From Bifidobacterium choladohabitans (GTDB lineage Bacteria; Actinomycetota; Actinomycetes; Actinomycetales; Bifidobacteriaceae): a stretch of DNA of 64,000 nucleotides. Below the pieces are notes generated by a model. That model was not told the DNA's origin, did no database searches, and saw nothing but the letters and a program-made list of their open reading frames with translations. The position numbers were made by a program, and so were the translations under genes. Below are positions 1 through 64,000 of this stretch, one piece after another (the stretch's first letter is position 1; every line of letters starts with the position of its first letter). The DNA is taken from assembly GCF_016102005.1 (NCBI RefSeq), contig NZ_JACFPL010000002.1, positions 248,001-312,000 of the forward strand, given 5' to 3'.

Positions 1-10
1 TGCCAAACCT

Positions 11-55
11 GTTCGGGCCCCACTGGCTGATGTTTCCTGCCAGTGGGGCCCGAAC
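11..55. terminator. Long perfect hairpin, probable bidirectional terminator
   Basis: A perfect 16-bp inverted repeat (11-26 with 40-55) encloses a 13-nt loop. It lies just past the stop of the minus-strand membrane-protein gene. There is no clear T-run on either side, so it would be a U-poor hairpin terminator, or possibly an mRNA 3'-end stabiliser. The gene on its left lies outside the window. Confidence 0.6.
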
Positions 56-88
56 GTATCCTCGGCTTATATATGGCGGCACACGACA

Positions 89-634
89 TCATCGCCGGTA
101 GTGCCGTTCGTCGTCATCGAAGAGTCCACTTGAATCGTCGTGGAAATTCTTCCGATCGATGATCAGTCCCGCGATGCCTATCAGCAGGAGCAGTCCCGCC
201 AGCAGGCCGGTCAAGCCGGACCAGCGGGGAATGAAGATGGTCAGGAAGAAGCAGACCAGGCCCAGCACCGTCATGATCATGAAGGCCACCCGCCTTCCGC
301 CCAGGTCGCTCAGGTCAGGGTTGGGCGGCACAAAGTTCGACGACTGGTCCATGACCTGGTCGGTGTCCAGCCAGCTGCTGCCTTGGAAGTCGCGAGGTCC
401 GGAGCCGCCGACGAAGGAGTCCCGCTTCAAGTCCTCGGCCCTCAGCGCCGCCTTCTTCTCGGACTTTCGAGCCTTCTTTTCGAATTCCTTGGCCGTCCTG
501 GACGATTCCAGGGAACCCAGCTCGTCAGCGTGCGAATTCAGGAAGTCCGCCCACTCCTCGTCCCCCTGTGAGGGCCCGGTTCCCGCCTCGCTGTTATACT
601 GATTCCCGGCGTCGTTATGCTTGTGCTCGGTCAT
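89..634 (-). CDS. Small two-helix membrane protein, function unknown
   Basis: A 181-residue protein that I cannot assign to a named family. The first ~115 residues are hydrophilic and charged, with a Lys/Arg/Glu-rich stretch (about residues 43-65) that may form a helix. Two hydrophobic segments follow at about 118-135 and 139-160 (rich in Leu, Gly, Ile), then an acidic tail ending in HYRR. This suggests a membrane hairpin with a long cytoplasmic N-terminus. The ATG at 632-634 is preferred because the open frame beyond it runs antisense to plsC. The gene is divergent from plsC with under 50 bp between the start codons, so the promoters probably overlap. A long hairpin follows its stop codon. 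Confidence 0.75.
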   Translation of the reverse strand: MTEHKHNDAGNQYNSEAGTGPSQGDEEWADFLNSHADELGSLESSRTAKEFEKKARKSEKKAALRAEDLKRDSFVGGSGPRDFQGSSWLDTDQVMDQSSNFVPPNPDLSDLGGRRVAFMIMTVLGLVCFFLTIFIPRWSGLTGLLAGLLLLIGIAGLIIDRKNFHDDSSGLFDDDERHYRR

Positions 635-682
635 AGAACCATCGTAACCTCGGCCGCACGCATTCGCTACCAAGGAGTCTCT

Positions 683-1372
683 GTGCTGTACTGGTTCTTC
701 GTCAAACTGCTCGGTCCGTTGGCGCGTACCTGGTTCAAACCGACCGTTGAAGGCACGGAGAACATTCCCAAGCAGGGGGCTGCCATCATCGCCTCCAACC
801 ATCTGGCCGTCATCGACGACGCCCTCCTGCCCATCACCTGCCCCAGGATGATCCACTTCATGGGCAAGGCCGAGTACTTCAACGGCAAGGGGATAAAGGG
901 CAAGTTCAAGAAATGGTGGTTCAGCTCGGTCGGAGTCTTCCCCGTGGACAGGTCGGGTGGCTCCAAGTCGCTGGGGGCCATGGAAACGGCGCGCTCCATC
1001 CTTGAGCACGGTCACATCTTCGGCATCCATCCGGAGGGCACGCGCAGCCCTGACGGCAGGCTCTACCGGGGGCACACCGGGGCGGCGCGGCTGGCCTTCG
1101 AGACCGGAACGACAGTGGTGCCCACCGCCATCATCGGCACCCGGCAGCTTCAGGAGCCCGGGCATGTGCTTCCGCATAAGGGCAGGACCAAGGTCATCTT
1201 CGGCAAGCCCATTACCGTGCCCTACGTGCCGGTCAACAGCCTCACCCATGAGGAGATCCGCAACCTGACCGACAGGATCATGCAGGAGATCCAGGAGATG
1301 AGCGGGCAACGCTACGTGGACGTGTATGCCCAGGTCATCAAGGCGCACGAGAACAAGGAAGAACTGGGCTGA
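683..1372 (+). CDS. plsC: 1-acyl-sn-glycerol-3-phosphate acyltransferase (PlsC family)
   Basis: Transfers an acyl chain to lysophosphatidate in membrane phospholipid synthesis, at the cytoplasmic membrane face. The 229-residue protein has the acyltransferase HX4D block (NHLAVIDD, about residues 40-47), a basic region with the sequence VFPVDRSGG, and the glycerol-phosphate-binding EGTRS motif (about 118-122). The length is normal for the short actinobacterial PlsC type. The start chosen is GTG at 683 because AAGGAG lies 6 nt before it; the frame is open further upstream but without a ribosome site. It is convergent with the kinase gene, 5 bp from its stop. Related acyltransferases may prefer other acceptors, so the exact substrate is inferred. 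Confidence 0.9.
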   Translation: MLYWFFVKLLGPLARTWFKPTVEGTENIPKQGAAIIASNHLAVIDDALLPITCPRMIHFMGKAEYFNGKGIKGKFKKWWFSSVGVFPVDRSGGSKSLGAMETARSILEHGHIFGIHPEGTRSPDGRLYRGHTGAARLAFETGTTVVPTAIIGTRQLQEPGHVLPHKGRTKVIFGKPITVPYVPVNSLTHEEIRNLTDRIMQEIQEMSGQRYVDVYAQVIKAHENKEELG

Positions 1373-1377
1373 CGACT

Positions 1378-3627
1378 TCAGACCACAGTCAGGGTCACGA
1401 CGGCCGGTGAACCGTCATCATTGACCACCTTGACCTGGGTACCGGGGTTGGGGTCCTGGATTCGCACCGTGTGGGTCAGGTTGCCCAGCGGCGCGGAGAT
1501 GTTGACCTTGAGTCCGTATCCCTGCAGGATCTGGGTGGCCTCGTCCTGGCTCTTGCCCTTCACGTCGGGCATGCTGATGAATTGCGGCCCCTTGGAGATG
1601 ACCACGTTGACCGCATCGCCCCAGTGCAGCTGCTTCTGGGCCTGGTGGGAGGCGGAGATCACCTGGTTGCGGGGCACCGTGTCCGACCAGTCTTCGCTGT
1701 AATTGACCTTGAGCCGGAGCGCCTCCAGGGCCGCCTTGGCATCGTCCCTGGCCTTGCCGATGATGTCGGGCATGGCCACCGGCATCCGACCCTTGGAAAG
1801 GACCAGGCTGACCTTGGTGTCGTGCCGGGTCCTGGTCCCTGGGGCCGGCTCCACCGAAATCGCCGCTCCCTCGGGTATGTCCATGGAGTACTGGTCCTTG
1901 GAGGAGTCATGGTCGATCTTGTCGAACCCAGCCGCCTTCAGGGCTTGCACGGGGTCCTTGCCGTTGGAGGTGTCCGGCGTGAGGATGTCCTTGGGCACTG
2001 TGGCCTGGCGAATCCCCTTGGAGACCGTCAGGCTGAGGCTGCCGCCCCGCTTGCTGATATGGGCTCCGACGGTGTCGGGATCCGCGGCCATGATGGCCCC
2101 CTTGGGTACCTGGTCGCTGAAGTCGTAGCCGGTGTGGACATCGATGCCTGCGACCTTGAGCGTGCTGGTGTACTTGGAGTAATCGGCGCCGATGACCCTG
2201 CACTCCTGATTCTCGGGGCAGGAGATGTCATCCGGCTTGGGCAGGGCGATATAGCTGCCCGGACCCAGGTAGTACCACCAGGCACCACCGCCGCCTCCGG
2301 CCAGGGCCAGCACCAGCAGAACCACCAGCGCGATGATCAGGCCCCGATGCCGGTGCTTGGGTTTGGCCGTTTCGGCACCTTGCTGCATGGTCTGGGCGGA
2401 AGCCGGAACGAGGCCTGCATCAGCGGGGGATGCTGTCGGGTCCTGAGGTTGCAGGACGGTTGTGGTTTCTGCCCGTGAGGGGGTGTCCACGTCGTTGAGC
2501 CGATAGCGCCTGGTCGCTGCGTCCGCATCGGTTTCGGGCGGGGCGGGCACATTCAGGACCGTGTCCGAATCCTCCGGTTCGGGTGCTGCAGCGATGGTCT
2601 GTGTGGCTGCGTCTTCGGCATCGTCGCTGGGTGCCGTGGCTGCCTGCCTTGGCGGTTCGGGCATCTCAGGGTCGTGTCCAGAGGTTCCGGCGATGTCAGA
2701 CTCGGGCTGTCCGCTGGCTGAGGCTGCTGCAGCCGCTGTGCCTGTCGCAGGCAGCACGTAGTCCATGGCCTGCCGGTCCAGCCCCCTGACCACCTTCCTC
2801 AGGCCCTCCAGGGCCTTGCCTGCGTCGTCCGGGCGGTTTTCGGGGGAGCGGTCGGTCAGCCCGGAGACCAGTGCGGCCACGGATGGGTCGATTCCCGGGC
2901 AGACGCTGGCCAGGGAGGGGACATCCTCGTGGACGTGTTTGAAGACGATGGTCACCGGATTGTCGCTGGCGAAGGGGACCGTGCCGGTCAGCATCTCGTA
3001 GGCGATGATGCCCACGGCGTAGAGGTCGCTCTGGGGGGAGGCCTCATTGTTCTCGATGGTTTCGGGGGCCAGGTAGGCGGCCGTGCCCATGAGCATGCCC
3101 GTCGAGGACAGGGTGGCCTGGGCGGCGGCGCGGGCCAGGCCGAAGTCGGTGATCTCCACGTGGCCGCGGTCGTTGATGAGGATGTTTTCCGGCTTGATGT
3201 CGCGGTGGATGACGCCGGCTCGGTGGGCGGAGGCCAGGCCGTCCAGTATTTCGCCCACGATCCGTAGGGTCTCCTTCAGGGGATAGACGCCCTGCCGGGC
3301 CATGTCCCGCCGCAGGCTGATTCCGTGGACATACTCCATGACCAGGTAGTCCAGCCCCTGATCGATGCCGGTGTCGTAGACCTGGACGATGTGGGGGTTG
3401 GCGATGGCGGCCGCCGACCTGGCCTCCCGGCGGAAGCGCTCCTCGAACTGGGCCCTGTGCGGCCCCTGGGCCAGCATGGTGTGCATGATCTTGACCGCCA
3501 CATGCCTGGACAGCCGCAGATCCAGGGCCTCGTAGACCGTGGCCATGCCACCTTGCGCAATCTCGCGCAGAATGCGGTAGCGCCCGTCAATGATCCGGTC
3601 GCTGGTCCTCTCGTCCGCTTCACTCAT
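1378..3627 (-). CDS. pknB: PASTA-domain serine/threonine protein kinase (PknB/Stk type)
   Basis: Transmembrane Ser/Thr kinase of 749 residues. The N-terminal kinase domain (about 10-280) has a glycine loop (AQGGMATVYEA), the catalytic Lys in VAVKIM, HRDIKPEN, DFGLARA and an APE motif. A Pro/Ala/Thr-rich linker (about 290-420) precedes one membrane segment (about 428-450). Outside follow about four PASTA repeats, which in this family sense muropeptides or lipid II. Known relatives control cell-wall growth and division. ATG at 3627 is preferred over an upstream frame because it begins 8 bp inside the end of the prenyl synthase gene, pointing to translational coupling. No cognate PP2C phosphatase is in the window. 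Confidence 0.93.
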   Translation of the reverse strand: MSEADERTSDRIIDGRYRILREIAQGGMATVYEALDLRLSRHVAVKIMHTMLAQGPHRAQFEERFRREARSAAAIANPHIVQVYDTGIDQGLDYLVMEYVHGISLRRDMARQGVYPLKETLRIVGEILDGLASAHRAGVIHRDIKPENILINDRGHVEITDFGLARAAAQATLSSTGMLMGTAAYLAPETIENNEASPQSDLYAVGIIAYEMLTGTVPFASDNPVTIVFKHVHEDVPSLASVCPGIDPSVAALVSGLTDRSPENRPDDAGKALEGLRKVVRGLDRQAMDYVLPATGTAAAAASASGQPESDIAGTSGHDPEMPEPPRQAATAPSDDAEDAATQTIAAAPEPEDSDTVLNVPAPPETDADAATRRYRLNDVDTPSRAETTTVLQPQDPTASPADAGLVPASAQTMQQGAETAKPKHRHRGLIIALVVLLVLALAGGGGGAWWYYLGPGSYIALPKPDDISCPENQECRVIGADYSKYTSTLKVAGIDVHTGYDFSDQVPKGAIMAADPDTVGAHISKRGGSLSLTVSKGIRQATVPKDILTPDTSNGKDPVQALKAAGFDKIDHDSSKDQYSMDIPEGAAISVEPAPGTRTRHDTKVSLVLSKGRMPVAMPDIIGKARDDAKAALEALRLKVNYSEDWSDTVPRNQVISASHQAQKQLHWGDAVNVVISKGPQFISMPDVKGKSQDEATQILQGYGLKVNISAPLGNLTHTVRIQDPNPGTQVKVVNDDGSPAVVTLTVV

Positions 3628-4855
3628 GCTCGTCTTGTCCGGCCCTCTGCACCTCGGAGGCCTGACCGGCCTCGGCATCAATGGAAGATACACGTTTATG
3701 ATACCCGGCGGTGGTGGCAAGCGGGAGGAAGCGTCGGCAGGCATTCAGGAAGATGGTTCGGCCCTCTGTCGACAGCTGCAGATCATCGGCCAGGGCCTGG
3801 GCTCGTGCCTGGGCTCGGGAGGACAGGCCGGCAATGCGTCGACGACTGGCTTCCACGGCCCCGCAGGAGCGCATCAGGTCACGGACCATATTTACCTGGG
3901 CGTCCTTGCGGCGTTCGGTCGGGGAACCGTAGAGTCGGCGGACCTCCTTGGCCTGGTCAGGATCGGCCATGGCCAGGGTGTCGGCCAGGAGGACGGTTCG
4001 CTTGCCCTCACGGATGTCGCCTCCCACAGGTTTGCCGGTGTGGCGGTCGTCGCCTGTCACATCCAGCAGATCGTCCTCCAGCTGGAAGGCCAGACCCAGA
4101 TCCAGGCCCAGGGTGCGTACCGAATCTTTGTGCCCTTCCAGGTCCGTTCCGGCAGCCAGCAGGCCCAGGGCCAGGGGGGCCATGGTGGTGTAGGAGGCGG
4201 TCTTCCAGGCCATGGTGTGCAGGGCCTGACTGCGCAGGCGTTTCGGATCGTCCAGTGGAGCCTCTTCCATACCCATGTCCAGGATCTGGCCGGTGACCAC
4301 GGCCGTCTGCATGGCTTGAAAGGCTCTGCCGATGGCCGATTCCTGAGGCAGGCCGGCAGCCGCCTGGAGGGCCATGGTTGTGCTCAGTGATGCCAGCAGG
4401 TCGCCAAGGAGGATGCCCAGGCCGGTGCCACGGGCATCGGGGCCTGCGGGGAGACGGTCGCTTGGATCGTTTCCGGCGGCCGACCGGCTCAGGGCCAGAT
4501 GGGCGGCAGGACGGCCCCGACGACGGGGGGAGCCGTCGATGATGTCGTCGTGGACCAGGGCGCTGGTCTGATAGACCTCCAAGGCGCAGGCAAGGTCCAC
4601 TGCCGCCTGTTCACGGTCCGGATTCTGCTCGGATTCCAGAGCCCGCCAGACATCGCAGAGCAGGAGGGCGCGCAGTCGTTTGCCGCCACGGCCTGCCTCG
4701 ATTGCCTGGTGGATGACCTCCTGCAAAGCCCCCTGTGAGGGGTTCTGATCCAGGGGATGGTCAGGTCCGGGCTCTGGAGCAGTCAGGTGGTCGCATTGAC
4801 TCCGGAGCAGTTCCTCCATGCGTTGTTCGACCCGTGCTGCAGTCACGCTCTTCAT
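3620..4855 (-). CDS. Polyprenyl (geranylgeranyl-type) diphosphate synthase
   Basis: Condenses isopentenyl diphosphate with allylic diphosphates to build the isoprenoid chains used for undecaprenyl carriers or quinone-like tails. This 411-residue protein has the family landmarks: GGKRLRA (about residues 57-63), the first Asp-rich motif DDIID (about 97-101) and the second DDLLD (about 260-264), each binding Mg-diphosphate, with a GDIREGKRT stretch after the second. Chain length cannot be read reliably from sequence. It is the first gene of a two-gene operon with the PASTA kinase, overlapping it by 8 bp. The gene faces away from the DUF4192-like gene, across a ~175-bp divergent intergenic region. 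Confidence 0.88.
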   Translation of the reverse strand: MKSVTAARVEQRMEELLRSQCDHLTAPEPGPDHPLDQNPSQGALQEVIHQAIEAGRGGKRLRALLLCDVWRALESEQNPDREQAAVDLACALEVYQTSALVHDDIIDGSPRRRGRPAAHLALSRSAAGNDPSDRLPAGPDARGTGLGILLGDLLASLSTTMALQAAAGLPQESAIGRAFQAMQTAVVTGQILDMGMEEAPLDDPKRLRSQALHTMAWKTASYTTMAPLALGLLAAGTDLEGHKDSVRTLGLDLGLAFQLEDDLLDVTGDDRHTGKPVGGDIREGKRTVLLADTLAMADPDQAKEVRRLYGSPTERRKDAQVNMVRDLMRSCGAVEASRRRIAGLSSRAQARAQALADDLQLSTEGRTIFLNACRRFLPLATTAGYHKRVSSIDAEAGQASEVQRAGQDEHE

Positions 4856-5031
4856 GTCTTAGAGCCTATCCGCATATCTGCCCAGCAGGCAGGCTGCAAG
4901 GCCCCTGGTGGATGGGTGACCCCACTTGACCACATGATCGGCTGTGGCCTTCCTAACGGTTCCAGCTGGTTCAGGATGGTGCCCAGGCTCCCCGGACCAC
5001 AGACCGGGAGCGGATGGGAGGCGATGACGGC

Positions 5032-5640
5032 ATGAACGATTCATATGAACACGGCATGACAAAACTGGTGGAGAACTATCGAGAGGGTCGACGACGATGG
5101 GGCGTGGAAGATGCTGACAGGCGATGGCTCCAGCAACCCTTGACAGACTGGACTGTCGGCTTGAGGGGTCGGCAGCAGGCTCACCCGCCTCTGGACTCCG
5201 ACTCGGCGGACCGTCTGGCTGTGGCCATCAAGGAAACCCTGGCCATACGCGACGGGCTGATTCTGTCAATCCTGGCGCCTGAGCCTGGTCTGCACGCTGA
5301 CCGGCTGCTGGACCTGTGTGTGCGTCCCAACGATGCGTCCAATGTGACGGTGCTCTGCAACATTCTGGATGCGGTCTTCAAGGACCCTGCCACGCGGCCG
5401 GACCATCCGCGTTGCCGGGCCGGGCTGGCCATGCTTGAAGCCATAGCTGATCAGGTTCCGCCGGGGTTTCGGTCCCAGCCCCTGGCGGTCGCGGCCTACG
5501 TCGACTGGTGGAGTGGGGGATCCCGGGCATCCGGGTTCGCCGAGGAAGCTCTTTCCGACGACCGCTCATGCAGTCTGGCCGCCATCGTCCTGGCTTTGAT
5601 CGGCCGCGGCATCGAACCGGCCTGGAGGCAATCGGGCTGA
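5032..5640 (+). CDS. DUF4192-like protein
   Basis: A 202-residue soluble protein. The C-terminal part (about 145-200), with AAYVDWWSGGSRASGFAEEA followed by a serine/leucine helix, resembles the actinobacterial DUF4192 family, where a WW/AW-x-GD-x2-A helix-turn-helix pair recurs. That assignment is by eye. No catalytic residues can be pointed out and the family function is unknown. The start at 5032 is preferred over an in-frame ATG at 5014 because GGGAGG sits 10 nt upstream. It lies directly upstream of the primary sigma factor gene on the same strand, separated by 113 bp that contain a candidate promoter, so it is probably not strictly co-transcribed. Confidence 0.7.
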   Translation: MNDSYEHGMTKLVENYREGRRRWGVEDADRRWLQQPLTDWTVGLRGRQQAHPPLDSDSADRLAVAIKETLAIRDGLILSILAPEPGLHADRLLDLCVRPNDASNVTVLCNILDAVFKDPATRPDHPRCRAGLAMLEAIADQVPPGFRSQPLAVAAYVDWWSGGSRASGFAEEALSDDRSCSLAAIVLALIGRGIEPAWRQSG

Positions 5641-5672
5641 ATCGGGAATAATCGTCCCCCTGGGGTGGTTCA

Positions 5673-5689
5673 CTTAGTGAGTCTAAGAT
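5673..5689 (+). promoter_or_regulatory. Candidate sigA promoter with small palindrome
   Basis: A short inverted repeat CTTAG-N5-CTAAG (5673-5687) overlaps a plausible -10 hexamer TAAGAT (5684-5689). No convincing -35 hexamer was found at 16-18 bp. Transcription would begin near 5696, giving a leader of about 58 nt before the sigA start. This is weak evidence from spacing only. Confidence 0.3.
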
Positions 5690-5753
5690 TTGACCTTGCC
5701 ATAGCTGTGCCTTGAAAGCAGTGTCGGCGGGTGGGATGATCCAGGAGGAGAAT

Positions 5754-7193
5754 TTGGCCACGAAGGACACCAAGTCAGCCAAGACAGCCGCAGTGGATAC
5801 CGGGAAGGGCCGGACCAGTTCAACCGCCGGCAAGACCAAGACCGCCACCAGGTCCAAGACCAGCAGCAGCAAGGCGTCCCGCAAGACCGCAGCCCGCAAG
5901 ACCGCAGCCCGCAAGACCGCCACTGCCAGCACTTCGACGGCCAAGACCAACCGTCGCCCGGCCTCCAAGACCAAGAAGAAGGTCGAAGAGGAGCCCATCC
6001 TGCAGCCGGAGGAGCAGGAGCCCGACGAGGACCTGCTCAAGGACCAGGAGGACGACGACCAGCTGGACAAGAGCGAGGATCAGCTGGAGGACGAGCCCGA
6101 CGAGGATGATCAGGAGGAGGACGAGGCCCACCAGGTCGAGGATGAGGCCGAGGAGGACCGCAAGGCCGCCCATGCCCTCGCCGCCAAGGTCAAGGGCGCC
6201 TTCGTCGTCGACGATTCCGATGACGATGAGAATGTCACTCCCTCAGGCAACCCCAAGCGTCGTGTGGTCACCGCCGGCGCCACTGCCGATCCCGTCAAGG
6301 ACTACCTCAAGCAGATCGGCCGCGTCAGCCTGCTGAACGCCGAACAGGAGGTGGACCTCTCAGAGCGTATCGAGGCCGGCCTCTATGCCCAGCATCTGCT
6401 GGACACCGAAGGCGAGGGCATGGACTTCAAGCGCCGCCGCGAGCTCAAGTGGGCCGCCAACGACGGGAAGAAGGCCAAGGACCATCTGCTGGAGGCCAAC
6501 CTGCGACTGGTGGTCTCCCTGGCCAAGCGATACACCGGCAGAGGCATGCTCTTCCTGGACCTGATCCAGGAAGGTAACCTGGGTCTGATCCGTGCGGTGG
6601 AGAAGTTCGACTACACCAAGGGCTACAAGTTCTCCACCTACGCCACCTGGTGGATTCGTCAGGCCATCACCCGTGCCATGGCCGACCAGGCCCGCACCAT
6701 CCGTGTGCCCGTTCACATGGTCGAGGTCATCAACAAGCTCTCCCGCGTCCAGCGTCAGATGCTGCAGGACCTGGGTCGCGAGCCCACCCCCGACGAGCTG
6801 GCCCGTGAGCTGGACATGCCCGTCGAGAAGGTCCAGGAGGTCCAGAAGTACGGGCGCGAGCCCATTTCCCTGCATACCCCTCTGGGCGAGGACGGTGACT
6901 CGGAGTTCGGCGATCTGATCGAGGACACCGACGCCATCGCCCCCTCGGATGCTGTGGCCTTCTCCCTGCTGCAGGAGCAGTTCCAGCAGGTGCTTGAGAC
7001 CCTGAGCCCCCGCGAGGCCGGCGTCATCAAGATGCGTTACGGCCTGGAGGATGGGCAGCCCAAGACCCTGGACGACATCGGCCGCGTATACGGGGTCACC
7101 CGTGAGCGCATCCGCCAGATCGAGTCCAAGACCATGTCCAAGCTGCGGCATCCTTCGCGCTCGCAGACCCTGCGTGACTTCCTGGATCAGTGA
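5754..7193 (+). CDS. sigA: Primary RNA polymerase sigma factor (RpoD/SigA/HrdB)
   Basis: Housekeeping sigma-70 factor, 479 residues from the chosen TTG. The N-terminal ~180 residues are low complexity: first Lys/Ala/Thr-rich with a tandem RKTAA repeat, then strongly acidic. The conserved core follows: region 1.2 ([13 protein letters not shown]), region 2 with [34 protein letters not shown] and [16 protein letters not shown], region 3, and region 4.2 with the TRERIRQIE helix-turn-helix. These match primary sigma factors. TTG 5754 is chosen because AGGAGGAG ends 3 nt before it; an upstream ATG at 5736 would place that site inside the gene. parE follows 129 bp downstream. Confidence 0.95.
5880..5920 (+). 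repeat. 15-bp tandem repeat inside sigA
   Basis: Two perfect 15-bp units and a partial third (units start at 5880, 5895 and 5910) encode the pentapeptide RKTAA in the basic N-terminal tail of the sigma factor. In-frame units of this kind can vary in copy number by slippage. Confidence 0.85.
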
Positions 7194-7322
7194 CCTCTGC
7201 GCCCGGCGGGGAGGTCCGGATGCTGTCGAGGCCTCCTTGCTAGAAATGGTCATCGGTGCGTAAGCGACCGCCCATGCGAGGACCCGTGTCCCCTGGGCGC
7301 CAAGAGGTGAACGGCGAGGAAA

Positions 7323-9680
7323 ATGGTGGCGAAAAAGCCTGAAAAGGGAAAGTCCTATGGTGCCGGCAGTCTGACGGTCCTGGATGGCCTGGACGCAGTG
7401 CGCAAACGTCCAGGCATGTACATCGGGACCACGGACAGCCAGGGGCTCATGCACTGCCTTTGGGAGATCATCGACAACGCCGTGGACGAGGCCCTAGCCG
7501 GCCAGTGCGACCACATCAAGGTCATTCTGCACAAGGACGGCTCCATCGAGGTGGACGACAACGGCCGAGGCATCCCCGTCGATATTGAGCCTCGAACCGG
7601 GCTGACCGGCGTGGAGGTGGTCCTGACCAAGCTTCACGCGGGCGCCAAGTTCGGCAACTCCTCCTACACGGCCGTGGGCGGCCTGCACGGCGTGGGCTCT
7701 TCGGTGGTCAACGCCTTGAGCTCCCGACTGGACGTGGAGGTGGACAGGGATGGCAAGACCCACCGGATGCGCTTCCACCAGGGTCATCCCGGCACCTACC
7801 AGGACCCAGATCCGGAGCGGCCCTCGCCTGACTCGCCCTTCAAGCGCACCAGGAAAAACCGGCCTACACCCCTGGAAGTAGTGGGCAGCGTGCCCAAGTC
7901 CCGGACCGGGACCAGGGTGCGCTACTGGGCCGACCCAGAAATCTTCAACCCCACGGCCCGGTTCAGCTACGCCCAGCTGATCGACCGGGTGCGCCAGACC
8001 AGTTTCCTGGTGCCCGGCCTCAAGATCACCGTGATTGACGACCGCATCCCCGCCACAGGAAGCGCCGAACAGGACCTGCGCCTGGAGGTTGACGGCGAAT
8101 CCGCTGCGGAGCCGGACAATCAGAACGTTCAGGACGATCAGGAAAACCTTCATGGATCTTCCAACAGCGACGATCTCTCTGAAGAAGGCACCGAAGGCGA
8201 ACGTGCCGAGGACGCGCAGCCGGATGATGCCGACCTTTCGGCCACCGAGCGGGCCGACCGGGCCATGCTGCAGCCGGAGGACGAGTCCGGCCATCAGCGC
8301 GTGGAGGAGTTCCTGCACACCGGCGGGGTGACGGACTTCGTGGACTTCCTGTCCAAGGGCGAGCCGGTCAGCGACATCTGGCGGATCAGCGGCCAGGACA
8401 CCTACCAGGAGGAGACCCAGCGGGTGGGCTCGGACGGTGAGTTGCACGCCGAGCAGGTGGAACGCGTCTGCGGGGTGGATATCGCCCTGCGCTGGGTCAA
8501 CGATTACGATTCAGTCGTTCGCAGCTTTGTCAATGTGGTGGAGACGCCCGGCGGAGGCATGCATGTGGACGGGTTCATGAACGCCATGACCCGCCAGGTG
8601 CGCAAGGCCGTGGAGGCCAACGCCCGCCGCCTCAAGGTCAACCTCAAGGATTCCCACACCAAGGTGGAGCGAGACGATGTCCTGGCCGGGCTGGTGGCCG
8701 TGGTCACCGTGCGTATCGCCGAGCCGCAGTTCCAGGGCCAGACCAAGGACGTGTTGGGTACGGCCCAGGTCAAGCCCATCGTCACCCGGATGACCGACGA
8801 CCAGTTCGGCCAGATGATCAGCGGCTCCAAGCGTGGCTTCAAGGAGCAGTCCGGCCAGGTGCTGGAGAAGATCGTGGGCGAGATGCACGCCCGCGTCCAG
8901 GCACGCAAGACCAAGGAGGTCACCAGGCGCAAGAACGCCCTGGAATCGGCCTCCATGCCCTCCAAGCTCTCGGATTCCATGCCCGGCAATGACGACATCG
9001 CCGAACTGTTCATCGTCGAGGGCGACTCCGCCCTGGGTACGGCCAAGGCAGCCCGAAACTCCATGTTCCAGGCCCTGCTGCCCATCCGTGGCAAGATACT
9101 CAACGTGCAGAAGGCCTCCCTGTCCCAGATGCTGACCAACAAGGAGTGCGCCTCCATCATCCAGGTGGTCGGCGCCGGCTCGGGAGCCAGCTTCGACATC
9201 GACCAGGCCCGCTACAACAAGGTCATCATGATGACCGACGCCGATGTTGACGGCGCCCACATCCGCATCCTGCTGCTGACCCTCTTCTACCGTTACATGC
9301 GCCCCCTGATAGAGAACGGACGGGTCTACGCAGCCGTGCCGCCCCTGCATCGAATCGCCCTGGCAGGCAAGAACAAGGGGAAGTTCATATACACCTATTC
9401 GGACGATGAGCTGGAGGGCAAGCTGGCCGACCTGCAGGCCAAGCACATCGACTACAATCCCGATGTGCAGCGCTACAAGGGTCTGGGCGAGATGGATGCC
9501 GACCAGCTGGCCGACACCACCATGGATCCCCGGACCCGCATGCTGCGCCGCATCCGCATGGAGGATGCCGCTCAGGCGGCCGGCATCTTCCCCCTGCTCA
9601 TGGGCGACGACGTGCCGCCCCGCAAGCAGTTCATCGTGGACAATGCCGACGATTTCGACCGGAGCAAGATCGACACCTGA
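7323..9680 (+). CDS. parE: DNA topoisomerase IV subunit B (ParE)
   Basis: ATPase subunit of the type IIA enzyme that decatenates replicated chromosomes. The 785-residue protein has the GHKL ATPase fold (DNAVDEAL, DNGRGIP, the GGLHGVGSSVVNA loop), a transducer domain, and the TOPRIM region with EGDSALGTAK and DADVDGAHI. EGDSALG in place of EGDSAGG is what I know from actinobacterial ParE rather than GyrB. With parC nearby, and gyrB normally beside dnaA in bifidobacteria, ParE is the better call. Residues about 240-323 form an unusual acidic insertion. The ATG follows GAGGAAA closely. The gene is upstream of lhr on the same strand. Confidence 0.92.
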   Translation: MVAKKPEKGKSYGAGSLTVLDGLDAVRKRPGMYIGTTDSQGLMHCLWEIIDNAVDEALAGQCDHIKVILHKDGSIEVDDNGRGIPVDIEPRTGLTGVEVVLTKLHAGAKFGNSSYTAVGGLHGVGSSVVNALSSRLDVEVDRDGKTHRMRFHQGHPGTYQDPDPERPSPDSPFKRTRKNRPTPLEVVGSVPKSRTGTRVRYWADPEIFNPTARFSYAQLIDRVRQTSFLVPGLKITVIDDRIPATGSAEQDLRLEVDGESAAEPDNQNVQDDQENLHGSSNSDDLSEEGTEGERAEDAQPDDADLSATERADRAMLQPEDESGHQRVEEFLHTGGVTDFVDFLSKGEPVSDIWRISGQDTYQEETQRVGSDGELHAEQVERVCGVDIALRWVNDYDSVVRSFVNVVETPGGGMHVDGFMNAMTRQVRKAVEANARRLKVNLKDSHTKVERDDVLAGLVAVVTVRIAEPQFQGQTKDVLGTAQVKPIVTRMTDDQFGQMISGSKRGFKEQSGQVLEKIVGEMHARVQARKTKEVTRRKNALESASMPSKLSDSMPGNDDIAELFIVEGDSALGTAKAARNSMFQALLPIRGKILNVQKASLSQMLTNKECASIIQVVGAGSGASFDIDQARYNKVIMMTDADVDGAHIRILLLTLFYRYMRPLIENGRVYAAVPPLHRIALAGKNKGKFIYTYSDDELEGKLADLQAKHIDYNPDVQRYKGLGEMDADQLADTTMDPRTRMLRRIRMEDAAQAAGIFPLLMGDDVPPRKQFIVDNADDFDRSKIDT

Positions 9681-9717
9681 TCGACCTTCAGCCAGGCCCA
9701 GAATGGGGGAGAGGAGT

Positions 9718-12700
9718 ATGGCGCATATGGGCGATCCCCTGGGTAATTTCTCCCCGCAGACGGCAGACTGGTTCCGCCGGACCTTTCCCGAAGGGTCCAC
9801 GCCGACCCAGGTGCAGGCCTGGCCGGCCATCCGCTCAGGCGGCGATGCGCTGATCATTTCGCCCACCGGGTCGGGCAAGACCCTGGCCGCCTTTCTTTGG
9901 GCCATCGACGAGCTCATGACCAGGCCCCAGCGATTTCGGAAACCTGGGGTCGCCGTGCTTTACATCTCGCCCATGAAGGCCCTGGGGACGGATGTGGCCC
10001 GCAACCTGCAGGCTCCGCTGGACGGCATCGCCGAGCGATTTGAACAACAGGGACGAAAAGCACCCAAGGTCCGGACGGGCGTCCGCACCGGAGACACCGA
10101 CGCCCGCGGCCGCAGGGCCCTGGCCGCCCATCCCCCGGATATTCTGGTCACCACCCCCGAATCCCTCTATCTGATGTTGACATCCAAGATGGCCAGCACG
10201 CTGAAGAATGTGCAGACCGTTATTGTGGACGAAATCCACGTTTTGGCGGGCAACAAGCGCGGTGCCCATCTGGCCCTGAGCCTGGAGCGGCTGGACGACC
10301 TGGTCGGAGGGCCCGTGCAGCGGATCGGCCTGTCGGCTACGGTCCGGCCGCCCGAACAGGTGGCACGTTTCCTGGGTGGCAGCCGTCCGGTCAGCTTGAT
10401 CCAGCCCAAGTCGGCCACAGCCATGGACCTGCGGCTGATCGAGCCCCTGGAGGACATGGGCGATCTGACAGCGCCACCCGGCGAATCCGGCGAAGAGGGT
10501 CAGGGGGGCGACCAAAGAAGCGGGTCCATCTGGCCTGCCGTCGAGCGGGCCATTCTGGACCAGGTCCTGTCCCACCAAACCACCCTGGTCTTCGTCAACT
10601 CACGAGGTCTTGCCGAGCGTCTGACCGCCCGGTTGAACGACCTGCACCAGTCCGATCTGCAAGCGTCCAACCACCGTAGCCGAGGCAGCAGTGGGCAGGA
10701 CCAGCCAGGGTCACGTCCTGAAACAGACCAGTCCACGGGCAGGGTTGCGCAGGCCAGGGAGCCCGCTCACTACGATTCGGCCACCGGGTCCACCTCCGAG
10801 AGAACTTCCGGCCTGATTCTCGACCGACCCATTGCCATGGCCCACCATGGTTCGGTGTCCAAGGAGCGCCGCCGCCAGGTGGAGGACGACCTCAAGGCCG
10901 GCAGGCTGCGGTGCGTGGTCGCCACCTCCAGCCTGGAGCTGGGCATCGATATGGGCTCGGTCGATCTGGTCATCCAGGTCAATGCTCCGCTGTCGACAGC
11001 CTCGGGACTGCAGCGGGTGGGCCGGGCCGACCACCAAGTGGGCCGGGTATCGCAGGCCAGGCTTTTTCCCCTGACCCGCGAGCAGATCCTGGAATGCACC
11101 GCCAGCATAGAAAGCATGGTCCAGGGTGATATCGAACCCACCGTCATGCCCAGCAGTCCCTTGGATGTTCTGGCCCAGCAGACGGTGGCCGCGGCCGCCA
11201 TGGGACCGCTCAAGGAGCAGGATTGGCTGGCCACGGTCAGACGGGCCGCGCCCTTCGCCCACCTGGACCAGCAGGTCTACCGGGCGGTGCTGGGCATGCT
11301 CAGCGGCGCCTACACCTCGCAGGACTTCACCGCCTTCCGCCCCATCCTGGTCTGGGACCAACAGACAGGCACGCTGACGGCCCGCCCCGGCGCGCAGCGA
11401 CTTGCGGTGACCTCCGGAGGCACCATTCCCGACCGCGGCTCCTATAGTGTGGTCATGCCCTCGGAGGCCGCCGGCGGCAAGCCCCGCCGAGTGGGGGAGC
11501 TGGACGAGGAGATGGTCTACGAGTCCCGCAAGGGGGATGTGATCACCCTGGGCACCACCTCCTGGAGGATCCAGCAGATCACCCGCGACCGTGTGGTGGT
11601 GGTGCCCGCTCCGGGACGCTCAGCCAGACTGCCCTTCTGGCACGGGGAGGGCACCGGTCGTGACCCCGCCTTCGGCCGTCGTCTGGGCAGGCTTGCCAGG
11701 GAGTTGTCGCAGGGCCTGATACCGGCGGTCCAGACTGCCTCCGGTCGGCCGGGCTTCACTCAATCCGTCTGTTCTCGTCTGTTGGAGGACGGCCTGGACC
11801 GTCCTGCCATCAACAATCTGGCCGCCTTTCTGGCCGAGCAGCAGGCCTCCACCGGCCGGGTGCCCGACGATCGACACCTGGTGGTCGAGCGTTGTCCCAA
11901 CGAGGAGGGCGACCTGAGGCTGATCCTCCATTCGCCATACGGTCGCAGGGTCAACGAGCCCTGGGCCCTGGCCATAGCCGCCCGGCTCTCCCGCGAGCGC
12001 GGCTACGACGGTTCCGTCTGGGCTGGGGAGGATGGCATCGTCGTGCAGATCCCGGGCACCGATGCCTTCCTGGAGGATCAGCGGATATTCGGATTCACCC
12101 CCGATCAGGTGGAGCGCGAGGTCCGACGGCATCTGGTTGGCTCTGCGCTCTTCCAGGCCCGTTTCCGCCAGTGCGCAGCCCGCTCGCTCTACATGCCCAG
12201 GATGGAGCCGGGCCGCAGGGTTCCGCTCTGGCAGCAGCGTCTGCGGGCCTCCCGTCTGCTGGACGCGGCCCTGAAGGAGGATGACTTCCCCCTGGTTCTG
12301 GAGACCATGCGCGAGTGCCTGCAGGATGTCTACGACATGCCTGCCCTGCGCGAGCTTATGGCCGATCTGGAGCAGGGGAGCGTCCGTCTGGTCCCGGCCT
12401 CCACCAAGACCCCCTCACCCATGGCCTCAGGACTGCTCTTCGGCTACCTGGGCACCTTCATGTACCAGTACGACATGCCCAAGGCCGAGCGCGACGCCGC
12501 CATGCTGGCCATCGACTCCGACCTGCTGGAGCAGATGGTCGGCCGGGTGGACATGGCTGACCTTCTGGACCAGGAGACCGTCAACCAGGTGACCGCGGAT
12601 TTGCAGCGGCTTTCGCCCAGGACCCGGGCCAGGGGTGCCGAAGGACTGGCCGACCTGCTGCGCACCCTGGGTCCCATGGATCTGGCCGGGATTCGTCGGC

Positions 12701-14664
12701 GCATGCGTGGTCAGGAGGACGAGCCGGTGACGCAGGCACAGGTCCGGGCCATGCTCAAGCAGCTGCAGGCCCAGTCCAGGGTGGTCCAGGTCAGACTGGG
12801 CACCCGCGACTGCTGGGTATGGGCCGGTCAGGCGGGGCGGCTGACGGCGGTCCTGGGGCCCGGCATCATCCATCCATCCGCCCAGCCGACAAAGCAATCG
12901 GAATCGGACAGCGAGGCCTTCGACCAGCTGGTCAGGCAATACGCCGCAGTCCATGGGCCCTTCACCACCGAGGACCTGGCCGGCCACCTGGGACTGGGCA
13001 GTGCTCTCTTGGAGGACAGGCTGCGTTCCCTGGTCGCACGCGAGCTGCTCATGACCGGGGTCTTCCCCCGTCCCGACCTGACAGTCTATGACGAGCCCGG
13101 ATGGGAGGGAGGTGAACCCCGCCGAGGATGGCTGGATCCCGAGGTCTTCCGTCGGCTGCGCTCGCGGTCCCTGGCCAAGGCCAGCAGGGCCGCCAGTCCC
13201 GTTGCCGGTCATGTCTACAGCGACTTTCTTCTTCATCGACAGGGTCTGGCGCCTCTGGGTCAGGAACCCTTGATGGGCACCGAGGGACTGCTGGAGGTCG
13301 TTGCGCAGCTGGAAGGGCTGGCTCTGCCGCCCGAACTCTGGGAGTCGGCCATTTTCCCGGCCAGGGTGCGTGATTACGGTCCGGCATTGATGGACGATCT
13401 GCTGGCCTCGGGTCAGGTGGTCTGGGTGGGGTCCGACCAGGGGGAGGGCCCGCTGGGCGCCATGACTTTTTATCTGGCCGAGGACCTGGACGAGGAGCTT
13501 CCAGCACAATTCGCCGGCCCTCCGTCAGTCACGAATGGGGTCGGCAAGTCGGGCAACCCGGGCAAGGCGGGTGATCTGGAAGCGACCCTGCTGGGTGTTT
13601 TGGCAGATGGGGGAGCCTACCGCTTCGATCGGCTTCTGCGCGCCTGTGCCAGTCGGGGCAGGGGCGACATCGAGCCCCCTGTTTCTGAGGCCCCCGACCA
13701 GGAGGCCATGGCCCGGTCGCTCTGGGGCCTGGTCAGGCGTGGACTGGTCACCAATGCCTCCCTGGCTCCGGTTCGGCGCCTGGTCCGAGGATCAGGCTCA
13801 CAGACCTCGGGTAGGACGCGCCGTTTGCCCCATGGTCTACGTGGACGCGGCAGGCCCTTGAGTCGCGCGGCCTTGACGCGGACGGCCGGCTCATCAGCGC
13901 TGTCAGCGGCGACGGAGGGATTCTGGACTCTGGTTACGGATGAGCGCGGAGCAGCGGGGATTGGCATGGCCGATTCAAGCGACAAGCCCAGAAGCAGCCA
14001 GGACGATGACCGGCAGCGGACCGTCCGCCTGGTCCACCAGGGGCGGGCCATCCTGGACCGTTATGGGCTCCTGGCCCCGGTCCTGCCCGAAGTGCGGTCA
14101 CTCCCTGGTGGGTTCTCGGCCCTCTATCAGGTCTGCAGACGCATGGAGGAGGCCGGCCAGCTGACGCGTGGAGTCATCGTGGACGGTTTCGGCGGCGCCC
14201 AGTTCGCACCCCGGGAGGTGATCGACCAGCTCAGAGACTTCCAAGAAGGTGAGCGCAATGATGATGGTGAAGGCGGATCGAAGCAGCGGCCGCCCGAGCC
14301 CGTGCTCATGGATGTGACCGATCCCGCCAACCTCTATGGTACGGCCCTTGCCTGGCCGACCACATCAGGGGATGCCGGCGGTCGTCCCATTCGGCGGATG
14401 GGGAACCTCCTGGTGCAGAATCGAGGCCGCGCCCTGGTCTATGCGGCGCCCAAGGGTCATCATCTGCTGGTCTTCGGTGAGCCCGAACGTGGATTGCTGG
14501 AGGCCGCCTTCGCCCAGCTGGCCTCATGGCTGAGGCGGGGCGGGCAGGGGCGCATCCTCTTCAGTGATGCCAATGGCCGGCCCCTGACCATGCGCGAACC
14601 GGTGGGCATGGCCCTGGCCGCCGCCGGATTCACGGCCGGACCAGGCGGCATGGCCCTCTACTGA
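9718..14664 (+). CDS. lhr: Lhr-family large ATP-dependent helicase
   Basis: Superfamily 2 helicase of 1648 residues, the size of full-length Lhr. The N-terminal helicase core has Walker A SPTGSGKT (about 48-55), a DEIH box, SAT (GLSATVRPPEQ) and motif VI (QRVGRADHQVG). A winged-helix segment and the long Lhr C-terminal domain follow. Known Lhr proteins are 3'-5' translocases linked to repair, and mycobacterial lhr responds to DNA damage. A Gly-to-Asp change stands at residue 438 in motif VI. ATG 9718 has GGGGGAG 6 nt upstream; ATG 9727 is an alternative. The gene sits between parE and parC and runs convergent to parC with 17 bp between the stops. Confidence 0.93.
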   Translation: MAHMGDPLGNFSPQTADWFRRTFPEGSTPTQVQAWPAIRSGGDALIISPTGSGKTLAAFLWAIDELMTRPQRFRKPGVAVLYISPMKALGTDVARNLQAPLDGIAERFEQQGRKAPKVRTGVRTGDTDARGRRALAAHPPDILVTTPESLYLMLTSKMASTLKNVQTVIVDEIHVLAGNKRGAHLALSLERLDDLVGGPVQRIGLSATVRPPEQVARFLGGSRPVSLIQPKSATAMDLRLIEPLEDMGDLTAPPGESGEEGQGGDQRSGSIWPAVERAILDQVLSHQTTLVFVNSRGLAERLTARLNDLHQSDLQASNHRSRGSSGQDQPGSRPETDQSTGRVAQAREPAHYDSATGSTSERTSGLILDRPIAMAHHGSVSKERRRQVEDDLKAGRLRCVVATSSLELGIDMGSVDLVIQVNAPLSTASGLQRVGRADHQVGRVSQARLFPLTREQILECTASIESMVQGDIEPTVMPSSPLDVLAQQTVAAAAMGPLKEQDWLATVRRAAPFAHLDQQVYRAVLGMLSGAYTSQDFTAFRPILVWDQQTGTLTARPGAQRLAVTSGGTIPDRGSYSVVMPSEAAGGKPRRVGELDEEMVYESRKGDVITLGTTSWRIQQITRDRVVVVPAPGRSARLPFWHGEGTGRDPAFGRRLGRLARELSQGLIPAVQTASGRPGFTQSVCSRLLEDGLDRPAINNLAAFLAEQQASTGRVPDDRHLVVERCPNEEGDLRLILHSPYGRRVNEPWALAIAARLSRERGYDGSVWAGEDGIVVQIPGTDAFLEDQRIFGFTPDQVEREVRRHLVGSALFQARFRQCAARSLYMPRMEPGRRVPLWQQRLRASRLLDAALKEDDFPLVLETMRECLQDVYDMPALRELMADLEQGSVRLVPASTKTPSPMASGLLFGYLGTFMYQYDMPKAERDAAMLAIDSDLLEQMVGRVDMADLLDQETVNQVTADLQRLSPRTRARGAEGLADLLRTLGPMDLAGIRRRMRGQEDEPVTQAQVRAMLKQLQAQSRVVQVRLGTRDCWVWAGQAGRLTAVLGPGIIHPSAQPTKQSESDSEAFDQLVRQYAAVHGPFTTEDLAGHLGLGSALLEDRLRSLVARELLMTGVFPRPDLTVYDEPGWEGGEPRRGWLDPEVFRRLRSRSLAKASRAASPVAGHVYSDFLLHRQGLAPLGQEPLMGTEGLLEVVAQLEGLALPPELWESAIFPARVRDYGPALMDDLLASGQVVWVGSDQGEGPLGAMTFYLAEDLDEELPAQFAGPPSVTNGVGKSGNPGKAGDLEATLLGVLADGGAYRFDRLLRACASRGRGDIEPPVSEAPDQEAMARSLWGLVRRGLVTNASLAPVRRLVRGSGSQTSGRTRRLPHGLRGRGRPLSRAALTRTAGSSALSAATEGFWTLVTDERGAAGIGMADSSDKPRSSQDDDRQRTVRLVHQGRAILDRYGLLAPVLPEVRSLPGGFSALYQVCRRMEEAGQLTRGVIVDGFGGAQFAPREVIDQLRDFQEGERNDDGEGGSKQRPPEPVLMDVTDPANLYGTALAWPTTSGDAGGRPIRRMGNLLVQNRGRALVYAAPKGHHLLVFGEPERGLLEAAFAQLASWLRRGGQGRILFSDANGRPLTMREPVGMALAAAGFTAGPGGMALY

Positions 14665-14681
14665 GTCTTTGTTGAGCGCCC

Positions 14682-17315
14682 TCAGGCCACGAAGGCGATG
14701 GGCGCTGCCAGCTCCTGGCCGGAGGCATCCCGACGCATGTCCACATCGGGCAGTTCGACCGGGGAACCGGCAGCGGTGCTGGCGTGCAGGGGCCAGGCGC
14801 CCACCCGGGCCAGCAGCAGGGTGTCCTGTCCCTTCAGGAAGCGTTGGGAGCGCACGCCTTTCGCTCCACGGCCCTTGACCGGATACATCTCCAGCGGGGT
14901 CAGCTTGGCCGAGCCGTTCTCGGTGCCGGGCAGGGCCTCGGAGTCGCCGGCCACGGTCAGGACCACGGCCCCGGCCTGGGTGCTCATGCCATCCTCTCCG
15001 GTCTCCTGGTAGGTCCAGCCGATCTCCCCGGCTGGCACGACCGCGAAGGTGGCGACCTGGCAGCCCTGGGCCAGACGGATGCCAGCCATGCCTGCCGCAT
15101 TGCGGCCCTGGGGTCGGACCTTGTCACCTGTGAAGGTCAATAGGCTGGAATCCGAGGAGATGAGCACCATGCGGTCCCCGTCCTGGCAGGGGGCTGCGAA
15201 GACCACCTGGTCGTCATCCTTCAGGTCGATGACCGACCAGGAGTCCATGGTGGTAGGGGACTCGCGGTTCCAGCGCTTGACCGTGCCCAGGCGTGTGCCC
15301 AGGGCCAGAGGTCGGGAGTCGGCCATGTCGATGACGGTGACGGCGTGCTCGTCGGCCTGGGGTTCGGTGCTGGCGGTTCCGCCCAGGAGTTCGTCGGCCA
15401 CGATGCCCCCGCCCAGGTTGGGGTTGGCGGTGGCCGGGATCAACGGCAGGTCGGCCACAGGTGCGGTGATCAGCCGTCCAGCCGTGGTGACCAGGCCGTA
15501 GGTGGCCAGGGTGGTGGTGGCGAATATGGCGATGATCTGGTCGTCGCGCCCCCGGTCCTGGTTGCGCGGGCGGGACCGCCAGGCATCCAGGGCGCCCGGG
15601 GTGCTGCGTGCCAGCAGGCCGGTGGCGCTCATCATGACCGTGCAGGGCTTGTTCTCCATGTGCAGGTCGCCGCCGTCGCCACCGCTGCCGCTTCCTCCGC
15701 CGGCCAGCAGCGCAGCCTGGGAGCCAGCACCCACTTTGCCTGAGGTTTGCTGAGTGGTCTGCTGATCGCCGGCCGCCGACTGCACGGGGGCCAGGTCACC
15801 GGAGGGCTCCTGGTCCAGGATGACCGTGCGCCTGGGCGTGCCCCACTGGGCCACCGCCTGATCCATCTCCTGGATGACGACCCGGTCCAGCTCGGCCGAG
15901 GAGCCCAGAATCCGCTCCAGTCCCTCCAGCTGCTTGTTCAGGTCGTCACGCTCGCCCTCCAGCTCGATCCGGCTCATCTTGGTCAGCCGCCGCAGCCGCA
16001 GGTCAAGAATGTACTGGGCCTGGATCTGATCCAGGTCGAAGACCGCCATCAGCCTGGTCTTGGCCGCATCCGCATCCTCCGAGCTGCGAATGACCTGGAT
16101 GACCTCGTCGATGTCGACCAGGGCCAGCAGGAGCCCCTCGACCAGGTGCAGACGCTCCAGGGCCTTCTTGCGGCGGAACTCGCTGCGCCGATGGATGACC
16201 GTGCGCCGGTGCTCCACCCAGACCTCCAGCAGCTCCTTGAGCCCCATGGTTCTGGGACGTCCATGGACCAGGGCCACGTTGTTGATGGTGAAGGAGTCCT
16301 CCAGGGGCGTGTACTTGAAGAGCTTGCCCAGGACCTTAGCTGGGTCGAATCCCGTCTTGATCTCGATGACCAGGCGGGTCCCGTTGTGCCGATCGGTCAG
16401 GTCGATGGCGCTGGAGATGCCCTCCAGCTTGTGGTTGCGCACCCCATCCGAGATGCGTTCCAGAACCCGCTCTGGGCCCACCATGAAGGGCAGTTCGGTG
16501 ACCACGATGGCCTTCTTGCGGGCGGTCACGTTCTCCAGGTGGGTGACGGACCTGGTCACGAAGGCACCCCGGCCGTGCTCGTAGGCCTTGCGGATGCCGT
16601 CCCGTCCCACGATGATTCCGCCGCCGGGCAGATCCGGACCGGGTACGTAGCGCATGAGCTCGTCCAGGCTTGCGTCCGGGTGGGCCATCAGATACTTGGC
16701 GGCGGCCACCACTTCGCCCAGGTTGTGGGTGATCATGTTGGTGGCCATGCCAACGGCGATGCCCGAGGCCCCGTTGACCAGCAGGTTGGGGATGGCCGAG
16801 GGCAGGACCTGGGGCTCCTTGAGCTTGTTGTCGTAGTTGGGGGAGAAGTCCACCGTGTCCTGGTCGATGTCGGCGTTCATGCCCAGAGCGGCCGGGGCCA
16901 GCCTGGCCTCGGTGTAGCGGGAGGCCGCCGGTCCGTCGTCCAGGGATCCGAAGTTGCCGTGGCCGTCGACCAGGGGCAGGCGCATGGCGAAGGGCTGGGC
17001 CAGGCGGACCATGGCCTCGTAGATGGATGAGTCGCCATGGGGGTGCAGCTTGCCCATGACCTCGCCCACGGCCCTGGCGGACTTCATGTAGGGGCGGTCG
17101 GGGTTGAGGTTCATCTGACCCATCTGGTAGATGATTCGCCGCTGGACCGGCTTGAGTCCGTCACGGGCGTCGGGCAGGGCCCTGGCGTAGATGACCGAGT
17201 AGGCGTATTCCAGGAAGGACTTGCTCATCTCCTCGTTCAGAGGGGTTTCGACGATGTGCTCCTTGACCTGCCTGGGGTCGTACCCCGCCGCCTTGCTCCT
17301 GCGATGAGTTGCCAT
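14682..17315 (-). CDS. parC: DNA topoisomerase IV subunit A (ParC)
   Basis: DNA-cleaving subunit paired with ParE. The 877-residue protein has the GyrA/ParC N-terminal domain: the [18 protein letters not shown] helix region, [17 protein letters not shown] (the quinolone-resistance region), and the catalytic tyrosine in SRYTEARL. A coiled-coil stretch (about 440-500) and a C-terminal beta-propeller-like region follow. A low-complexity Gly/Ser/Ala segment (about 530-560) links the two halves. AGGAG lies 7 nt before the ATG. It is convergent with lhr and divergent from the phosphatase gene, so parE and parC are not one operon although they form one cluster. GyrA is the alternative, but the ParE-type partner favours ParC. 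Confidence 0.9.
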
Positions 17316-17420
17316 GCTCCAGCTCCTGCTCCTTCACGTTCCGCCTTATGATAACCGGACGGTCCGCCAAAGCATTCACAGCAGGGATGCAGTGTCGGCC
17401 TGGGGTCTGACCGTGCTTGA

Positions 17421-18653
17421 ATGGAAGGCATGGGTCTGGATACACCTGACATGAAGGAACTGCTGCGGCCGAGTCCGCCTATCCGATACGGGGACCGGGC
17501 GGGGGACAGGCAGGTTGGCGGGGCCAGGCATCTGTCCGCCGTCCTGCCCGCCCTGAGCGCCTGTCTGGGAACGCCCGTGTCCACTGACGTCCATCCGTCT
17601 GCCAAGACCCTCCAGGAGGCCCTGGGACTGCCGGAAGCCCGGTCGGTGGTCGTCGTCCTGGTGGACGGCTTGGGATTCTGGAACCTGGTCAGCCGCCAGG
17701 GCCATGTGCCCTACCTGCGCTCGCTGCTGTCCGAGCCCATCAACCAGCGTCCCCTCTACACCAGCCTGCCCTCGACGACCGTGGCGGCCATGGGGGTCTT
17801 CGGCACCGGAACCAGCCCTGGACTGACCGGCATGACCGGCTACACCCAGCTGAATCCGGACACCGGCCAGCTGGGCCAGATGATCCAGTTCAAGGGGGCT
17901 CAGGATCCCGAGCGTCTGCAGCGCCGCCCCACGGTCTTCGAGACCCTCCAGGCGCAGGGTGTCCGGGTGACCTCGTCGGGTATGCCGCGTTTTCGTAATT
18001 CCGCCCTGACACGGGCTGCTCTGCGCGGCGGGGAGTACCTGGCCCACAACCACTCCCGTCAGCGTCTCCTGGCCGCCTGCGAGGCTGCCCGCAAGCCGGG
18101 GCTGACCTACCTCTATATCCGCGATGTGGACAAGGTGGGCCACCACAGCGGTTGGGAGGGCGAGGAATGGGTGGCCGCCCTCGAAGTGACCGATGCACAG
18201 CTGGCCGAGCTTCATCACCGCCTGCCCGCCGGGACGCTGACGGTGATCGTGGCCGATCATGGCATGGTCGAGGCTGATCCGGACCAGCGCATTGACATCG
18301 CCCAGGACCCGGAGCTGAACCGGGATGTGCGACTGGTGGGCGGTGAGCCCAGGGCGGTCATGCTCTACCTGGACCAGGGGGCGGATCCCCAGGTGGTGGC
18401 TGCACGCTGGCACCAGCGTCTGGGGGAGCGGGCCTGGGTGCTGACCCGGGATCAGGCCATACAACGGGGCATCTTCGGCCCTGTGGACACCCGGGTTCGA
18501 CCCATGATTGGCGACCTTCTGGTTCTGGCCGGCGACCGGGTCACCCTGGTGAATTCTGCAGATCAGACTGATGCCGCAACCAGACTGCCTGGTGTGCATG
18601 GCTCATGGACCCGTCTGGAGACGCAGATCCCCTGCCTGATCGATCTGGTCTGA
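17421..18653 (+). CDS. Alkaline-phosphatase-superfamily phosphodiesterase/pyrophosphatase
   Basis: A 410-residue metal-dependent hydrolase of the type I phosphodiesterase/nucleotide pyrophosphatase group. Visible ligands are the first Asp in VVLVDGLGFW (about 75-84), the Thr nucleophile in TSLPSTTVAAMG, the DKVGHH motif, ADHGM, and a final His in GVHGSW. The order and spacing match the superfamily's two-metal site. No signal peptide or membrane segment is seen, so it is probably cytoplasmic. The substrate is unknown; relatives hydrolyse nucleotide or phospholipid diesters. The start at 17421 is uncertain because no strong ribosome site is visible; ATGs at 17430 and 17451 are alternatives. It is convergent with sepH, 14 bp apart. 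Confidence 0.8.
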   Translation: MEGMGLDTPDMKELLRPSPPIRYGDRAGDRQVGGARHLSAVLPALSACLGTPVSTDVHPSAKTLQEALGLPEARSVVVVLVDGLGFWNLVSRQGHVPYLRSLLSEPINQRPLYTSLPSTTVAAMGVFGTGTSPGLTGMTGYTQLNPDTGQLGQMIQFKGAQDPERLQRRPTVFETLQAQGVRVTSSGMPRFRNSALTRAALRGGEYLAHNHSRQRLLAACEAARKPGLTYLYIRDVDKVGHHSGWEGEEWVAALEVTDAQLAELHHRLPAGTLTVIVADHGMVEADPDQRIDIAQDPELNRDVRLVGGEPRAVMLYLDQGADPQVVAARWHQRLGERAWVLTRDQAIQRGIFGPVDTRVRPMIGDLLVLAGDRVTLVNSADQTDAATRLPGVHGSWTRLETQIPCLIDLV

Positions 18654-18667
18654 CTGCTTGCCTCTGA

Positions 18668-19726
18668 CTACTTGCCGAAGAGGATCTCGTCCCAGCTGGG
18701 TACGGCCGACCGCCCGGAGTGCTTTTTGGCCCGCTTGCTGCGGCGGCCCTCCCTGGGCTCGTCCTCCTGCTCGTCCTGATCGGCATCATCGTCTTGTTCC
18801 GGCTGCTGGCTCTGCCCATGGTTCTGTACGGGCAGGACCATGGTGGATTCATTGTCTCGGATGGGAGGATGCTCGGCCGTGTCGGGGTCCTCGGTCAGTT
18901 CCGCACTGGGGTGGCTGGGCTTTCGCTCGGCTGTCCGCTCCTGGCCTTCCTTGGGCTTGCCATAGAGCCAGGCTGTGAGTGCCGCTTGGCGCTCGCCGTC
19001 CTCCTGGTCGTCCGAGCTACGGTCCTCTTCCTCGATTCGGGCAAGGGCATCCTCCTGGTTTGGAGGTCGCCTGTCGGTCTGGTCGTCGATCTCTTCGGCG
19101 GGACCCTGGTCCCAGCCGGGACGCTCCTGGCCATGGTCGTCTTCGGAATCGTCCAGCAGCATCCTGGCCGCCCCGTTCATGCAGGTCACGGTGTTGTCAT
19201 GCATGTTCCAGGCCCAGCGGGCGTTGAAGATCCGCTTGTCCAGCGTAAACACGCCGTTGATGTTCCAGGGTTCGTACCCTCGTCTGGTGGCCTGCCAGGA
19301 AACCTGTGACAGGCTGACCCCGGCACGGGCCAGCACCTTGCCGATCAGTTCCTGGTAGTTTCGCCCGCCCGACCCCTTGGGCGCCGGCATGGTCAGGAAC
19401 TGCTCGATGGCGTACTTCTTTTCGGTCTCCACAGGGGCCGCGAAACGCCGTACCAGCGCTTCGTTGACAGCGTATTGCTGAGCCACCTGCTCTGGGCGGG
19501 CGCCGGCGCGCACAGCAGCCTGAATGGCTGATACAGGCAGTGGCTTGGACTTGCCGGTCTGGGGGTCCACGTCCTCTTCCTCCTTGACCTGCTTGGCCTC
19601 AAGAATGGCGCGATCAAGCGCATCGTCGACCCTTACGGCGAAGTGCCGGTGGTCACAGACGAAGACCAGATCGCCCCTGTCGTCGACATGGTCAAAGCTG
19701 GCCACCCTGGTCCCATTCTCAGACAT
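18668..19726 (-). CDS. sepH: Septation protein SepH (DUF3071)
   Basis: Actinobacterial cell-division protein that binds FtsZ and promotes its assembly. Of 352 residues, the N-terminal ~170 carry the conserved DUF3071 region: an acidic start, a helix-turn-helix-like stretch (VSAIQAAVRAGARPEQVAQQYAVNEALVRRF) and a conserved NARWAW segment. A long, charged, disordered-looking linker (about 190-320, rich in Asp, Glu, Gln) follows. The tail ends with the conserved basic/Trp motif RSAVPSWDEILFGK. This architecture matches known SepH. It is divergent from the DUF4193 gene across 167 bp, and the sepH/DUF4193/dut neighbourhood resembles that of other actinobacteria. Confidence 0.88.
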   Translation of the reverse strand: MSENGTRVASFDHVDDRGDLVFVCDHRHFAVRVDDALDRAILEAKQVKEEEDVDPQTGKSKPLPVSAIQAAVRAGARPEQVAQQYAVNEALVRRFAAPVETEKKYAIEQFLTMPAPKGSGGRNYQELIGKVLARAGVSLSQVSWQATRRGYEPWNINGVFTLDKRIFNARWAWNMHDNTVTCMNGAARMLLDDSEDDHGQERPGWDQGPAEEIDDQTDRRPPNQEDALARIEEEDRSSDDQEDGERQAALTAWLYGKPKEGQERTAERKPSHPSAELTEDPDTAEHPPIRDNESTMVLPVQNHGQSQQPEQDDDADQDEQEDEPREGRRSKRAKKHSGRSAVPSWDEILFGK

Positions 19727-19893
19727 GCACGCCCCTATCCTCTTACGGTTCCTTTACACGGCCTTAGGTATTTCCATTGTGCCCTACGGTTGGTATTTTA
19801 CGTGCTTTTGAAATCGTGTATCCTATGCGCAGTACATATCGTGTGAAATGACCGGCATACGAGGTGGCTGGTCGAACAAGGAAAGGGTACACG

Positions 19894-20187
19894 ATGGCAC
19901 AGGATTACGATACCCCGCGCGACAAGGACGAAGACGAGGAATCCCTGCAGGAGCTTGGCAAAAACGGCCAGGATGCCGGGGCTGACCTTGACGACGACGA
20001 GAACGCCATCGCCGAGGACTACGAGCTGCCTGGCGCCGACCTGAGCAATGAGGACTCTTCGGTGACCGTCATCCCCATGCAGGGCGATGAATTCATCTGC
20101 TCCAACTGCTTCCTGGTCAAGCACCGGAGCCAGCTGGCCTACACCACCCCCGACGGCAAGCCCGTCTGCAAGGAGTGCGCCGCCTGA
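19894..20187 (+). CDS. DUF4193 zinc-ribbon-like protein
   Basis: A 97-residue acidic protein conserved in actinobacteria, with no established biochemical role. The first ~60 residues are strongly acidic. The C-terminal third has two CxxC pairs (ICSNC and VCKEC, about 25 residues apart), suggesting a small zinc ribbon. Acid tail plus zinc ribbon resembles small transcription-associated proteins, but that is only inference. ATG 19894 is preferred over 19864 because GGAAAGGG lies just upstream. The stop codon overlaps the dut start (TGATG), so the two genes are translationally coupled. The upstream region has a possible -10 TATCCT with a poor -35 at 17 bp. Confidence 0.88.
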   Translation: MAQDYDTPRDKDEDEESLQELGKNGQDAGADLDDDENAIAEDYELPGADLSNEDSSVTVIPMQGDEFICSNCFLVKHRSQLAYTTPDGKPVCKECAA

Positions 20188-20651
20188 TGGCCTATGACGA
20201 GTCCTACAACGAGCCCGAAACGGTCGAGGTCCTGTTCCAGTCCCTGGATGGGGCCGAGGTGCCGGAATACGCCATGCCCGGCGATGCGGGGGCCGATCTG
20301 CGAGCCAGTGTGGCTGTGGATCTGGCCCCCTTCCAGCGGGCCTTGGTACCCACGGGAGTGGCACTGGCCCTGCCCAACGGCTACGTCGGCCTGGTTCATC
20401 CACGCTCTGGGCTGGCGGTCAAAATGGGGGTGACCGTGCTCAACGCGCCCGGGACCATCGATGCCGGCTACCGGGGCGAAATCAAGGTGCCGCTGATCAA
20501 CCTGGATCCGCATGAGTCGGTCCACTTCGAGCCCGGGGAGCGCATCGCCCAGCTGGTCATCCAGCGCTACGTGCAGGCCCGTTTCGTGCCCGCCGAACGC
20601 CTGCCCGGCTCGGTGCGTTCGGATGGCGGATTCGGCTCGACCGGCCGTTGA
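20187..20651 (+). CDS. dut: Deoxyuridine 5'-triphosphate nucleotidohydrolase (dUTPase)
   Basis: Hydrolyses dUTP to dUMP and pyrophosphate, preventing uracil incorporation and feeding thymidylate synthesis. This 154-residue trimeric-type dUTPase shows all five motifs in order: GDAGADLRA, HPRSGLA, GTIDAGYRGEIKVPL (with the catalytic Asp), RIAQLVI, and the C-terminal arm GGFGSTGR. The start overlaps the DUF4193 stop by one base. The length is typical. The rel gene follows 83 bp downstream with its own ribosome site. Confidence 0.96.
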   Translation: MAYDESYNEPETVEVLFQSLDGAEVPEYAMPGDAGADLRASVAVDLAPFQRALVPTGVALALPNGYVGLVHPRSGLAVKMGVTVLNAPGTIDAGYRGEIKVPLINLDPHESVHFEPGERIAQLVIQRYVQARFVPAERLPGSVRSDGGFGSTGR

Positions 20652-20734
20652 GGCACCCTTCGGACACGGGCGGCCTGAATGGGCCAGGCGCAAGTGTAGG
20701 ATTGGTGCATTATATCAGGACATTGGAGGCTTGA

Positions 20735-23095
20735 ATGGTCACTCAGGAGGGCAGCGTCTGTAGCAATGATGTCGGCGATCAGGCCCCTTCCGGCCTGTCC
20801 TCCAGAGCCTTGGGCTGCGAGGTCAGCGACGACCCGCTCAACCCCCTGATGCCCATCTGGGAGATTTGCTCCGCCCATCATCCCGGTGAGGATCTGTCCA
20901 TGCTTCAGCGCGCCTATGACCGGGCCGTGGTTCAGCATGCCGACCAGAGGCGCAAGTCCGGCGAGCCCTACATCATCCATCCACTGGCTGTGGCCCAGAT
21001 TCTGGCAGACCTGGGCATGGGGCCCACAGTGGTTTCGGCCGGTCTGTTGCACGACACCGTGGAGGACACCGACTACACCCTGGAGCAGTGCAGGGACGAG
21101 TTCGGCGACACGGTGGCCGGTCTGGTGGACGGGGTCACCAAAATATCCAAGATGGACTACGGCGATTCGGCTCAGGCCGAGACCATCCGCAAAATGATCG
21201 TGGCCATGAGCCGGGATGTGCGCGTTCTGGTGGTCAAGCTGGCCGACCGGGTCCACAACGCACGCACCTGGCGCTACGTCAAGGCTTCATCGGCCCAGCG
21301 CAAGGCCCGCGAGACCCTGGACGTCTATGCGCCCCTTGCCAACCGGCTGGGTATGAACGCCATCAAGACCGAGCTGGAGGAGCTTAGCTTCAAGACCCTC
21401 TATCCCAAGATCTACAACGAGATCGTGGTCCTGGTCTCCCGCAGGGCCGGCCAGCGGGAGGTCTACCTGAAGCAGATCCTGGACGAGATCCACGAGGATC
21501 TGGACGCCCAGGGCATCAAGGCCCAGGTGACCGGGCGGCCCAAGGACTACTTCAGCATCTACCAGAAGATGATTGTGCGCGGGCACGATTTCGCCAACAT
21601 CTACGACCTGGTCGGGGTGCGCATCATCGTGGACACCATCCGTGACTGCTATGCGGCCCTGGGCGCCGTCCATGCCCGCTGGAGCCCGGTGCCCGGGCGG
21701 TTCAAGGACTACATCGCCATGCCCAAGACCAACCGCTACCAGTCCCTGCACACCACGGTGGTGGGCCCGGGCGGCAAGCCGGTCGAGATTCAGATCCGCA
21801 CCTGGCAGATGCACCGTCGTGCCGAATTCGGGATCGCCGCCCACTGGAAGTACAAGGAGAACGGTTCCGCCGGCCGCGAGCTCTCCCAGCCCGACAAGTC
21901 CGATGTCAAGCGTGAGCGCCAGGAGGGGGAGCTGAGCCAGGAGGACAACCTGACCTGGATCCAGCAGCTGGCCGACTGGACCAGCGAGACCCCGGACTCC
22001 AATGAGTTCCTGGGCTCCCTGAAGGACGATCTGGGTTCGGCCGAGGTCTACGTATTCACGCCCAAGGGAAAGATCATCTCCCTGCCGGCCGATTCCACGC
22101 CGGTGGACTTCGCCTATGCCGTCCACACCGAGGTGGGCCACAGAACCATGGGCGCGCGCGTCAACGGCCGCCTGGTCCCCCTGGACACCAAGCTGCGCAA
22201 CGGGGACACGGTGGAGATCCTGACCAGCAAGTCGGACACCGATGGACCCTCGCGCGACTGGCTGAGCTTCGCCAAGAGCCCCCGTGCCCGCAGCAAGATC
22301 CGTCAGTGGTTCAGCAAGGAACGCCGTTCGGAGACCATCGAGGAGGGCAAGGACGAGCTGATCCGCGCAATGCGCAAACGGAACCTGCCCGTGGCCACCC
22401 TGCTGACCCCCGAAGCCATGGTGGGAGCCGCCGACGAACTCAACTATCCCAACGAGAAGGCGGTCTACGCCGCCATCGGCGACGGACAGGTCTCCACCCA
22501 GAACGTGATCTCGCGCCTGGTCCATGACGCCGGCCGGTCAGCCCTTGAGGACGAGGTTGAGCAGGAGGCCATTCCCCTGCAGCGGGTGGCCAAGTCCAGT
22601 CGGCCGGAGACTTCCCAGGGGATCTCGGTCAAGGGCGTGGACGATGTCTGGGTCAAGCTGGCCCGTTGCTGCACCCCAGTACCGGGAGACCCCATCACCG
22701 GGTTCATCACCCGCAACCAGGGCGTTTCGGTCCACCGGTCCGACTGCCAGAACCTTCTGGAGCTGCGCAAGAAGCAGCCTGAACGGATCATCGAGGTCTC
22801 CTGGACGGGCAAACAGGGCACCTTCATGGTCCAGATCCAGGTGGAGGCCCTGGACCGGCCCCATCTGCTCTCGGACATCACCCAGGTGTTGTCCGACCAC
22901 GGCGTCAACATCCTGTCGGGCAGCCAGTCCACAGGCCGGGACCGGGTGGCGGTCAGCCAGTTCGTCTTCGAGATGGGTGACCCCCAGCATCTGAATACCC
23001 TCCTGTCGGCCGTCAGGAAGATCGACGGGGTCTTCGATGCCTACCGGCTGACAGGAGCCAAGGGTTCGGCCAGTCCCCATATGCGGGCCATCTGA
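20735..23095 (+). CDS. rel: Bifunctional (p)ppGpp synthetase/hydrolase (Rel/RSH)
   Basis: Stringent-response enzyme of 786 residues. Domains in order: HD hydrolase (about 70-210) with the intact HDTVED signature; synthetase (about 255-380) with GRPKDYFSIYQKM and YQSLHTTVVGP; TGS (about 420-480, from VYVFTPKGKIISLP); a helical part; a zinc-finger-like stretch with a Cys pair (RCCTPVPGDPITGFIT); and a C-terminal ACT domain (about 700-775). Both catalytic halves look intact, as expected for the single Rel of Gram-positive bacteria. GGAGG lies upstream of the ATG. Downstream, a 206-bp spacer with no clear terminator separates it from the convergent DUF349 gene. Confidence 0.95.
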   Translation: MVTQEGSVCSNDVGDQAPSGLSSRALGCEVSDDPLNPLMPIWEICSAHHPGEDLSMLQRAYDRAVVQHADQRRKSGEPYIIHPLAVAQILADLGMGPTVVSAGLLHDTVEDTDYTLEQCRDEFGDTVAGLVDGVTKISKMDYGDSAQAETIRKMIVAMSRDVRVLVVKLADRVHNARTWRYVKASSAQRKARETLDVYAPLANRLGMNAIKTELEELSFKTLYPKIYNEIVVLVSRRAGQREVYLKQILDEIHEDLDAQGIKAQVTGRPKDYFSIYQKMIVRGHDFANIYDLVGVRIIVDTIRDCYAALGAVHARWSPVPGRFKDYIAMPKTNRYQSLHTTVVGPGGKPVEIQIRTWQMHRRAEFGIAAHWKYKENGSAGRELSQPDKSDVKRERQEGELSQEDNLTWIQQLADWTSETPDSNEFLGSLKDDLGSAEVYVFTPKGKIISLPADSTPVDFAYAVHTEVGHRTMGARVNGRLVPLDTKLRNGDTVEILTSKSDTDGPSRDWLSFAKSPRARSKIRQWFSKERRSETIEEGKDELIRAMRKRNLPVATLLTPEAMVGAADELNYPNEKAVYAAIGDGQVSTQNVISRLVHDAGRSALEDEVEQEAIPLQRVAKSSRPETSQGISVKGVDDVWVKLARCCTPVPGDPITGFITRNQGVSVHRSDCQNLLELRKKQPERIIEVSWTGKQGTFMVQIQVEALDRPHLLSDITQVLSDHGVNILSGSQSTGRDRVAVSQFVFEMGDPQHLNTLLSAVRKIDGVFDAYRLTGAKGSASPHMRAI

Positions 23096-23301
23096 CCTTC
23101 CCCTGGAACCACCACTATGTGTGCTTTTCCTCCAGAGTGTTGCGACGGCATCCTCCCCGCTGTTCCGTCGAAGTGATCACTTGCTTTCAGCCCTGAAAAT
23201 TCGCCGGGCCAAGGTCTGAGAAGACGGTCGTCAACGGTGGTTACAGAAGGACCCTCGGTGGCCAATGACCAGCCCGGGGGTCCTAGCGGGAACGGCTGCG
23301 A

Positions 23302-24846
23302 TCAGCGCACCGCGTTCATCCACTGCTCCTTGGTGGCCTTCTCGGCCTCCAGTTCCTGCTTCTTGGCTGGATCCTGCTCGGCGGCGATACGACGATCCAG
23401 GTCCTCGAGCTGGGCGGCCAGCTGCTGCTCGAAGCTGGAGACTCGGGCATCGGCCTCGGGGTCGGACTGGTTCCAGGCCGCATCCTCCACGGCCTTGATC
23501 TGCCGATCCACGGCATCCATCCTGCCCTCGATCCGGCGCACGTCGTCACGGGGGACGAAGCCGATGGCATCCCATTCCTCCTGGATCCTGGCCAGTTCCT
23601 GCCGGGCCTGCTTGGCGGCCTTGGTGTCCTTGACGGGCAGCAGGGCCTCGGCCTTGGCCACCAATGCCTCCTTCTTGGTCAGGTTCTCGCGCTCGTTGAC
23701 CGAGGTCTTGTCACGGTCGGCCTGACGGGCGTTGAAGAAGACATCCGCGGCCTGACGGAACCGAGCCCAGAGGGCGTCGTCATCCTGGCGTCCCGCCCGT
23801 CCGGCCTGCTTCCAGCGGTCCATGAGCTCGTTGAACTGGCGGGATGTGGGTCCCCAGTCGGTGGAGTCCTTGATCTGCTCGGCCTCGGCGATGATCTCCT
23901 CCTTGATCCGCTTGGTCTCGGACCGCTGGGCGTCACGCTGCTGGGCCCACTTGCGGTGTGCCTGGTTGAAGGTGGTGCGGGCGGAGGAGAAGCGCTTCCA
24001 GAGCGCGTCCGCGTCGGCCTTGTCGATGCGGATGGTGGTCCGCTGGTGGTGCTGCCACTGCTCGAAAAGTGAACGGAACTTGTCCGAGGTGGAACGCCAG
24101 TTAGTGGAGTCGCCCAGGGATGCGGCCAGTTCCTCGGCCTTCTCCACGATGGCGGTCCGCTCCTTGATGGCCTTGGCCATGGCGTCCTTGCGGGCCTGCG
24201 CCAGCTCAGCCTTGCGGGCCTGGCCCTGTTCGGCCAGCTGGTTCAGCTGCGTGCGCAGGGCGGCCAGGTCGCCCACGGCCTCGGGCTGGCCGGTCTCTTC
24301 CTTGAGTGAGGCTATGGACTCGTCTATCTCGTGGGCCTTGATCTTGGGGCTGCGCAGCCGGGTTGCGAAGAGGTTCAGCTTCTCCTTGAGGTCCAGGTAT
24401 CGGCGGGCGTAGAGGTTCAGGGCCTCCTTGGCATCAGCGTTGGGGAACTGGCCTACCTGGCGATCCTGGTCGCCCTCGCGGACGAAGACGTTGCCCTGCT
24501 CGTCAACCCGGCCAAAGGCTTCCGCCTTGTCGATCTCCTCCTGGCTGTAGGTGGGAGCGGCCGGAGCGGCCTTGACGTGAGGGGCCTTGTGGGCCAGAGC
24601 CGCAGGGGAGGGAACCGCCTTGGGCTTGGGCGCGGCAGGCGCTTCGGCAGTTGCAGGCTTTGGCTCAGCCGGTACCGGTGTGCTCTGTGTCTGCGCGTCC
24701 TCGGTTGAAGCGGTCTGTCCGGGGGCAGCCTGTTCCTGTCCGGCTTCGGGTGTCGTCGCAGCGGCGACCTGGCCCTCCGCGTCCGCGGTGTGTTCCTCCT
24801 GCGGTGTCGAGGTGTTCTCGGGTGTGATGGCGGTGTTGTCGGCCAT
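23302..24846 (-). CDS. DUF349 repeat protein, function unknown
   Basis: A 514-residue cytoplasmic protein. The first ~100 residues are Ala/Thr/Pro/Glu-rich and probably disordered. The rest is predicted highly helical and charged, with about three DUF349 repeats. Two are clear, each built around W-x5-F-x3-W plus LW-RF (TNWRSTSDKFRSLFEQW and TDWGPTSRQFNELMDRW); the third is weaker. A coiled-coil-like tail ends the protein. DUF349 has no settled function. ATG at 24846 follows AAGGAG with 6-nt spacing; the frame beyond it is leader. It is divergent from hisS, with -10 elements for both directions overlapping. Confidence 0.85.
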   Translation of the reverse strand: MADNTAITPENTSTPQEEHTADAEGQVAAATTPEAGQEQAAPGQTASTEDAQTQSTPVPAEPKPATAEAPAAPKPKAVPSPAALAHKAPHVKAAPAAPTYSQEEIDKAEAFGRVDEQGNVFVREGDQDRQVGQFPNADAKEALNLYARRYLDLKEKLNLFATRLRSPKIKAHEIDESIASLKEETGQPEAVGDLAALRTQLNQLAEQGQARKAELAQARKDAMAKAIKERTAIVEKAEELAASLGDSTNWRSTSDKFRSLFEQWQHHQRTTIRIDKADADALWKRFSSARTTFNQAHRKWAQQRDAQRSETKRIKEEIIAEAEQIKDSTDWGPTSRQFNELMDRWKQAGRAGRQDDDALWARFRQAADVFFNARQADRDKTSVNERENLTKKEALVAKAEALLPVKDTKAAKQARQELARIQEEWDAIGFVPRDDVRRIEGRMDAVDRQIKAVEDAAWNQSDPEADARVSSFEQQLAAQLEDLDRRIAAEQDPAKKQELEAEKATKEQWMNAVR

Positions 24847-24905
24847 GGCCAGCTCCTTAGGCTTGTGTGTTGGAGAGATCGCAAAATATGGCAATACCAT
24901 TTTCC

Positions 24906-24930
24906 TTGACCTCCTATAGTATAGGTTCTT
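24906..24930. promoter_or_regulatory. Overlapping divergent promoters, hisS and DUF349 gene
   Basis: The AT-rich segment CTATAGTATAG holds TATAGT on the plus strand (24915-24920) and TATACT on the minus strand (complement of 24919-24924). The plus-strand start would fall within a few bases of the hisS ATG at 24931. The minus-strand transcript would have a leader of about 65 nt. No good -35 was found for either, so the assignment rests on the -10 hexamers. Confidence 0.5.
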
Positions 24931-26316
24931 ATGGCAAAAGGCACATCTCTATCCGGTTTCCCTGAATGGCTTCCTTCACAACGAGTGGTGGAGCAGCGCA
25001 TCACCGACACGCTCCGCAAGGTCTTCGAATTGAACGGCTACATCGGCATTGAGACCAGGGCCGTAGAAGAGGGATCCAGCCTGCTCAAGAAGGGGGAGAC
25101 CAGCAAGGAGATTTACCTGCTTTCCCGTCTTCAGGACCTGGGGCAGGAAAAGGATGTGCCGGTGGAGCGCCGGCTGGGCCTGCATTTTGACCTGACCGTG
25201 CCGCTGAGCCGCTACGTGGTGGAGCACAGCAACGATCTGACCTTCCCCTTCAAGCGCTGGCAGATCCAGAAGGTCTGGCGTGGGGAGCGCCCCCAGGAGG
25301 GACGGTTCAGGGAGTTCGTCCAGGCTGATATCGATGTGATCGGCAACGGTGAGCTGCCCGACCACTACGAGGTCGAGGTGCCACTGGTCATGCTGAGCGC
25401 CTTGGAGCAGCTGCGGGCCTTCGGCCTGCCCAAGCCCACCGTGCACGCCAACAACCGCAAGCTCTCCGAGGGATTCTACCGGGGTCTGGGCTTGGAGGAC
25501 GTGGAGGGTGTCCTGCGCGAGATCGACAAGCTGGACAAGATCGGCCCTGATGAGGTGGCCAACCTGCTGGTCGGTGAGTGCGGCGCCAACCAGGACCAGG
25601 CCAGGGCCTGCCTGGATCTGGCCGAGCTGACCGCCGACGATGGCAAGCAGCTGCGCCAGCGGTTCGACGCCCTGGTCGACAAGGTTGGCATCGACAAGCA
25701 GTCTCCTTCCTACGCTCTGGCCATCGAGGGGCTGGAGACGCTGGCCATGATCATCGACGAGGCCGCCCGCATCCGGCCAGGTTCGGTCATCGCCGACCTG
25801 AAGATCGCCCGCGGTCTGGATTACTACACCGGCTCGGTCTACGAGACCTTCCTGGAGGGGGCGCAGTCCCTGGGCTCCATCTGCTCCGGCGGCCGCTATG
25901 ACAACCTGGCCAGCCAGGGCAACCGCACCTATCCCGGTGTGGGGCTGTCCATCGGGCTTTCACGGCTGCTCTCCTACCTGCTGGCCCAGGGGGTCCAGGC
26001 CTCCCGTGTCTCCCCGGCGGCGGTCATGGTCGCTGTCTGGGACGAGGAGGATCGCACCGCCAGCAACCACATCGCCCAGGACCTTCGGGCCAGGGGGATC
26101 GCCGCCGACGTGGCTCCCACCGCAGCCAAGATCGGCAAGCAGATCCGCTATGCCGACCACCTGGGGATCCCCTACGTCTGGTTCCCGGCCAAGGAGGGCC
26201 AGCAGGAGGGCGACCAGGTCAAGAACATCATTACCGGCGAGCAGATTCCGGCTGATCTGGTGTCGTGGACGCCGGATAGCCTGTATGCCCGGCAGAGTGT
26301 GGAATACCAGGCCTGA
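24931..26316 (+). CDS. hisS: Histidyl-tRNA synthetase
   Basis: Class II aminoacyl-tRNA synthetase that charges tRNA-His; 461 residues. Motif 1 region LHFDLTVPLSRYV, motif 2 WRGERPQEGRFREFVQADIDVIG, the histidine-specific signature LKIARGLDYYTGSVYET, and motif 3 GVGLSIGLSRL are all present. A C-terminal anticodon-binding domain covers about 360-450. No ribosome site precedes the ATG: a TATAGT -10 sits only 10 bp upstream, so the mRNA may be leaderless or nearly so. aspS follows 39 bp downstream, consistent with a hisS-aspS operon, a pairing seen in many Gram-positive bacteria. Confidence 0.96.
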   Translation: MAKGTSLSGFPEWLPSQRVVEQRITDTLRKVFELNGYIGIETRAVEEGSSLLKKGETSKEIYLLSRLQDLGQEKDVPVERRLGLHFDLTVPLSRYVVEHSNDLTFPFKRWQIQKVWRGERPQEGRFREFVQADIDVIGNGELPDHYEVEVPLVMLSALEQLRAFGLPKPTVHANNRKLSEGFYRGLGLEDVEGVLREIDKLDKIGPDEVANLLVGECGANQDQARACLDLAELTADDGKQLRQRFDALVDKVGIDKQSPSYALAIEGLETLAMIIDEAARIRPGSVIADLKIARGLDYYTGSVYETFLEGAQSLGSICSGGRYDNLASQGNRTYPGVGLSIGLSRLLSYLLAQGVQASRVSPAAVMVAVWDEEDRTASNHIAQDLRARGIAADVAPTAAKIGKQIRYADHLGIPYVWFPAKEGQQEGDQVKNIITGEQIPADLVSWTPDSLYARQSVEYQA

Positions 26317-26355
26317 CGCAGGGGCAGGCCGAGCATTATGGAGGTACAGGAAAGC

Positions 26356-28158
<1,803 letters not shown>

Positions 28159-28190
28159 GCGCATTCCGTCACTGATCGGCGAGAGACTAC

Positions 28191-28228
28191 AAGGGCTGGA
28201 ATCCTGCGGGGTTCCGGCCTTTATTGTT
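28191..28228 (+). terminator. Rho-independent terminator after aspS
   Basis: An 8-bp stem (28194-28201 with 28212-28219, one G-T wobble) is followed by a T-rich run at 28220-28228. It closes the hisS-aspS unit. Confidence 0.8.
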
Positions 28229-28341
28229 TATGACCTCTAATGTGCTGCGGACCGACCGGCTAGGGTTGGCCCTTGCATCTGCTTTCCAAGAGAACCGTTT
28301 CTATGGCCGTTCCGCAACAAAGGATGAGTAAACTGCCCAAT

Positions 28342-29157
28342 ATGAGCGAAACAACCAAACATCCGTCGGAGCGGATTCTGCCGGAGAAACCGGCCTCGGA
28401 TCGCCCCGTCAAGGACAAGTCCGGGCCGCTGGTAGAGCTGGCCCACGTCGAGAAGCATTTTGGCAGCCTGCACGTCCTCAAGGACATCAACCTGCAGGTC
28501 GACACCGGTGAGGTGCTGGTGGTGGTCGGACCCTCAGGCTCGGGCAAGTCCACCATGTGCCGGACCATCAATCGTCTGGAGTCCATCGACTCGGGTGTCA
28601 TCAGGATCGAGGGGGAGCCCCTGCCCCAGGAGGGACGTGACCTGGCCCGGCTCAGGGCCGAGGTGGGCATGGTCTTCCAGTCCTTCAACCTGTTCGCCAA
28701 CAAGACCATCCTGGAGAACATGACCCTGGCGCCCATCAAGGTGCGCCACATGCCCAAGAAGGATGCCGAGGACCTGGCCATGGACCTCCTGGCCCGGGTG
28801 GGCGTGGAATCCCAGGCCTCCAAGATGCCCTCCCAGCTCTCAGGCGGCCAGCAGCAGCGTGTGGCCATCGCCCGCGCCCTGGCCATGCAGCCCAAGGTCA
28901 TGCTCTTCGACGAGCCCACTTCGGCGCTGGACCCGGAGATGGTCAACGAGGTGCTGGACGTCATGATCCAGCTGGCCCAGGAGGGCATGACCATGATCTG
29001 CGTGACCCACGAGATGGGCTTTGCCCGTCAGGCCGCCGACCATATCGTCTTCATGGCCGATGGGCGCATCCTGGAGAAGGACGACCCCGACGACTTCTTC
29101 GACCATCCCCAGACCCAGCGGGCCGCCGACTTCCTGTCCAAGATTCTGACCCACTGA
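28342..29157 (+). CDS. gluA: Glutamate/polar amino-acid ABC importer, ATPase subunit
   Basis: ATP-binding subunit of a polar-amino-acid uptake system. Walker [11 protein letters not shown]-loop FQSFNLF, signature LSGGQQQR, Walker B VMLFDEP and the switch His (VTHEMGF) are intact. The order ATPase, lipoprotein, two permeases is that of actinobacterial gluABCD. The start is uncertain: ATG 28342 (271 residues) begins a disordered-looking head before the first strand, while the frame is open back to 28273 with other ATGs at 28303 and 28324, none with an ideal ribosome site. Substrate specificity (glutamate) is inferred from operon similarity. Confidence 0.9.
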
Positions 29158-29179
29158 AGCAGGAGGGAGGCATATCCGC

Positions 29180-30031
29180 ATGAATGCAAGCATGCATGGC
29201 ATGGGCCGGCCGCTGAAACGGCTGGTCAGGAATCTGACTGCAATCCTGTGCGCCCTGGGTTGCCTGGTCTCCCTGGCGGCCTGCGGTTCTGACAAGGAGG
29301 CAGGCAAGATCCGCGTGGGCATCAAGTTCGACCAGCCCGGCCTGGGCTTCAAAAAGGCCGGGACCTATGTGGGCTTCGACGTGGATGTGGCCACATACAT
29401 CGCAGGAAAGCTGGGCTACAGCGCCGACGACATCGTCTGGAAGGAGGCCCCCTCCAAACAGCGTGAGGCCATGCTCCAGAACGGCGACGTGGACATGATC
29501 CTGGCCTCTTATTCAATAACCGACGAGCGCAAGCGGGCCGTCTCCTTCGCCGGACCCTACATTGTGGCCGGCCAGGACCTCCTGGTGCGCAAGGAGGACC
29601 ATCATATCCGCGGCCCCGAGGACCTCAACGGCAAGAGGCTGTGCTCGGTGACCGGATCCACCTCGGCCGTCACCGTCAAGAAACGGTTCGCCAAGGAGGT
29701 CCAGCTGATGGAGCAGCCGGGCTATGCCGAATGCGCCACCGCCCTCTTCTCCGGCATCGTCGATGCAGTCACCACTGACGACATCATCCTGGCCGGGCTG
29801 GCCTCCGCCTCCCGTGGAAGGCTGCGGCTGGTCGGTAAGCCTTTCACCCAGGAGTACTACGGCGTGGGCATCAAGAAGGGCAATACCGAGCTGGCCCACA
29901 AGATCAACGCTGCTCTGGCTGAGATGGAAGCCAACGGCTCCTGGCAGCGGGCGTTGGAGAACAACACCCGGGGCACCCACTACAAACCCGATCCGCGCTA
30001 CAACCCGCCCAAGCCCAAGGAAGGGGAGTGA
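29180..30031 (+). CDS. gluB: Glutamate-type ABC importer substrate-binding lipoprotein
   Basis: Extracellular binding protein tethered by lipid. The 283-residue precursor has a basic N-terminus, a hydrophobic stretch, and a lipobox SLAAC with the lipidated Cys at residue 35. The mature part is a family-3 solute-binding fold: RVGIKFDQPGLG, YVGFDVDVATYIA, and the ADxxxxxYSITDERKRAVSFAGPY type region, ending with an NGSWQRALE helix. AGGAGGGAGG precedes the ATG. It lies 22 bp after gluA and 1 bp before gluC, inside the operon. The ligand is probably glutamate or another acidic/amide amino acid. Confidence 0.92.
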   Translation: MNASMHGMGRPLKRLVRNLTAILCALGCLVSLAACGSDKEAGKIRVGIKFDQPGLGFKKAGTYVGFDVDVATYIAGKLGYSADDIVWKEAPSKQREAMLQNGDVDMILASYSITDERKRAVSFAGPYIVAGQDLLVRKEDHHIRGPEDLNGKRLCSVTGSTSAVTVKKRFAKEVQLMEQPGYAECATALFSGIVDAVTTDDIILAGLASASRGRLRLVGKPFTQEYYGVGIKKGNTELAHKINAALAEMEANGSWQRALENNTRGTHYKPDPRYNPPKPKEGE

Positions 30032-30032
30032 G

Positions 30033-30710
30033 ATGTCAACCATCATCGAACTGTTTTCCGACTACGACATCCCGGCGGCCTTCTGGGTCAATATCCAGCT
30101 GACACTCTGGTCGGCCCTCTTCTCGCTGATCCTGGGCATCATCCTGGTGATCATGCGCATCTCGCCCATCTCCTCCCTGCGGGCCGTCGGCCGGGGGTAT
30201 GTGGAGTTCTTCCAGAACATGCCTTTGACCATCATCATGGTCTTCATGGTCTTGGGGGCCTTCGCCCAGCTCAAGATCAGCTTCTCGCCGGAATTCTCCG
30301 TCAACTTCTTCTGGCTGGCGGTGACGGGCCTGTCCCTGTATACGGCGGCCTTCGTCTGCGAGTCCCTGCGCTCTGGCATCAACACGGTGCCTCTGGGCCA
30401 GGCCGAGGCGGCCCGTGCCCTGGGGTTGAGCTTCTTCCAGTCGGCCTCGCAGATCATTCTGCCCCAGGCCTTCCGTGGGTCGGTGGCGCCCCTGGGCAAC
30501 ACCTTCATCGCCCTGCTGAAGAACTCCACCGTGGCTGCAGCGGCCTCCGTGGCCTCGGAGAGCTCCTCCCTGATGAGCGAGATGATCGAGTTCCACGCCA
30601 ACGCCATCGTGGCCATCTTCCTGATCTTCGCTCTGGGATACGTGATCCTGGTGCTGCCCATCGGGGCGCTGACCACGTACCTGTCCAACAAGCTGGCAGT
30701 GAGGAGGTGA
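30033..30710 (+). CDS. gluC: Glutamate-type ABC importer permease 1
   Basis: One of two membrane subunits of the importer; 225 residues with about five transmembrane helices. The EAA loop is seen as GQAEAARALGLSFFQSASQIILPQAFRG, the contact site for the ATPase. The N-terminal FWVNIQLTLWSALFSLILG block is typical of HisM/GlnP-type permeases. The start ATG at 30033 follows AAGGGGAGTGAG, which also contains the gluB stop. The next permease gene begins 6 bp after its stop. Confidence 0.92.
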   Translation: MSTIIELFSDYDIPAAFWVNIQLTLWSALFSLILGIILVIMRISPISSLRAVGRGYVEFFQNMPLTIIMVFMVLGAFAQLKISFSPEFSVNFFWLAVTGLSLYTAAFVCESLRSGINTVPLGQAEAARALGLSFFQSASQIILPQAFRGSVAPLGNTFIALLKNSTVAAAASVASESSSLMSEMIEFHANAIVAIFLIFALGYVILVLPIGALTTYLSNKLAVRR

Positions 30711-30716
30711 GCGGCC

Positions 30717-31907
30717 ATGGCACAGGACAATGAGAGCTCGCTGCTCTTCGATCAGCCCGGTCCCAAGGGCCGGCGCACCATACGAATCGTCAACTGGATA
30801 GCCGCTGTCGTCTTCGCCATAGTGGTCATCCTGGTGCTGATGCGACTGCACAACCCCCCGGACGGTGAGAACCAGCTGAGCTGGGAGCTCTGGCGCCCGG
30901 CCCTGGACTATGAAGCCTGGTCGGACTTCTACCTGCCCGGGCTCTGGCTGACCATCAAGGCATCTGTGGTTGCTGTGATCGGCTCGGTCGTCTTTGGGTT
31001 CATCTTCGGCATAGGCCGTCTGTTGCCCAACGGGCTGGTCAGGGCGGTCTCAGGCGTCATCGTGGAGTTCTGCCGGGCCGTCCCGGTGCTGATGATGATG
31101 ATCTTCTTCTGGCGCTGGTTCGCCTTTGCCGGAGTCAGTCAGGCCTCCTACTGGGCCGTCGTGCTGGGCCTGATCCTCTACAACGGCTCCGTGGTGGCCG
31201 AGCTGATACGTTCGGGCGTGGGCAACCTGCCCAACGGCCAGCGCGAGGCCTCCCTGGCCCTGGGACTGACCAGGACCCAATCGCTGATGCAGATCGAGGT
31301 TCCCCAGGCCGTCTATGCCATGTTGCCGGCGGCCGTGACCCAGCTGGTCGTGGTCCTCAAGGACACGGCTCTGGGCTCCATCATCATGTACACGGATCTG
31401 CTGCAGGAGTCCCGTCGTCTGGGCTCCATGTACTTCAACATCCTGCAGACCCTGGTGGTGGCCTCGGTGGTCTACTTCTTCGTCTGCTTCCTGCTGTCCC
31501 ACTTCGCCCGCTGGCTGCCCAAGAAGATGCAGGAGCGCACCGCCGCCCCCGCCGACTTCGTGGAGCCGGCCGCACCCGTGGCCATCATGGATCCCTCCAA
31601 TGTCAACCAGATAGCCGTGGCCAAGGAGGTGGACGAGGACCGGTACGGCGGCGCGCCATTGCAGTACCACGCCCACCACCGTGGATCCAACGCCTCCATC
31701 CAGCACTGGAGGAAGACCCGTTACATCCAGGGCTATGACCGGACCCAGCCCGACACGCTGGTCGATCCACACAAGGCGAGCCTGGAGATTCCGGACTTCC
31801 TCAAGCCCGGCCGTGGCAGCCGCTCCGGTGGCGATCAGAAGGCCGAGGGCAAGACCAGGAAGGATAAGAAAGGCGGCAGCGACAAAGACGGCAAGAACAG
31901 GAGCTGA
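30717..31907 (+). CDS. gluD: Glutamate-type ABC importer permease 2 with long C-terminal tail
   Basis: Second permease, 396 residues. The membrane part (about 25-270) has the family-specific GLWLTIKAS start and an EAA loop (GQREASLALGLTRTQSLMQIEVPQAV). After the last helix comes an unusually long cytoplasmic tail of about 125 residues, hydrophilic, rich in Lys, Asp, Gly and His, ending in a run of Lys/Asp/Gly/Ser. Typical GlnP/HisQ permeases stop soon after the last helix. GGAGGTGAG precedes the ATG. It is the last gene of gluABCD; a hairpin lies 70 bp downstream. The tail may bind a regulator or be disordered filler. Confidence 0.9.
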   Translation: MAQDNESSLLFDQPGPKGRRTIRIVNWIAAVVFAIVVILVLMRLHNPPDGENQLSWELWRPALDYEAWSDFYLPGLWLTIKASVVAVIGSVVFGFIFGIGRLLPNGLVRAVSGVIVEFCRAVPVLMMMIFFWRWFAFAGVSQASYWAVVLGLILYNGSVVAELIRSGVGNLPNGQREASLALGLTRTQSLMQIEVPQAVYAMLPAAVTQLVVVLKDTALGSIIMYTDLLQESRRLGSMYFNILQTLVVASVVYFFVCFLLSHFARWLPKKMQERTAAPADFVEPAAPVAIMDPSNVNQIAVAKEVDEDRYGGAPLQYHAHHRGSNASIQHWRKTRYIQGYDRTQPDTLVDPHKASLEIPDFLKPGRGSRSGGDQKAEGKTRKDKKGGSDKDGKNRS

Positions 31908-31978
31908 CAAAGATCTCCCGGCTGCTTTGTTGCCCGGCCGCTTGTCCGTTTTATGGACTTAGGCGTTAGGTGACGAAG

Positions 31979-32020
31979 CCAGTCTCCGGCCGGACTTGTG
32001 TGCCTGGCCGGATAGACTGG
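31979..32020 (+). other. Hairpin immediately before the DUF3516 helicase start
   Basis: An inverted repeat pairs CCAGTCT (31979-31985) with AGACTGG (32014-32020) and CCGGCC (31986-31991) with GGCCGG (32006-32011), with a 2-nt bulge on the right arm. It ends 5 nt before the helicase ATG and has no T-run. It could be the gluABCD terminator, a leader structure that masks the start, or both. Confidence 0.55.
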
Positions 32021-32025
32021 TGGAC

Positions 32026-34629
32026 ATGGTCCAAGAACATGCTGATTCCTCAACCGCCTCAACCGACCGGCCAGTCTCCCTGGGCGACCTGGTCCCCGAG
32101 GCGGGAGGCCCCCGCAACCTGACCGAGGATCAGATCTACGACCGTTTCTTCTCCTGGGTGGCTTCCCGGGGCATCACCCCCTGGCCGCACCAGGAGGAGG
32201 CTGTCCTCTCCCTGGTTTCAGGCGACCATGTGATCCTGTCGACCCCGACCGGCTCGGGCAAGTCCATGGTGGCCCTGGCCATGCACTTCATTGCCCTGTG
32301 CACCGGACGGCGCTCCTACTACACAGCCCCAATCAAGGCACTGGTCTCTGAGAAGTTCTTCGACCTGGTCTCGGTCCTGGGCCGCGACCGGGTGGGCATG
32401 ATCACCGGCGACACCCACATCAACACGGATGCCCCGGTCATCTGTTGCACGGCCGAGATCCTGGCCAACCAGGCGCTCAGGGAGGGCAGGCATGCCGACA
32501 TCGGCTGCGTGGCCATGGATGAGTTCCACTATTACGGGGATCCGGACCGAGGCTGGGCCTGGCAGGTGCCTCTGCTGACCCTGCCCGATGTGCAGTTCCT
32601 GCTTATGTCGGCCACCCTGGGCGACGTGGATCAGATCGCCGTGGACCTGGAGCGCAAAACCGGGGTGGGTGTGGACATCGTCGCCGACGCCCCACGACCG
32701 GTGCCTCTGGACTACCGCTATGTGGACACCCCCTTGCCCAACACCGTGGAGTCCTTGCTGGCCGATGGTGATTCGCCGGTCTACATCGTCCACTTCTCAC
32801 AGGATGCCGCCCTGGAGACGGCCCAGGCCCTGTCCAGTACTGGGGTCTCCGACCGGGGCCAGCGCGACCGGATCAAGGAGGCCATGGCCGGCACCCGCTT
32901 CACCACGGCCTTCGGCAGGATTCTGCAGCGGTTGCTGCGCACCGGGGTCGGGGTCCACCATGCGGGCATGCTGCCCAGGTACCGGCGCCTGGTGGAGCAG
33001 CTGGCCCAGGATGGCCTTCTGCCGGTCATCTGTGGCACGGATACCCTGGGGGTCGGCATCAATGTGCCCATCCACACGGTCCTGCTGACCGGGCTGACCA
33101 AGTTCGACGGCTACAGGATGCGCCGCCTGCGGGCCCGGGAATTCCACCAGATCGCAGGCAGGGCCGGACGCATGGGTTTCGATACCAGCGGGCTGGTCGT
33201 GGCCGAGGCCCCCGAATACGAGATAGAGAACGCCAGGGCCGTGGCCAAGGCCGGCAACGACCCCAAGAAGCTCAAGCGGATCAAACGCAAGAAGCCCCAG
33301 GAGGGGTTCGTCACCTGGGGCAAGGGGACCTTCGACAAGCTGATCGAGGCCCGTCCCGAGACCCTGACGCCGCACCTGAAGATCTCCCACGCCATGGTGC
33401 TCAACGAGGTCGACCAGGGCGGGGATGCCAGGAGACGGGTCGAGGACCTGATCGAGGACTCCCGTCAGACACCTCAGCAGAAGGAGCATCTGCAGGACCG
33501 GGCCGACGAGATCTTCCAGACCCTGACCGACACCGGGGTCATCGAGACCGAACGGAATCCCGACGGCGGCCTGGACTACTTCACGACCGTGGACCTGCCC
33601 GAGGATTTCGCCCTGGACCAGCCCCTCTCGCCCTTCCTGCTGGCCGCCCTGGAGCTGCTGGATCCCGAGGACCCTGACTACGACATGAATCTGCTCTCCA
33701 TGGTCGAGGCCACCCTGGAGGATCCCCGGCAGATTCTCAAGGCCCAGCAGCGGCAGGCCCGTGACGCGGCCATCCAGCAGATGAAGGAGGATGGCCTGGA
33801 GTACGAGGAACGGATGGAGCGTCTGCAGGAGGTGACCTGGCCCAAGCCCCTGGAGGAGCTGCTGGGGGAGGCCTTCGACCGCTACCGTCGGGATGTTCCC
33901 TGGGCCAACGACTATGAGATCCACCCCAAGTCCGTTCTGCGGGACATGATCGAGACGGCCTCGGACTTCAACGGCTACATCGCCCGCTACGGAATATCCC
34001 GGTCGGAGGGGACCCTGCTGCGCTATCTGTCCGATGCCTATCGGGCGCTCAGCAGGACGGTTCCCGAAGAGTTCATGGATGAGCGGCTGGAGGACATCCT
34101 GGCCTGGCTGGGACTTATTGTGCGCTCGGTGGATTCCAGCCTGGTGGATGAGTGGGAGGCCGCGGGCAGGGCTGAAAATGGCGAAGCCGCAAGCGGCCTG
34201 GATGCCGCTCCGCCCAAGGTGGAAAACCAGGTGGTGGCGGACCGGCGTGGGTTGACCCTGCTGGTGCGCAATGCCATGTTCCAGCGGGTGGAGCTGGTTG
34301 CCGCCGACCGGCCGGAGGCCCTGGCCGAGCTGGATGCGGACTGGGGCTATGGCCTGCGGGCCTGGAGCGACGCGCTGGACGACCTCTACGAGGCTCATGA
34401 GCAGATTCTGACCGATGCCCAGGCCAGGTCCTCGGACTTCTTCAGCCTGGATGACCGTGACGAGTACCAGGGGCACACCTGGCGGGTCCAACAGATCTTC
34501 GACGACGTCGAGGGGGAGCGCGACTGGGGCATCGCAGGCATCGTGGATCTGGATGCCACCCAGGAGAGCGGCCAGGTGGTCTTCAAGGAATACCGGGTGG
34601 GTCCCATCGAGGAACTGATGGAACTCTAG
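32026..34629 (+). CDS. Ski2-like DEAD/DEAH helicase with DUF3516 C-terminal domain
   Basis: An 867-residue RNA/DNA helicase of an actinobacterial type. The helicase core (about 55-460) has Walker A TPTGSGKS, a DEFH box (AMDEFHYYG), SAT (LLMSATLGD), and motif VI (QIAGRAGRMGF). The C-terminal half matches the DUF3516 region by its acidic, helix-rich pattern and placement. Its cellular role is unknown; Ski2 relatives act in RNA turnover, which is only suggestive here. ATG 32026 has no convincing ribosome site and follows a hairpin, so translation may be leaderless or structurally regulated; an in-frame TTG at 31996 is an alternative. It is convergent with the glnQ-type gene, 10 bp apart. Confidence 0.88.
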   Translation: MVQEHADSSTASTDRPVSLGDLVPEAGGPRNLTEDQIYDRFFSWVASRGITPWPHQEEAVLSLVSGDHVILSTPTGSGKSMVALAMHFIALCTGRRSYYTAPIKALVSEKFFDLVSVLGRDRVGMITGDTHINTDAPVICCTAEILANQALREGRHADIGCVAMDEFHYYGDPDRGWAWQVPLLTLPDVQFLLMSATLGDVDQIAVDLERKTGVGVDIVADAPRPVPLDYRYVDTPLPNTVESLLADGDSPVYIVHFSQDAALETAQALSSTGVSDRGQRDRIKEAMAGTRFTTAFGRILQRLLRTGVGVHHAGMLPRYRRLVEQLAQDGLLPVICGTDTLGVGINVPIHTVLLTGLTKFDGYRMRRLRAREFHQIAGRAGRMGFDTSGLVVAEAPEYEIENARAVAKAGNDPKKLKRIKRKKPQEGFVTWGKGTFDKLIEARPETLTPHLKISHAMVLNEVDQGGDARRRVEDLIEDSRQTPQQKEHLQDRADEIFQTLTDTGVIETERNPDGGLDYFTTVDLPEDFALDQPLSPFLLAALELLDPEDPDYDMNLLSMVEATLEDPRQILKAQQRQARDAAIQQMKEDGLEYEERMERLQEVTWPKPLEELLGEAFDRYRRDVPWANDYEIHPKSVLRDMIETASDFNGYIARYGISRSEGTLLRYLSDAYRALSRTVPEEFMDERLEDILAWLGLIVRSVDSSLVDEWEAAGRAENGEAASGLDAAPPKVENQVVADRRGLTLLVRNAMFQRVELVAADRPEALAELDADWGYGLRAWSDALDDLYEAHEQILTDAQARSSDFFSLDDRDEYQGHTWRVQQIFDDVEGERDWGIAGIVDLDATQESGQVVFKEYRVGPIEELMEL

Positions 34630-34639
34630 CCCCGAGGCG

Positions 34640-35455
34640 TTACAGGACCTTGGAGAGGAAGGACTGCAGCCGAGGGCTCTGCGGGTGGCCGAAGATCTGT
34701 TCGGGCGTGCCCTCCTCCTCGATGATCCCGGCATCGGTGAAGATCACCCTGGAGGAGACCTCCCGGGCGAAGGCCATCTCGTGGGTGACCAGAATCATGG
34801 TCATGCCACCCTCAGCCAGGGAGCGTATGACTTCAAGCACGTCGCCCACCATCTCCGGATCCAGGGCCGAGGTGGCCTCGTCGAAGAGCATGATGTCCGG
34901 GTGCATGGCCAGGGCGCGGGCGATGGCCACACGCTGCTGCTGCCCGCCTGACAGATCCGTGGGCCGCGCGTCCGCCTTCTCCTGAAGCCCTACGGTCTCC
35001 AGCAGGTCCAGGGCCTGCTGCCGGGCATCCTCCTTGGGCGTCTTGTGTAGCATATGAGGGGCCAGCATGATGTTGTCGGCCACACTCATGTTGGGGAAGA
35101 GGTTGAAGTGCTGGAAGACCATGCCCACGTGCTCGCGCAGCTTGTCGATGTTGGTCTTTGGATCGGAAATGTCGATCCCGTAGACGCTGATGGTGCCCGA
35201 GGTCGGCATCTCCAGGGCGTTGATGCAGCGCAGCAGGGTGGACTTGCCCGCGCCGGAGGGGCCGATGATGGAGATGACCTCGCCCGGCTTGACCTCCATG
35301 TCGATCCCCTTGAGGACCTCGGTGTCGCCGTAGCGCTTGTGGAGGTCGCGGATGGATACGGCCATCTGGGACTCTCCCTGGTTGCGGCGACTTTGGTTCT
35401 GGCGGATGCGACGGGTCAGTCGTCTGGTGTCCATGTCCGGGTCCTCGAAGTTCAT
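34640..35455 (-). CDS. glnQ: Polar amino-acid ABC importer, ATPase subunit (GlnQ type)
   Basis: ATPase for the fused binding-protein/permease encoded just upstream. The 271-residue protein has Walker [11 protein letters not shown]-loop [10 protein letters not shown], signature LSGGQQQR, Walker B IMLFDEA and switch His VTHEMAF. The Walker B aspartate is followed by Glu-Ala rather than the more usual Glu-Pro. ATG 35455 overlaps the upstream stop as ATGA and has a strong AGGAGG 8 nt before it. A second ATG at 35365, just before the conserved [13 protein letters not shown], also has a GGGAG site, so a shorter product is possible. Confidence 0.92.
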
Positions 35456-36960
35456 CGATGCAGCCTCCTATCGAGCATATTGGCCATCCAGGTCAGGGCG
35501 CTGATGGCGACGAAGTAGATGACGCCCACCATGAACAGGGTTTCGGTCACGCGGAAGTTGGCCGCGTAGATCTGCTGTGCCTGGTAGAGCAGTTCGCCGA
35601 AGCCGATGGCCAGCAGCAGGGAGGAATCCTTGAGCATGATGACCAGCTGGTTGATGATGGAGGGCGTGGCGAACCTTACGGCCTGGGGCAGGATGACCCG
35701 GCGCAGGGCCATGCGTCGGGTCAGTCCCAGGCTGCGGGCCCCCTCCATCTGCCCGACGTCCACCGAGTCGATGGCCCCGCGCACGATCTCCACCAGGTAG
35801 GCTCCGGAGTTAAGGGACAGTGTCAGCGCGCCGGCCAGCCAGATGCTGATGCGGTGGCCGATCAGCTGGGGGACACCCAGGTAGAAGAAGAAGGCCCAGA
35901 CCAGGACTGGTGTGCCCCTGAAGACCGCCACGTAGATGCGGGCAATCCAGGACAGGATCCGGTTGGGGCTGATTCGCCACAGTCCCAGGATGATGCCGAT
36001 GGCCAAGGCGATGACAAATGATATGGCTGTGATGGCCAAGGTGTTGCGCAGGCCCAGCATCAGGGAGGGGAAGGCCTGGCGGACCAGCTCGAAGAATCCT
36101 GGCCGGGAGGCGGGGGCACCCTTGCTGGAGTGGCCCACATAGGAATCGACCAGCTTCTTATAACTGCCATCGGCCTTCATCTTGGCCAGGCCCTCGTTGA
36201 AGGCGGCCACGAACTCCTTGTTCTCGCCCTTGCGGACGGCCGCCCCGTAGGAGGCGCCAGGCTCCTTCTTGGTCACGGTCTTCAGTCCGTTGCCCTGGGC
36301 GATGCCGTAAGCCAGGACCGGGTAGTCGTCGATGACCGCCTGGGCATTGCCGGACTTGACCATCTCATACATGGTGGAGGACTGGTCCACCGCCTTGACC
36401 GTGAAGCCGTATTGGGCCGCACGCTGCTTGGCGAAAGCCTCGCCCTCGCTGCCCGTCTTGACGGCCACTACCGTGCCTTGCAGATCCTTGTAGCTGTGGA
36501 TCTGGTCGTTGTCCTTGGCGATGGCCATCTGCACGCCGGAGTCGAAATAGGGGTCGGTGAAGTCGTAGACCTGCTTGCGCTGGTCGGTGATGGTCATGCC
36601 GGCTATGACCACATCGGCCTGCTGTGAGTTCAAGGCCTGGAGGGCGGCGTTGAAGCCCAAGGACTGGATCTGCACCGAGAACCCCTCGATGTCGGCGATC
36701 TTGCGGATCAGATCCATATCGATACCGACCAGCTTGCCGGAAGAATCCCTGAATTCGAAGGGGGCAAAGGTGGTGTCGGTGGCGACACGAAAGGTGCGTC
36801 CATGGACCGCTTGAGCGGCGGGGGAGTCCTCGGCCGCCTGCGCCGGCGTGGCCAGGGGGGCGACGATCAGGGCTGAGAGCCCCAGGACCAGGGCGAGCAG
36901 GCCAATGGCCCACCTGCCTGGACCCGATGTCCATCCCTGGCGAACATGCTTGGCGATCAC
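35452..36960 (-). CDS. glnP: Fused substrate-binding protein and permease of an amino-acid ABC importer
   Basis: One 502-residue chain joins an extracellular binding domain to a membrane permease, as in the GlnP of lactic acid bacteria. A signal-anchor/leader (about 15-43, ending AQA) is followed by a family-3 binding domain (about 55-285: [30 protein letters not shown]) and then about five membrane helices (about 310-495) with an EAA loop ([26 protein letters not shown]). AAGGAG lies 8 nt before the ATG. It is coupled to the ATPase gene by an ATGA overlap. Glutamine or a similar amino acid is likely the substrate, but this is not shown by the sequence. Confidence 0.92.
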
Positions 36961-37039
36961 TGGCGATTCTCCTTATTGTTCCGACTGTGCCGGTCCCGGT
37001 TTTTTTAGGCGGCAGGCCTTGCTGCCGTCCATGGGCCTA

Positions 37040-37055
37040 CCTGAAGATATTCAGG
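37040..37055. promoter_or_regulatory. Palindrome upstream of the fused importer gene
   Basis: CCTGAA-GATA-TTCAGG is a perfect 6-bp inverted repeat 80 bp upstream of the importer start (minus strand). On that strand its centre overlaps TATCTT, a possible -10 hexamer. It may be an operator for the importer or for rarA on the other side. Confidence 0.4.
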
Positions 37056-37229
37056 CTGATGACCAGTAAACTGTACACAAACCGTGTTTCCGGGACCCAA
37101 CTACGCGCTGGGCGATACGGCCATATGGGTTTCCAGTCTAGCGCGTTCGTCCTGCTGTTTGTGGCAGGCACAGGCCTATGCTGGTGAGGGCAGGGAGCCA
37201 CAGGGGCCCCGAGGAATGAGGTAGTGCAT

Positions 37230-38624
37230 ATGGTTGATGATCTCTTCCAGGCGGCGGATCCCCCCGAGGAGCACACCCTGCCCTTGGCGGTCAGGATGCG
37301 GCCCAGAAGCCTGGACGAGGTGGTCGGCCAGGACAAGGTCACGGCTCCTGGAACCCCCTTGGAGCGACTGGCCCGTTCGGACCCGAACAACCGTCTGACG
37401 GCTCCCAGCTCGGTCATTCTTTTCGGCCCTCCCGGGGTGGGCAAGACCACCTTGGCCTACATCGTGGCCCGACAGTCCGGGCGGCATTTCGAGGAGCTTT
37501 CGGCCGTCACCTCGGGGGTCAAGGAGGTGCGGCAGGTCCTCGCCCAGGCGCGGGAGCGGCTGGTCAGCCAGGGGCGGGAGACGGTCCTCTTTATCGATGA
37601 GGTCCACCGCTTCTCCAAGTCCCAGCAGGATGCCCTGTTGCCCAGCGTGGAGAACCGGGATGTGACGTTTATCGCAGCCACCACGGAGAATCCCAGCTTT
37701 TCGGTCATCTCGCCCCTGCTTTCGCGCTCGGTGGTGGTCAAGCTGGAGGCCCTGGACGACCAGGACCTGGCCAAGCTGGTCCGCAGGGCCGTCAAGGACC
37801 AGCGTGGGCTCAAGGACCAGGTGCGGCTGGCTCCAGAGGCCCTGGAACAAATTGTGCGCTTTGCCGGAGGTGACGCCCGTCGGGCCCTGACCATTCTGGA
37901 GGCTGCGGCCGGGGCGGTCACCGAGGACGGGTCTCGCGCCAAGGGTACGCGTCGCCCGCTGATCAACGCCAAGGTGGTCTCCTCGGTCATGGACGTGGCC
38001 ACCGTCCGCTATGACAAGAAGGGCGACGATCACTACGATGTGGCATCGGCCTTCATCAAATCCATGCGGGGGTCCGACGTGGATGCGGCCCTGCACTACC
38101 TGGCTCGGATGATCCGGGCCGGCGAGGATCCGCGCTTCATCGCCCGACGCATCATGATCGCCTCCGCCGAGGAGGTGGGCATGGCCTCTCCTGAGGTGCT
38201 GGAGATCACGGTCGCGGCTGCCCAGGCCGTGGCCATGGTGGGCATGCCTGAGGCCCGTCTGATTCTGGCCGAGGCGGTCATCGCCGTGGCCACCGCACCC
38301 AAGTCCAACGCGTCTTACCTGGCCATCAACCAGGCCCTGGAGGACGTGGACGCCGGGCATATCGGTCAGGTTCCCCTGCATCTACGCAACGCTCCCACCA
38401 AGCTGATGAAGGCCTGGGGCAACCACGAGGGCTATCAGTATGCCCACGATGCGCCGGATGCAGTGGCACCCCAGCAGTACATGCCGGACGAACTGGTCGG
38501 ACGGCGCTACTATCACCCCAATGATCGGGGCTATGAGCGTCAGCTGGGCCCACGTCTGGAGGCGATCAGGGCCATCCTGGACAGGGCCGTCGGGCCGGAT
38601 GGAAACGCCGGGTCTGGGCAATGA
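37230..38624 (+). CDS. rarA: Replication-associated recombination protein A (RarA/MgsA)
   Basis: Clamp-loader-like AAA+ ATPase that acts at stalled replication forks. The 464-residue protein has Walker A GPPGVGKTT, Walker B LFIDEVHRFSKSQQD, sensor 1 AATTENPSFSV, and arginine-finger region LSRS. The C-terminal tetramer domain carries the conserved RGSDVDAALHYLARMI and ASEEVGMA-like blocks. ATG 37230 is preferred over GTG 37224 because GAGGT is 7 nt before it. It stands alone between the importer operon and the MFS gene. Confidence 0.93.
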   Translation: MVDDLFQAADPPEEHTLPLAVRMRPRSLDEVVGQDKVTAPGTPLERLARSDPNNRLTAPSSVILFGPPGVGKTTLAYIVARQSGRHFEELSAVTSGVKEVRQVLAQARERLVSQGRETVLFIDEVHRFSKSQQDALLPSVENRDVTFIAATTENPSFSVISPLLSRSVVVKLEALDDQDLAKLVRRAVKDQRGLKDQVRLAPEALEQIVRFAGGDARRALTILEAAAGAVTEDGSRAKGTRRPLINAKVVSSVMDVATVRYDKKGDDHYDVASAFIKSMRGSDVDAALHYLARMIRAGEDPRFIARRIMIASAEEVGMASPEVLEITVAAAQAVAMVGMPEARLILAEAVIAVATAPKSNASYLAINQALEDVDAGHIGQVPLHLRNAPTKLMKAWGNHEGYQYAHDAPDAVAPQQYMPDELVGRRYYHPNDRGYERQLGPRLEAIRAILDRAVGPDGNAGSGQ

Positions 38625-38809
38625 CCGTCCGGACTCCTATACTGGTCACCCAATAGACGTTGAGTAGCCACACAATGACCGAAACGCCGCAGGGTCCAGG
38701 CCTTCCATATTGACGGTCGCCATGCTCCCAGAAGGAGCCTGTCGCCGTCGGCAGGTCTGGCATGGACGCATGGGGCATGCCTGCCTCATACACGGGCGCG
38801 AGGGTGACG

Positions 38810-40207
38810 ATGTCGACAGCGGTCATTGACAATGCAGACATATCCGAACAATCCAAGAATCTTGGCATGGCCGAGGACGACCTGGCGGTCCGAGAGATTA
38901 CCCGGCGAGTAGACAATGCTCGTGAATCGGCTACTTTTTATAAGATCGTGGCCCTGGTAGCCGCGGGAATGCTCATGGACAGCATCGATGTCTATGTGGG
39001 CAGCGCAGTAGCCAGTTCGGCATTGAGCACGGGATGGTCCACGGTCGCCCAGAATTCCCTCTTCCTGTCGGCCGGTTTCCTGGGGCTCCTGGTGGGCTCG
39101 CTGCTGGCCGGTTTCATCGGAGACCTGCGGGGGCGCAAGACCGCCTATCAGATCAACCTGCTGCTCTTCGGAGGCTTTACCCTGCTGGGCGCTTTGGCGC
39201 CGAACATGGCTGTCCTTTCAGTCTGCCGGCTGGGGGCCGGCCTGGGGCTGGGCGCCGAGATTGTCACCGGATTCTCCATGGTCAACGAATTCGCTCCCAT
39301 CAGGCACCGCGGCCGCTGGAGCGCCATCGTCTCACTGGTGGCCAACACCGGAGTGCCCCTGGCCATGCTCCTGTGCGCCTGGATCATTCCGCGCTGGTCC
39401 TGGCGGCCGCTCTTTGTCGGCATTGGCCTGGCGGCGGCGCTGATCTGGTATCTGCGGCGTGACATCCCCGAGTCCCCTCGCTGGCTGGCCCTGCATGGGC
39501 GGATGGACGAGGCCATCCAGGTGGTTGAGCTTCTGGAGGCCGGCAATGGTCGGCGAGGGTCAAGCTCCGATTCTGTCAGCGGTTCCGCACTTGCTGGCAA
39601 GGATGAGGGCCTTGAGGCACCCGCCAAGGCATCGGGTAGCGTGGTTCGCGGACTGATTGTGGCCACCGTGGCGGTCTCGGCCACCAACGTCTGCTCCTAC
39701 GCCTTCACCTCCTGGGTGCCCACCATCCTGCTCAAGCGGGGCATAAATCTGAGCGGATCCCTGTGGATCAGCACCCTGATGATGCTGGGCGCCCCACTGG
39801 GCTGCCTGATCGGATCCCTGCTCCTGGACCGGATCGGCCGCAAGCGGATCATCGTCACGGCCTTCCTGCTGACGGCGGTCTTCGGCCTGCTCTACGCAGC
39901 GCAGACCAGCCAGGTCATGGCCATTCTGGTGGGCATCCTGCTCATGGCCAGCCTCTATGTCCTCATGTCTTCGGTGGTGGCCGTCTACGCCCCCGAGCTC
40001 TTCCCGACCACGGTCCGCTTCCGCTGCGTGGGCATCGCCAATGCCGTCGCCAAGCTCTGCAACGTGCTCATGCCAGTGTTGATTGGTGCCATGCTCAGCC
40101 AGTGGGGGAGCACTTCGATCTTCGTCACCATCAGCCTGGTGGCCCTGGCCTCCATGCTGGTCGTGGGCCTGATGGGCTGGGAGACCTCCGGTCGTTCGGT
40201 GGGCTGA
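38810..40207 (+). CDS. Major facilitator superfamily metabolite transporter
   Basis: A 12-helix MFS protein of 465 residues, of the sugar/metabolite:proton symporter type. Visible are GFIGDLRGRKTAYQ (the loop 2-3 motif), a charged central loop (about 240-280) between the two six-helix halves, and LLDRIGRKRII, the same motif in the second half. The substrate cannot be told. ATG 38810 is chosen since GAGGG lies 5 nt upstream and the frame beyond it lacks a ribosome site. It is convergent with a MarR-type regulator; a strong terminator lies between them. Confidence 0.85.
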   Translation: MSTAVIDNADISEQSKNLGMAEDDLAVREITRRVDNARESATFYKIVALVAAGMLMDSIDVYVGSAVASSALSTGWSTVAQNSLFLSAGFLGLLVGSLLAGFIGDLRGRKTAYQINLLLFGGFTLLGALAPNMAVLSVCRLGAGLGLGAEIVTGFSMVNEFAPIRHRGRWSAIVSLVANTGVPLAMLLCAWIIPRWSWRPLFVGIGLAAALIWYLRRDIPESPRWLALHGRMDEAIQVVELLEAGNGRRGSSSDSVSGSALAGKDEGLEAPAKASGSVVRGLIVATVAVSATNVCSYAFTSWVPTILLKRGINLSGSLWISTLMMLGAPLGCLIGSLLLDRIGRKRIIVTAFLLTAVFGLLYAAQTSQVMAILVGILLMASLYVLMSSVVAVYAPELFPTTVRFRCVGIANAVAKLCNVLMPVLIGAMLSQWGSTSIFVTISLVALASMLVVGLMGWETSGRSVG

Positions 40208-40244
40208 TAGAGGCCGATCCAAGGTCGCAAGGAATCTGAAGATC

Positions 40245-40307
40245 AAGGGGCCTGGCCTGAGCCTGGAGCCGTCCAAGGGCGGCGAAAGGTTCGGCCAGGC
40301 CCCTTTC
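40245..40307 (+). terminator. Terminator between MFS and MarR genes
   Basis: A 13-bp perfect stem (40245-40257 with 40293-40305) brackets a 35-nt loop and is followed by a short T run. The arms begin AAGGGG and end CCCCTT, so the element can act in both directions between convergent genes. Confidence 0.75.
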
Positions 40308-40320
40308 TCAGTAAGAGATA

Positions 40321-40761
40321 TCAGAGCTGGTTGGCCAGCAGCCGGTTGTAGACGCAGCGCAGTTCGCTCTGGAAGGTCTCGGGGTCGATATCGGGATTCT
40401 GCTTGAACAGATCGATCCACCAGTTGTTGACCGACCTGATTCTCCTGCGGGCTATGTCAGCGCCCGACCTGGTCAGGGCGATGATGTTGACCCGGTGATC
40501 GGCGGGGTTCTGTTCACGGCTGACCAGACCCTGGGCCTTCAAAGCCTTGAGATCCCGGGCCAGCAGACTGGGGTCTACACATAGGTCCCGGGCTATCTGG
40601 CGCTGGCTGAGGCCGGGATGGTCATAGAGGTATATAATCAGATCACCCTGGGTGCCTCGTAAGGTGGTTTCGCCTATGTACCGGCTGGCATCGTTGCGTG
40701 CATGCCGGTAGATTCCGGCTATACAGCTGCTCAGGTTGTGGTAGTGGCTCTTCTTCAACAT
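40321..40761 (-). CDS. MarR-family transcriptional regulator
   Basis: A 146-residue winged-helix regulator. The helix-turn-helix is about residues 50-75 (LSQRQIARDLCVDPSLLARDLKALKAQGLV), followed by the wing REQNPADHRVNIIALTRSG, typical of MarR proteins, which dimerise and often sense phenolic or oxidising compounds. It is convergent with the MFS gene rather than divergent. Its targets cannot be read from the arrangement, and no palindrome was found by eye near its own start. Confidence 0.85.
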   Translation of the reverse strand: MLKKSHYHNLSSCIAGIYRHARNDASRYIGETTLRGTQGDLIIYLYDHPGLSQRQIARDLCVDPSLLARDLKALKAQGLVSREQNPADHRVNIIALTRSGADIARRRIRSVNNWWIDLFKQNPDIDPETFQSELRCVYNRLLANQL

Positions 40762-41168
40762 CGCTGCTGCCCCCTAGCTGGTAAGGAAGATCAAAGAGTT
40801 CGGCGGGCATGATTGACCGCATGGACCCCTTCGGCGCCGTTCCCCTTCCAGGCCTGTTTCCGGCAACTCCCTAGCCTTGGCCCGGCACGGACGACGCATT
40901 TTTCATCATATCAATACCGTCGACACCATGGGTATCGTCCACGATCCAGACATGGGCCGGGCAAGCCATGATTTCTGGTGCCGATTCGGCTCGAAGTCTT
41001 TCATCGTCGATTGTGCAGGGATTCTCTGCCTACTTCAGGCCTGTGCTCAGGCTTATGGGCTTAAGGGAATTGTCTTGTTGCCCTGCCAAGGTCGCGGACT
41101 ATCACCGTCATTGCTCCACGGTATGCTAAGATGTTCCCTTTTCGTGACGGGACCTGGAAAGGATTGGC
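40762..41168. other. 407-bp intergenic region without a convincing gene
   Basis: It holds the divergent upstream regions of the MarR gene and the HAD-phosphatase gene. A frame on the plus strand (from 40877) has no ribosome site and no recognisable domain. Near its right end TATGCT (41121-41126) and TAAGAT could serve as -10 elements for the phosphatase gene. No repeat or RNA structure stands out. Confidence 0.6.
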
Positions 41169-41747
41169 ATGCGGGTACTGGACTTCGACGGCACCATCTA
41201 CGATGGCGAGAGCCTGCTTGACTTCTACCTGTTCACTGTCCGCAAGGATCCGCGGGTGCTGCACTACCTGCCGGTTGCCCTCTTCTATGCCGTCCGCTAC
41301 CGTCTGGGCCGGGTCACCCTGGAGCAGCTGGATTCGGCCATGCGTCGGGTGGGCTCGCGCTACCTGCGTCGACTGACCTCGCGTCCCGGCTTTGACATGG
41401 ATCGTCTGGTCAGCCAATTCTGGGATGCCAACATGCACAAGATCATGGATTGGTACACGCCTCAGGCCGACGACGTGGTGGTGACCGCCTCCTTCGATCT
41501 GGTGGCGGGGGAGGCCTGCCGACGACTGGGCATCACCCGCTGCATCGGCTCCACCCTGGATTTGGAGTCCCTGACTGTGGGCTACCTCAACTTCGGACCC
41601 GACAAGCCCCTGCATTTTCAGCGGATCCTGGGCCGGGAGACGGCCATCGACGCCTTCTACACCGATTCGGCCTTCGACCTGCCCATGATCGATCTTGCCC
41701 GGCGGGCCTACCTGGTCGAGCATGGCAGGGTCCGCCGCATCAAATAG
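41169..41747 (+). CDS. HAD-superfamily phosphatase, phosphoserine-phosphatase-like
   Basis: A 192-residue haloacid-dehalogenase-fold hydrolase. Motif I DFDGTIYDG (nucleophile and acid aspartates) is at residues 5-13, motif II is TASFD, and motif III/IV combine a Lys near KPLHFQRILG with YTDSAFDLPM. The helical cap after motif I resembles the SerB/HAD-IB type. The substrate is unknown; phosphoserine and nucleotide phosphates are candidates. GGAAAGGA precedes the ATG. The gene is convergent with the Gfo/Idh oxidoreductase gene, 34 bp apart. Confidence 0.82.
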   Translation: MRVLDFDGTIYDGESLLDFYLFTVRKDPRVLHYLPVALFYAVRYRLGRVTLEQLDSAMRRVGSRYLRRLTSRPGFDMDRLVSQFWDANMHKIMDWYTPQADDVVVTASFDLVAGEACRRLGITRCIGSTLDLESLTVGYLNFGPDKPLHFQRILGRETAIDAFYTDSAFDLPMIDLARRAYLVEHGRVRRIK

Positions 41748-41781
41748 GCAGGCTGGTCACCATGGCTTTTATCTACAGCTT

Positions 41782-42840
41782 TTATCTGCTGGTTCTCGAT
41801 TCAAAGGGAAAGACCAACCCCCACTGGTGGCGCAGGGAGTCCATGAGCTCCATGATGCGCATGGTGTCCTTGTGGGGCATCTGGGCGCACTCGGTCTTGC
41901 CGTCCAGGATGGCCTGTGCGGAGCTGGCCACCTCGTACTCATAGCCGGTCAGCTGGTCGGGGATGGGGTAGCTCTTCCTCAATTTATGGTCCCCGTCGTA
42001 CAGGTCTATGGACTCCACGTTGTTGATATTGACGCACTGCAGGTAACCCTGGTCTCCCCAGATGCTGCCGGTCCGGTCGCTGTCCGAAACCATGGAGCTG
42101 GTCGCTTCCCCCACGGATCCATCCTCGTAGAAAATGGCTGTGGAGTTCTGGCTGTCCACGCCCTCCGGGCTGCGGACCCAATCCGTGCAGACCCGTTCAA
42201 TGGGCTTGGGTCCCATGACCATGTCGATGAAGTTGAGAGGGTAGACGCCCACGTCGAGCAGGGCGCCGCCGGCCAGGGCCGGGTCGGTCATCCTGGCCTT
42301 GCCCACGGTTACATATCCCAGGTTGGCGGTCACGGTCCTGACGGTGCCGATTGCCCCCGAGGAGATGATGCCGTCGATGATGGAGCGCGAGGGCATGTAC
42401 CTGGTCCAGATGGCCTCGGTGCAGAGTAGGCCGGTGTTCTCGGATGTCTCCATGACCTGCCTGGCCTGATCGGCGTTGGCGGCGAAGGACTTCTCGACCA
42501 GCACGTTCTTTCCAGCCTTCATGCAGGCGATGGCCTGCTCGGCGTGGAGGCTGTGAGGCGTGGCGATGTAGACCAGATCCACTTGCGGATCATCCAGGAG
42601 CTCCTGGTAGGAGCCATAGGAATGTGCGAACCCATATTTTTCGGCGAAGGCGGCTGCGCGATTCCCGTCCCTGGCTGCCACGGCGTAGGGGGCCACCAGG
42701 TGGCTGTACTGCGGGTCTTGTGCCATCATGACCACGGTCTTGGCCAGGGCGTTGGCTATCCGTCCGGCACCGAGAATGGCGAAGTTGACCCGCATGCCCT
42801 TCTGCTCAGCCTCTTGCCGCTTTCCGTTCAATCTGCTCAT
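41782..42840 (-). CDS. Gfo/Idh/MocA-family NAD(P)-dependent oxidoreductase
   Basis: A 352-residue dehydrogenase with an N-terminal Rossmann fold (AILGAGRIANALAKT, about 18-32) and a C-terminal alpha/beta catalytic domain (GGALLDVGVYPLNFI). The usual EKP motif after the nucleotide fold reads EKS here. Family members oxidise or reduce sugars, inositol or biliverdin; the substrate is unknown. ATG 42840 is preferred because AAGGAG lies 6 nt upstream. Its first 35 bp overlap the 3' end of the vsr gene, so the two are probably co-transcribed, vsr first. Confidence 0.85.
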   Translation of the reverse strand: MSRLNGKRQEAEQKGMRVNFAILGAGRIANALAKTVVMMAQDPQYSHLVAPYAVAARDGNRAAAFAEKYGFAHSYGSYQELLDDPQVDLVYIATPHSLHAEQAIACMKAGKNVLVEKSFAANADQARQVMETSENTGLLCTEAIWTRYMPSRSIIDGIISSGAIGTVRTVTANLGYVTVGKARMTDPALAGGALLDVGVYPLNFIDMVMGPKPIERVCTDWVRSPEGVDSQNSTAIFYEDGSVGEATSSMVSDSDRTGSIWGDQGYLQCVNINNVESIDLYDGDHKLRKSYPIPDQLTGYEYEVASSAQAILDGKTECAQMPHKDTMRIMELMDSLRHQWGLVFPFESRTSR

Positions 42841-43297
42841 CCTTGACTCCTTCGTTTGGATCGCCATCTGCGGTGATGGCCTTATACAATCTCTGCAGGG
42901 TTTCCTGGGCGTGGCGGGCATCCAGCTGACACTCCCAGACTGTGAAAACCCGCCAGCCCATGGCTTTCAGTTTTTCGCCCTGTTCCTTATCCCGCAGACG
43001 GTTCCTTGTCAGCTTTGTGGTCCAAAACTCCACATTGGATTTGGGAAGGGAGAATTTGGCACAGCCCTGATGCATGTGCCAGAAACAGCCATTGACGAAC
43101 ACCATGGCCCGCCACTTGGGCAGGACCACATCAGGATGGCCCGGATATCTCTTGTCGTTCTTGCGAAAACGCAGACCGCGAGAGAAAAGGTAGGATCGGA
43201 CCCGGCGTTCTATTGATGTTTCCGTGCCCCTGATCCGGGACATGGTGTAGCTGCGTGTGCCGGGCTGGAATCTGCTGGGTGTCTTTTTCGAAACCAT
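42806..43297 (-). CDS. vsr: Very-short-patch-repair endonuclease (Vsr)
   Basis: Nicks DNA next to a T:G mismatch produced by deamination of 5-methylcytosine. The 163-residue protein has the conserved Vsr pattern: TMSRIRGTET near the start, PGHPDVVLPKW with the catalytic Asp, VNGCFWHMHQGC (zinc ligands), FWTTKLTRNRLRD, and GWRVFTVWEC. Vsr usually accompanies a C5-methylase (dcm), but none is in this window. ATG 43297 and GTG 43306 are both possible; the latter begins 3 nt after the cyclophilin stop. Codon use looks a little less GC-rich than its neighbours, consistent with transfer but not proof. Confidence 0.92.
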   Translation of the reverse strand: MVSKKTPSRFQPGTRSYTMSRIRGTETSIERRVRSYLFSRGLRFRKNDKRYPGHPDVVLPKWRAMVFVNGCFWHMHQGCAKFSLPKSNVEFWTTKLTRNRLRDKEQGEKLKAMGWRVFTVWECQLDARHAQETLQRLYKAITADGDPNEGVKDEQIERKAARG

Positions 43298-43309
43298 CCC
43301 CGGCACGGC

Positions 43310-43849
43310 TCAGAGGACTTCGATGCTGTTGATGAAGACCGGCTCAAGGGGACGGTCGCCCGAGTCGGTGGCCACGGCATCCAGCTTGTCGACCACCTTC
43401 CGGGAATCCTCATCGGCAACCTGGCCGAAGATGGTGTGGTGCCCGTTCAACCAAGGGGTGGGCACGGTGGTGATGAAGAACTGTGATCCGTTGGTGCCGT
43501 GGGTCTTCCCGGTGGCGGGGTCCCGGCGCAGCCCTGCATTGGCCATGGCCAGCTTGTAGGGTTCCTCGAAGGTCAGGGAGGGGTCGATCTCATCGTCGAA
43601 CTCGTAGCCGGGGCCGCCTGTGCCGGTGCCCAGCGGGCAGCCGCCCTGGATCATGAAGTCCTTGATGATCCGGTGGAAGGTCAGCCCGTCATAGAAAGGA
43701 TCCTGACGCTTCCGGCCCGTCTCGGGATCGGTCCAGTCCTTGCGGCCGGCGGCCAGGTCCAGGAAGTTGGCCACGGTTTCGGGGGCCTTGTCGTCAAAGA
43801 GGTCCAGGCGAATGTCGCCTTCTGAGGTATGCATGATGACTGTGCTCAT
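43310..43849 (-). CDS. ppiA: Cyclophilin-type peptidyl-prolyl cis-trans isomerase
   Basis: Accelerates proline isomerisation in protein folding; 179 residues, cytoplasmic since no signal is seen. The cyclophilin core shows FHRIIKDFMIQGGCP (catalytic Arg and Phe), a GTNGSQFFITT block, and WLNGHHTIFGQV near the end. A longer than usual loop (GRKDWTDPETGRKRQDPFYDG) is typical of actinobacterial homologues. AAAGGA lies about 8 nt before the ATG. The vsr gene follows almost directly on the same strand. Confidence 0.93.
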   Translation of the reverse strand: MSTVIMHTSEGDIRLDLFDDKAPETVANFLDLAAGRKDWTDPETGRKRQDPFYDGLTFHRIIKDFMIQGGCPLGTGTGGPGYEFDDEIDPSLTFEEPYKLAMANAGLRRDPATGKTHGTNGSQFFITTVPTPWLNGHHTIFGQVADEDSRKVVDKLDAVATDSGDRPLEPVFINSIEVL

Positions 43850-43861
43850 ATCCCAATCCTT

Positions 43862-44233
43862 TCATAAGACGGCGACGCGCACCGAGGATCCGAAGGGCAT
43901 CAGGGCCAGGCGGGCCATCTTGAAGGCCTGCAGGCCGAAGGGTATGCCCACCACGGTCAGCATGGTGACCAGTCCGGCCGCCAGATAGGCCAGAGCCAGC
44001 CACCAGCCGCCCAGGATGATCCAGAGCAGGTTGGCCAGCCAGGATCCCAACCCGCCTCCGTAGATGACCTGTCGGCCGAAGGGGGTCAGGGTCAGTCTTG
44101 CCATCTTGAGGGCCTGGACGCCCAGGGGGATGCCTACCACGGTCAGGCAGAGCACGATGCCCACCAGGGTCCAGGCCAGTGCGATGACCAGTCCTCCCAG
44201 CAGCAGCCAGCAGATGTTGCCGATCAGGCGCAT
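43862..44233 (-). CDS. YccF-family inner-membrane protein
   Basis: A 123-residue membrane protein made of two repeated YccF-like halves. Each has a hydrophobic stretch followed by the pattern VVGIPxGxQAxKMARLxLxPFG (about 33-52 and 92-112). Four helices are likely. The family function is unknown. It begins 10 bp inside the TetR gene, pointing to coupled translation, and lies 12 bp before ppiA on the same strand. Confidence 0.88.
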   Translation of the reverse strand: MRLIGNICWLLLGGLVIALAWTLVGIVLCLTVVGIPLGVQALKMARLTLTPFGRQVIYGGGLGSWLANLLWIILGGWWLALAYLAAGLVTMLTVVGIPFGLQAFKMARLALMPFGSSVRVAVL

Positions 44234-44931
44234 GTGGGTCCTTCCGTCAGTGTGGCGGTGACGGCCTTGGCGCAGGCGGTCACTTTCTCGATGATGATGG
44301 TCAGTCGTTGCTGTCGTTGTTCGGGGGCAAGCCCCTGGTCCATGGCATCGATCAGTCGCATGCCGGATTGGACGATGCCCCGCGTCACCTCCACGCCCAT
44401 GGCCGGATCTGCTGGCCGCAGGGCTGTCCAGGCCTGGATCAGCGGCTGGTTGACCTGCCGGTGGAAGTCCAGCAGGGCTTGGATCTGCCGGTCTGTGGAC
44501 CGATCGCTCCCTGGGGCGGGCTCGTGGGGATTCGAAGGGCTGCCGTAGATCAGGGCCTGGCGTAACTGCTCGTCGTGCTGCTCGGCGTAGAGGTTCATCA
44601 GCCAGCCGTGTCCGTGCAGTCCGGCCTGCTCCAGATTGGTGCGGGTCCAGACCTCGATCGTCCGCCTCGGGTCGTCTGTCCTACCCAGGGCCTGGTCCAG
44701 GGCCTGACCCCAGTCGGGCAGGTGTCGCTCCATGACCATGTCGCAGAGCTGGTCGGCATCCCGGGCGTAGCGGTAGAGGGAGTTCCGGGCCATCTTGGTG
44801 CGTCGGGCCACCTCGGCCATGGTCAGCTGGTCGCGTCCGCCGGTGCGCAGGATGGCCTCGGCGGCGGCGATGATCTGGTCCACGGTTTTGGCGCGGTGCT
44901 CCTGGAGCGTGGATTCGCGGATCCTGGGCAT
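44224..44931 (-). CDS. TetR-family transcriptional regulator
   Basis: A 235-residue repressor-type protein. The N-terminal helix-turn-helix is about 16-65 (VDQIIAAAEAILRTGG..MAEVARRTKMARNSLYRYARD), and the C-terminal ~165 residues form the all-helical ligand/dimer domain. AAGGAGG precedes the ATG at 4-5 nt. It is divergent from the DHA2-type MFS gene, the classic layout for a repressor controlling an efflux pump, and operator-like palindromes lie between them. The yccF gene overlaps its 3' end. The ligand is unknown. Confidence 0.9.
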   Translation of the reverse strand: MPRIRESTLQEHRAKTVDQIIAAAEAILRTGGRDQLTMAEVARRTKMARNSLYRYARDADQLCDMVMERHLPDWGQALDQALGRTDDPRRTIEVWTRTNLEQAGLHGHGWLMNLYAEQHDEQLRQALIYGSPSNPHEPAPGSDRSTDRQIQALLDFHRQVNQPLIQAWTALRPADPAMGVEVTRGIVQSGMRLIDAMDQGLAPEQRQQRLTIIIEKVTACAKAVTATLTEGPTCA

Positions 44932-44997
44932 GGTCCTCCTTGGTCCGGCCGCCTAAGTGCAGCCCTGGTGAATCGAGCCCGACCGGTCATGGGGCAT

Positions 44998-45026
44998 ATG
45001 ATATGGCCTATTCGCAGCAGAGCCAA
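44998..45026 (-). promoter_or_regulatory. Candidate promoter of the TetR gene
   Basis: On the minus strand TTGGCT (complement of 45021-45026) and TATCAT (complement of 44998-45003) are 17 bp apart, an ideal spacing. The start would be near 44990, about 59 nt before the regulator ATG. Confidence 0.5.
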
Positions 45027-45055
45027 GCCGCGAGGGCCTCTTTAGCCCGCGGCTT
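45025..45055. other. Inverted repeat between the TetR and MFS genes
   Basis: AAGCCGCG (45025-45032) pairs with CGCGGCTT (45048-45055), with a further GGC/GCC pair inside after a 2-nt bulge. It is directly upstream of the MFS promoter and touches the TetR -35. It may be a regulator-binding site or a leftover hairpin. Confidence 0.45.
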
Positions 45056-45072
45056 GTCCGCGCAGAGTGAAC

Positions 45073-45104
45073 TTGCCTGATGGGTTTTCGCGACGTATAG
45101 TCGC
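45073..45104 (+). promoter_or_regulatory. Efflux-pump promoter with operator-like palindrome
   Basis: TTGCCT (45073-45078) and TATAGT (45096-45101) lie 17 bp apart. A palindrome, GCGAC-GTATA-GTCGC (45090-45104), covers the -10. This is where a TetR-type repressor would block RNA polymerase. The MFS start codon is 34 nt downstream. Confidence 0.6.
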
Positions 45105-45138
45105 AAAAAATTCGCAGACCAGGGTGAGGGGGAATCCG

Positions 45139-46833
45139 ATGACCGGATCGACAAGTATGGATGTGAAGAAGGGCGGCCAGACAGGCAGCCAGGGGTCTCA
45201 GGAGGCTGCGCCGCCCTGGCGTGCCCTCTGGGTGCTGGCCCTGGGTCTGGCCATGATTGTGCTGGATTCGTCCATCGTCAACGTCTCCATACCCTCCATC
45301 ATCGCTGCCATCCATATCAACCTGGCTCAAGCCCAGTGGGTGACCGCCCTCTACAGCATCGTCCTGGCGGCTCTGCTCCTGCCCTCCGGCCGTCTGGGGG
45401 ACATGATCGGACGCAAGCGGATCCTGCAGGTGGGCACGGTCATCTTTGTGCTGGGTTCCGTCTTTGCCGCATCGGCCTCCTCCGGCACACTGCTGCTTCT
45501 GGCCCGGCTTGTTCAGGGAATCGGCGGCTCCCTGGTCATGCCATCCACCCTGTCCACCGTGTCCGCCACCTTCCGGGGTCGGCACCGGGCCACTGCATTC
45601 GGCATCTGGGGGGCCGTCATGTCGTCCGCTGCGGCGGTCGGCCCCTTCCTGGGCGGGGTTTTCACCAGCACCATCGGATGGCGGTGGATCTTCCTGGTCA
45701 ATCTGCCCCTGGGATTGATCGTCCTTGTGAGCAGTGCGGTCTTTGTGCCCGAGACCAAGTCAGCGCCCCGGCAGACAGGTGATAGGTGGGGGATGCTTGC
45801 CGACTGGAAGGGCATACTCCTTTCGGCCCTGGGTTCGGCCCTGGTGGTCTTTGCACTGATCGAGGGGCAGACCTACGGCTGGTGGCATCCCCGCGCCACA
45901 CTTGAACTAGGCCCACTGCACTGGTCTGCATCGGCGCCCCTGTCACCGGTCCCGGTCAGTCTGATTCTGGGACTGGCCCTGCTGGCCGTCTTTGCGCTGA
46001 CCGAGCTGGTCAGGGCGCGCAGGGGCAGGATGGTCATCCTGGACGTGTCCATGTTCGCCATCGGCACCTTCGGATGGGGCAACCTCACGGCCGCCATCGT
46101 CAACGCCGGTCAGTTCGCGGTCATGTTCATCCTGCCTCTCTATCTGATCAACGCCAGAGGCCTGAGTCCCCTTGGGGCCGGATCCATCCTGGGCGTCATG
46201 GCCCTGGGATCGGTCGTGTCCGGCGGTTTGGCCCGGGTGGTTTCAGCCCGTCTGGGGGCCGGCGGCACGGTGCAGACGGGTCTCTTGATGGAGATTGTCG
46301 GCGTGGCCCTGTCCATTCTGCTCATGCGTGGGTCGGTGCCGGTCTGGCCCATGACCCTGACTCTGATTATTTACGGTGCTGGTCTGGGCTTTGCCTCGGC
46401 ACAGCTGACCAGTCTGGTGCTCTCCCGTGTCCCGGTGGCACAGTCCGGCCAGGCTTCGGCCACCCAGTCCACCATCCGTCAGTGGGGGACCGCCCTGGGC
46501 GCCGCAGTCTCCGGTTCCGTCCTCTCCCTTGCTCTGAGCCTGGTGCTGCCAAGACATCTGACGGCCCTCAAGGGGATCTCGGCGCGGATGGCCGATGGCC
46601 TGGTCAGATCGGTTCAGTCCTCTGCCGGAAACGCCATAGTCGGTCTGCGTGCTGAGGGTACCCGAGGTCGGCTGGGAGCACTGGGTCCTCAGGTGACCAA
46701 GGCCTTGACCGCGGGATTCTCCCAAGGCGCCCAGTGGGCCATGGGTTTCGCGGTTCTGCTACTCCTCCTGGGTCTGGTCGCCTCGGTGCTGGTACGCCGG
46801 GCCGCCCGCAAGGCTGGTGCTGATAAGGTCTGA
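45139..46833 (+). CDS. DHA2-type MFS drug efflux transporter (EmrB/QacA-like)
   Basis: A 564-residue, probably 14-helix drug:proton antiporter. The first half has LDSSIVNVSIPSI (motif D1-like), GRLGDMIGRKRIL (loop 2-3 motif A), and RLVQGIGGSLVMPSTLSTV, all hallmarks of DHA2 pumps. It lacks a fused accessory domain. The substrates cannot be inferred. ATG 45139 is chosen for its GGGGGA site; the frame beyond extends into the promoter. It is divergent from the TetR gene and is most likely its target. Confidence 0.88.
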   Translation: MTGSTSMDVKKGGQTGSQGSQEAAPPWRALWVLALGLAMIVLDSSIVNVSIPSIIAAIHINLAQAQWVTALYSIVLAALLLPSGRLGDMIGRKRILQVGTVIFVLGSVFAASASSGTLLLLARLVQGIGGSLVMPSTLSTVSATFRGRHRATAFGIWGAVMSSAAAVGPFLGGVFTSTIGWRWIFLVNLPLGLIVLVSSAVFVPETKSAPRQTGDRWGMLADWKGILLSALGSALVVFALIEGQTYGWWHPRATLELGPLHWSASAPLSPVPVSLILGLALLAVFALTELVRARRGRMVILDVSMFAIGTFGWGNLTAAIVNAGQFAVMFILPLYLINARGLSPLGAGSILGVMALGSVVSGGLARVVSARLGAGGTVQTGLLMEIVGVALSILLMRGSVPVWPMTLTLIIYGAGLGFASAQLTSLVLSRVPVAQSGQASATQSTIRQWGTALGAAVSGSVLSLALSLVLPRHLTALKGISARMADGLVRSVQSSAGNAIVGLRAEGTRGRLGALGPQVTKALTAGFSQGAQWAMGFAVLLLLLGLVASVLVRRAARKAGADKV

Positions 46834-46909
46834 GCCATCCGCAATCCAGTCTTCTCTGTAGCGGTCCCCACTCGGGACTGTCTGCCCGTGGGCCGACCCT
46901 GGCACGGTT

Positions 46910-46915
46910 TAGAAT
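46910..46915 (+). promoter_or_regulatory. Candidate nadE -10 element
   Basis: TAGAAT lies 1 nt before the nadE ATG at 46917 and 7 nt before a second in-frame ATG at 46923. This suggests a leaderless transcript starting at about 46922. No convincing -35 was found. Confidence 0.4.
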
Positions 46916-46916
46916 C

Positions 46917-48596
46917 ATGGGTATGGGCATACAAGAGGAACAGCCGCGGCGGGATGGCGATCTGCTGGTGGCTCTGGCTCAGATCGACACCTGTGTGGGC
47001 GATCTTGACGGCAACGCCGACATCATTATGGACTACTCCCGAAAGGCGGCTGAGCAGGGGGCCACGCTGGTCGTCTTCCCGGAGATGAGTCTGACCGGTT
47101 ACCCGATTGAGGATCTGGCATTTCGTGCCAGCTTCCGTCGGGCCGCCTGGTCTCGGGCCGACCGTCTGGCCGGGGAGCTGGAGGAGCAGGGTCTGGGCCA
47201 TCTCTATGTGATCGTGGGAACCGTCGGCACCGACACGGATCAGGATAGGCCCCGCAACCGGCTGGTGGTCCTGCACCAGGGTCGGGTCGAGGCCGGCTAC
47301 GACAAGCACTTCCTGCCCAACTACGGGGTCTTCGATGAGTACAGGATTTTCACCCCGGGGGATAGGACCGTCGTCCTGGAGGTGCAGGGGCACCGGATAG
47401 GGCTGGCCATCTGCGAGGACATCTGGCAGGAAGGTGATCCCATCAGCGACCTGGCTGGCCGGGACATCGACCTCCTGGTGACCATCAACGGCTCCCCATT
47501 CGAGGAAGGTAAGGGGCACGTCCGTTACGAGCTGGCAACCCGCCGGGCCAAGCAGGTCGGTGCGCCCCTGCTCTACCTGAATCAGGTGGGTGGTCAGGAT
47601 GATCTGGTCTTTGACGGCGGCAGTTTCGTGGTGGACCAGGATGGCACCCTGCTGGAGCGCTCGCCCAGGTTCGTCCAGGATCTGTCCACGTGGACCCTGC
47701 CTGCACGAGGGAAGCGCCCGCTGCCCAGCGAGTCCTGCATGGCCGAAGAGATGCCTGGGGACGAGGAGGTCTATCGGGCCTGCGTGCTGGGTCTCAAGGA
47801 CTATATGGCCAAGAACCACTTCACGGGCGTCTGCCTGGGGCTCTCAGGAGGGATCGACTCGGCCCTGGTGGCCACCATGGCCGCCGACGCCTGCGGGGGA
47901 GAGCATGTGCGCGGCATCTCCATGCCCAGCCGCTACTCCTCGGAAGGCTCCAAGGATGATGCCGCCGATCTGGCCCAGCGTCTGGGCGTGCGTTATGTGG
48001 TCCAAGCCATAGGCCCTGAGTTCGACGCCTTCCAAGGGCAGTTGCATCTGGAAGGGGTCGCCGAAGAGAACCTGCAGGCCCGGATACGCGGGGTCATCGT
48101 CATGGCCTATGCCAATGCCGAGGGGCTTCTGGCACTGGCAACCGGCAACAAGTCCGAGCTGGCCTGCGGCTATTCAACGATCTATGGCGATGCGGTCGGT
48201 GGCTACGCGCCCATCAAGGATCTGCTCAAGACCCGGGTCTGGCAGCTGGCCCGCTGGCGCAACGCCCAGGTCCAGGCACGGGGTGAACGTGAGCCCATCC
48301 CGGTCAATTCCATCGTCAAGCCGCCCTCGGCCGAGCTGCGCCAAGGGCAGAAGGACTCTGATTCCCTGCCTGACTACAGCCTGCTTGACAAGGTCCTGGA
48401 GGCATACATCGAGCATGCGCATGGTCGGGCCGACCTTCTGGCCGACGGTTTCGATCCCGACACGGTCGACACGGTCATGCGGCTGGTGGATCGGGCCGAG
48501 TGGAAGCGGCGCCAGTACCCGCTGGGGCCCAAGGTCACCTCCCTGGCCTTCGGCCGTGACCGCCGGCTGCCCGTCACCAACGCCTTCAAAGAGTGA
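46917..48596 (+). CDS. nadE: Glutamine-dependent NAD+ synthetase
   Basis: Converts nicotinic acid adenine dinucleotide to NAD+ using glutamine as ammonia source. The 559-residue protein fuses an N-terminal nitrilase-type amidase (about 15-270), with the Glu-Lys-Cys triad seen in VVFPEMSLTG, YDKHFLPNY and LAICEDIW, to a C-terminal synthetase (about 300-550) carrying the P-loop LGLSGGIDSAL. Three residues later another in-frame ATG at 46923 may be the real start, since a -10 lies only 7 nt before it. The SPOR-like small gene starts 5 bp after the stop. Confidence 0.94.
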   Translation: MGMGIQEEQPRRDGDLLVALAQIDTCVGDLDGNADIIMDYSRKAAEQGATLVVFPEMSLTGYPIEDLAFRASFRRAAWSRADRLAGELEEQGLGHLYVIVGTVGTDTDQDRPRNRLVVLHQGRVEAGYDKHFLPNYGVFDEYRIFTPGDRTVVLEVQGHRIGLAICEDIWQEGDPISDLAGRDIDLLVTINGSPFEEGKGHVRYELATRRAKQVGAPLLYLNQVGGQDDLVFDGGSFVVDQDGTLLERSPRFVQDLSTWTLPARGKRPLPSESCMAEEMPGDEEVYRACVLGLKDYMAKNHFTGVCLGLSGGIDSALVATMAADACGGEHVRGISMPSRYSSEGSKDDAADLAQRLGVRYVVQAIGPEFDAFQGQLHLEGVAEENLQARIRGVIVMAYANAEGLLALATGNKSELACGYSTIYGDAVGGYAPIKDLLKTRVWQLARWRNAQVQARGEREPIPVNSIVKPPSAELRQGQKDSDSLPDYSLLDKVLEAYIEHAHGRADLLADGFDPDTVDTVMRLVDRAEWKRRQYPLGPKVTSLAFGRDRRLPVTNAFKE

Positions 48597-48601
48597 TTGC
48601 C

Positions 48602-48838
48602 ATGGATCCCCAAGAGGAGCAACCGGCCTGGTACTTCAACACCGTCACCGGCAGGCCCGAGCAGGGCAAGCTGTCTCCGCAGGACAGGCGGATGGGCCCT
48701 TACCGCAGCAGGCAGGAGGCCCTTGATGCCTGGAAGATCGCCAAGCGCCGCAACAAGGAATGGGATGAGGAAGACCGCCGTTGGCGGCAGGCCTGGGAGG
48801 GTGATCCCGGGCAGGGACAGTCATCAGCTGACAGATGA
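48602..48838 (+). CDS. Small SPOR-like conserved protein
   Basis: A 78-residue soluble protein. Its core (WYFNTVTGRPEQG..MGPYRSRQEALDAWKIAKRRNKEWDEEDRRW) resembles a family of tiny actinobacterial SPOR-domain-like proteins by the GPY-x2-R-x-EA pattern. Without a search the family name is tentative. It has no signal or membrane segment, so peptidoglycan binding, the role of true SPOR domains, is doubtful. A weak purine-rich site precedes the ATG; GTG 48593, overlapping the nadE stop as GTGA, is an alternative. It probably rides on the nadE transcript. Confidence 0.75.
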   Translation: MDPQEEQPAWYFNTVTGRPEQGKLSPQDRRMGPYRSRQEALDAWKIAKRRNKEWDEEDRRWRQAWEGDPGQGQSSADR

Positions 48839-48969
48839 AGCTCCCGCTGGATCGCCCACTATCTTTGGCGATCAATCGGCCATACCGTCAGAACGGATCG
48901 GGACTCAGGCGGTGTGCCGGGTCTGCTCGCAAGATATTGTTGTGACGCCCATTGCGGGTCTTCGTGCAG

Positions 48970-49024
48970 TGTGATATAGCTCACGTCGCGATTCGGTTTC
49001 CCGTGGTAACGCGCCCCCTATACT
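48970..49024 (+). promoter_or_regulatory. pflB promoter with CRP/GlxR-type palindrome
   Basis: TGTGATATAGCTCACG (48970-48985) fits the CRP/GlxR-type pattern TGTGA-N6-TCAC with central TA. Downstream, TATACT (49019-49024) is a strong -10; a -35 is not obvious, as for activated promoters. Transcription would start near 49031, leaving a ~50-nt leader with AAGGAG before the ATG. Confidence 0.55.
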
Positions 49025-49080
49025 TGAAAGTGACAGTGGTGTGAGGAAGCGCCATTGACCATATCAACAAGGAGTTGACT

Positions 49081-51456
49081 ATGACAGCAGTTGAGACCAA
49101 TACCGTCTCTCCCGCAGAGCTGCAAGCCAAGGCTTGGAAGGGCTTCAAGGGCGAGGACTGGAAGAAAGACATCGACGTTCGCGACTTCATCCAAAAGAAT
49201 TACACTCCGTACACCGGTGACGAATCCTTCCTGGCACCGGCCACCGAGAAGACCAAGTTCCTGTGGAACTACCTGGATGACAATTTCCTTGCCGTAGAGC
49301 GCAAGCAGCGCGTCTACGACGTGGACACCCACACTCCGGCGGGCATTGACGCCTTCCCGGCCGGATACATTGACGGCAAGCCTGCCGGCGAAACTCAGGA
49401 CGACGTGATTGTCGGCATTCAGACCGATGTGCCCTGCAAGCGCGCGATGATGCCCTACGGCGGCTGGCGTATGGTTGAGCAGGCCCTCAAGGAAGCCGGC
49501 AAGGAGCCCGATCCCGAGGTCAAGAAGATCTTCACCCGGTATCGCAAGACCCACAACGATGGTGTCTTCGACGTCTACACCAAGAGGATCAAGCTGGCCC
49601 GCCACAACAAGATTCTGACCGGTCTGCCCGATGCTTACGGCCGCGGCCGCATCATTGGCGACTATCGTCGTGTGGCCCTGTACGGCATCGACGAGCTGAT
49701 TGCCCGCAAGAAGGCCGACAAGGATTCGATTCCTTACCGCAACGATTTCACCGAGGAAGAGATCGAGCACTGGATTCGCTTCCGTGAGGAGCACGCCGAG
49801 CAGATCAAGGCTCTGAAGCAGCTGTTGAACCTGGGCAAGGAGTACGGCCTGGATCTGAGCCGTCCTGCCATGAACGCCAAGGAAGCCGTCCAGTGGACCT
49901 ACATGGCCTACCTGGCCTCGGTCAAGAGCCAGGACGGCGCCGCCATGTCCATCGGCCGTCTGTCCGCCTTCTTCGACGTCTACTTCGAGCGTGATTTGGC
50001 CGCTGGCCTGATCGACGAGACCGACGCCCAGGAGATCATCGACAACATCGTGATGAAGCTGCGCATCGTGCGCTTCCTGCGGACCAAGGACTACGACAAC
50101 ATCTTCTCGGGCGATCCCTACTGGGCCACCTGGTCCGACGCCGGCTTCGGCGACGACGGCAGGCCCATGGTCACCAAGACCTCCTTCCGTCTGCTGGCAA
50201 CCCTGACCCTGGAGCACCTTGGACCCGGCCCCGAGCCCAACATCACCATTTTCTGGGATCCGAAGCTGCCCGAGGGCTACAAGCGCTTCTGCGCCCGTAT
50301 CTCCATCGACACCTCCGCCATCCAGTACGAGTCCGACAAAGACATTCGCGCCCATTGGGGCGATGACGCCGCCATCGCATGCTGCGTGTCCCCCATGAGG
50401 GTCGGCAAGCAGATGCAGTTCTTCGGCGCCCGTGTCAACTCCGCCAAGGCCCTGCTCTACGCCATGAACGGCGGCCGTGACGAGATGACCGGCATGCAGG
50501 TCATCGACAAGGACGTAATCAAGCCTGTCACCCCCAAGGAAGACGGTTCTCTGGACTTCCAGGAGGTCAAGGACAACTACGAGAAGGCCCTGCAGTGGCT
50601 GAGCGAGACCTACGTCGAGGCTCTGAACATCATCCACTACATGCACGATAAGTACGACTACGAGTCCATTGAGATGGCCCTGCACGACAAGGAGGTCTAC
50701 CGCACCCTGGGTTGCGGCATGTCCGGCCTGTCCATCGCCGCTGACTCCCTGTCGGCTATCAAGTACGCCAAGGTCTACCCGATCTACAACAAGGATGCCA
50801 AGGGCACTCCTGAGTATGTCGAGGGCGCTGACGACGACCTGATCGTCAACTACAAGACCGTCGGTGAGTTCCCGATCTACGGCAACGACGATGATCGCGC
50901 CGACGATCTGGCCAAGTGGACCGTGTCCACCGTCATGGGCCAGATCAAGCGCCTGCCTGTCTACCGTGGCGCTGTGCCGACCCAGTCCATCCTGACCATC
51001 ACCTCCAACGTGGAGTATGGCAAGAACACCGGGTCCTTCCCCTCCGGCCACAAGAAGGGCACCCCGTACGCTCCCGGCGCCAACCCCGAGAACGGCATGG
51101 ATTCGCACGGCATGCTGCCCTCCATGTTCTCCGTGGGCAAGATTGATTACAACGACGCCCTGGACGGCATCTCGCTGACCAATACAATCACCCCTGACGG
51201 CCTGGGCCGCGACGAGGATGAGCGTATCAACAACCTAGTGGGCATCCTGGATGCCGGCAACGGCCACGGGCTCTACCACGCCAACATCAACGTCCTGCGC
51301 AAGGAGCAACTGGAGGATGCTGTCGAGCACCCCGAGAAGTACCCGCACCTGACCGTGCGCGTCTCGGGCTACGCCGTCAACTTCGTCAAGCTGACCCGCG
51401 AGCAGCAGCTCGACGTTATCTCCCGCACCTTCCACCAGGGCGCGGTGACCGACTGA
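49081..51456 (+). CDS. pflB: Formate C-acetyltransferase (pyruvate formate-lyase)
   Basis: Glycyl-radical enzyme that splits pyruvate with CoA into acetyl-CoA and formate in anaerobic sugar fermentation; cytoplasmic and oxygen-sensitive. The 791-residue protein carries the active-site cysteine pair Cys434-Cys435 (IACCVSPM) and the radical glycine Gly763 in RVSGYAV near the C-terminus, both at expected positions. ATG 49081 is chosen because AAGGAG lies 6 nt upstream. Codon choice (many GAC/GTC/CTG, few rare codons) suits a highly expressed gene. The activase gene follows 98 bp later across a hairpin. Confidence 0.97.
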
Positions 51457-51500
51457 TCGCCCTTGTGCGATAGTCAACCGTTGATGAGACGGTGAATCAT

Positions 51501-51532
51501 GGGGCGGGGCGCACCAAGGCCCTGCCCCTTTT
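51501..51532 (+). terminator. Hairpin terminator between pflB and pflA
   Basis: A 10-bp GC stem (51501-51510 with 51519-51528, one G-T pair) has an 8-nt loop and is followed by TTTT; more T's occur a few bases on. It would stop many transcripts after pflB, leaving pflA with lower expression by read-through. Confidence 0.75.
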
Positions 51533-51553
51533 CGTCTTTTTCAGGAGGATCCG

Positions 51554-52435
51554 ATGACGGAGACCACCACCTTCCATACCACACACCCGCACATGCTCAA
51601 GGAATCCAAGGTCTACCAGAGCCAGACGCTGATGGGCGGCCTTTCGGGGTTTGAATCGCCCATTGGACTGGACCGGCACGACCGCATGAATGCCCTGCGC
51701 ACGGGCGACATCGGATTTGTTCACTCCTGGGACATCAACACTTCGGTGGACGGGCCGGGTACAAGGATGACCGTCTTCATGAGCGGATGCCCCCTGCGTT
51801 GCCAGTACTGCCAGAATCCTGACACCTGGAAGATGCGTGATGGCCAGCCCGTATACCTGCAGGCCATGATCGACAAGGTGGCCCGCTACCAGGACCTCTT
51901 CAAGAGCACGGGCGGAGGAATCACCTTCAGCGGCGGCGAGTCCATGATGCAGGCAGCCTTTGTCTCACGTGTCTTTCGAGCCGCCAAGGAGATGGGCGTC
52001 CACACCTGCCTGGACACCTCGGGTTTCCTCAATCGCAACTACACCGATGCCATGATTGACGATATCGACCTGTGCCTGCTGGATGTCAAATCCGGCGACG
52101 AAGCCACCTACAAGAAGGTGACCGGCGGAACTCTGGCCCCTACAATCGAATTCGGCAAGCGTCTGGCTGCCCGTGGCAGCAAGATCTGGGTTCGCTTCGT
52201 GCTGGTGCCTGGGCTGACCGACTCCGAGGAGAACGTCGAGAATGTCGCTCGGGTGTGCGAACAGTTCAAGGATGCCATCGAGCACATTGATGTGCTGCCC
52301 TTCCATCAGCTTGGACGGCCCAAGTGGCATGAGCTGCGCATTCCTTACCCGCTGGAGGATGCCAAAGGCCCCTCTGCGGCTCTGAAGGATCGTGTCAAGA
52401 AGCAACTGGAGGCCCACGGCTTCGTGGTCTACTGA
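51554..52435 (+). CDS. pflA: Pyruvate formate-lyase-activating enzyme (radical SAM)
   Basis: Uses S-adenosylmethionine and a 4Fe-4S cluster to install the glycyl radical on PflB. The 293-residue protein has the radical-SAM triad C79-x3-C83-x2-C86 (GCPLRCQYCQNP), the glycine-rich GGGITFSGGES, and a C-terminal VLPFHQLGRPKW region typical of PFL activases. The N-terminus carries an extra ~50 residues before the conserved start. AGGAGG lies 5 nt before the ATG. It is downstream of pflB, separated by a terminator-like hairpin, and closed by a second terminator. Confidence 0.96.
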   Translation: MTETTTFHTTHPHMLKESKVYQSQTLMGGLSGFESPIGLDRHDRMNALRTGDIGFVHSWDINTSVDGPGTRMTVFMSGCPLRCQYCQNPDTWKMRDGQPVYLQAMIDKVARYQDLFKSTGGGITFSGGESMMQAAFVSRVFRAAKEMGVHTCLDTSGFLNRNYTDAMIDDIDLCLLDVKSGDEATYKKVTGGTLAPTIEFGKRLAARGSKIWVRFVLVPGLTDSEENVENVARVCEQFKDAIEHIDVLPFHQLGRPKWHELRIPYPLEDAKGPSAALKDRVKKQLEAHGFVVY

Positions 52436-52494
52436 GCCTTGGAATCCAATCCGGTTCCTGGGCGGACCTAGGAGAAATCCGAATATCTTGTGTC

Positions 52495-52530
52495 ACTCCC
52501 CATGGCGGATGTCCTGGGGAGTTTTGTTTG
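52495..52530 (+). terminator. Rho-independent terminator after pflA
   Basis: An 8-bp perfect stem (52495-52502 with 52515-52522) with a 12-nt loop is followed by a T-rich run. It ends the pfl locus. Confidence 0.82.
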
Positions 52531-52559
52531 CTCGGGCGAAGGCCAGCAGCCCAATCAGC

Positions 52560-52639
52560 GAATGACCCACTTACTGAATGACCGGCACGCTGAATGACCG
52601 GCTTCGTGAATGGCAGATCCTGTGAATCAATAAACTGTC
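52560..52639. repeat. 16-bp tandem repeat in the pflA-rnd gap
   Basis: Units begin with GAAT at 52560, 52576, 52592, 52608 and 52624, exactly 16 bp apart. The first three share GAATGACC, and units two and three share GAATGACCGGC. The fourth keeps GAATG and the fifth only GAAT, so the array decays to the right. 16 is not a multiple of 3, arguing against coding. The rest of the 332-bp gap (52436-52767) holds the terminator and then nothing clear before RNase D. Confidence 0.8.
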
Positions 52640-52767
52640 GACGAAGCCTGCTCAGTAAGAATTATCAGCGGGTTGAGGCCATGGACTATGCTTTCAGGCG
52701 TGTGTTTTCCGGGCCGGTCGGTCCGGTGGCGTGATGGAAGACAAACTAAAAAAGAGGTTGAGCGCAG

Positions 52768-54054
52768 GTGACCACGGAACCTAAGACGCAGCTGCTTTCA
52801 GAGCCCGCCCAGGGTGTGCCGTCGGTCATCGACGATATGGCCGGATATCGCCGGGCCTGTCGAATGCTGTCCCGAGGGAGCGGTGCGTTGGCCGCCGATG
52901 CTGAAAGGGCCTCTGGTTTCCGCTATGGCCACGACGACTACCTGGTCCAGTTCAAGCGCCAGGGGGCGGGGATATTCCTGCTGGATCCACCGGCTTTGAC
53001 GCAGGCGGGCTGTGACTGGTCGGAATTCAATAAGGCTGTTGATGGGGCCCAGTGGATCATTCACGACTCCCCTCAGGATCTGCCTGGCTTCCATGCATTG
53101 GGCATGAGGCCCTCATCGCTCTTCGATACTGAGCTTGCAGCCAGGATGCTCAACCTGGGTCATTACGGCCTGTCTGCAGTGACCGCGCATTACCTGGGGC
53201 TGACGCTGGCCAAGGAGCACTCTGCCGCAGACTGGTCCTACCGCCCACTGCCGCGTGATTGGCGCAATTACGCTGCCTTGGACGTGGAGCTGCTGGATCA
53301 GGTGCGGTCGCACGAGCTGGAGGACCTGCGCCGTCACGGCAAGGATGAATGGGCCAGGCAGGAATTCGCCTGGCTGCTGGAGCAGGGCAAAATCCCCAAG
53401 CCGGAGCCTGAACAGCCCTGGCGGCATATCTCGCATATCAACGCCCTGCACAACGACCGTCGAGGCCTGGCTGTGGCCCGCTCGCTGTGGACCGCTCGAG
53501 ACCAGCTGGCCCGCCGCAACGACATCGCTCCGACGCTCCTCCTGCCTGACAAGGCCATCATCGAGGCCGGCAGGCTCAAGCCGCACAACAACGCTCAGTT
53601 CCGGGCCATCCGGTCCTTGAACGAGCGGGTCAGGATTCACACCGGCGGCGAGCAGGACCGCATGTTCGAGCGCTACGCGCCCATTCAGCGCCGGGTGAGG
53701 CCCTCGGTCTGGAAACAGGCCATTCTGGAGGCGCTGAGTCTGCCCCCCGAAGAGTTGCCGGTGCCTCCCAAGCCGCGGTGTGAGGAGACCAACGCCCCCA
53801 AGTCCATGCAGGTCTGGCGGCACCGCCACCCGGACCGGTTCGCCAGGCTGGAGGCAGCACGCAAGGCGGTGGCCGAAGTGGGACGCCGGACCAACACCCC
53901 CGACGAGATTCTGATCAAGCCCCGTTACCTGCGCAACCTCTGCTGGACCGACGAACCGGAGAAGCGGGATGTGGCCGACTTCCTGCGTCAGGAGGGCGCC
54001 CGCCCCTGGCAGGTTTCACTCCTGTCAGAGTCCCTGACTCGCGCTATCATGTAA
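52768..54054 (+). CDS. rnd: Ribonuclease D-like 3'-5' exonuclease with HRDC domain
   Basis: DEDD-family exonuclease that trims tRNA and other RNA 3' ends. Of 428 residues, the exonuclease domain (about 40-200) shows DAE (exo I), HDSPQDLPGF (exo II), and YAALDVELLDQV with Tyr-x3-Asp (exo III). A helical HRDC-type domain (about 215-300) follows, with a further C-terminal extension. The GTG start at 52768 has a GAGG-like site upstream. It lies upstream of tig on the same strand with a 49-bp gap, so the two may be co-transcribed. Confidence 0.88.
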   Translation: MTTEPKTQLLSEPAQGVPSVIDDMAGYRRACRMLSRGSGALAADAERASGFRYGHDDYLVQFKRQGAGIFLLDPPALTQAGCDWSEFNKAVDGAQWIIHDSPQDLPGFHALGMRPSSLFDTELAARMLNLGHYGLSAVTAHYLGLTLAKEHSAADWSYRPLPRDWRNYAALDVELLDQVRSHELEDLRRHGKDEWARQEFAWLLEQGKIPKPEPEQPWRHISHINALHNDRRGLAVARSLWTARDQLARRNDIAPTLLLPDKAIIEAGRLKPHNNAQFRAIRSLNERVRIHTGGEQDRMFERYAPIQRRVRPSVWKQAILEALSLPPEELPVPPKPRCEETNAPKSMQVWRHRHPDRFARLEAARKAVAEVGRRTNTPDEILIKPRYLRNLCWTDEPEKRDVADFLRQEGARPWQVSLLSESLTRAIM

Positions 54055-54103
54055 CGGTTGCCTTACTGGCAGATCAAACGGTTTGGATGAATTGGAGCGC
54101 AGC

Positions 54104-55480
54104 GTGAAAATCAGCGTCAGAAACCTCGAGCCCACCAAGGTCAGGCTCACCATCACCGTCGATCCCGATGAGCTGAACCCCTACCTGGATCAGGCCCGTA
54201 AGGAGATCGGCAAGCAGGTGACCATCCCCGGCTTCCGCAAGGGCCATGTCCCCGGACCCATCATTGATCAGCGCGTGGGCTTTGCCAGCGTGGCGGGCGA
54301 GGCCGTCAACGCCGGCGTGCCCGAGCTCTACTCCAAGGCTCTGGAGGAGAAGCAGCTGCACGCCATGGCGCAGCCGCAGATCGATGTCAAGGACATTCCT
54401 TCCTCGGCCAAGGACGAAACCAAGCTCAAGTTCACCGCAGAGGTGGAGATTCGTCCCAAGTTCGAGCTGCCCGACATCGAGGGCATGGAAATCGAGGTCC
54501 CCAAGCCCGCCGTCACCGACGAGGACGTGGACAAGCGTCTGGACAACCTGCGTCAGCGTTTTGGCACCCTGGTCAGCGTGGATCGCCCCGCATCCAAGGG
54601 TGACTATGCCAACATCGACCTGGATGCCGTCATCGACGGTGAGTCCGTGGATTCCCAGCAGGGGGTCAGCTACGAGCTGGGTTCAAACACCATGCTGGAC
54701 GGCCTGGATGAGGCCCTTGACGGGCTGTCCGCCGGGGAAGAGACCACCTTCGAGGGCACCTTGGAGGCCGGCGAGCACCAGGGCGAGAAGGCCCAGATCA
54801 AGGTCAAGGTGAACTCGGTCAAGGCCGAGGAGCTGCCCGACCTGGACGACGAGTTCGCCAAGGAGGCCTCGGAGTTCGAGACCCTGAAGGAGCTGCGCGA
54901 GGACGTGCGCAAGCAGTGCCAGGTGGATGCCGAGGGTCGGCAGGCCACTGACGCCCGCGACGCCTTCATCGCCAAGCTCCAGGACGGCCTGGACATCCCG
55001 GTGCCAAAGGGCATCAAGCAGTCCATGGTGACCGATCAACTCAAGAACACCGGCAAGGACCCGGACAAGGCCAGCAAGGACGAGAAGGCCGAGGCCGAGG
55101 AGAGCGTGGAGAAGGAACTGCGCGACCAGATGACCCTGGACGCCCTGGCTGAGAAGCTGGGCATCACGGTCAGCCAGGCCGATGTGACCAACTTCCTGGC
55201 TTCCATCGCCCAGCAGTACGGCATGGATCCCAGCGCCTTCATCAACGGTATCGTTCGCAACGGCCAGCTGGGTTCGGCCGTGCAGGAGGTCGGCCGCTCC
55301 AAGGGCATGCTGGCCGGCATGCGGGCCGTCACCTTCAAGGACCCCGATGGCCAGGAGGTGGACCTGAGCCGCTTCCTGGGCGAGGATGAGCCCGAGGCCC
55401 AGGAGGAGCAGGACGAGAGCGTCCAGGCTGCCTCCGCCGCTGCTGAAGTGGCCGACCAGCTCTCCCAGGATCAGGAGTAG
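54104..55480 (+). CDS. tig: Trigger factor (ribosome-associated chaperone)
   Basis: Peptidyl-prolyl isomerase/chaperone that meets nascent chains at the ribosome exit. The 458-residue protein has an N-terminal ribosome-binding domain with the GFRKGHVP signature (about residues 44-51), an FKBP-like domain (about 160-240: [30 protein letters not shown]) and a C-terminal helical chaperone domain. The GTG at 54104 is chosen because the family N-terminus MKISVRNLE starts there and GGAG lies 7 nt upstream. The tail is acidic and Ala-rich. A long hairpin follows the stop, before clpP1. Confidence 0.95.
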
Positions 55481-55497
55481 CTCACAAGTCGCAACGA

Positions 55498-55541
55498 ACA
55501 GGGCCGCACCCAGTGGCGAAACAGCCTGGGTGCGGCCCTGT
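55498..55541. terminator. Long perfect hairpin after tig
   Basis: A 16-bp perfect stem (55498-55513 with 55526-55541) and 12-nt loop sit 18 bp past the tig stop. There is no T-run, as with the hairpin at the left end of the window. Its stability makes a terminator or 3'-end-protecting role likely. Confidence 0.65.
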
Positions 55542-55552
55542 CGTAGCGGTTG

Positions 55553-55563
55553 CGCAAAGAGCG
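55553..55563 (+). promoter_or_regulatory. Candidate ClgR box upstream of clpP1
   Basis: CGC-AAAGA-GCG has the CGC-N5-GCG core of ClgR boxes known upstream of actinobacterial clp genes; ClgR has been reported to control clpP in Bifidobacterium breve. It lies about 70 bp before the clpP1 start. The flanks match the wider consensus only in part, so this is tentative. Confidence 0.4.
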
Positions 55564-55631
55564 GAAAGACCACGGCCGCGTCGATTGCGGGGGCTACTCT
55601 CAATACAGATACGTTTATCGAAGGAGACAGG

Positions 55632-56249
55632 GTGAACAACTCATTGGCAACCAGTCCCGTGATGGAGGAGGGGGAGGCCCCTACGCCGACCGATCCCATC
55701 TTCAACCGACTGCTCAAGGACAGGATCATCTGGCTGGGGGACGAGGTCAAGGACGCCAACGCCAACGTCATCTGCGCACAGATGCTGATGCTGGCGGCCG
55801 AGGATCCCAAGAAGGATATCTGGCTCTACATCAATTCGCCTGGTGGCTCCATTACGGCGGGCATGGCCATCTATGACACCATGCAGCTGATCGAGCCCGA
55901 CGTGGCCACGGTCGCGGTCGGGATGGCTGCCTCAATGGGCCAGTTCCTGCTCTCTAGCGGAGCCAAGGGCAAGCGCTTCGTCACCTCCCATGCACGGGTG
56001 CTCATGCATCAGCCCTCGGGTGGCGTCGGAGGCACGGCCACCGATGTCAGGATCAACGCCGAGCTGATCATGGACATGAAGCGCACGCTCTCCCAGCTGA
56101 CGGCCGAGCAGACCGGCCACACCCTGGAAGAAATCTACCGGGACAATGAATACGATCACTGGTTCACGGCCCAGCAGGCCCTGGAGTACGGCTTTGTCGA
56201 CCGGATCGTGACCACCCACGGCACTATGACCGCGGATCAAGGGAAGTGA
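55632..56249 (+). CDS. clpP1: ATP-dependent Clp protease proteolytic subunit 1
   Basis: Serine protease subunit of a mixed ClpP1P2 barrel. The 205-residue protein has the catalytic Ser in [11 protein letters not shown], His in [11 protein letters not shown], and Asp in the [12 protein letters not shown] region. GTG 55632 follows AAGGAG at 5-6 nt; an ATG at 55662 would leave a shorter but still workable N-terminus. clpP2 starts 9 bp after its stop, the usual actinobacterial clpP1-clpP2 operon. Confidence 0.95.
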
Positions 56250-56258
56250 GCACTCCAC

Positions 56259-56927
56259 ATGGCATCTGAAGAAGCGCAATTCGTAGCACGGGCCCGTCGA
56301 TTGGCTGGCCCTCGTGGCCTGGCCGCCATGCCCACCGACCGTTATGTGCTGCCGCAGTTCGAGGAGCGCACCCCCTACGGCTACAAGCGCCAGGACCCAT
56401 ACACCAGGCTCTTCGACGACAGGATCATCTTCATGGGCGTCCAGGTGGATGACACGTCCTCGGACGACATCATGGCCCAGCTCCTGGTTCTGGAGAGCCA
56501 GGATCCCAACCGCGACGTGATCATCTACATCAACTCGCCGGGGGGATCCATGACGGCCATGACCGCCATCTATGACACCATGCAGTACATCAAGCCCGAT
56601 GTGCAGACTGTCTGCCTGGGCCAGGCTGCCTCGGCTGCTGCCGTTCTGCTGGCCGCCGGCACCAAGGGCAAGCGCCTGATTCTGCCCAACGCCCGTGTGC
56701 TCATCCACCAGCCGGCCATGGAGCAGGACTTCGGCAAGGCCACCGAGATCGAGATCCAGGCCAAGGAGATGCTGCGCATGCGCACCTGGCTGGAGGAGAC
56801 ACTGGCCAAGCACACCGGCCAGGATGTGGAAAAGATCCGCAAGGATATCGAGGTGGACACCATTCTGACCGCCCAGCAGGCCAAGGATTACGGGATGGTG
56901 GACGAGGTCCTGGAGCACCGCGATTAG
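56259..56927 (+). CDS. clpP2: ATP-dependent Clp protease proteolytic subunit 2
   Basis: Second subunit of the mixed barrel; 222 residues. Ser (GQAASAAAVLLAAG), His (ARVLIHQPAM) and Asp (KDIEVDTILTA) of the triad are present. The N-terminus is about 20 residues longer than in ClpP1. AGGGAAGTGAG precedes the ATG. A T-tailed terminator about 30 bp downstream separates it from clpX, so clpX has its own promoter. Actinobacterial ClpP1 and ClpP2 usually work only as a hetero-oligomer. Confidence 0.95.
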   Translation: MASEEAQFVARARRLAGPRGLAAMPTDRYVLPQFEERTPYGYKRQDPYTRLFDDRIIFMGVQVDDTSSDDIMAQLLVLESQDPNRDVIIYINSPGGSMTAMTAIYDTMQYIKPDVQTVCLGQAASAAAVLLAAGTKGKRLILPNARVLIHQPAMEQDFGKATEIEIQAKEMLRMRTWLEETLAKHTGQDVEKIRKDIEVDTILTAQQAKDYGMVDEVLEHRD

Positions 56928-56953
56928 CTCCGGTGACTGCGCACATGATTGAT

Positions 56954-57002
56954 CGTCCGGATGGCGGCGGGCCCCTGGGGTCTACGGCCTCCGGACGTTT
57001 TT
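56954..57002 (+). terminator. Terminator between clpP2 and clpX
   Basis: An 8-bp stem CGTCCGGA/TCCGGACG (56954-56961 with 56990-56997) encloses a GC-rich loop and is followed directly by five T's. Confidence 0.8.
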
Positions 57003-57027
57003 GGCATCATGGACGATGCCGCTCAAA

Positions 57028-57033
57028 TATGAT
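57028..57033 (+). promoter_or_regulatory. Candidate clpX -10 element
   Basis: TATGAT lies about 39 bp before the clpX ATG in an AT-rich patch, right after the clpP2 terminator. No good -35 was found at 16-18 bp. Confidence 0.35.
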
Positions 57034-57071
57034 TTCGGCGATTCTTGCGGATTCTCCGGGAAGGGAGAGCC

Positions 57072-58385
57072 ATGGGCCGTGTGGTCAGCTACAATGACGG
57101 ACTGAATCGCTGCGAGTTCTGCGGCAAGGACGAGCATCAGGTGCGCCGTCTGGTCAAGGGACCTTCCTGCGCAATCTGCGATGAATGCATACGCCTATGC
57201 GCACAGATCATCCAGGAGGATATGGCCAAGGATGCCGCCGATCAGCGGGTGTCCCTGCCTGCGCCCTCAAAGATATTCGCCTATCTGAACCGGTACGTCA
57301 TCGGCCAGGAGGCTGCCAAGCGCACACTGTCGGTTGCTGTCTACAACCACTACAAGCGCGTGAACATGGACCTGGGCGACCGTGGCCGTATTGCTGACAC
57401 TACGTTTGAGAGAAAGAATGCTGCACTACGCGTCCAGGTGGACAAGTCCAACATCCTGCTCATGGGTCCCACCGGCGTAGGCAAGACCTACCTGGCACGA
57501 ACCTTGGCAACCATCATGAACGTCCCCTTCGTCATTGTGGATGCGACCAGCCTGACCGAGGCTGGGTATGTGGGCGAGGATGTGGAATCCGTCCTGCAGG
57601 GGCTGCTCCAGGCCGCCGACGGCAATATGGACCTGGCCCAGCGGGGGATCATCTACATCGACGAGATCGACAAGATCGCCAGAAAATCCGGGGAGAACAC
57701 CTCCATCACCCGTGACGTGTCCGGCGAGGGGGTCCAGCAGGCCCTGCTCAAGATCATCGAGGGCACCCAGGCCCGTGTGCCGGTACAGGGTTCGCGGCGG
57801 CACGGCGATGTCCGCACGGTCGTCATGGACACGGCCAACATCCTCTTCATCTGCGGCGGCGCCTTCGTCGGTCTGGAGGAGATCGTCCGTCGGCGGTTGG
57901 GCCTGCGGGAGAGCGGATTCTCGGCTACTCAGGGCAGCGATAGGGTGCCCGACGACCGGGTCATGAGTCAGGTCAGGTCCGAGGACCTGGAACAGTTTGG
58001 CCTGCTTCCCGAGTTCGTGGGGCGGTTGCCGGTCATCTCAACACTGGAGCCGCTGGGCGCCGATGAGTTGCGGCGGGTGCTGACCGAACCGGACAATGCC
58101 CTGGTCGACCAGTACCGGCGCATGTTCCTGGATGACGGGGCCGATCTGGTCTTCACCGATGCCGCCCTGGACCGTGTTGCCGCCATCGCCCTGGAGCGCA
58201 AGGTCGGCGCCCGAGGGCTGCGTGGAATCATCGAGCACACCTTGGAGGCGACCATGTTCGAGCTGCCCGACAGGACGGATGTCTCCCGTGTTGTGGTGGA
58301 TGCCGATGCCGTGGAAGGGACCGGATCGCCCCGGTATGAGACCGGGCGAGGCATGGCCGAGGCTGCTGGTCGTCGTTTGGCCTGA
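57072..58385 (+). CDS. clpX: ATP-dependent Clp protease ATPase subunit ClpX
   Basis: AAA+ unfoldase that feeds substrates to ClpP; 437 residues. An N-terminal zinc domain (CEFC..CAICDEC) is followed by Walker A GPTGVGKT, pore loop GYVGEDVES, Walker B IIYIDEIDK, and a C-terminal small domain. The ClpP-docking tripeptide, normally I/L-G-F, reads S-G-F at residues 281-283, in LRESGFSATQ. The RKH-type loop reads SRRH. ATG 57072 is preferred because AAGGGAGAG lies just upstream. It follows clpP1P2 after a terminator; nadK lies 70 bp downstream. Confidence 0.95.
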   Translation: MGRVVSYNDGLNRCEFCGKDEHQVRRLVKGPSCAICDECIRLCAQIIQEDMAKDAADQRVSLPAPSKIFAYLNRYVIGQEAAKRTLSVAVYNHYKRVNMDLGDRGRIADTTFERKNAALRVQVDKSNILLMGPTGVGKTYLARTLATIMNVPFVIVDATSLTEAGYVGEDVESVLQGLLQAADGNMDLAQRGIIYIDEIDKIARKSGENTSITRDVSGEGVQQALLKIIEGTQARVPVQGSRRHGDVRTVVMDTANILFICGGAFVGLEEIVRRRLGLRESGFSATQGSDRVPDDRVMSQVRSEDLEQFGLLPEFVGRLPVISTLEPLGADELRRVLTEPDNALVDQYRRMFLDDGADLVFTDAALDRVAAIALERKVGARGLRGIIEHTLEATMFELPDRTDVSRVVVDADAVEGTGSPRYETGRGMAEAAGRRLA

Positions 58386-58455
58386 CCCCGCCGCGATGAG
58401 CGCCGCTGTTGGCCGGGCCCGATAGGATGATCATTGTTGCCGGAAGGGAGGCCCC

Positions 58456-59394
58456 ATGGGTGCTCGTAGCGCTGTCGTGGTCACGCACAGCCGGGTCCGG
58501 GCAAGCGGCCACCTGGTTGACGAGGTCGAGGAGCAGCTGCGCCGGGACGGATTTCGCGTCTCGATTGTCGACAACATCGCCGCCCCGGAATTCGGCAGTC
58601 CCAGCCAGAAGGTGGCCGACGACACCGAGATCGTCATCGTCCTGGGCGGCGACGGGACCATTCTGCGGGCTGCAGAGCTGGTCAAGGGCACCGAGGTGCC
58701 CATCCTGGGTGTCAATCTGGGTCACGTGGGGTTCCTGGCCGAGTTCGAGAGCTTCCAGATAGGGGAGGCCATTCGCCGGGTGGCCGATCATGACTATTCC
58801 ATCGACGAGCGCATGGTGGCCCATGTGGACCTGTGGATACCCGGAGCCGATCGACCACTGAGCGACTGGGCCCTTAATGACATGACCCTGGAACGATATG
58901 ATCGGGGCAAGATGATCGAGGTATCGGTCCGAGTGGACGATGTGGAGATGAGCTCCTTCGGCTGCGACGGCATGATCGTGGCCACCCCGACCGGATCGAC
59001 GGCCTATGCCTTTTCGGTGGGCGGGCCCATCGTCTGGCCGGATGCACAGTCGCTGCAGATGGTGCCCATAGCTGCCCACGCCCTCTTTGCCAGGTCCCTG
59101 ATCATCGGCCCCAAGTCGCAGTTCACCCTGGATATTCTGGGTGATTCCCAGTCGGCCGGCTGGATCTGCAACGATGGGCGCCGTCAACGGCCTGTGCCCA
59201 AGCGGTCCCGCATTGTGGTGCGACAGTCCCGCGACATCCTGCGTTTGGCCAGGCTGTCGGGGGTGCCCTTCACCAGACGGCTGGTCTCCAAGTTCGACCT
59301 GCCGGTGGTCGGCTGGAGGGAACAGCATCGCCCCTCTGCAGCTGTGAACGGGCAGGACCAGGGGGAGCCGCCGGAGTCGAACAAGGAGCATTGA
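58456..59394 (+). CDS. nadK: NAD kinase
   Basis: Phosphorylates NAD+ to NADP+. The 312-residue protein has GGDGT (about 63-67) of the diphosphate-binding loop, LNDMTLER (normally LNE), and the glycine-rich TPTGSTAYAFSVGGP. The C-terminal ~35 residues are polar and poorly conserved. GGAAGGGAGG precedes the ATG. Its stop overlaps the recN start by one base (TGATG), the usual nadK-recN coupling in actinobacteria. Confidence 0.94.
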   Translation: MGARSAVVVTHSRVRASGHLVDEVEEQLRRDGFRVSIVDNIAAPEFGSPSQKVADDTEIVIVLGGDGTILRAAELVKGTEVPILGVNLGHVGFLAEFESFQIGEAIRRVADHDYSIDERMVAHVDLWIPGADRPLSDWALNDMTLERYDRGKMIEVSVRVDDVEMSSFGCDGMIVATPTGSTAYAFSVGGPIVWPDAQSLQMVPIAAHALFARSLIIGPKSQFTLDILGDSQSAGWICNDGRRQRPVPKRSRIVVRQSRDILRLARLSGVPFTRRLVSKFDLPVVGWREQHRPSAAVNGQDQGEPPESNKEH

Positions 59395-61166
59395 TGCTGG
59401 AAGAGCTGGAAGTACGAGACCTGGGTCCCATCCACCATGCCCTGCTGCGCCCTGCTGCTGGCATGACGGCCATCACCGGGGAGACCGGGGCTGGCAAGTC
59501 CATGCTGCTCAACGCCATCAGGCTGATCTCAGGGTCCACCGCCCGTCCGCAATTGGTGTCGCCCGGAGCACACGAGTCCTGGGTCCAGGGGATTTTTGAC
59601 GCTGGCTCGCCGGGAGCCGAGAATCCAGTGACCGCTGTCATAACCGGGGCTGGCTTGCCCTTGGAGGATGAGGGGCAGATCTTCCTGGCGAGGGCCATGC
59701 CTGTCAAGGGGCGTTCCCGTGCCGCTCTGAACGGCAGAACTGCTCCTCGAGGCCTGCTGCAGGAGGTGGCTGGGATGCTGGTCACTGTCCATGGCCAGGC
59801 GGATCAGATGCGTATGGCCAGCCCGGCCCGGCAGCGTGAATTTCTGGATGCCTACGCTGGTGACGGTCCGCAGCTGGAGGCTTTTTCCAAGGCCTTCAGG
59901 CAGTACCGACAGGCCCAGGACCATCTGGAGGAGCTGCGTAACCAGCAGTCCGGCGCTATGGCCCAGGCAGATTATCTCCGGGAATCCATCGCCCGGATCG
60001 ACCGGGTCGACCCGCATTCCGGCGAAGATCGTGAACTCAAGGCTCAGCGGGACAGGATCGAGCACGCGGCCCAGATCAGTCAGGGAGTCATGGCCGCACT
60101 GTCCGCCCTGGACTCCGGCCAGATCGACCCGGATGCCGATGCACCTTCGGCTACGGCCTTGGTGGAACGGGCCATTGCCGCCCTGGAGGGCATCGGCGTG
60201 GAGGGGGTCTTTCAGGAGTCGGCCCAGCGGTTGCGGTCGCTGAATGCCGACCTGTCTGACCTGGTCTTCACCCTGAGCAGCCAGCTGGACGACGAGGGCC
60301 AGGAGGGCGACCTGGACAAGATCAACGCACGCATTCACGATCTGGATGAGCTGACCCGACGCTGGGGGCCGGACATCGACGACGTTCTGGCCTGGCGCAA
60401 GAAGGCTGCATTTGAACTTGAGGACATGGATGCCTCACCCGAGAAGCTTGAGGAGCTCCAAGGGCAGGTTGAGCAACTTCGCGGAAGCGCTTTGAAGGCC
60501 GCTCGGAATCTGTCTGTGTCACGGGGCAAGGCTGCACGAAGGCTGAGCGAACTTGTCGACGGTGAATTGCACTCCCTGGCCATGGCGGGTGCCGGGCTGG
60601 AGATCCGCGTCAGACCACGTCAGGACCAGGACATGGATGTGCATGGTCTGGATCAGATCGACTTTCTCTTCAGGCCGTATCCGGGTTCGGACCTGCTGCC
60701 CATGGGCAAGAGCGCCTCTGGCGGCGAACTCAGCCGACTCATGCTGGCCCTGGAGCTGGTGGCCGCCGAAGGCCGGACATCATCGCGGCCTGACGGGTCT
60801 GGCCATGGACATGCTGGCCGTGATTCCCAGGTCGGCGACTCGACGATGACCTTCATCTTCGACGAGGTGGATGCTGGCGTCGGCGGTCGGGCAGCTGTAG
60901 AACTGGGTCGTCGTCTGGCCCGGCTGGCGGTCACCGCCCAGGTGATCGTGGTCACACACCTGCCGCAGGTGGCTTCCTGGGCTGATCGACAGTTCGTCGT
61001 GGCCAAAGGGAGTGAAGGCGGCGATGCCGTAGAGACCCTGGTTCGCCAGGTGGAGGGCGAGGACAGGGAGCGGGAGATTGCCCGGATGCTGGCCGGCAGC
61101 GAGTCCACGACCTCCCTGAAGCATGCCCGAGAGCTTCTGTCCTCCAGCAGGCTCCAGGTCCGATAG
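59394..61166 (+). CDS. recN: DNA repair protein RecN
   Basis: SMC-like ATPase in double-strand break repair; 590 residues. Walker A GETGAGKS (about 31-38) and Walker B TFIFDEVDAGVGG (about 483-495) flank two coiled-coil arms (about 160-230 and 320-390). The signature SASGGELSRL is present. ATG 59394 is chosen over TTG 59391 because AAGGAG lies 5 nt before it. It overlaps nadK by one base. A 459-bp region without a clear gene follows. Confidence 0.94.
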   Translation: MLEELEVRDLGPIHHALLRPAAGMTAITGETGAGKSMLLNAIRLISGSTARPQLVSPGAHESWVQGIFDAGSPGAENPVTAVITGAGLPLEDEGQIFLARAMPVKGRSRAALNGRTAPRGLLQEVAGMLVTVHGQADQMRMASPARQREFLDAYAGDGPQLEAFSKAFRQYRQAQDHLEELRNQQSGAMAQADYLRESIARIDRVDPHSGEDRELKAQRDRIEHAAQISQGVMAALSALDSGQIDPDADAPSATALVERAIAALEGIGVEGVFQESAQRLRSLNADLSDLVFTLSSQLDDEGQEGDLDKINARIHDLDELTRRWGPDIDDVLAWRKKAAFELEDMDASPEKLEELQGQVEQLRGSALKAARNLSVSRGKAARRLSELVDGELHSLAMAGAGLEIRVRPRQDQDMDVHGLDQIDFLFRPYPGSDLLPMGKSASGGELSRLMLALELVAAEGRTSSRPDGSGHGHAGRDSQVGDSTMTFIFDEVDAGVGGRAAVELGRRLARLAVTAQVIVVTHLPQVASWADRQFVVAKGSEGGDAVETLVRQVEGEDREREIARMLAGSESTTSLKHARELLSSSRLQVR

Positions 61167-61625
61167 GTCTGGTTGTAGCCTCAACCTTGCCATGCCAAAG
61201 TTCGTCGATTCAGCGACTTTGAGAAGGTTTGCCGACTTTGTTGCGGGCGACTTTGCTGCCTTTGTGGCCGTGCCGCTGCTTGATTGACATCTGTCATTCT
61301 GTTGCTTTTTCATTCTGTTGCCCTGACAGCAGGCAATCGGCTGTAGATGACCGTGTGGTAACACCCGTGCTTGATTTTCGTTGATGACACCGTATCCGCC
61401 CTTGGCATGTGCAATGCGGCAACGACCTGGTCAACATGGATTTTGTCCGAAGCCTTGATTGGTCGGGATTTCAGCACTGCAGCGCCGTTTCTATGGAATC
61501 TGTGAATCACGTCCTGAGAAGATCGGCGGCAAAGTTTGTCTTCATGATCAAACTGTTATAGTGTATACATGAACACCGGTACAGCTCAGCCAGGGTCGTG
61601 CCGACCATCAATGAAAGGGGCTTGG
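61167..61625. other. 459-bp region before the GntR gene, no convincing gene
   Basis: It is less GC-rich than its surroundings. CGACTTTG occurs three times between about 61210 and 61255. A 12-bp direct repeat TCATTCTGTTGC occurs at 61294-61305 and 61310-61321, again 16 bp apart. A 31-codon frame at 61192-61287 has no ribosome site. The right end holds the regulator's promoter. Confidence 0.6.
61535..61585 (+). promoter_or_regulatory. Promoter and candidate operator of the GntR/ABC operon
   Basis: TTTGTC (61535-61540) and TATAGT (61557-61562) lie 16 bp apart. AGTGTA (61560-61565), a 14-nt spacer and TACAGC (61580-61585) resemble the AGTGTA-N13-TACACT site described for YtrA in Bacillus. TGTATACA (61562-61569) is a perfect palindrome inside. 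This fits autorepression by the regulator. Confidence 0.5.
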
Positions 61626-62033
61626 ATGAAGCTGATCATTTCATCCCTGTCCGGACAGCCGATTTATCGGCAAATCGAGGACCAGATACGTTCGGCTATC
61701 CTGACCGGAGACCTGAAAGCAGGGGAGGGACTGCCCTCTCTGCGACATCTCTCGCAGGAGCTCAGGGTGTCCGTGCTGACCGTGACCCGTGCCTATACCG
61801 AACTCGCTCAAGAGGGTTTGGTGGAGAACATCCAGGGCAAGGGGACCTTCGTGGCCGACAGCGGCGACCAGGTCATGCGGCGGCATCTGGAGGACCGCGT
61901 GCAGTCCCTGCTGGGCGAGGCGGTCGATACGGCTCGTCGGGCCGGTATGGAGCCGGACCGAATTCGCGGCCTGCTCGACGGTCTGCTGGGGGACAAGGGT
62001 TCTGCGCCAGCGTCCGAAGAAGGAAAGGAATAG
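61626..62033 (+). CDS. GntR-family regulator, YtrA subfamily
   Basis: A 135-residue regulator with a winged helix (PIYRQIEDQIRSAILTGDLKAGEGLPSLRHLSQELRVSVLTVTRAYTELAQEGLVENIQGKGTF pattern, about 10-72) and only a short C-terminal helical tail. This short build is the YtrA subfamily, which usually represses the ABC exporter in its own operon. ATG 61626 has AAAGGGG upstream; the frame beyond lacks a ribosome site. The ATPase gene follows 4 bp after its stop. Confidence 0.88.
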   Translation: MKLIISSLSGQPIYRQIEDQIRSAILTGDLKAGEGLPSLRHLSQELRVSVLTVTRAYTELAQEGLVENIQGKGTFVADSGDQVMRRHLEDRVQSLLGEAVDTARRAGMEPDRIRGLLDGLLGDKGSAPASEEGKE

Positions 62034-62037
62034 CAGC

Positions 62038-63012
62038 ATGTGTGCATCACCGCCGATGACGACTTCTGGTGAAGATGTCGACTATGCCCTGCGCGTCAGC
62101 GACCTTGGGAAAAGCTACGTCAAGGCTGACGGCACAGGTTTCCGCCTGCACCAGGTCACCATGGACCTGCCCATGGGCTACATCATGGGATTGATAGGCC
62201 CCAACGGTGCAGGTAAATCCACCCTGATCCGGCTCTTGCTGAATATGACTCGCCGAGACAGCGGAGAAATCAGCATTCTGGGCCGTGATCCCTTGAGTCA
62301 GGAGGAGGAGGTCAAAGCAGACCTGGGTGTGGTCTTCGATTCCATTTATTTCCTTGAGGCGTGGAAGGTCAAGGCCGTCGAGCCAGTGATGGCACCCATG
62401 TATCCCTCTTGGGACAGTGATCGCTATCATGACTATCTGCGTCGGTTCGGTCTGCAGGAAAACCGCAGAATCGGCAAGCTTTCCCGTGGCATGCAGATGA
62501 AACTGATGCTGGCCGTCGCCCTCAGCCACGATGCAAGGCTCTTGATTCTGGATGAGCCCACCAGTGGTCTGGATGTCCTGGCCAGGGACGAGCTCATGGA
62601 TATTCTGCTGGACTACATCGGCGACGGTCGTCACTCGGTGCTTTTCTCCACGCACATCACCGCGGATCTTGAACGGGTGGCTGACTTCGTCACCTACATC
62701 AATCGAGGATCTGTCTTCTACACCGGCCCCAAGGACGAGTTGATGGAGGCTTTTCATATAGTGAGAGGAGGGCCGGACGATCTGTCTAGAGCACAAATGC
62801 CGCATCTGATGGGCTTGCAGCGTTCCGCCACGGGTTTCGAGGCTTTGGTGCCCACTGAACACTTGAAGGATTTTCTGGCATCGGCTTCCCCTGCCGCCGT
62901 GGAGCCTTCGGATGGCCGCTACCTGGTGGAGTGGGCCGACTTTGACAACATCATCAGACTGACCGCGGGCTCACCTGCCGCGACCGACAGGAATAAGGAG
63001 GTGGAGTCATGA
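62038..63012 (+). CDS. ABC exporter ATPase, YtrB-like
   Basis: ATPase of an ABC-2 exporter, 324 residues. Walker A GPNGAGKST, Walker B LLILDEPTSGLD and the switch His FSTHIT are intact. The signature reads LSRGMQMK, a variant common in bacitracin- and YtrB-type exporters. A C-terminal ~100 residues extend beyond the normal domain. AAGGAAAGGA precedes the ATG. The stop overlaps the permease start (ATGA). Substrate unknown; relatives act in cell-envelope stress or peptide export. Confidence 0.88.
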   Translation: MCASPPMTTSGEDVDYALRVSDLGKSYVKADGTGFRLHQVTMDLPMGYIMGLIGPNGAGKSTLIRLLLNMTRRDSGEISILGRDPLSQEEEVKADLGVVFDSIYFLEAWKVKAVEPVMAPMYPSWDSDRYHDYLRRFGLQENRRIGKLSRGMQMKLMLAVALSHDARLLILDEPTSGLDVLARDELMDILLDYIGDGRHSVLFSTHITADLERVADFVTYINRGSVFYTGPKDELMEAFHIVRGGPDDLSRAQMPHLMGLQRSATGFEALVPTEHLKDFLASASPAAVEPSDGRYLVEWADFDNIIRLTAGSPAATDRNKEVES

Positions 63013-63725
63013 AGGCGATAGCCAAGCAGATCAGGTTGGACATGCAACGTTTCTCAGGAGCAGGGAGAACCTGTGTCGGTGTGCTGATTTTCATGTCCGT
63101 GCCCCTCATCGGAATCCTGTTGAACCTAGTCATGGCCCTGACAGGCAATGACGGGGAAGATGCACGGACTGCGTTGACGGGGGCAGTAACCAGCATGGGA
63201 ATCGGACTGCTTGTAGGCCTGGTATTCGGTATGTTCGTCGATTTCAGCAATACGGCAATTCGCTTGAACGGTCTGCTGCCCATAACACGTGATCACCAGG
63301 TATTCGGACGCTATGCTGCTGTAATTCTGCTGGTCCTAGTTCAGTCTTGCGGCTATGCAATATTCTTCTTCTACGCTACTGATTCATTTTTGCATGGTCA
63401 GGACCATTGGCGCGACACTGTCTTGTTTGCTTCGGGGTTGTTCCTGTTGGAGTCTTTGCTCTTTGCGGTAGCTACACCCTTGTTTTATTGGCTGGAGCCA
63501 GTTAAGGCAATGATAGTCTTCCTGGCGCTTCTTGGTTTGGTGCCAATCATGGCCCTTATCGGCAGTTTGCTGCCCTTGGACTGGGGGACCCTCTGGAATT
63601 CAATCATGCGATCTTTGACTTCCGACCTGTGGCGGCCGATGGTCCTCGGGCTGGCCTTGATTCTGGCGGTTGATATGGTTTCGATAGTCATATCTCGCAA
63701 GGTCTATGCCAGGAAGGAGATCTGA
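63009..63725 (+). CDS. ABC-2 exporter membrane subunit
   Basis: A 238-residue membrane protein with about six hydrophobic segments and no other motif, typical of ABC-2 permeases paired with YtrB-type ATPases. It starts inside the end of the ATPase gene (ATGA), with AAGGAGG upstream. It appears less GC-rich than the core genes (judged by eye), which may mean a later origin for this operon. It is convergent with thrC. Confidence 0.85.
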   Translation: MKAIAKQIRLDMQRFSGAGRTCVGVLIFMSVPLIGILLNLVMALTGNDGEDARTALTGAVTSMGIGLLVGLVFGMFVDFSNTAIRLNGLLPITRDHQVFGRYAAVILLVLVQSCGYAIFFFYATDSFLHGQDHWRDTVLFASGLFLLESLLFAVATPLFYWLEPVKAMIVFLALLGLVPIMALIGSLLPLDWGTLWNSIMRSLTSDLWRPMVLGLALILAVDMVSIVISRKVYARKEI

Positions 63726-63742
63726 GCCAATTTGTCCAGGTT

Positions 63743-64000
63743 TCAGGACTGCATGACCGCGTGGCGGACGTAGTCGGACATCTCCCTGGGATCGATGCAG
63801 TCCTGAAAGCGCACAGGTGCGCTTTCCAGGGCGCGCAGAGCCTTGGGAGGCCTGGTGTTGGTGGCCTCGGCCAGGATGTCCATGCAGCCGAAATCGCTGT
63901 CCGGGGTCTCCAGACCCAGGGATTGGCAGACCACCCGGGGGAACTTGTAGGGGCTGGCCGTGGACAGCAGCACCCGGGGTACGGCAGGATTCCTGTCGGT
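63743..64000 (-). CDS. thrC: Threonine synthase, C-terminal fragment
   Basis: The last 85 residues of a gene that runs off the right edge (its start is outside). The segment VLLSTASPYKFPRVVCQSLGL followed by ALESAPVRFQDCIDPREMSDYV is the C-terminal end of bifidobacterial-type threonine synthase, which makes threonine from O-phosphohomoserine with pyridoxal phosphate. The catalytic lysine region is not in the window. It is convergent with the ABC-2 permease, 17 bp apart. Confidence 0.8.
   Translation of the reverse strand, partial: TDRNPAVPRVLLSTASPYKFPRVVCQSLGLETPDSDFGCMDILAEATNTRPPKALRALESAPVRFQDCIDPREMSDYVRHAVMQS

Follow-up and report, generated by a model that had tools for sequence, protein, structure and literature searches.

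The gene pflB of Bifidobacterium choladohabitans, coding for formate C-acetyltransferase, is preceded by a palindrome resembling the operators of Crp- and GlxR-type regulators, which raises the question of whether this palindrome acts as an operator and, if so, for which protein, in which sense and in response to which signal. The locus was analysed within a window of 64 kb, which denotes here the whole stretch of DNA presented above, together with the remaining genome (G000) and the genomes of related Bifidobacteriaceae.

The pflB promoter region

The original prediction had described a CRP/GlxR-type site of the pattern TGTGA-N6-TCAC with a central TA upstream of pflB, and the pattern is matched exactly by the 16-mer TGTGATATAGCTCACG (Table 1). 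Compared with the complete palindrome TGTGA-N6-TCACA and with the GlxR consensus TGTGANNTANNTCACA (PMC4254451), the only mismatch concerns the last base. The 16-mer is separated from the TATACT box by 33 bp, corresponding to 41.5 bp between the centre of the site and the -10 box. The product of pflB, as translated from the ATG at 49081, reaches 1010 bits with the respective model (cut-off, 994 bits), while pflA was named from its sequence and position.

Table 1. Features of the pflB locus, with positions referring to the window.
Feature	Position	Strand	Basis and remarks
Crp/GlxR-type operator (candidate), TGTGATATAGCTCACG	48970..48985	+	sequence; kept in 66/66 Crp-carrying relatives
-10 box, TATACT	49019..49024	+	sequence; strong, no -35 box of note upstream
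Hairpin, CAGTGGTG-TGAGGAAG-CGCCATTG	49034..49057	+	fold; stem kept in relatives
Ribosome-binding site, AAGGAG	49068..49073	+	sequence
pflB, formate C-acetyltransferase	49081..51456	+	ORF; TIGR01255
pflA, pyruvate formate-lyase activating enzyme	51554..52435	+	ORF with radical-SAM CxxxCxxC, directly 3' of pflB

At up to one mismatch, the window contains 13 matches to the motif versus an expectation of 13.8; another exact match is found at 60942 within a recN-like coding region. Since near-matches appear at chance rate, the motif alone proves little. For the 242-bp intergenic region before pflB, 0.0016 exact matches are expected, and the genome-wide search proposed with the original prediction returned 12 exact matches (at 11 distinct places) versus 3 for a reversed control pattern. 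As a bare motif, the pflB site is weak evidence; it is the conservation across the family that lifts it above chance.

A separate feature of this region is the hairpin with a conserved GTGAAGATGCG-like loop region, placed directly at the 5' end predicted for the pflB mRNA or close to it. Its stem bases covary across the family, with 72% of the cells being paired versus at most 42% after sliding by 1 to 3 columns, and the pairing exceeds that of all 2000 shuffles. An Rfam search of the entire window, including the hairpin, yielded no family match. The hairpin may serve to shield the end of the mRNA or as a binding site for a regulator.

Conservation of the site in the Bifidobacteriaceae

TGTGA-N6-TCAC occurs before pflB in all 66 Crp-carrying Bifidobacteriaceae, i.e., the examined genomes of the family that contain Crp and have upstream sequence available at pflB; it is exact in 64 and one base off in the remaining two. 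The site is located at -104 to -135 in the relatives (measured from the start of the match), and the expectation in shuffled upstream regions amounts to 0.045 of 42. After dereplication to 42 promoters, each of the nine columns in the arms contains 1.84 to 2 bits, whereas the mean of the 50 flanking columns is 0.16. The family consensus reads aaTGTGAnnWAnnTCAC[GT]. An A invariably follows the W of the core, and 40 of the 42 promoters have G or T as base 16, which gives the site a direction; the deviating last base in the window follows the same G-or-T rule.

The site is missing within 400 bp of pflB in all five testable pflB carriers without Crp (G208, G034, G066, G067, and G068), a small and mostly divergent group whose assemblies are 76-89% complete; a further carrier without Crp, G029, was left out because of too little upstream sequence. 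The cleanest case is G208, which has a PflB of about 84% identity and an assembly of 89% completeness, and from which Crp is likely missing. The PflBs of the other four are about 50% identical, and their lack of the site could have other causes. The co-occurrence of site and Crp is given without a P value, because related genomes are not independent. As judged from this comparative evidence, the pflB site is real and functional, and its assignment to the CRP/GlxR type, together with the expectation that relatives keep the palindrome upstream of pflB, is borne out. A member of another genus of the family (L036 in G033) carries several more TGTGA-type palindromes in a row at -196 to -140 before pflB, upstream of the conserved site.

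Helical phasing of site and promoter

A good -10 box lacking a good -35 box, as anticipated for an activated promoter, is also found when the relatives are considered, with the best -35 match at the pflB promoters averaging 2.45 of 6 positions. In addition, the spacing is phased. The distance between the centre of the site and the first base of the -10 box is 41.5 bp in 30 of the 42 promoters, 40.5 or 42.5 bp in four, 51.5 bp in five, and 61.5 bp in two; for L043, a value of 66.5 bp was returned by the script, yet an equally good TACACT box is present at 40.5 bp. Roughly three groups account for the exceptions (G129/G069/G096, the small-genome pair G174/G104, and genus g6), and in each of them the offset is exactly 10 or 20 bp. 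These steps are expected under selection for a single helical face and, combined with the missing -35 box, argue for an activator touching RNA polymerase.

With the start point predicted as 12 bp past the first base of the -10 box, near 49031 in the window, the centre of the site is positioned near -53.5, -63.5, or -73.5. The value of -53.5 differs from the classical class I and class II positions, which counts against an activator and in favour of Crp acting on this site as a repressor of pflB, a mode of action within the repertoire of the Crp family. However, the site is located upstream of the promoter in 10-bp phasing, and the promoter is devoid of a -35 box, in contrast to the repressor-like overlap of site and promoter at adhE (see below). 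A repressing Crp at pflB is therefore regarded as unlikely, and an activating role is preferred.

The probable regulator and its competitors

The listing of CRP/FNR homologues, which had been proposed as a check, revealed a single protein with a cyclic-nucleotide-binding domain in the genome (Crp/Fnr type; G000:C7:41536-42252, L052). Among proteins of solved structure, it is closest to 7ets ("Crp/Fnr family transcriptional regulator", E 2e-102) and next closest to GlxR of Corynebacterium glutamicum, with which it shares the recognition segment SRETVNKAL, invariant in 34 relatives. The phosphate-binding cassette GEILGEIPVFDPSGGPRTASA retains the cAMP-type RT and is two residues longer than that of GlxR. 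Within the family, 165 of 189 genomes encode Crp. The window genome belongs to the B. asteroides group, its nearest named relatives by Crp protein being the bee dwellers Bifidobacterium mellis, B. asteroides, and B. apousia. A search for class III adenylate cyclase (PF00211) was negative in 121 family genomes and positive in C. glutamicum; home-made cAMP is thus questionable as the signal of the bifidobacterial Crp, with the search covering class III cyclases only. No published Crp regulon for bifidobacteria was found in the openly accessible literature searched, nor were any papers dealing with PDB entry 7ETS or with a Crp/GlxR protein of bifidobacteria.

In E. coli, pflB is controlled from upstream by FNR, an activator of the Crp/Fnr superfamily. 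The arrangement is similar to the one considered here, but FNR recognizes TTGAT-N4-ATCAA and contains an iron-sulfur cluster, whereas a CRP-type site and a cysteine-free Crp are found in the bifidobacteria. An oxygen sensor of the FNR type was ruled out, because the Crp proteins of the window genome and of the 34 relatives contain no cysteine at all and consequently no FNR-type iron-sulfur cluster.

Another candidate for the site is Rex, an NADH-responsive repressor, whose operators before adhE and pflB in Firmicutes share the TGTGA-N6-TCACA layout as well as the targets, both genes being classical members of the Rex regulon. Rex differs from Crp as a repressor sensing NADH/NAD+, and its DNA-binding domain (PF06971) was not found in the window genome, which is 99.99% complete, although the same search was positive in several control genomes; furthermore, the upstream position and the 10-bp phasing suit an activator rather than a Rex-type repressor. 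Occupation of the site by Rex is hence very improbable in this genome. Of the redox or carbon control envisaged in the original prediction, the carbon or energy part stays plausible in view of the relatedness to GlxR and the nature of the target genes, while the redox part finds no support, as Crp is cysteine-free and Rex was not detected in the window genome.

The LacI-type proteins AraQ and MalR1, known as global regulators of bifidobacterial central metabolism, are further competitors, as both bind the pflB-pflA promoter region of B. breve in EMSA (PMC6882875). Moreover, the AraQ/MalR1 operator (PMC4746261, PMC6882875) resembles the pflB site in its TGTGA/TCACA arms, its target, and its upstream activating position, and a LacI-type gene is encoded near the ara genes of the window genome (C7:6729). 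However, the 14-bp AraQ operator TGTGAGCGCTCACA has a spacer of four bases (PMC4746261), whereas six bases separate the arms of the pflB site in all relatives, and the positions at which AraQ requires GCGC are free to vary. The original prediction had allowed for an AraQ-like regulator, but the 14-bp operator is absent from the pflB promoter of the window, where the best upstream match shows 5 mismatches. In several other bifidobacteria, a separate AraQ-like element precedes the N6 site by 17-54 bp, which agrees with the location given in the literature, "33 bp upstream of the -35". The N6 site constitutes a second element beside the AraQ-like one and is found throughout. Occupation of the pflB site by AraQ or MalR1 is rated as quite unlikely, and GlxR-type Crp is retained as the preferred regulator. 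As a side aspect, no AraQ operator with 0-1 mismatch was found in the whole genome G000, and the AraQ regulon known from other bifidobacteria may perhaps be reduced there.

Other candidate targets of Crp

Nine genomes were scanned for exact sites, and part of the hits were followed up. Recurrent exact sites are located upstream of clgR (seven genomes), adhE (six), and a pyridoxamine-oxidase-like gene (three), those of pta, ldh, zwf, nrdD, and a nitroreductase-like gene occur in two genomes each, and sites at gldA and pgk are present in the genome of the window. The names of adhE, ldh, zwf, pta, gldA, pgk, nrdD, and clgR are based on NCBIfam models, with several partial sequences scoring below the curated cut-offs, and those of the nitroreductase- and pyridoxamine-oxidase-like genes on inspection only. 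At the most recurrent target, clgR, the palindrome is located in the cinA-clgR intergenic region of seven of the nine genomes (L003, L145, L200, L156, L160, L190, and L168). A fixed distance between site and promoter was also sought at the other targets, and none proved as regular as that of pflB.

At adhE, a -10-like TAnATT sequence adjoins the upstream side of the Crp-type palindrome at the same offset in all six promoters (L002, L149, L194, L159, L128, and L185). The position of this site suggests a repressor-like role, in which the bound protein would block the polymerase; the adhE start point is predicted to fall within the palindrome. A perfect TGTGA-N6-TCACA is also observed 150-185 bp upstream of nrdD in two genomes (L011 and L118); the encoded anaerobic ribonucleotide reductase is a glycyl radical enzyme like PflB.

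Discussion

Taken together, the palindrome is with high probability the operator of a bifidobacterial GlxR-type Crp, which would activate a pflB promoter equipped with a good -10 box but no -35 box. In the proposed mechanism, a Crp dimer would bind the palindrome, some 53 bp before the predicted start of pflB and on the DNA face from which RNA polymerase is within reach, and would thereby recruit the polymerase to the promoter. We infer Crp binding, activation by this binding, and a carbon or energy signal.

The closest parallel is provided by the GlxR operators of C. glutamicum (e.g., that of ldhA; PMC7999487, PMC4254451), which share the TGTGA-N6-TCAC pattern with a TA-type centre, are recognized by a protein with the same recognition segment, likewise occupy an upstream activating position at a fermentation gene, and in their natural forms also miss the perfect consensus. 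Unlike these operators, the bifidobacterial site is directional, as defined by the A after the central W and the G or T at base 16, and unlike GlxR, the bifidobacterial Crp contains two extra residues in the phosphate-binding loop and comes from a family in which no class III cyclase was found.

If active Crp recruited the polymerase at pflB and blocked it at adhE, PflB would increase, yielding formate and acetyl-CoA, while AdhE and thus ethanol formation would decrease, the likely logic being that acetyl-CoA is directed into the formation of acetate and ATP. B. breve produces acetate, formate, and ethanol under sugar limitation, and lactate and acetate in batch culture (PMC10269484), a product shift that fits a carbon or energy signal. 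Note, however, that ethanol increases rather than decreases alongside formate under sugar limitation (PMC10269484), which is a poor fit to simple repression of adhE. A fermentation switch operating throughout the family, in which a GlxR-type Crp responding to a signal other than home-made cAMP activates pflB, represses adhE, and stands in for the undetected Rex in deciding between formate/acetate and ethanol, is put forward only tentatively, as a possibility with less than even chances.

Regarding its wider significance, pflB is a new target for a known kind of regulator, and the interest of the case is raised by the conservation of the site, its phasing, and the unexplained signal. The missing class III cyclase turns the signal of Crp into a question for a simple ligand assay. 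Depending on the supply of sugar, bifidobacteria shift their products from lactate to acetate/formate/ethanol or back (PMC10269484), and this shift shapes how gut organisms cross-feed. The pflB site offers a conserved and testable control point.
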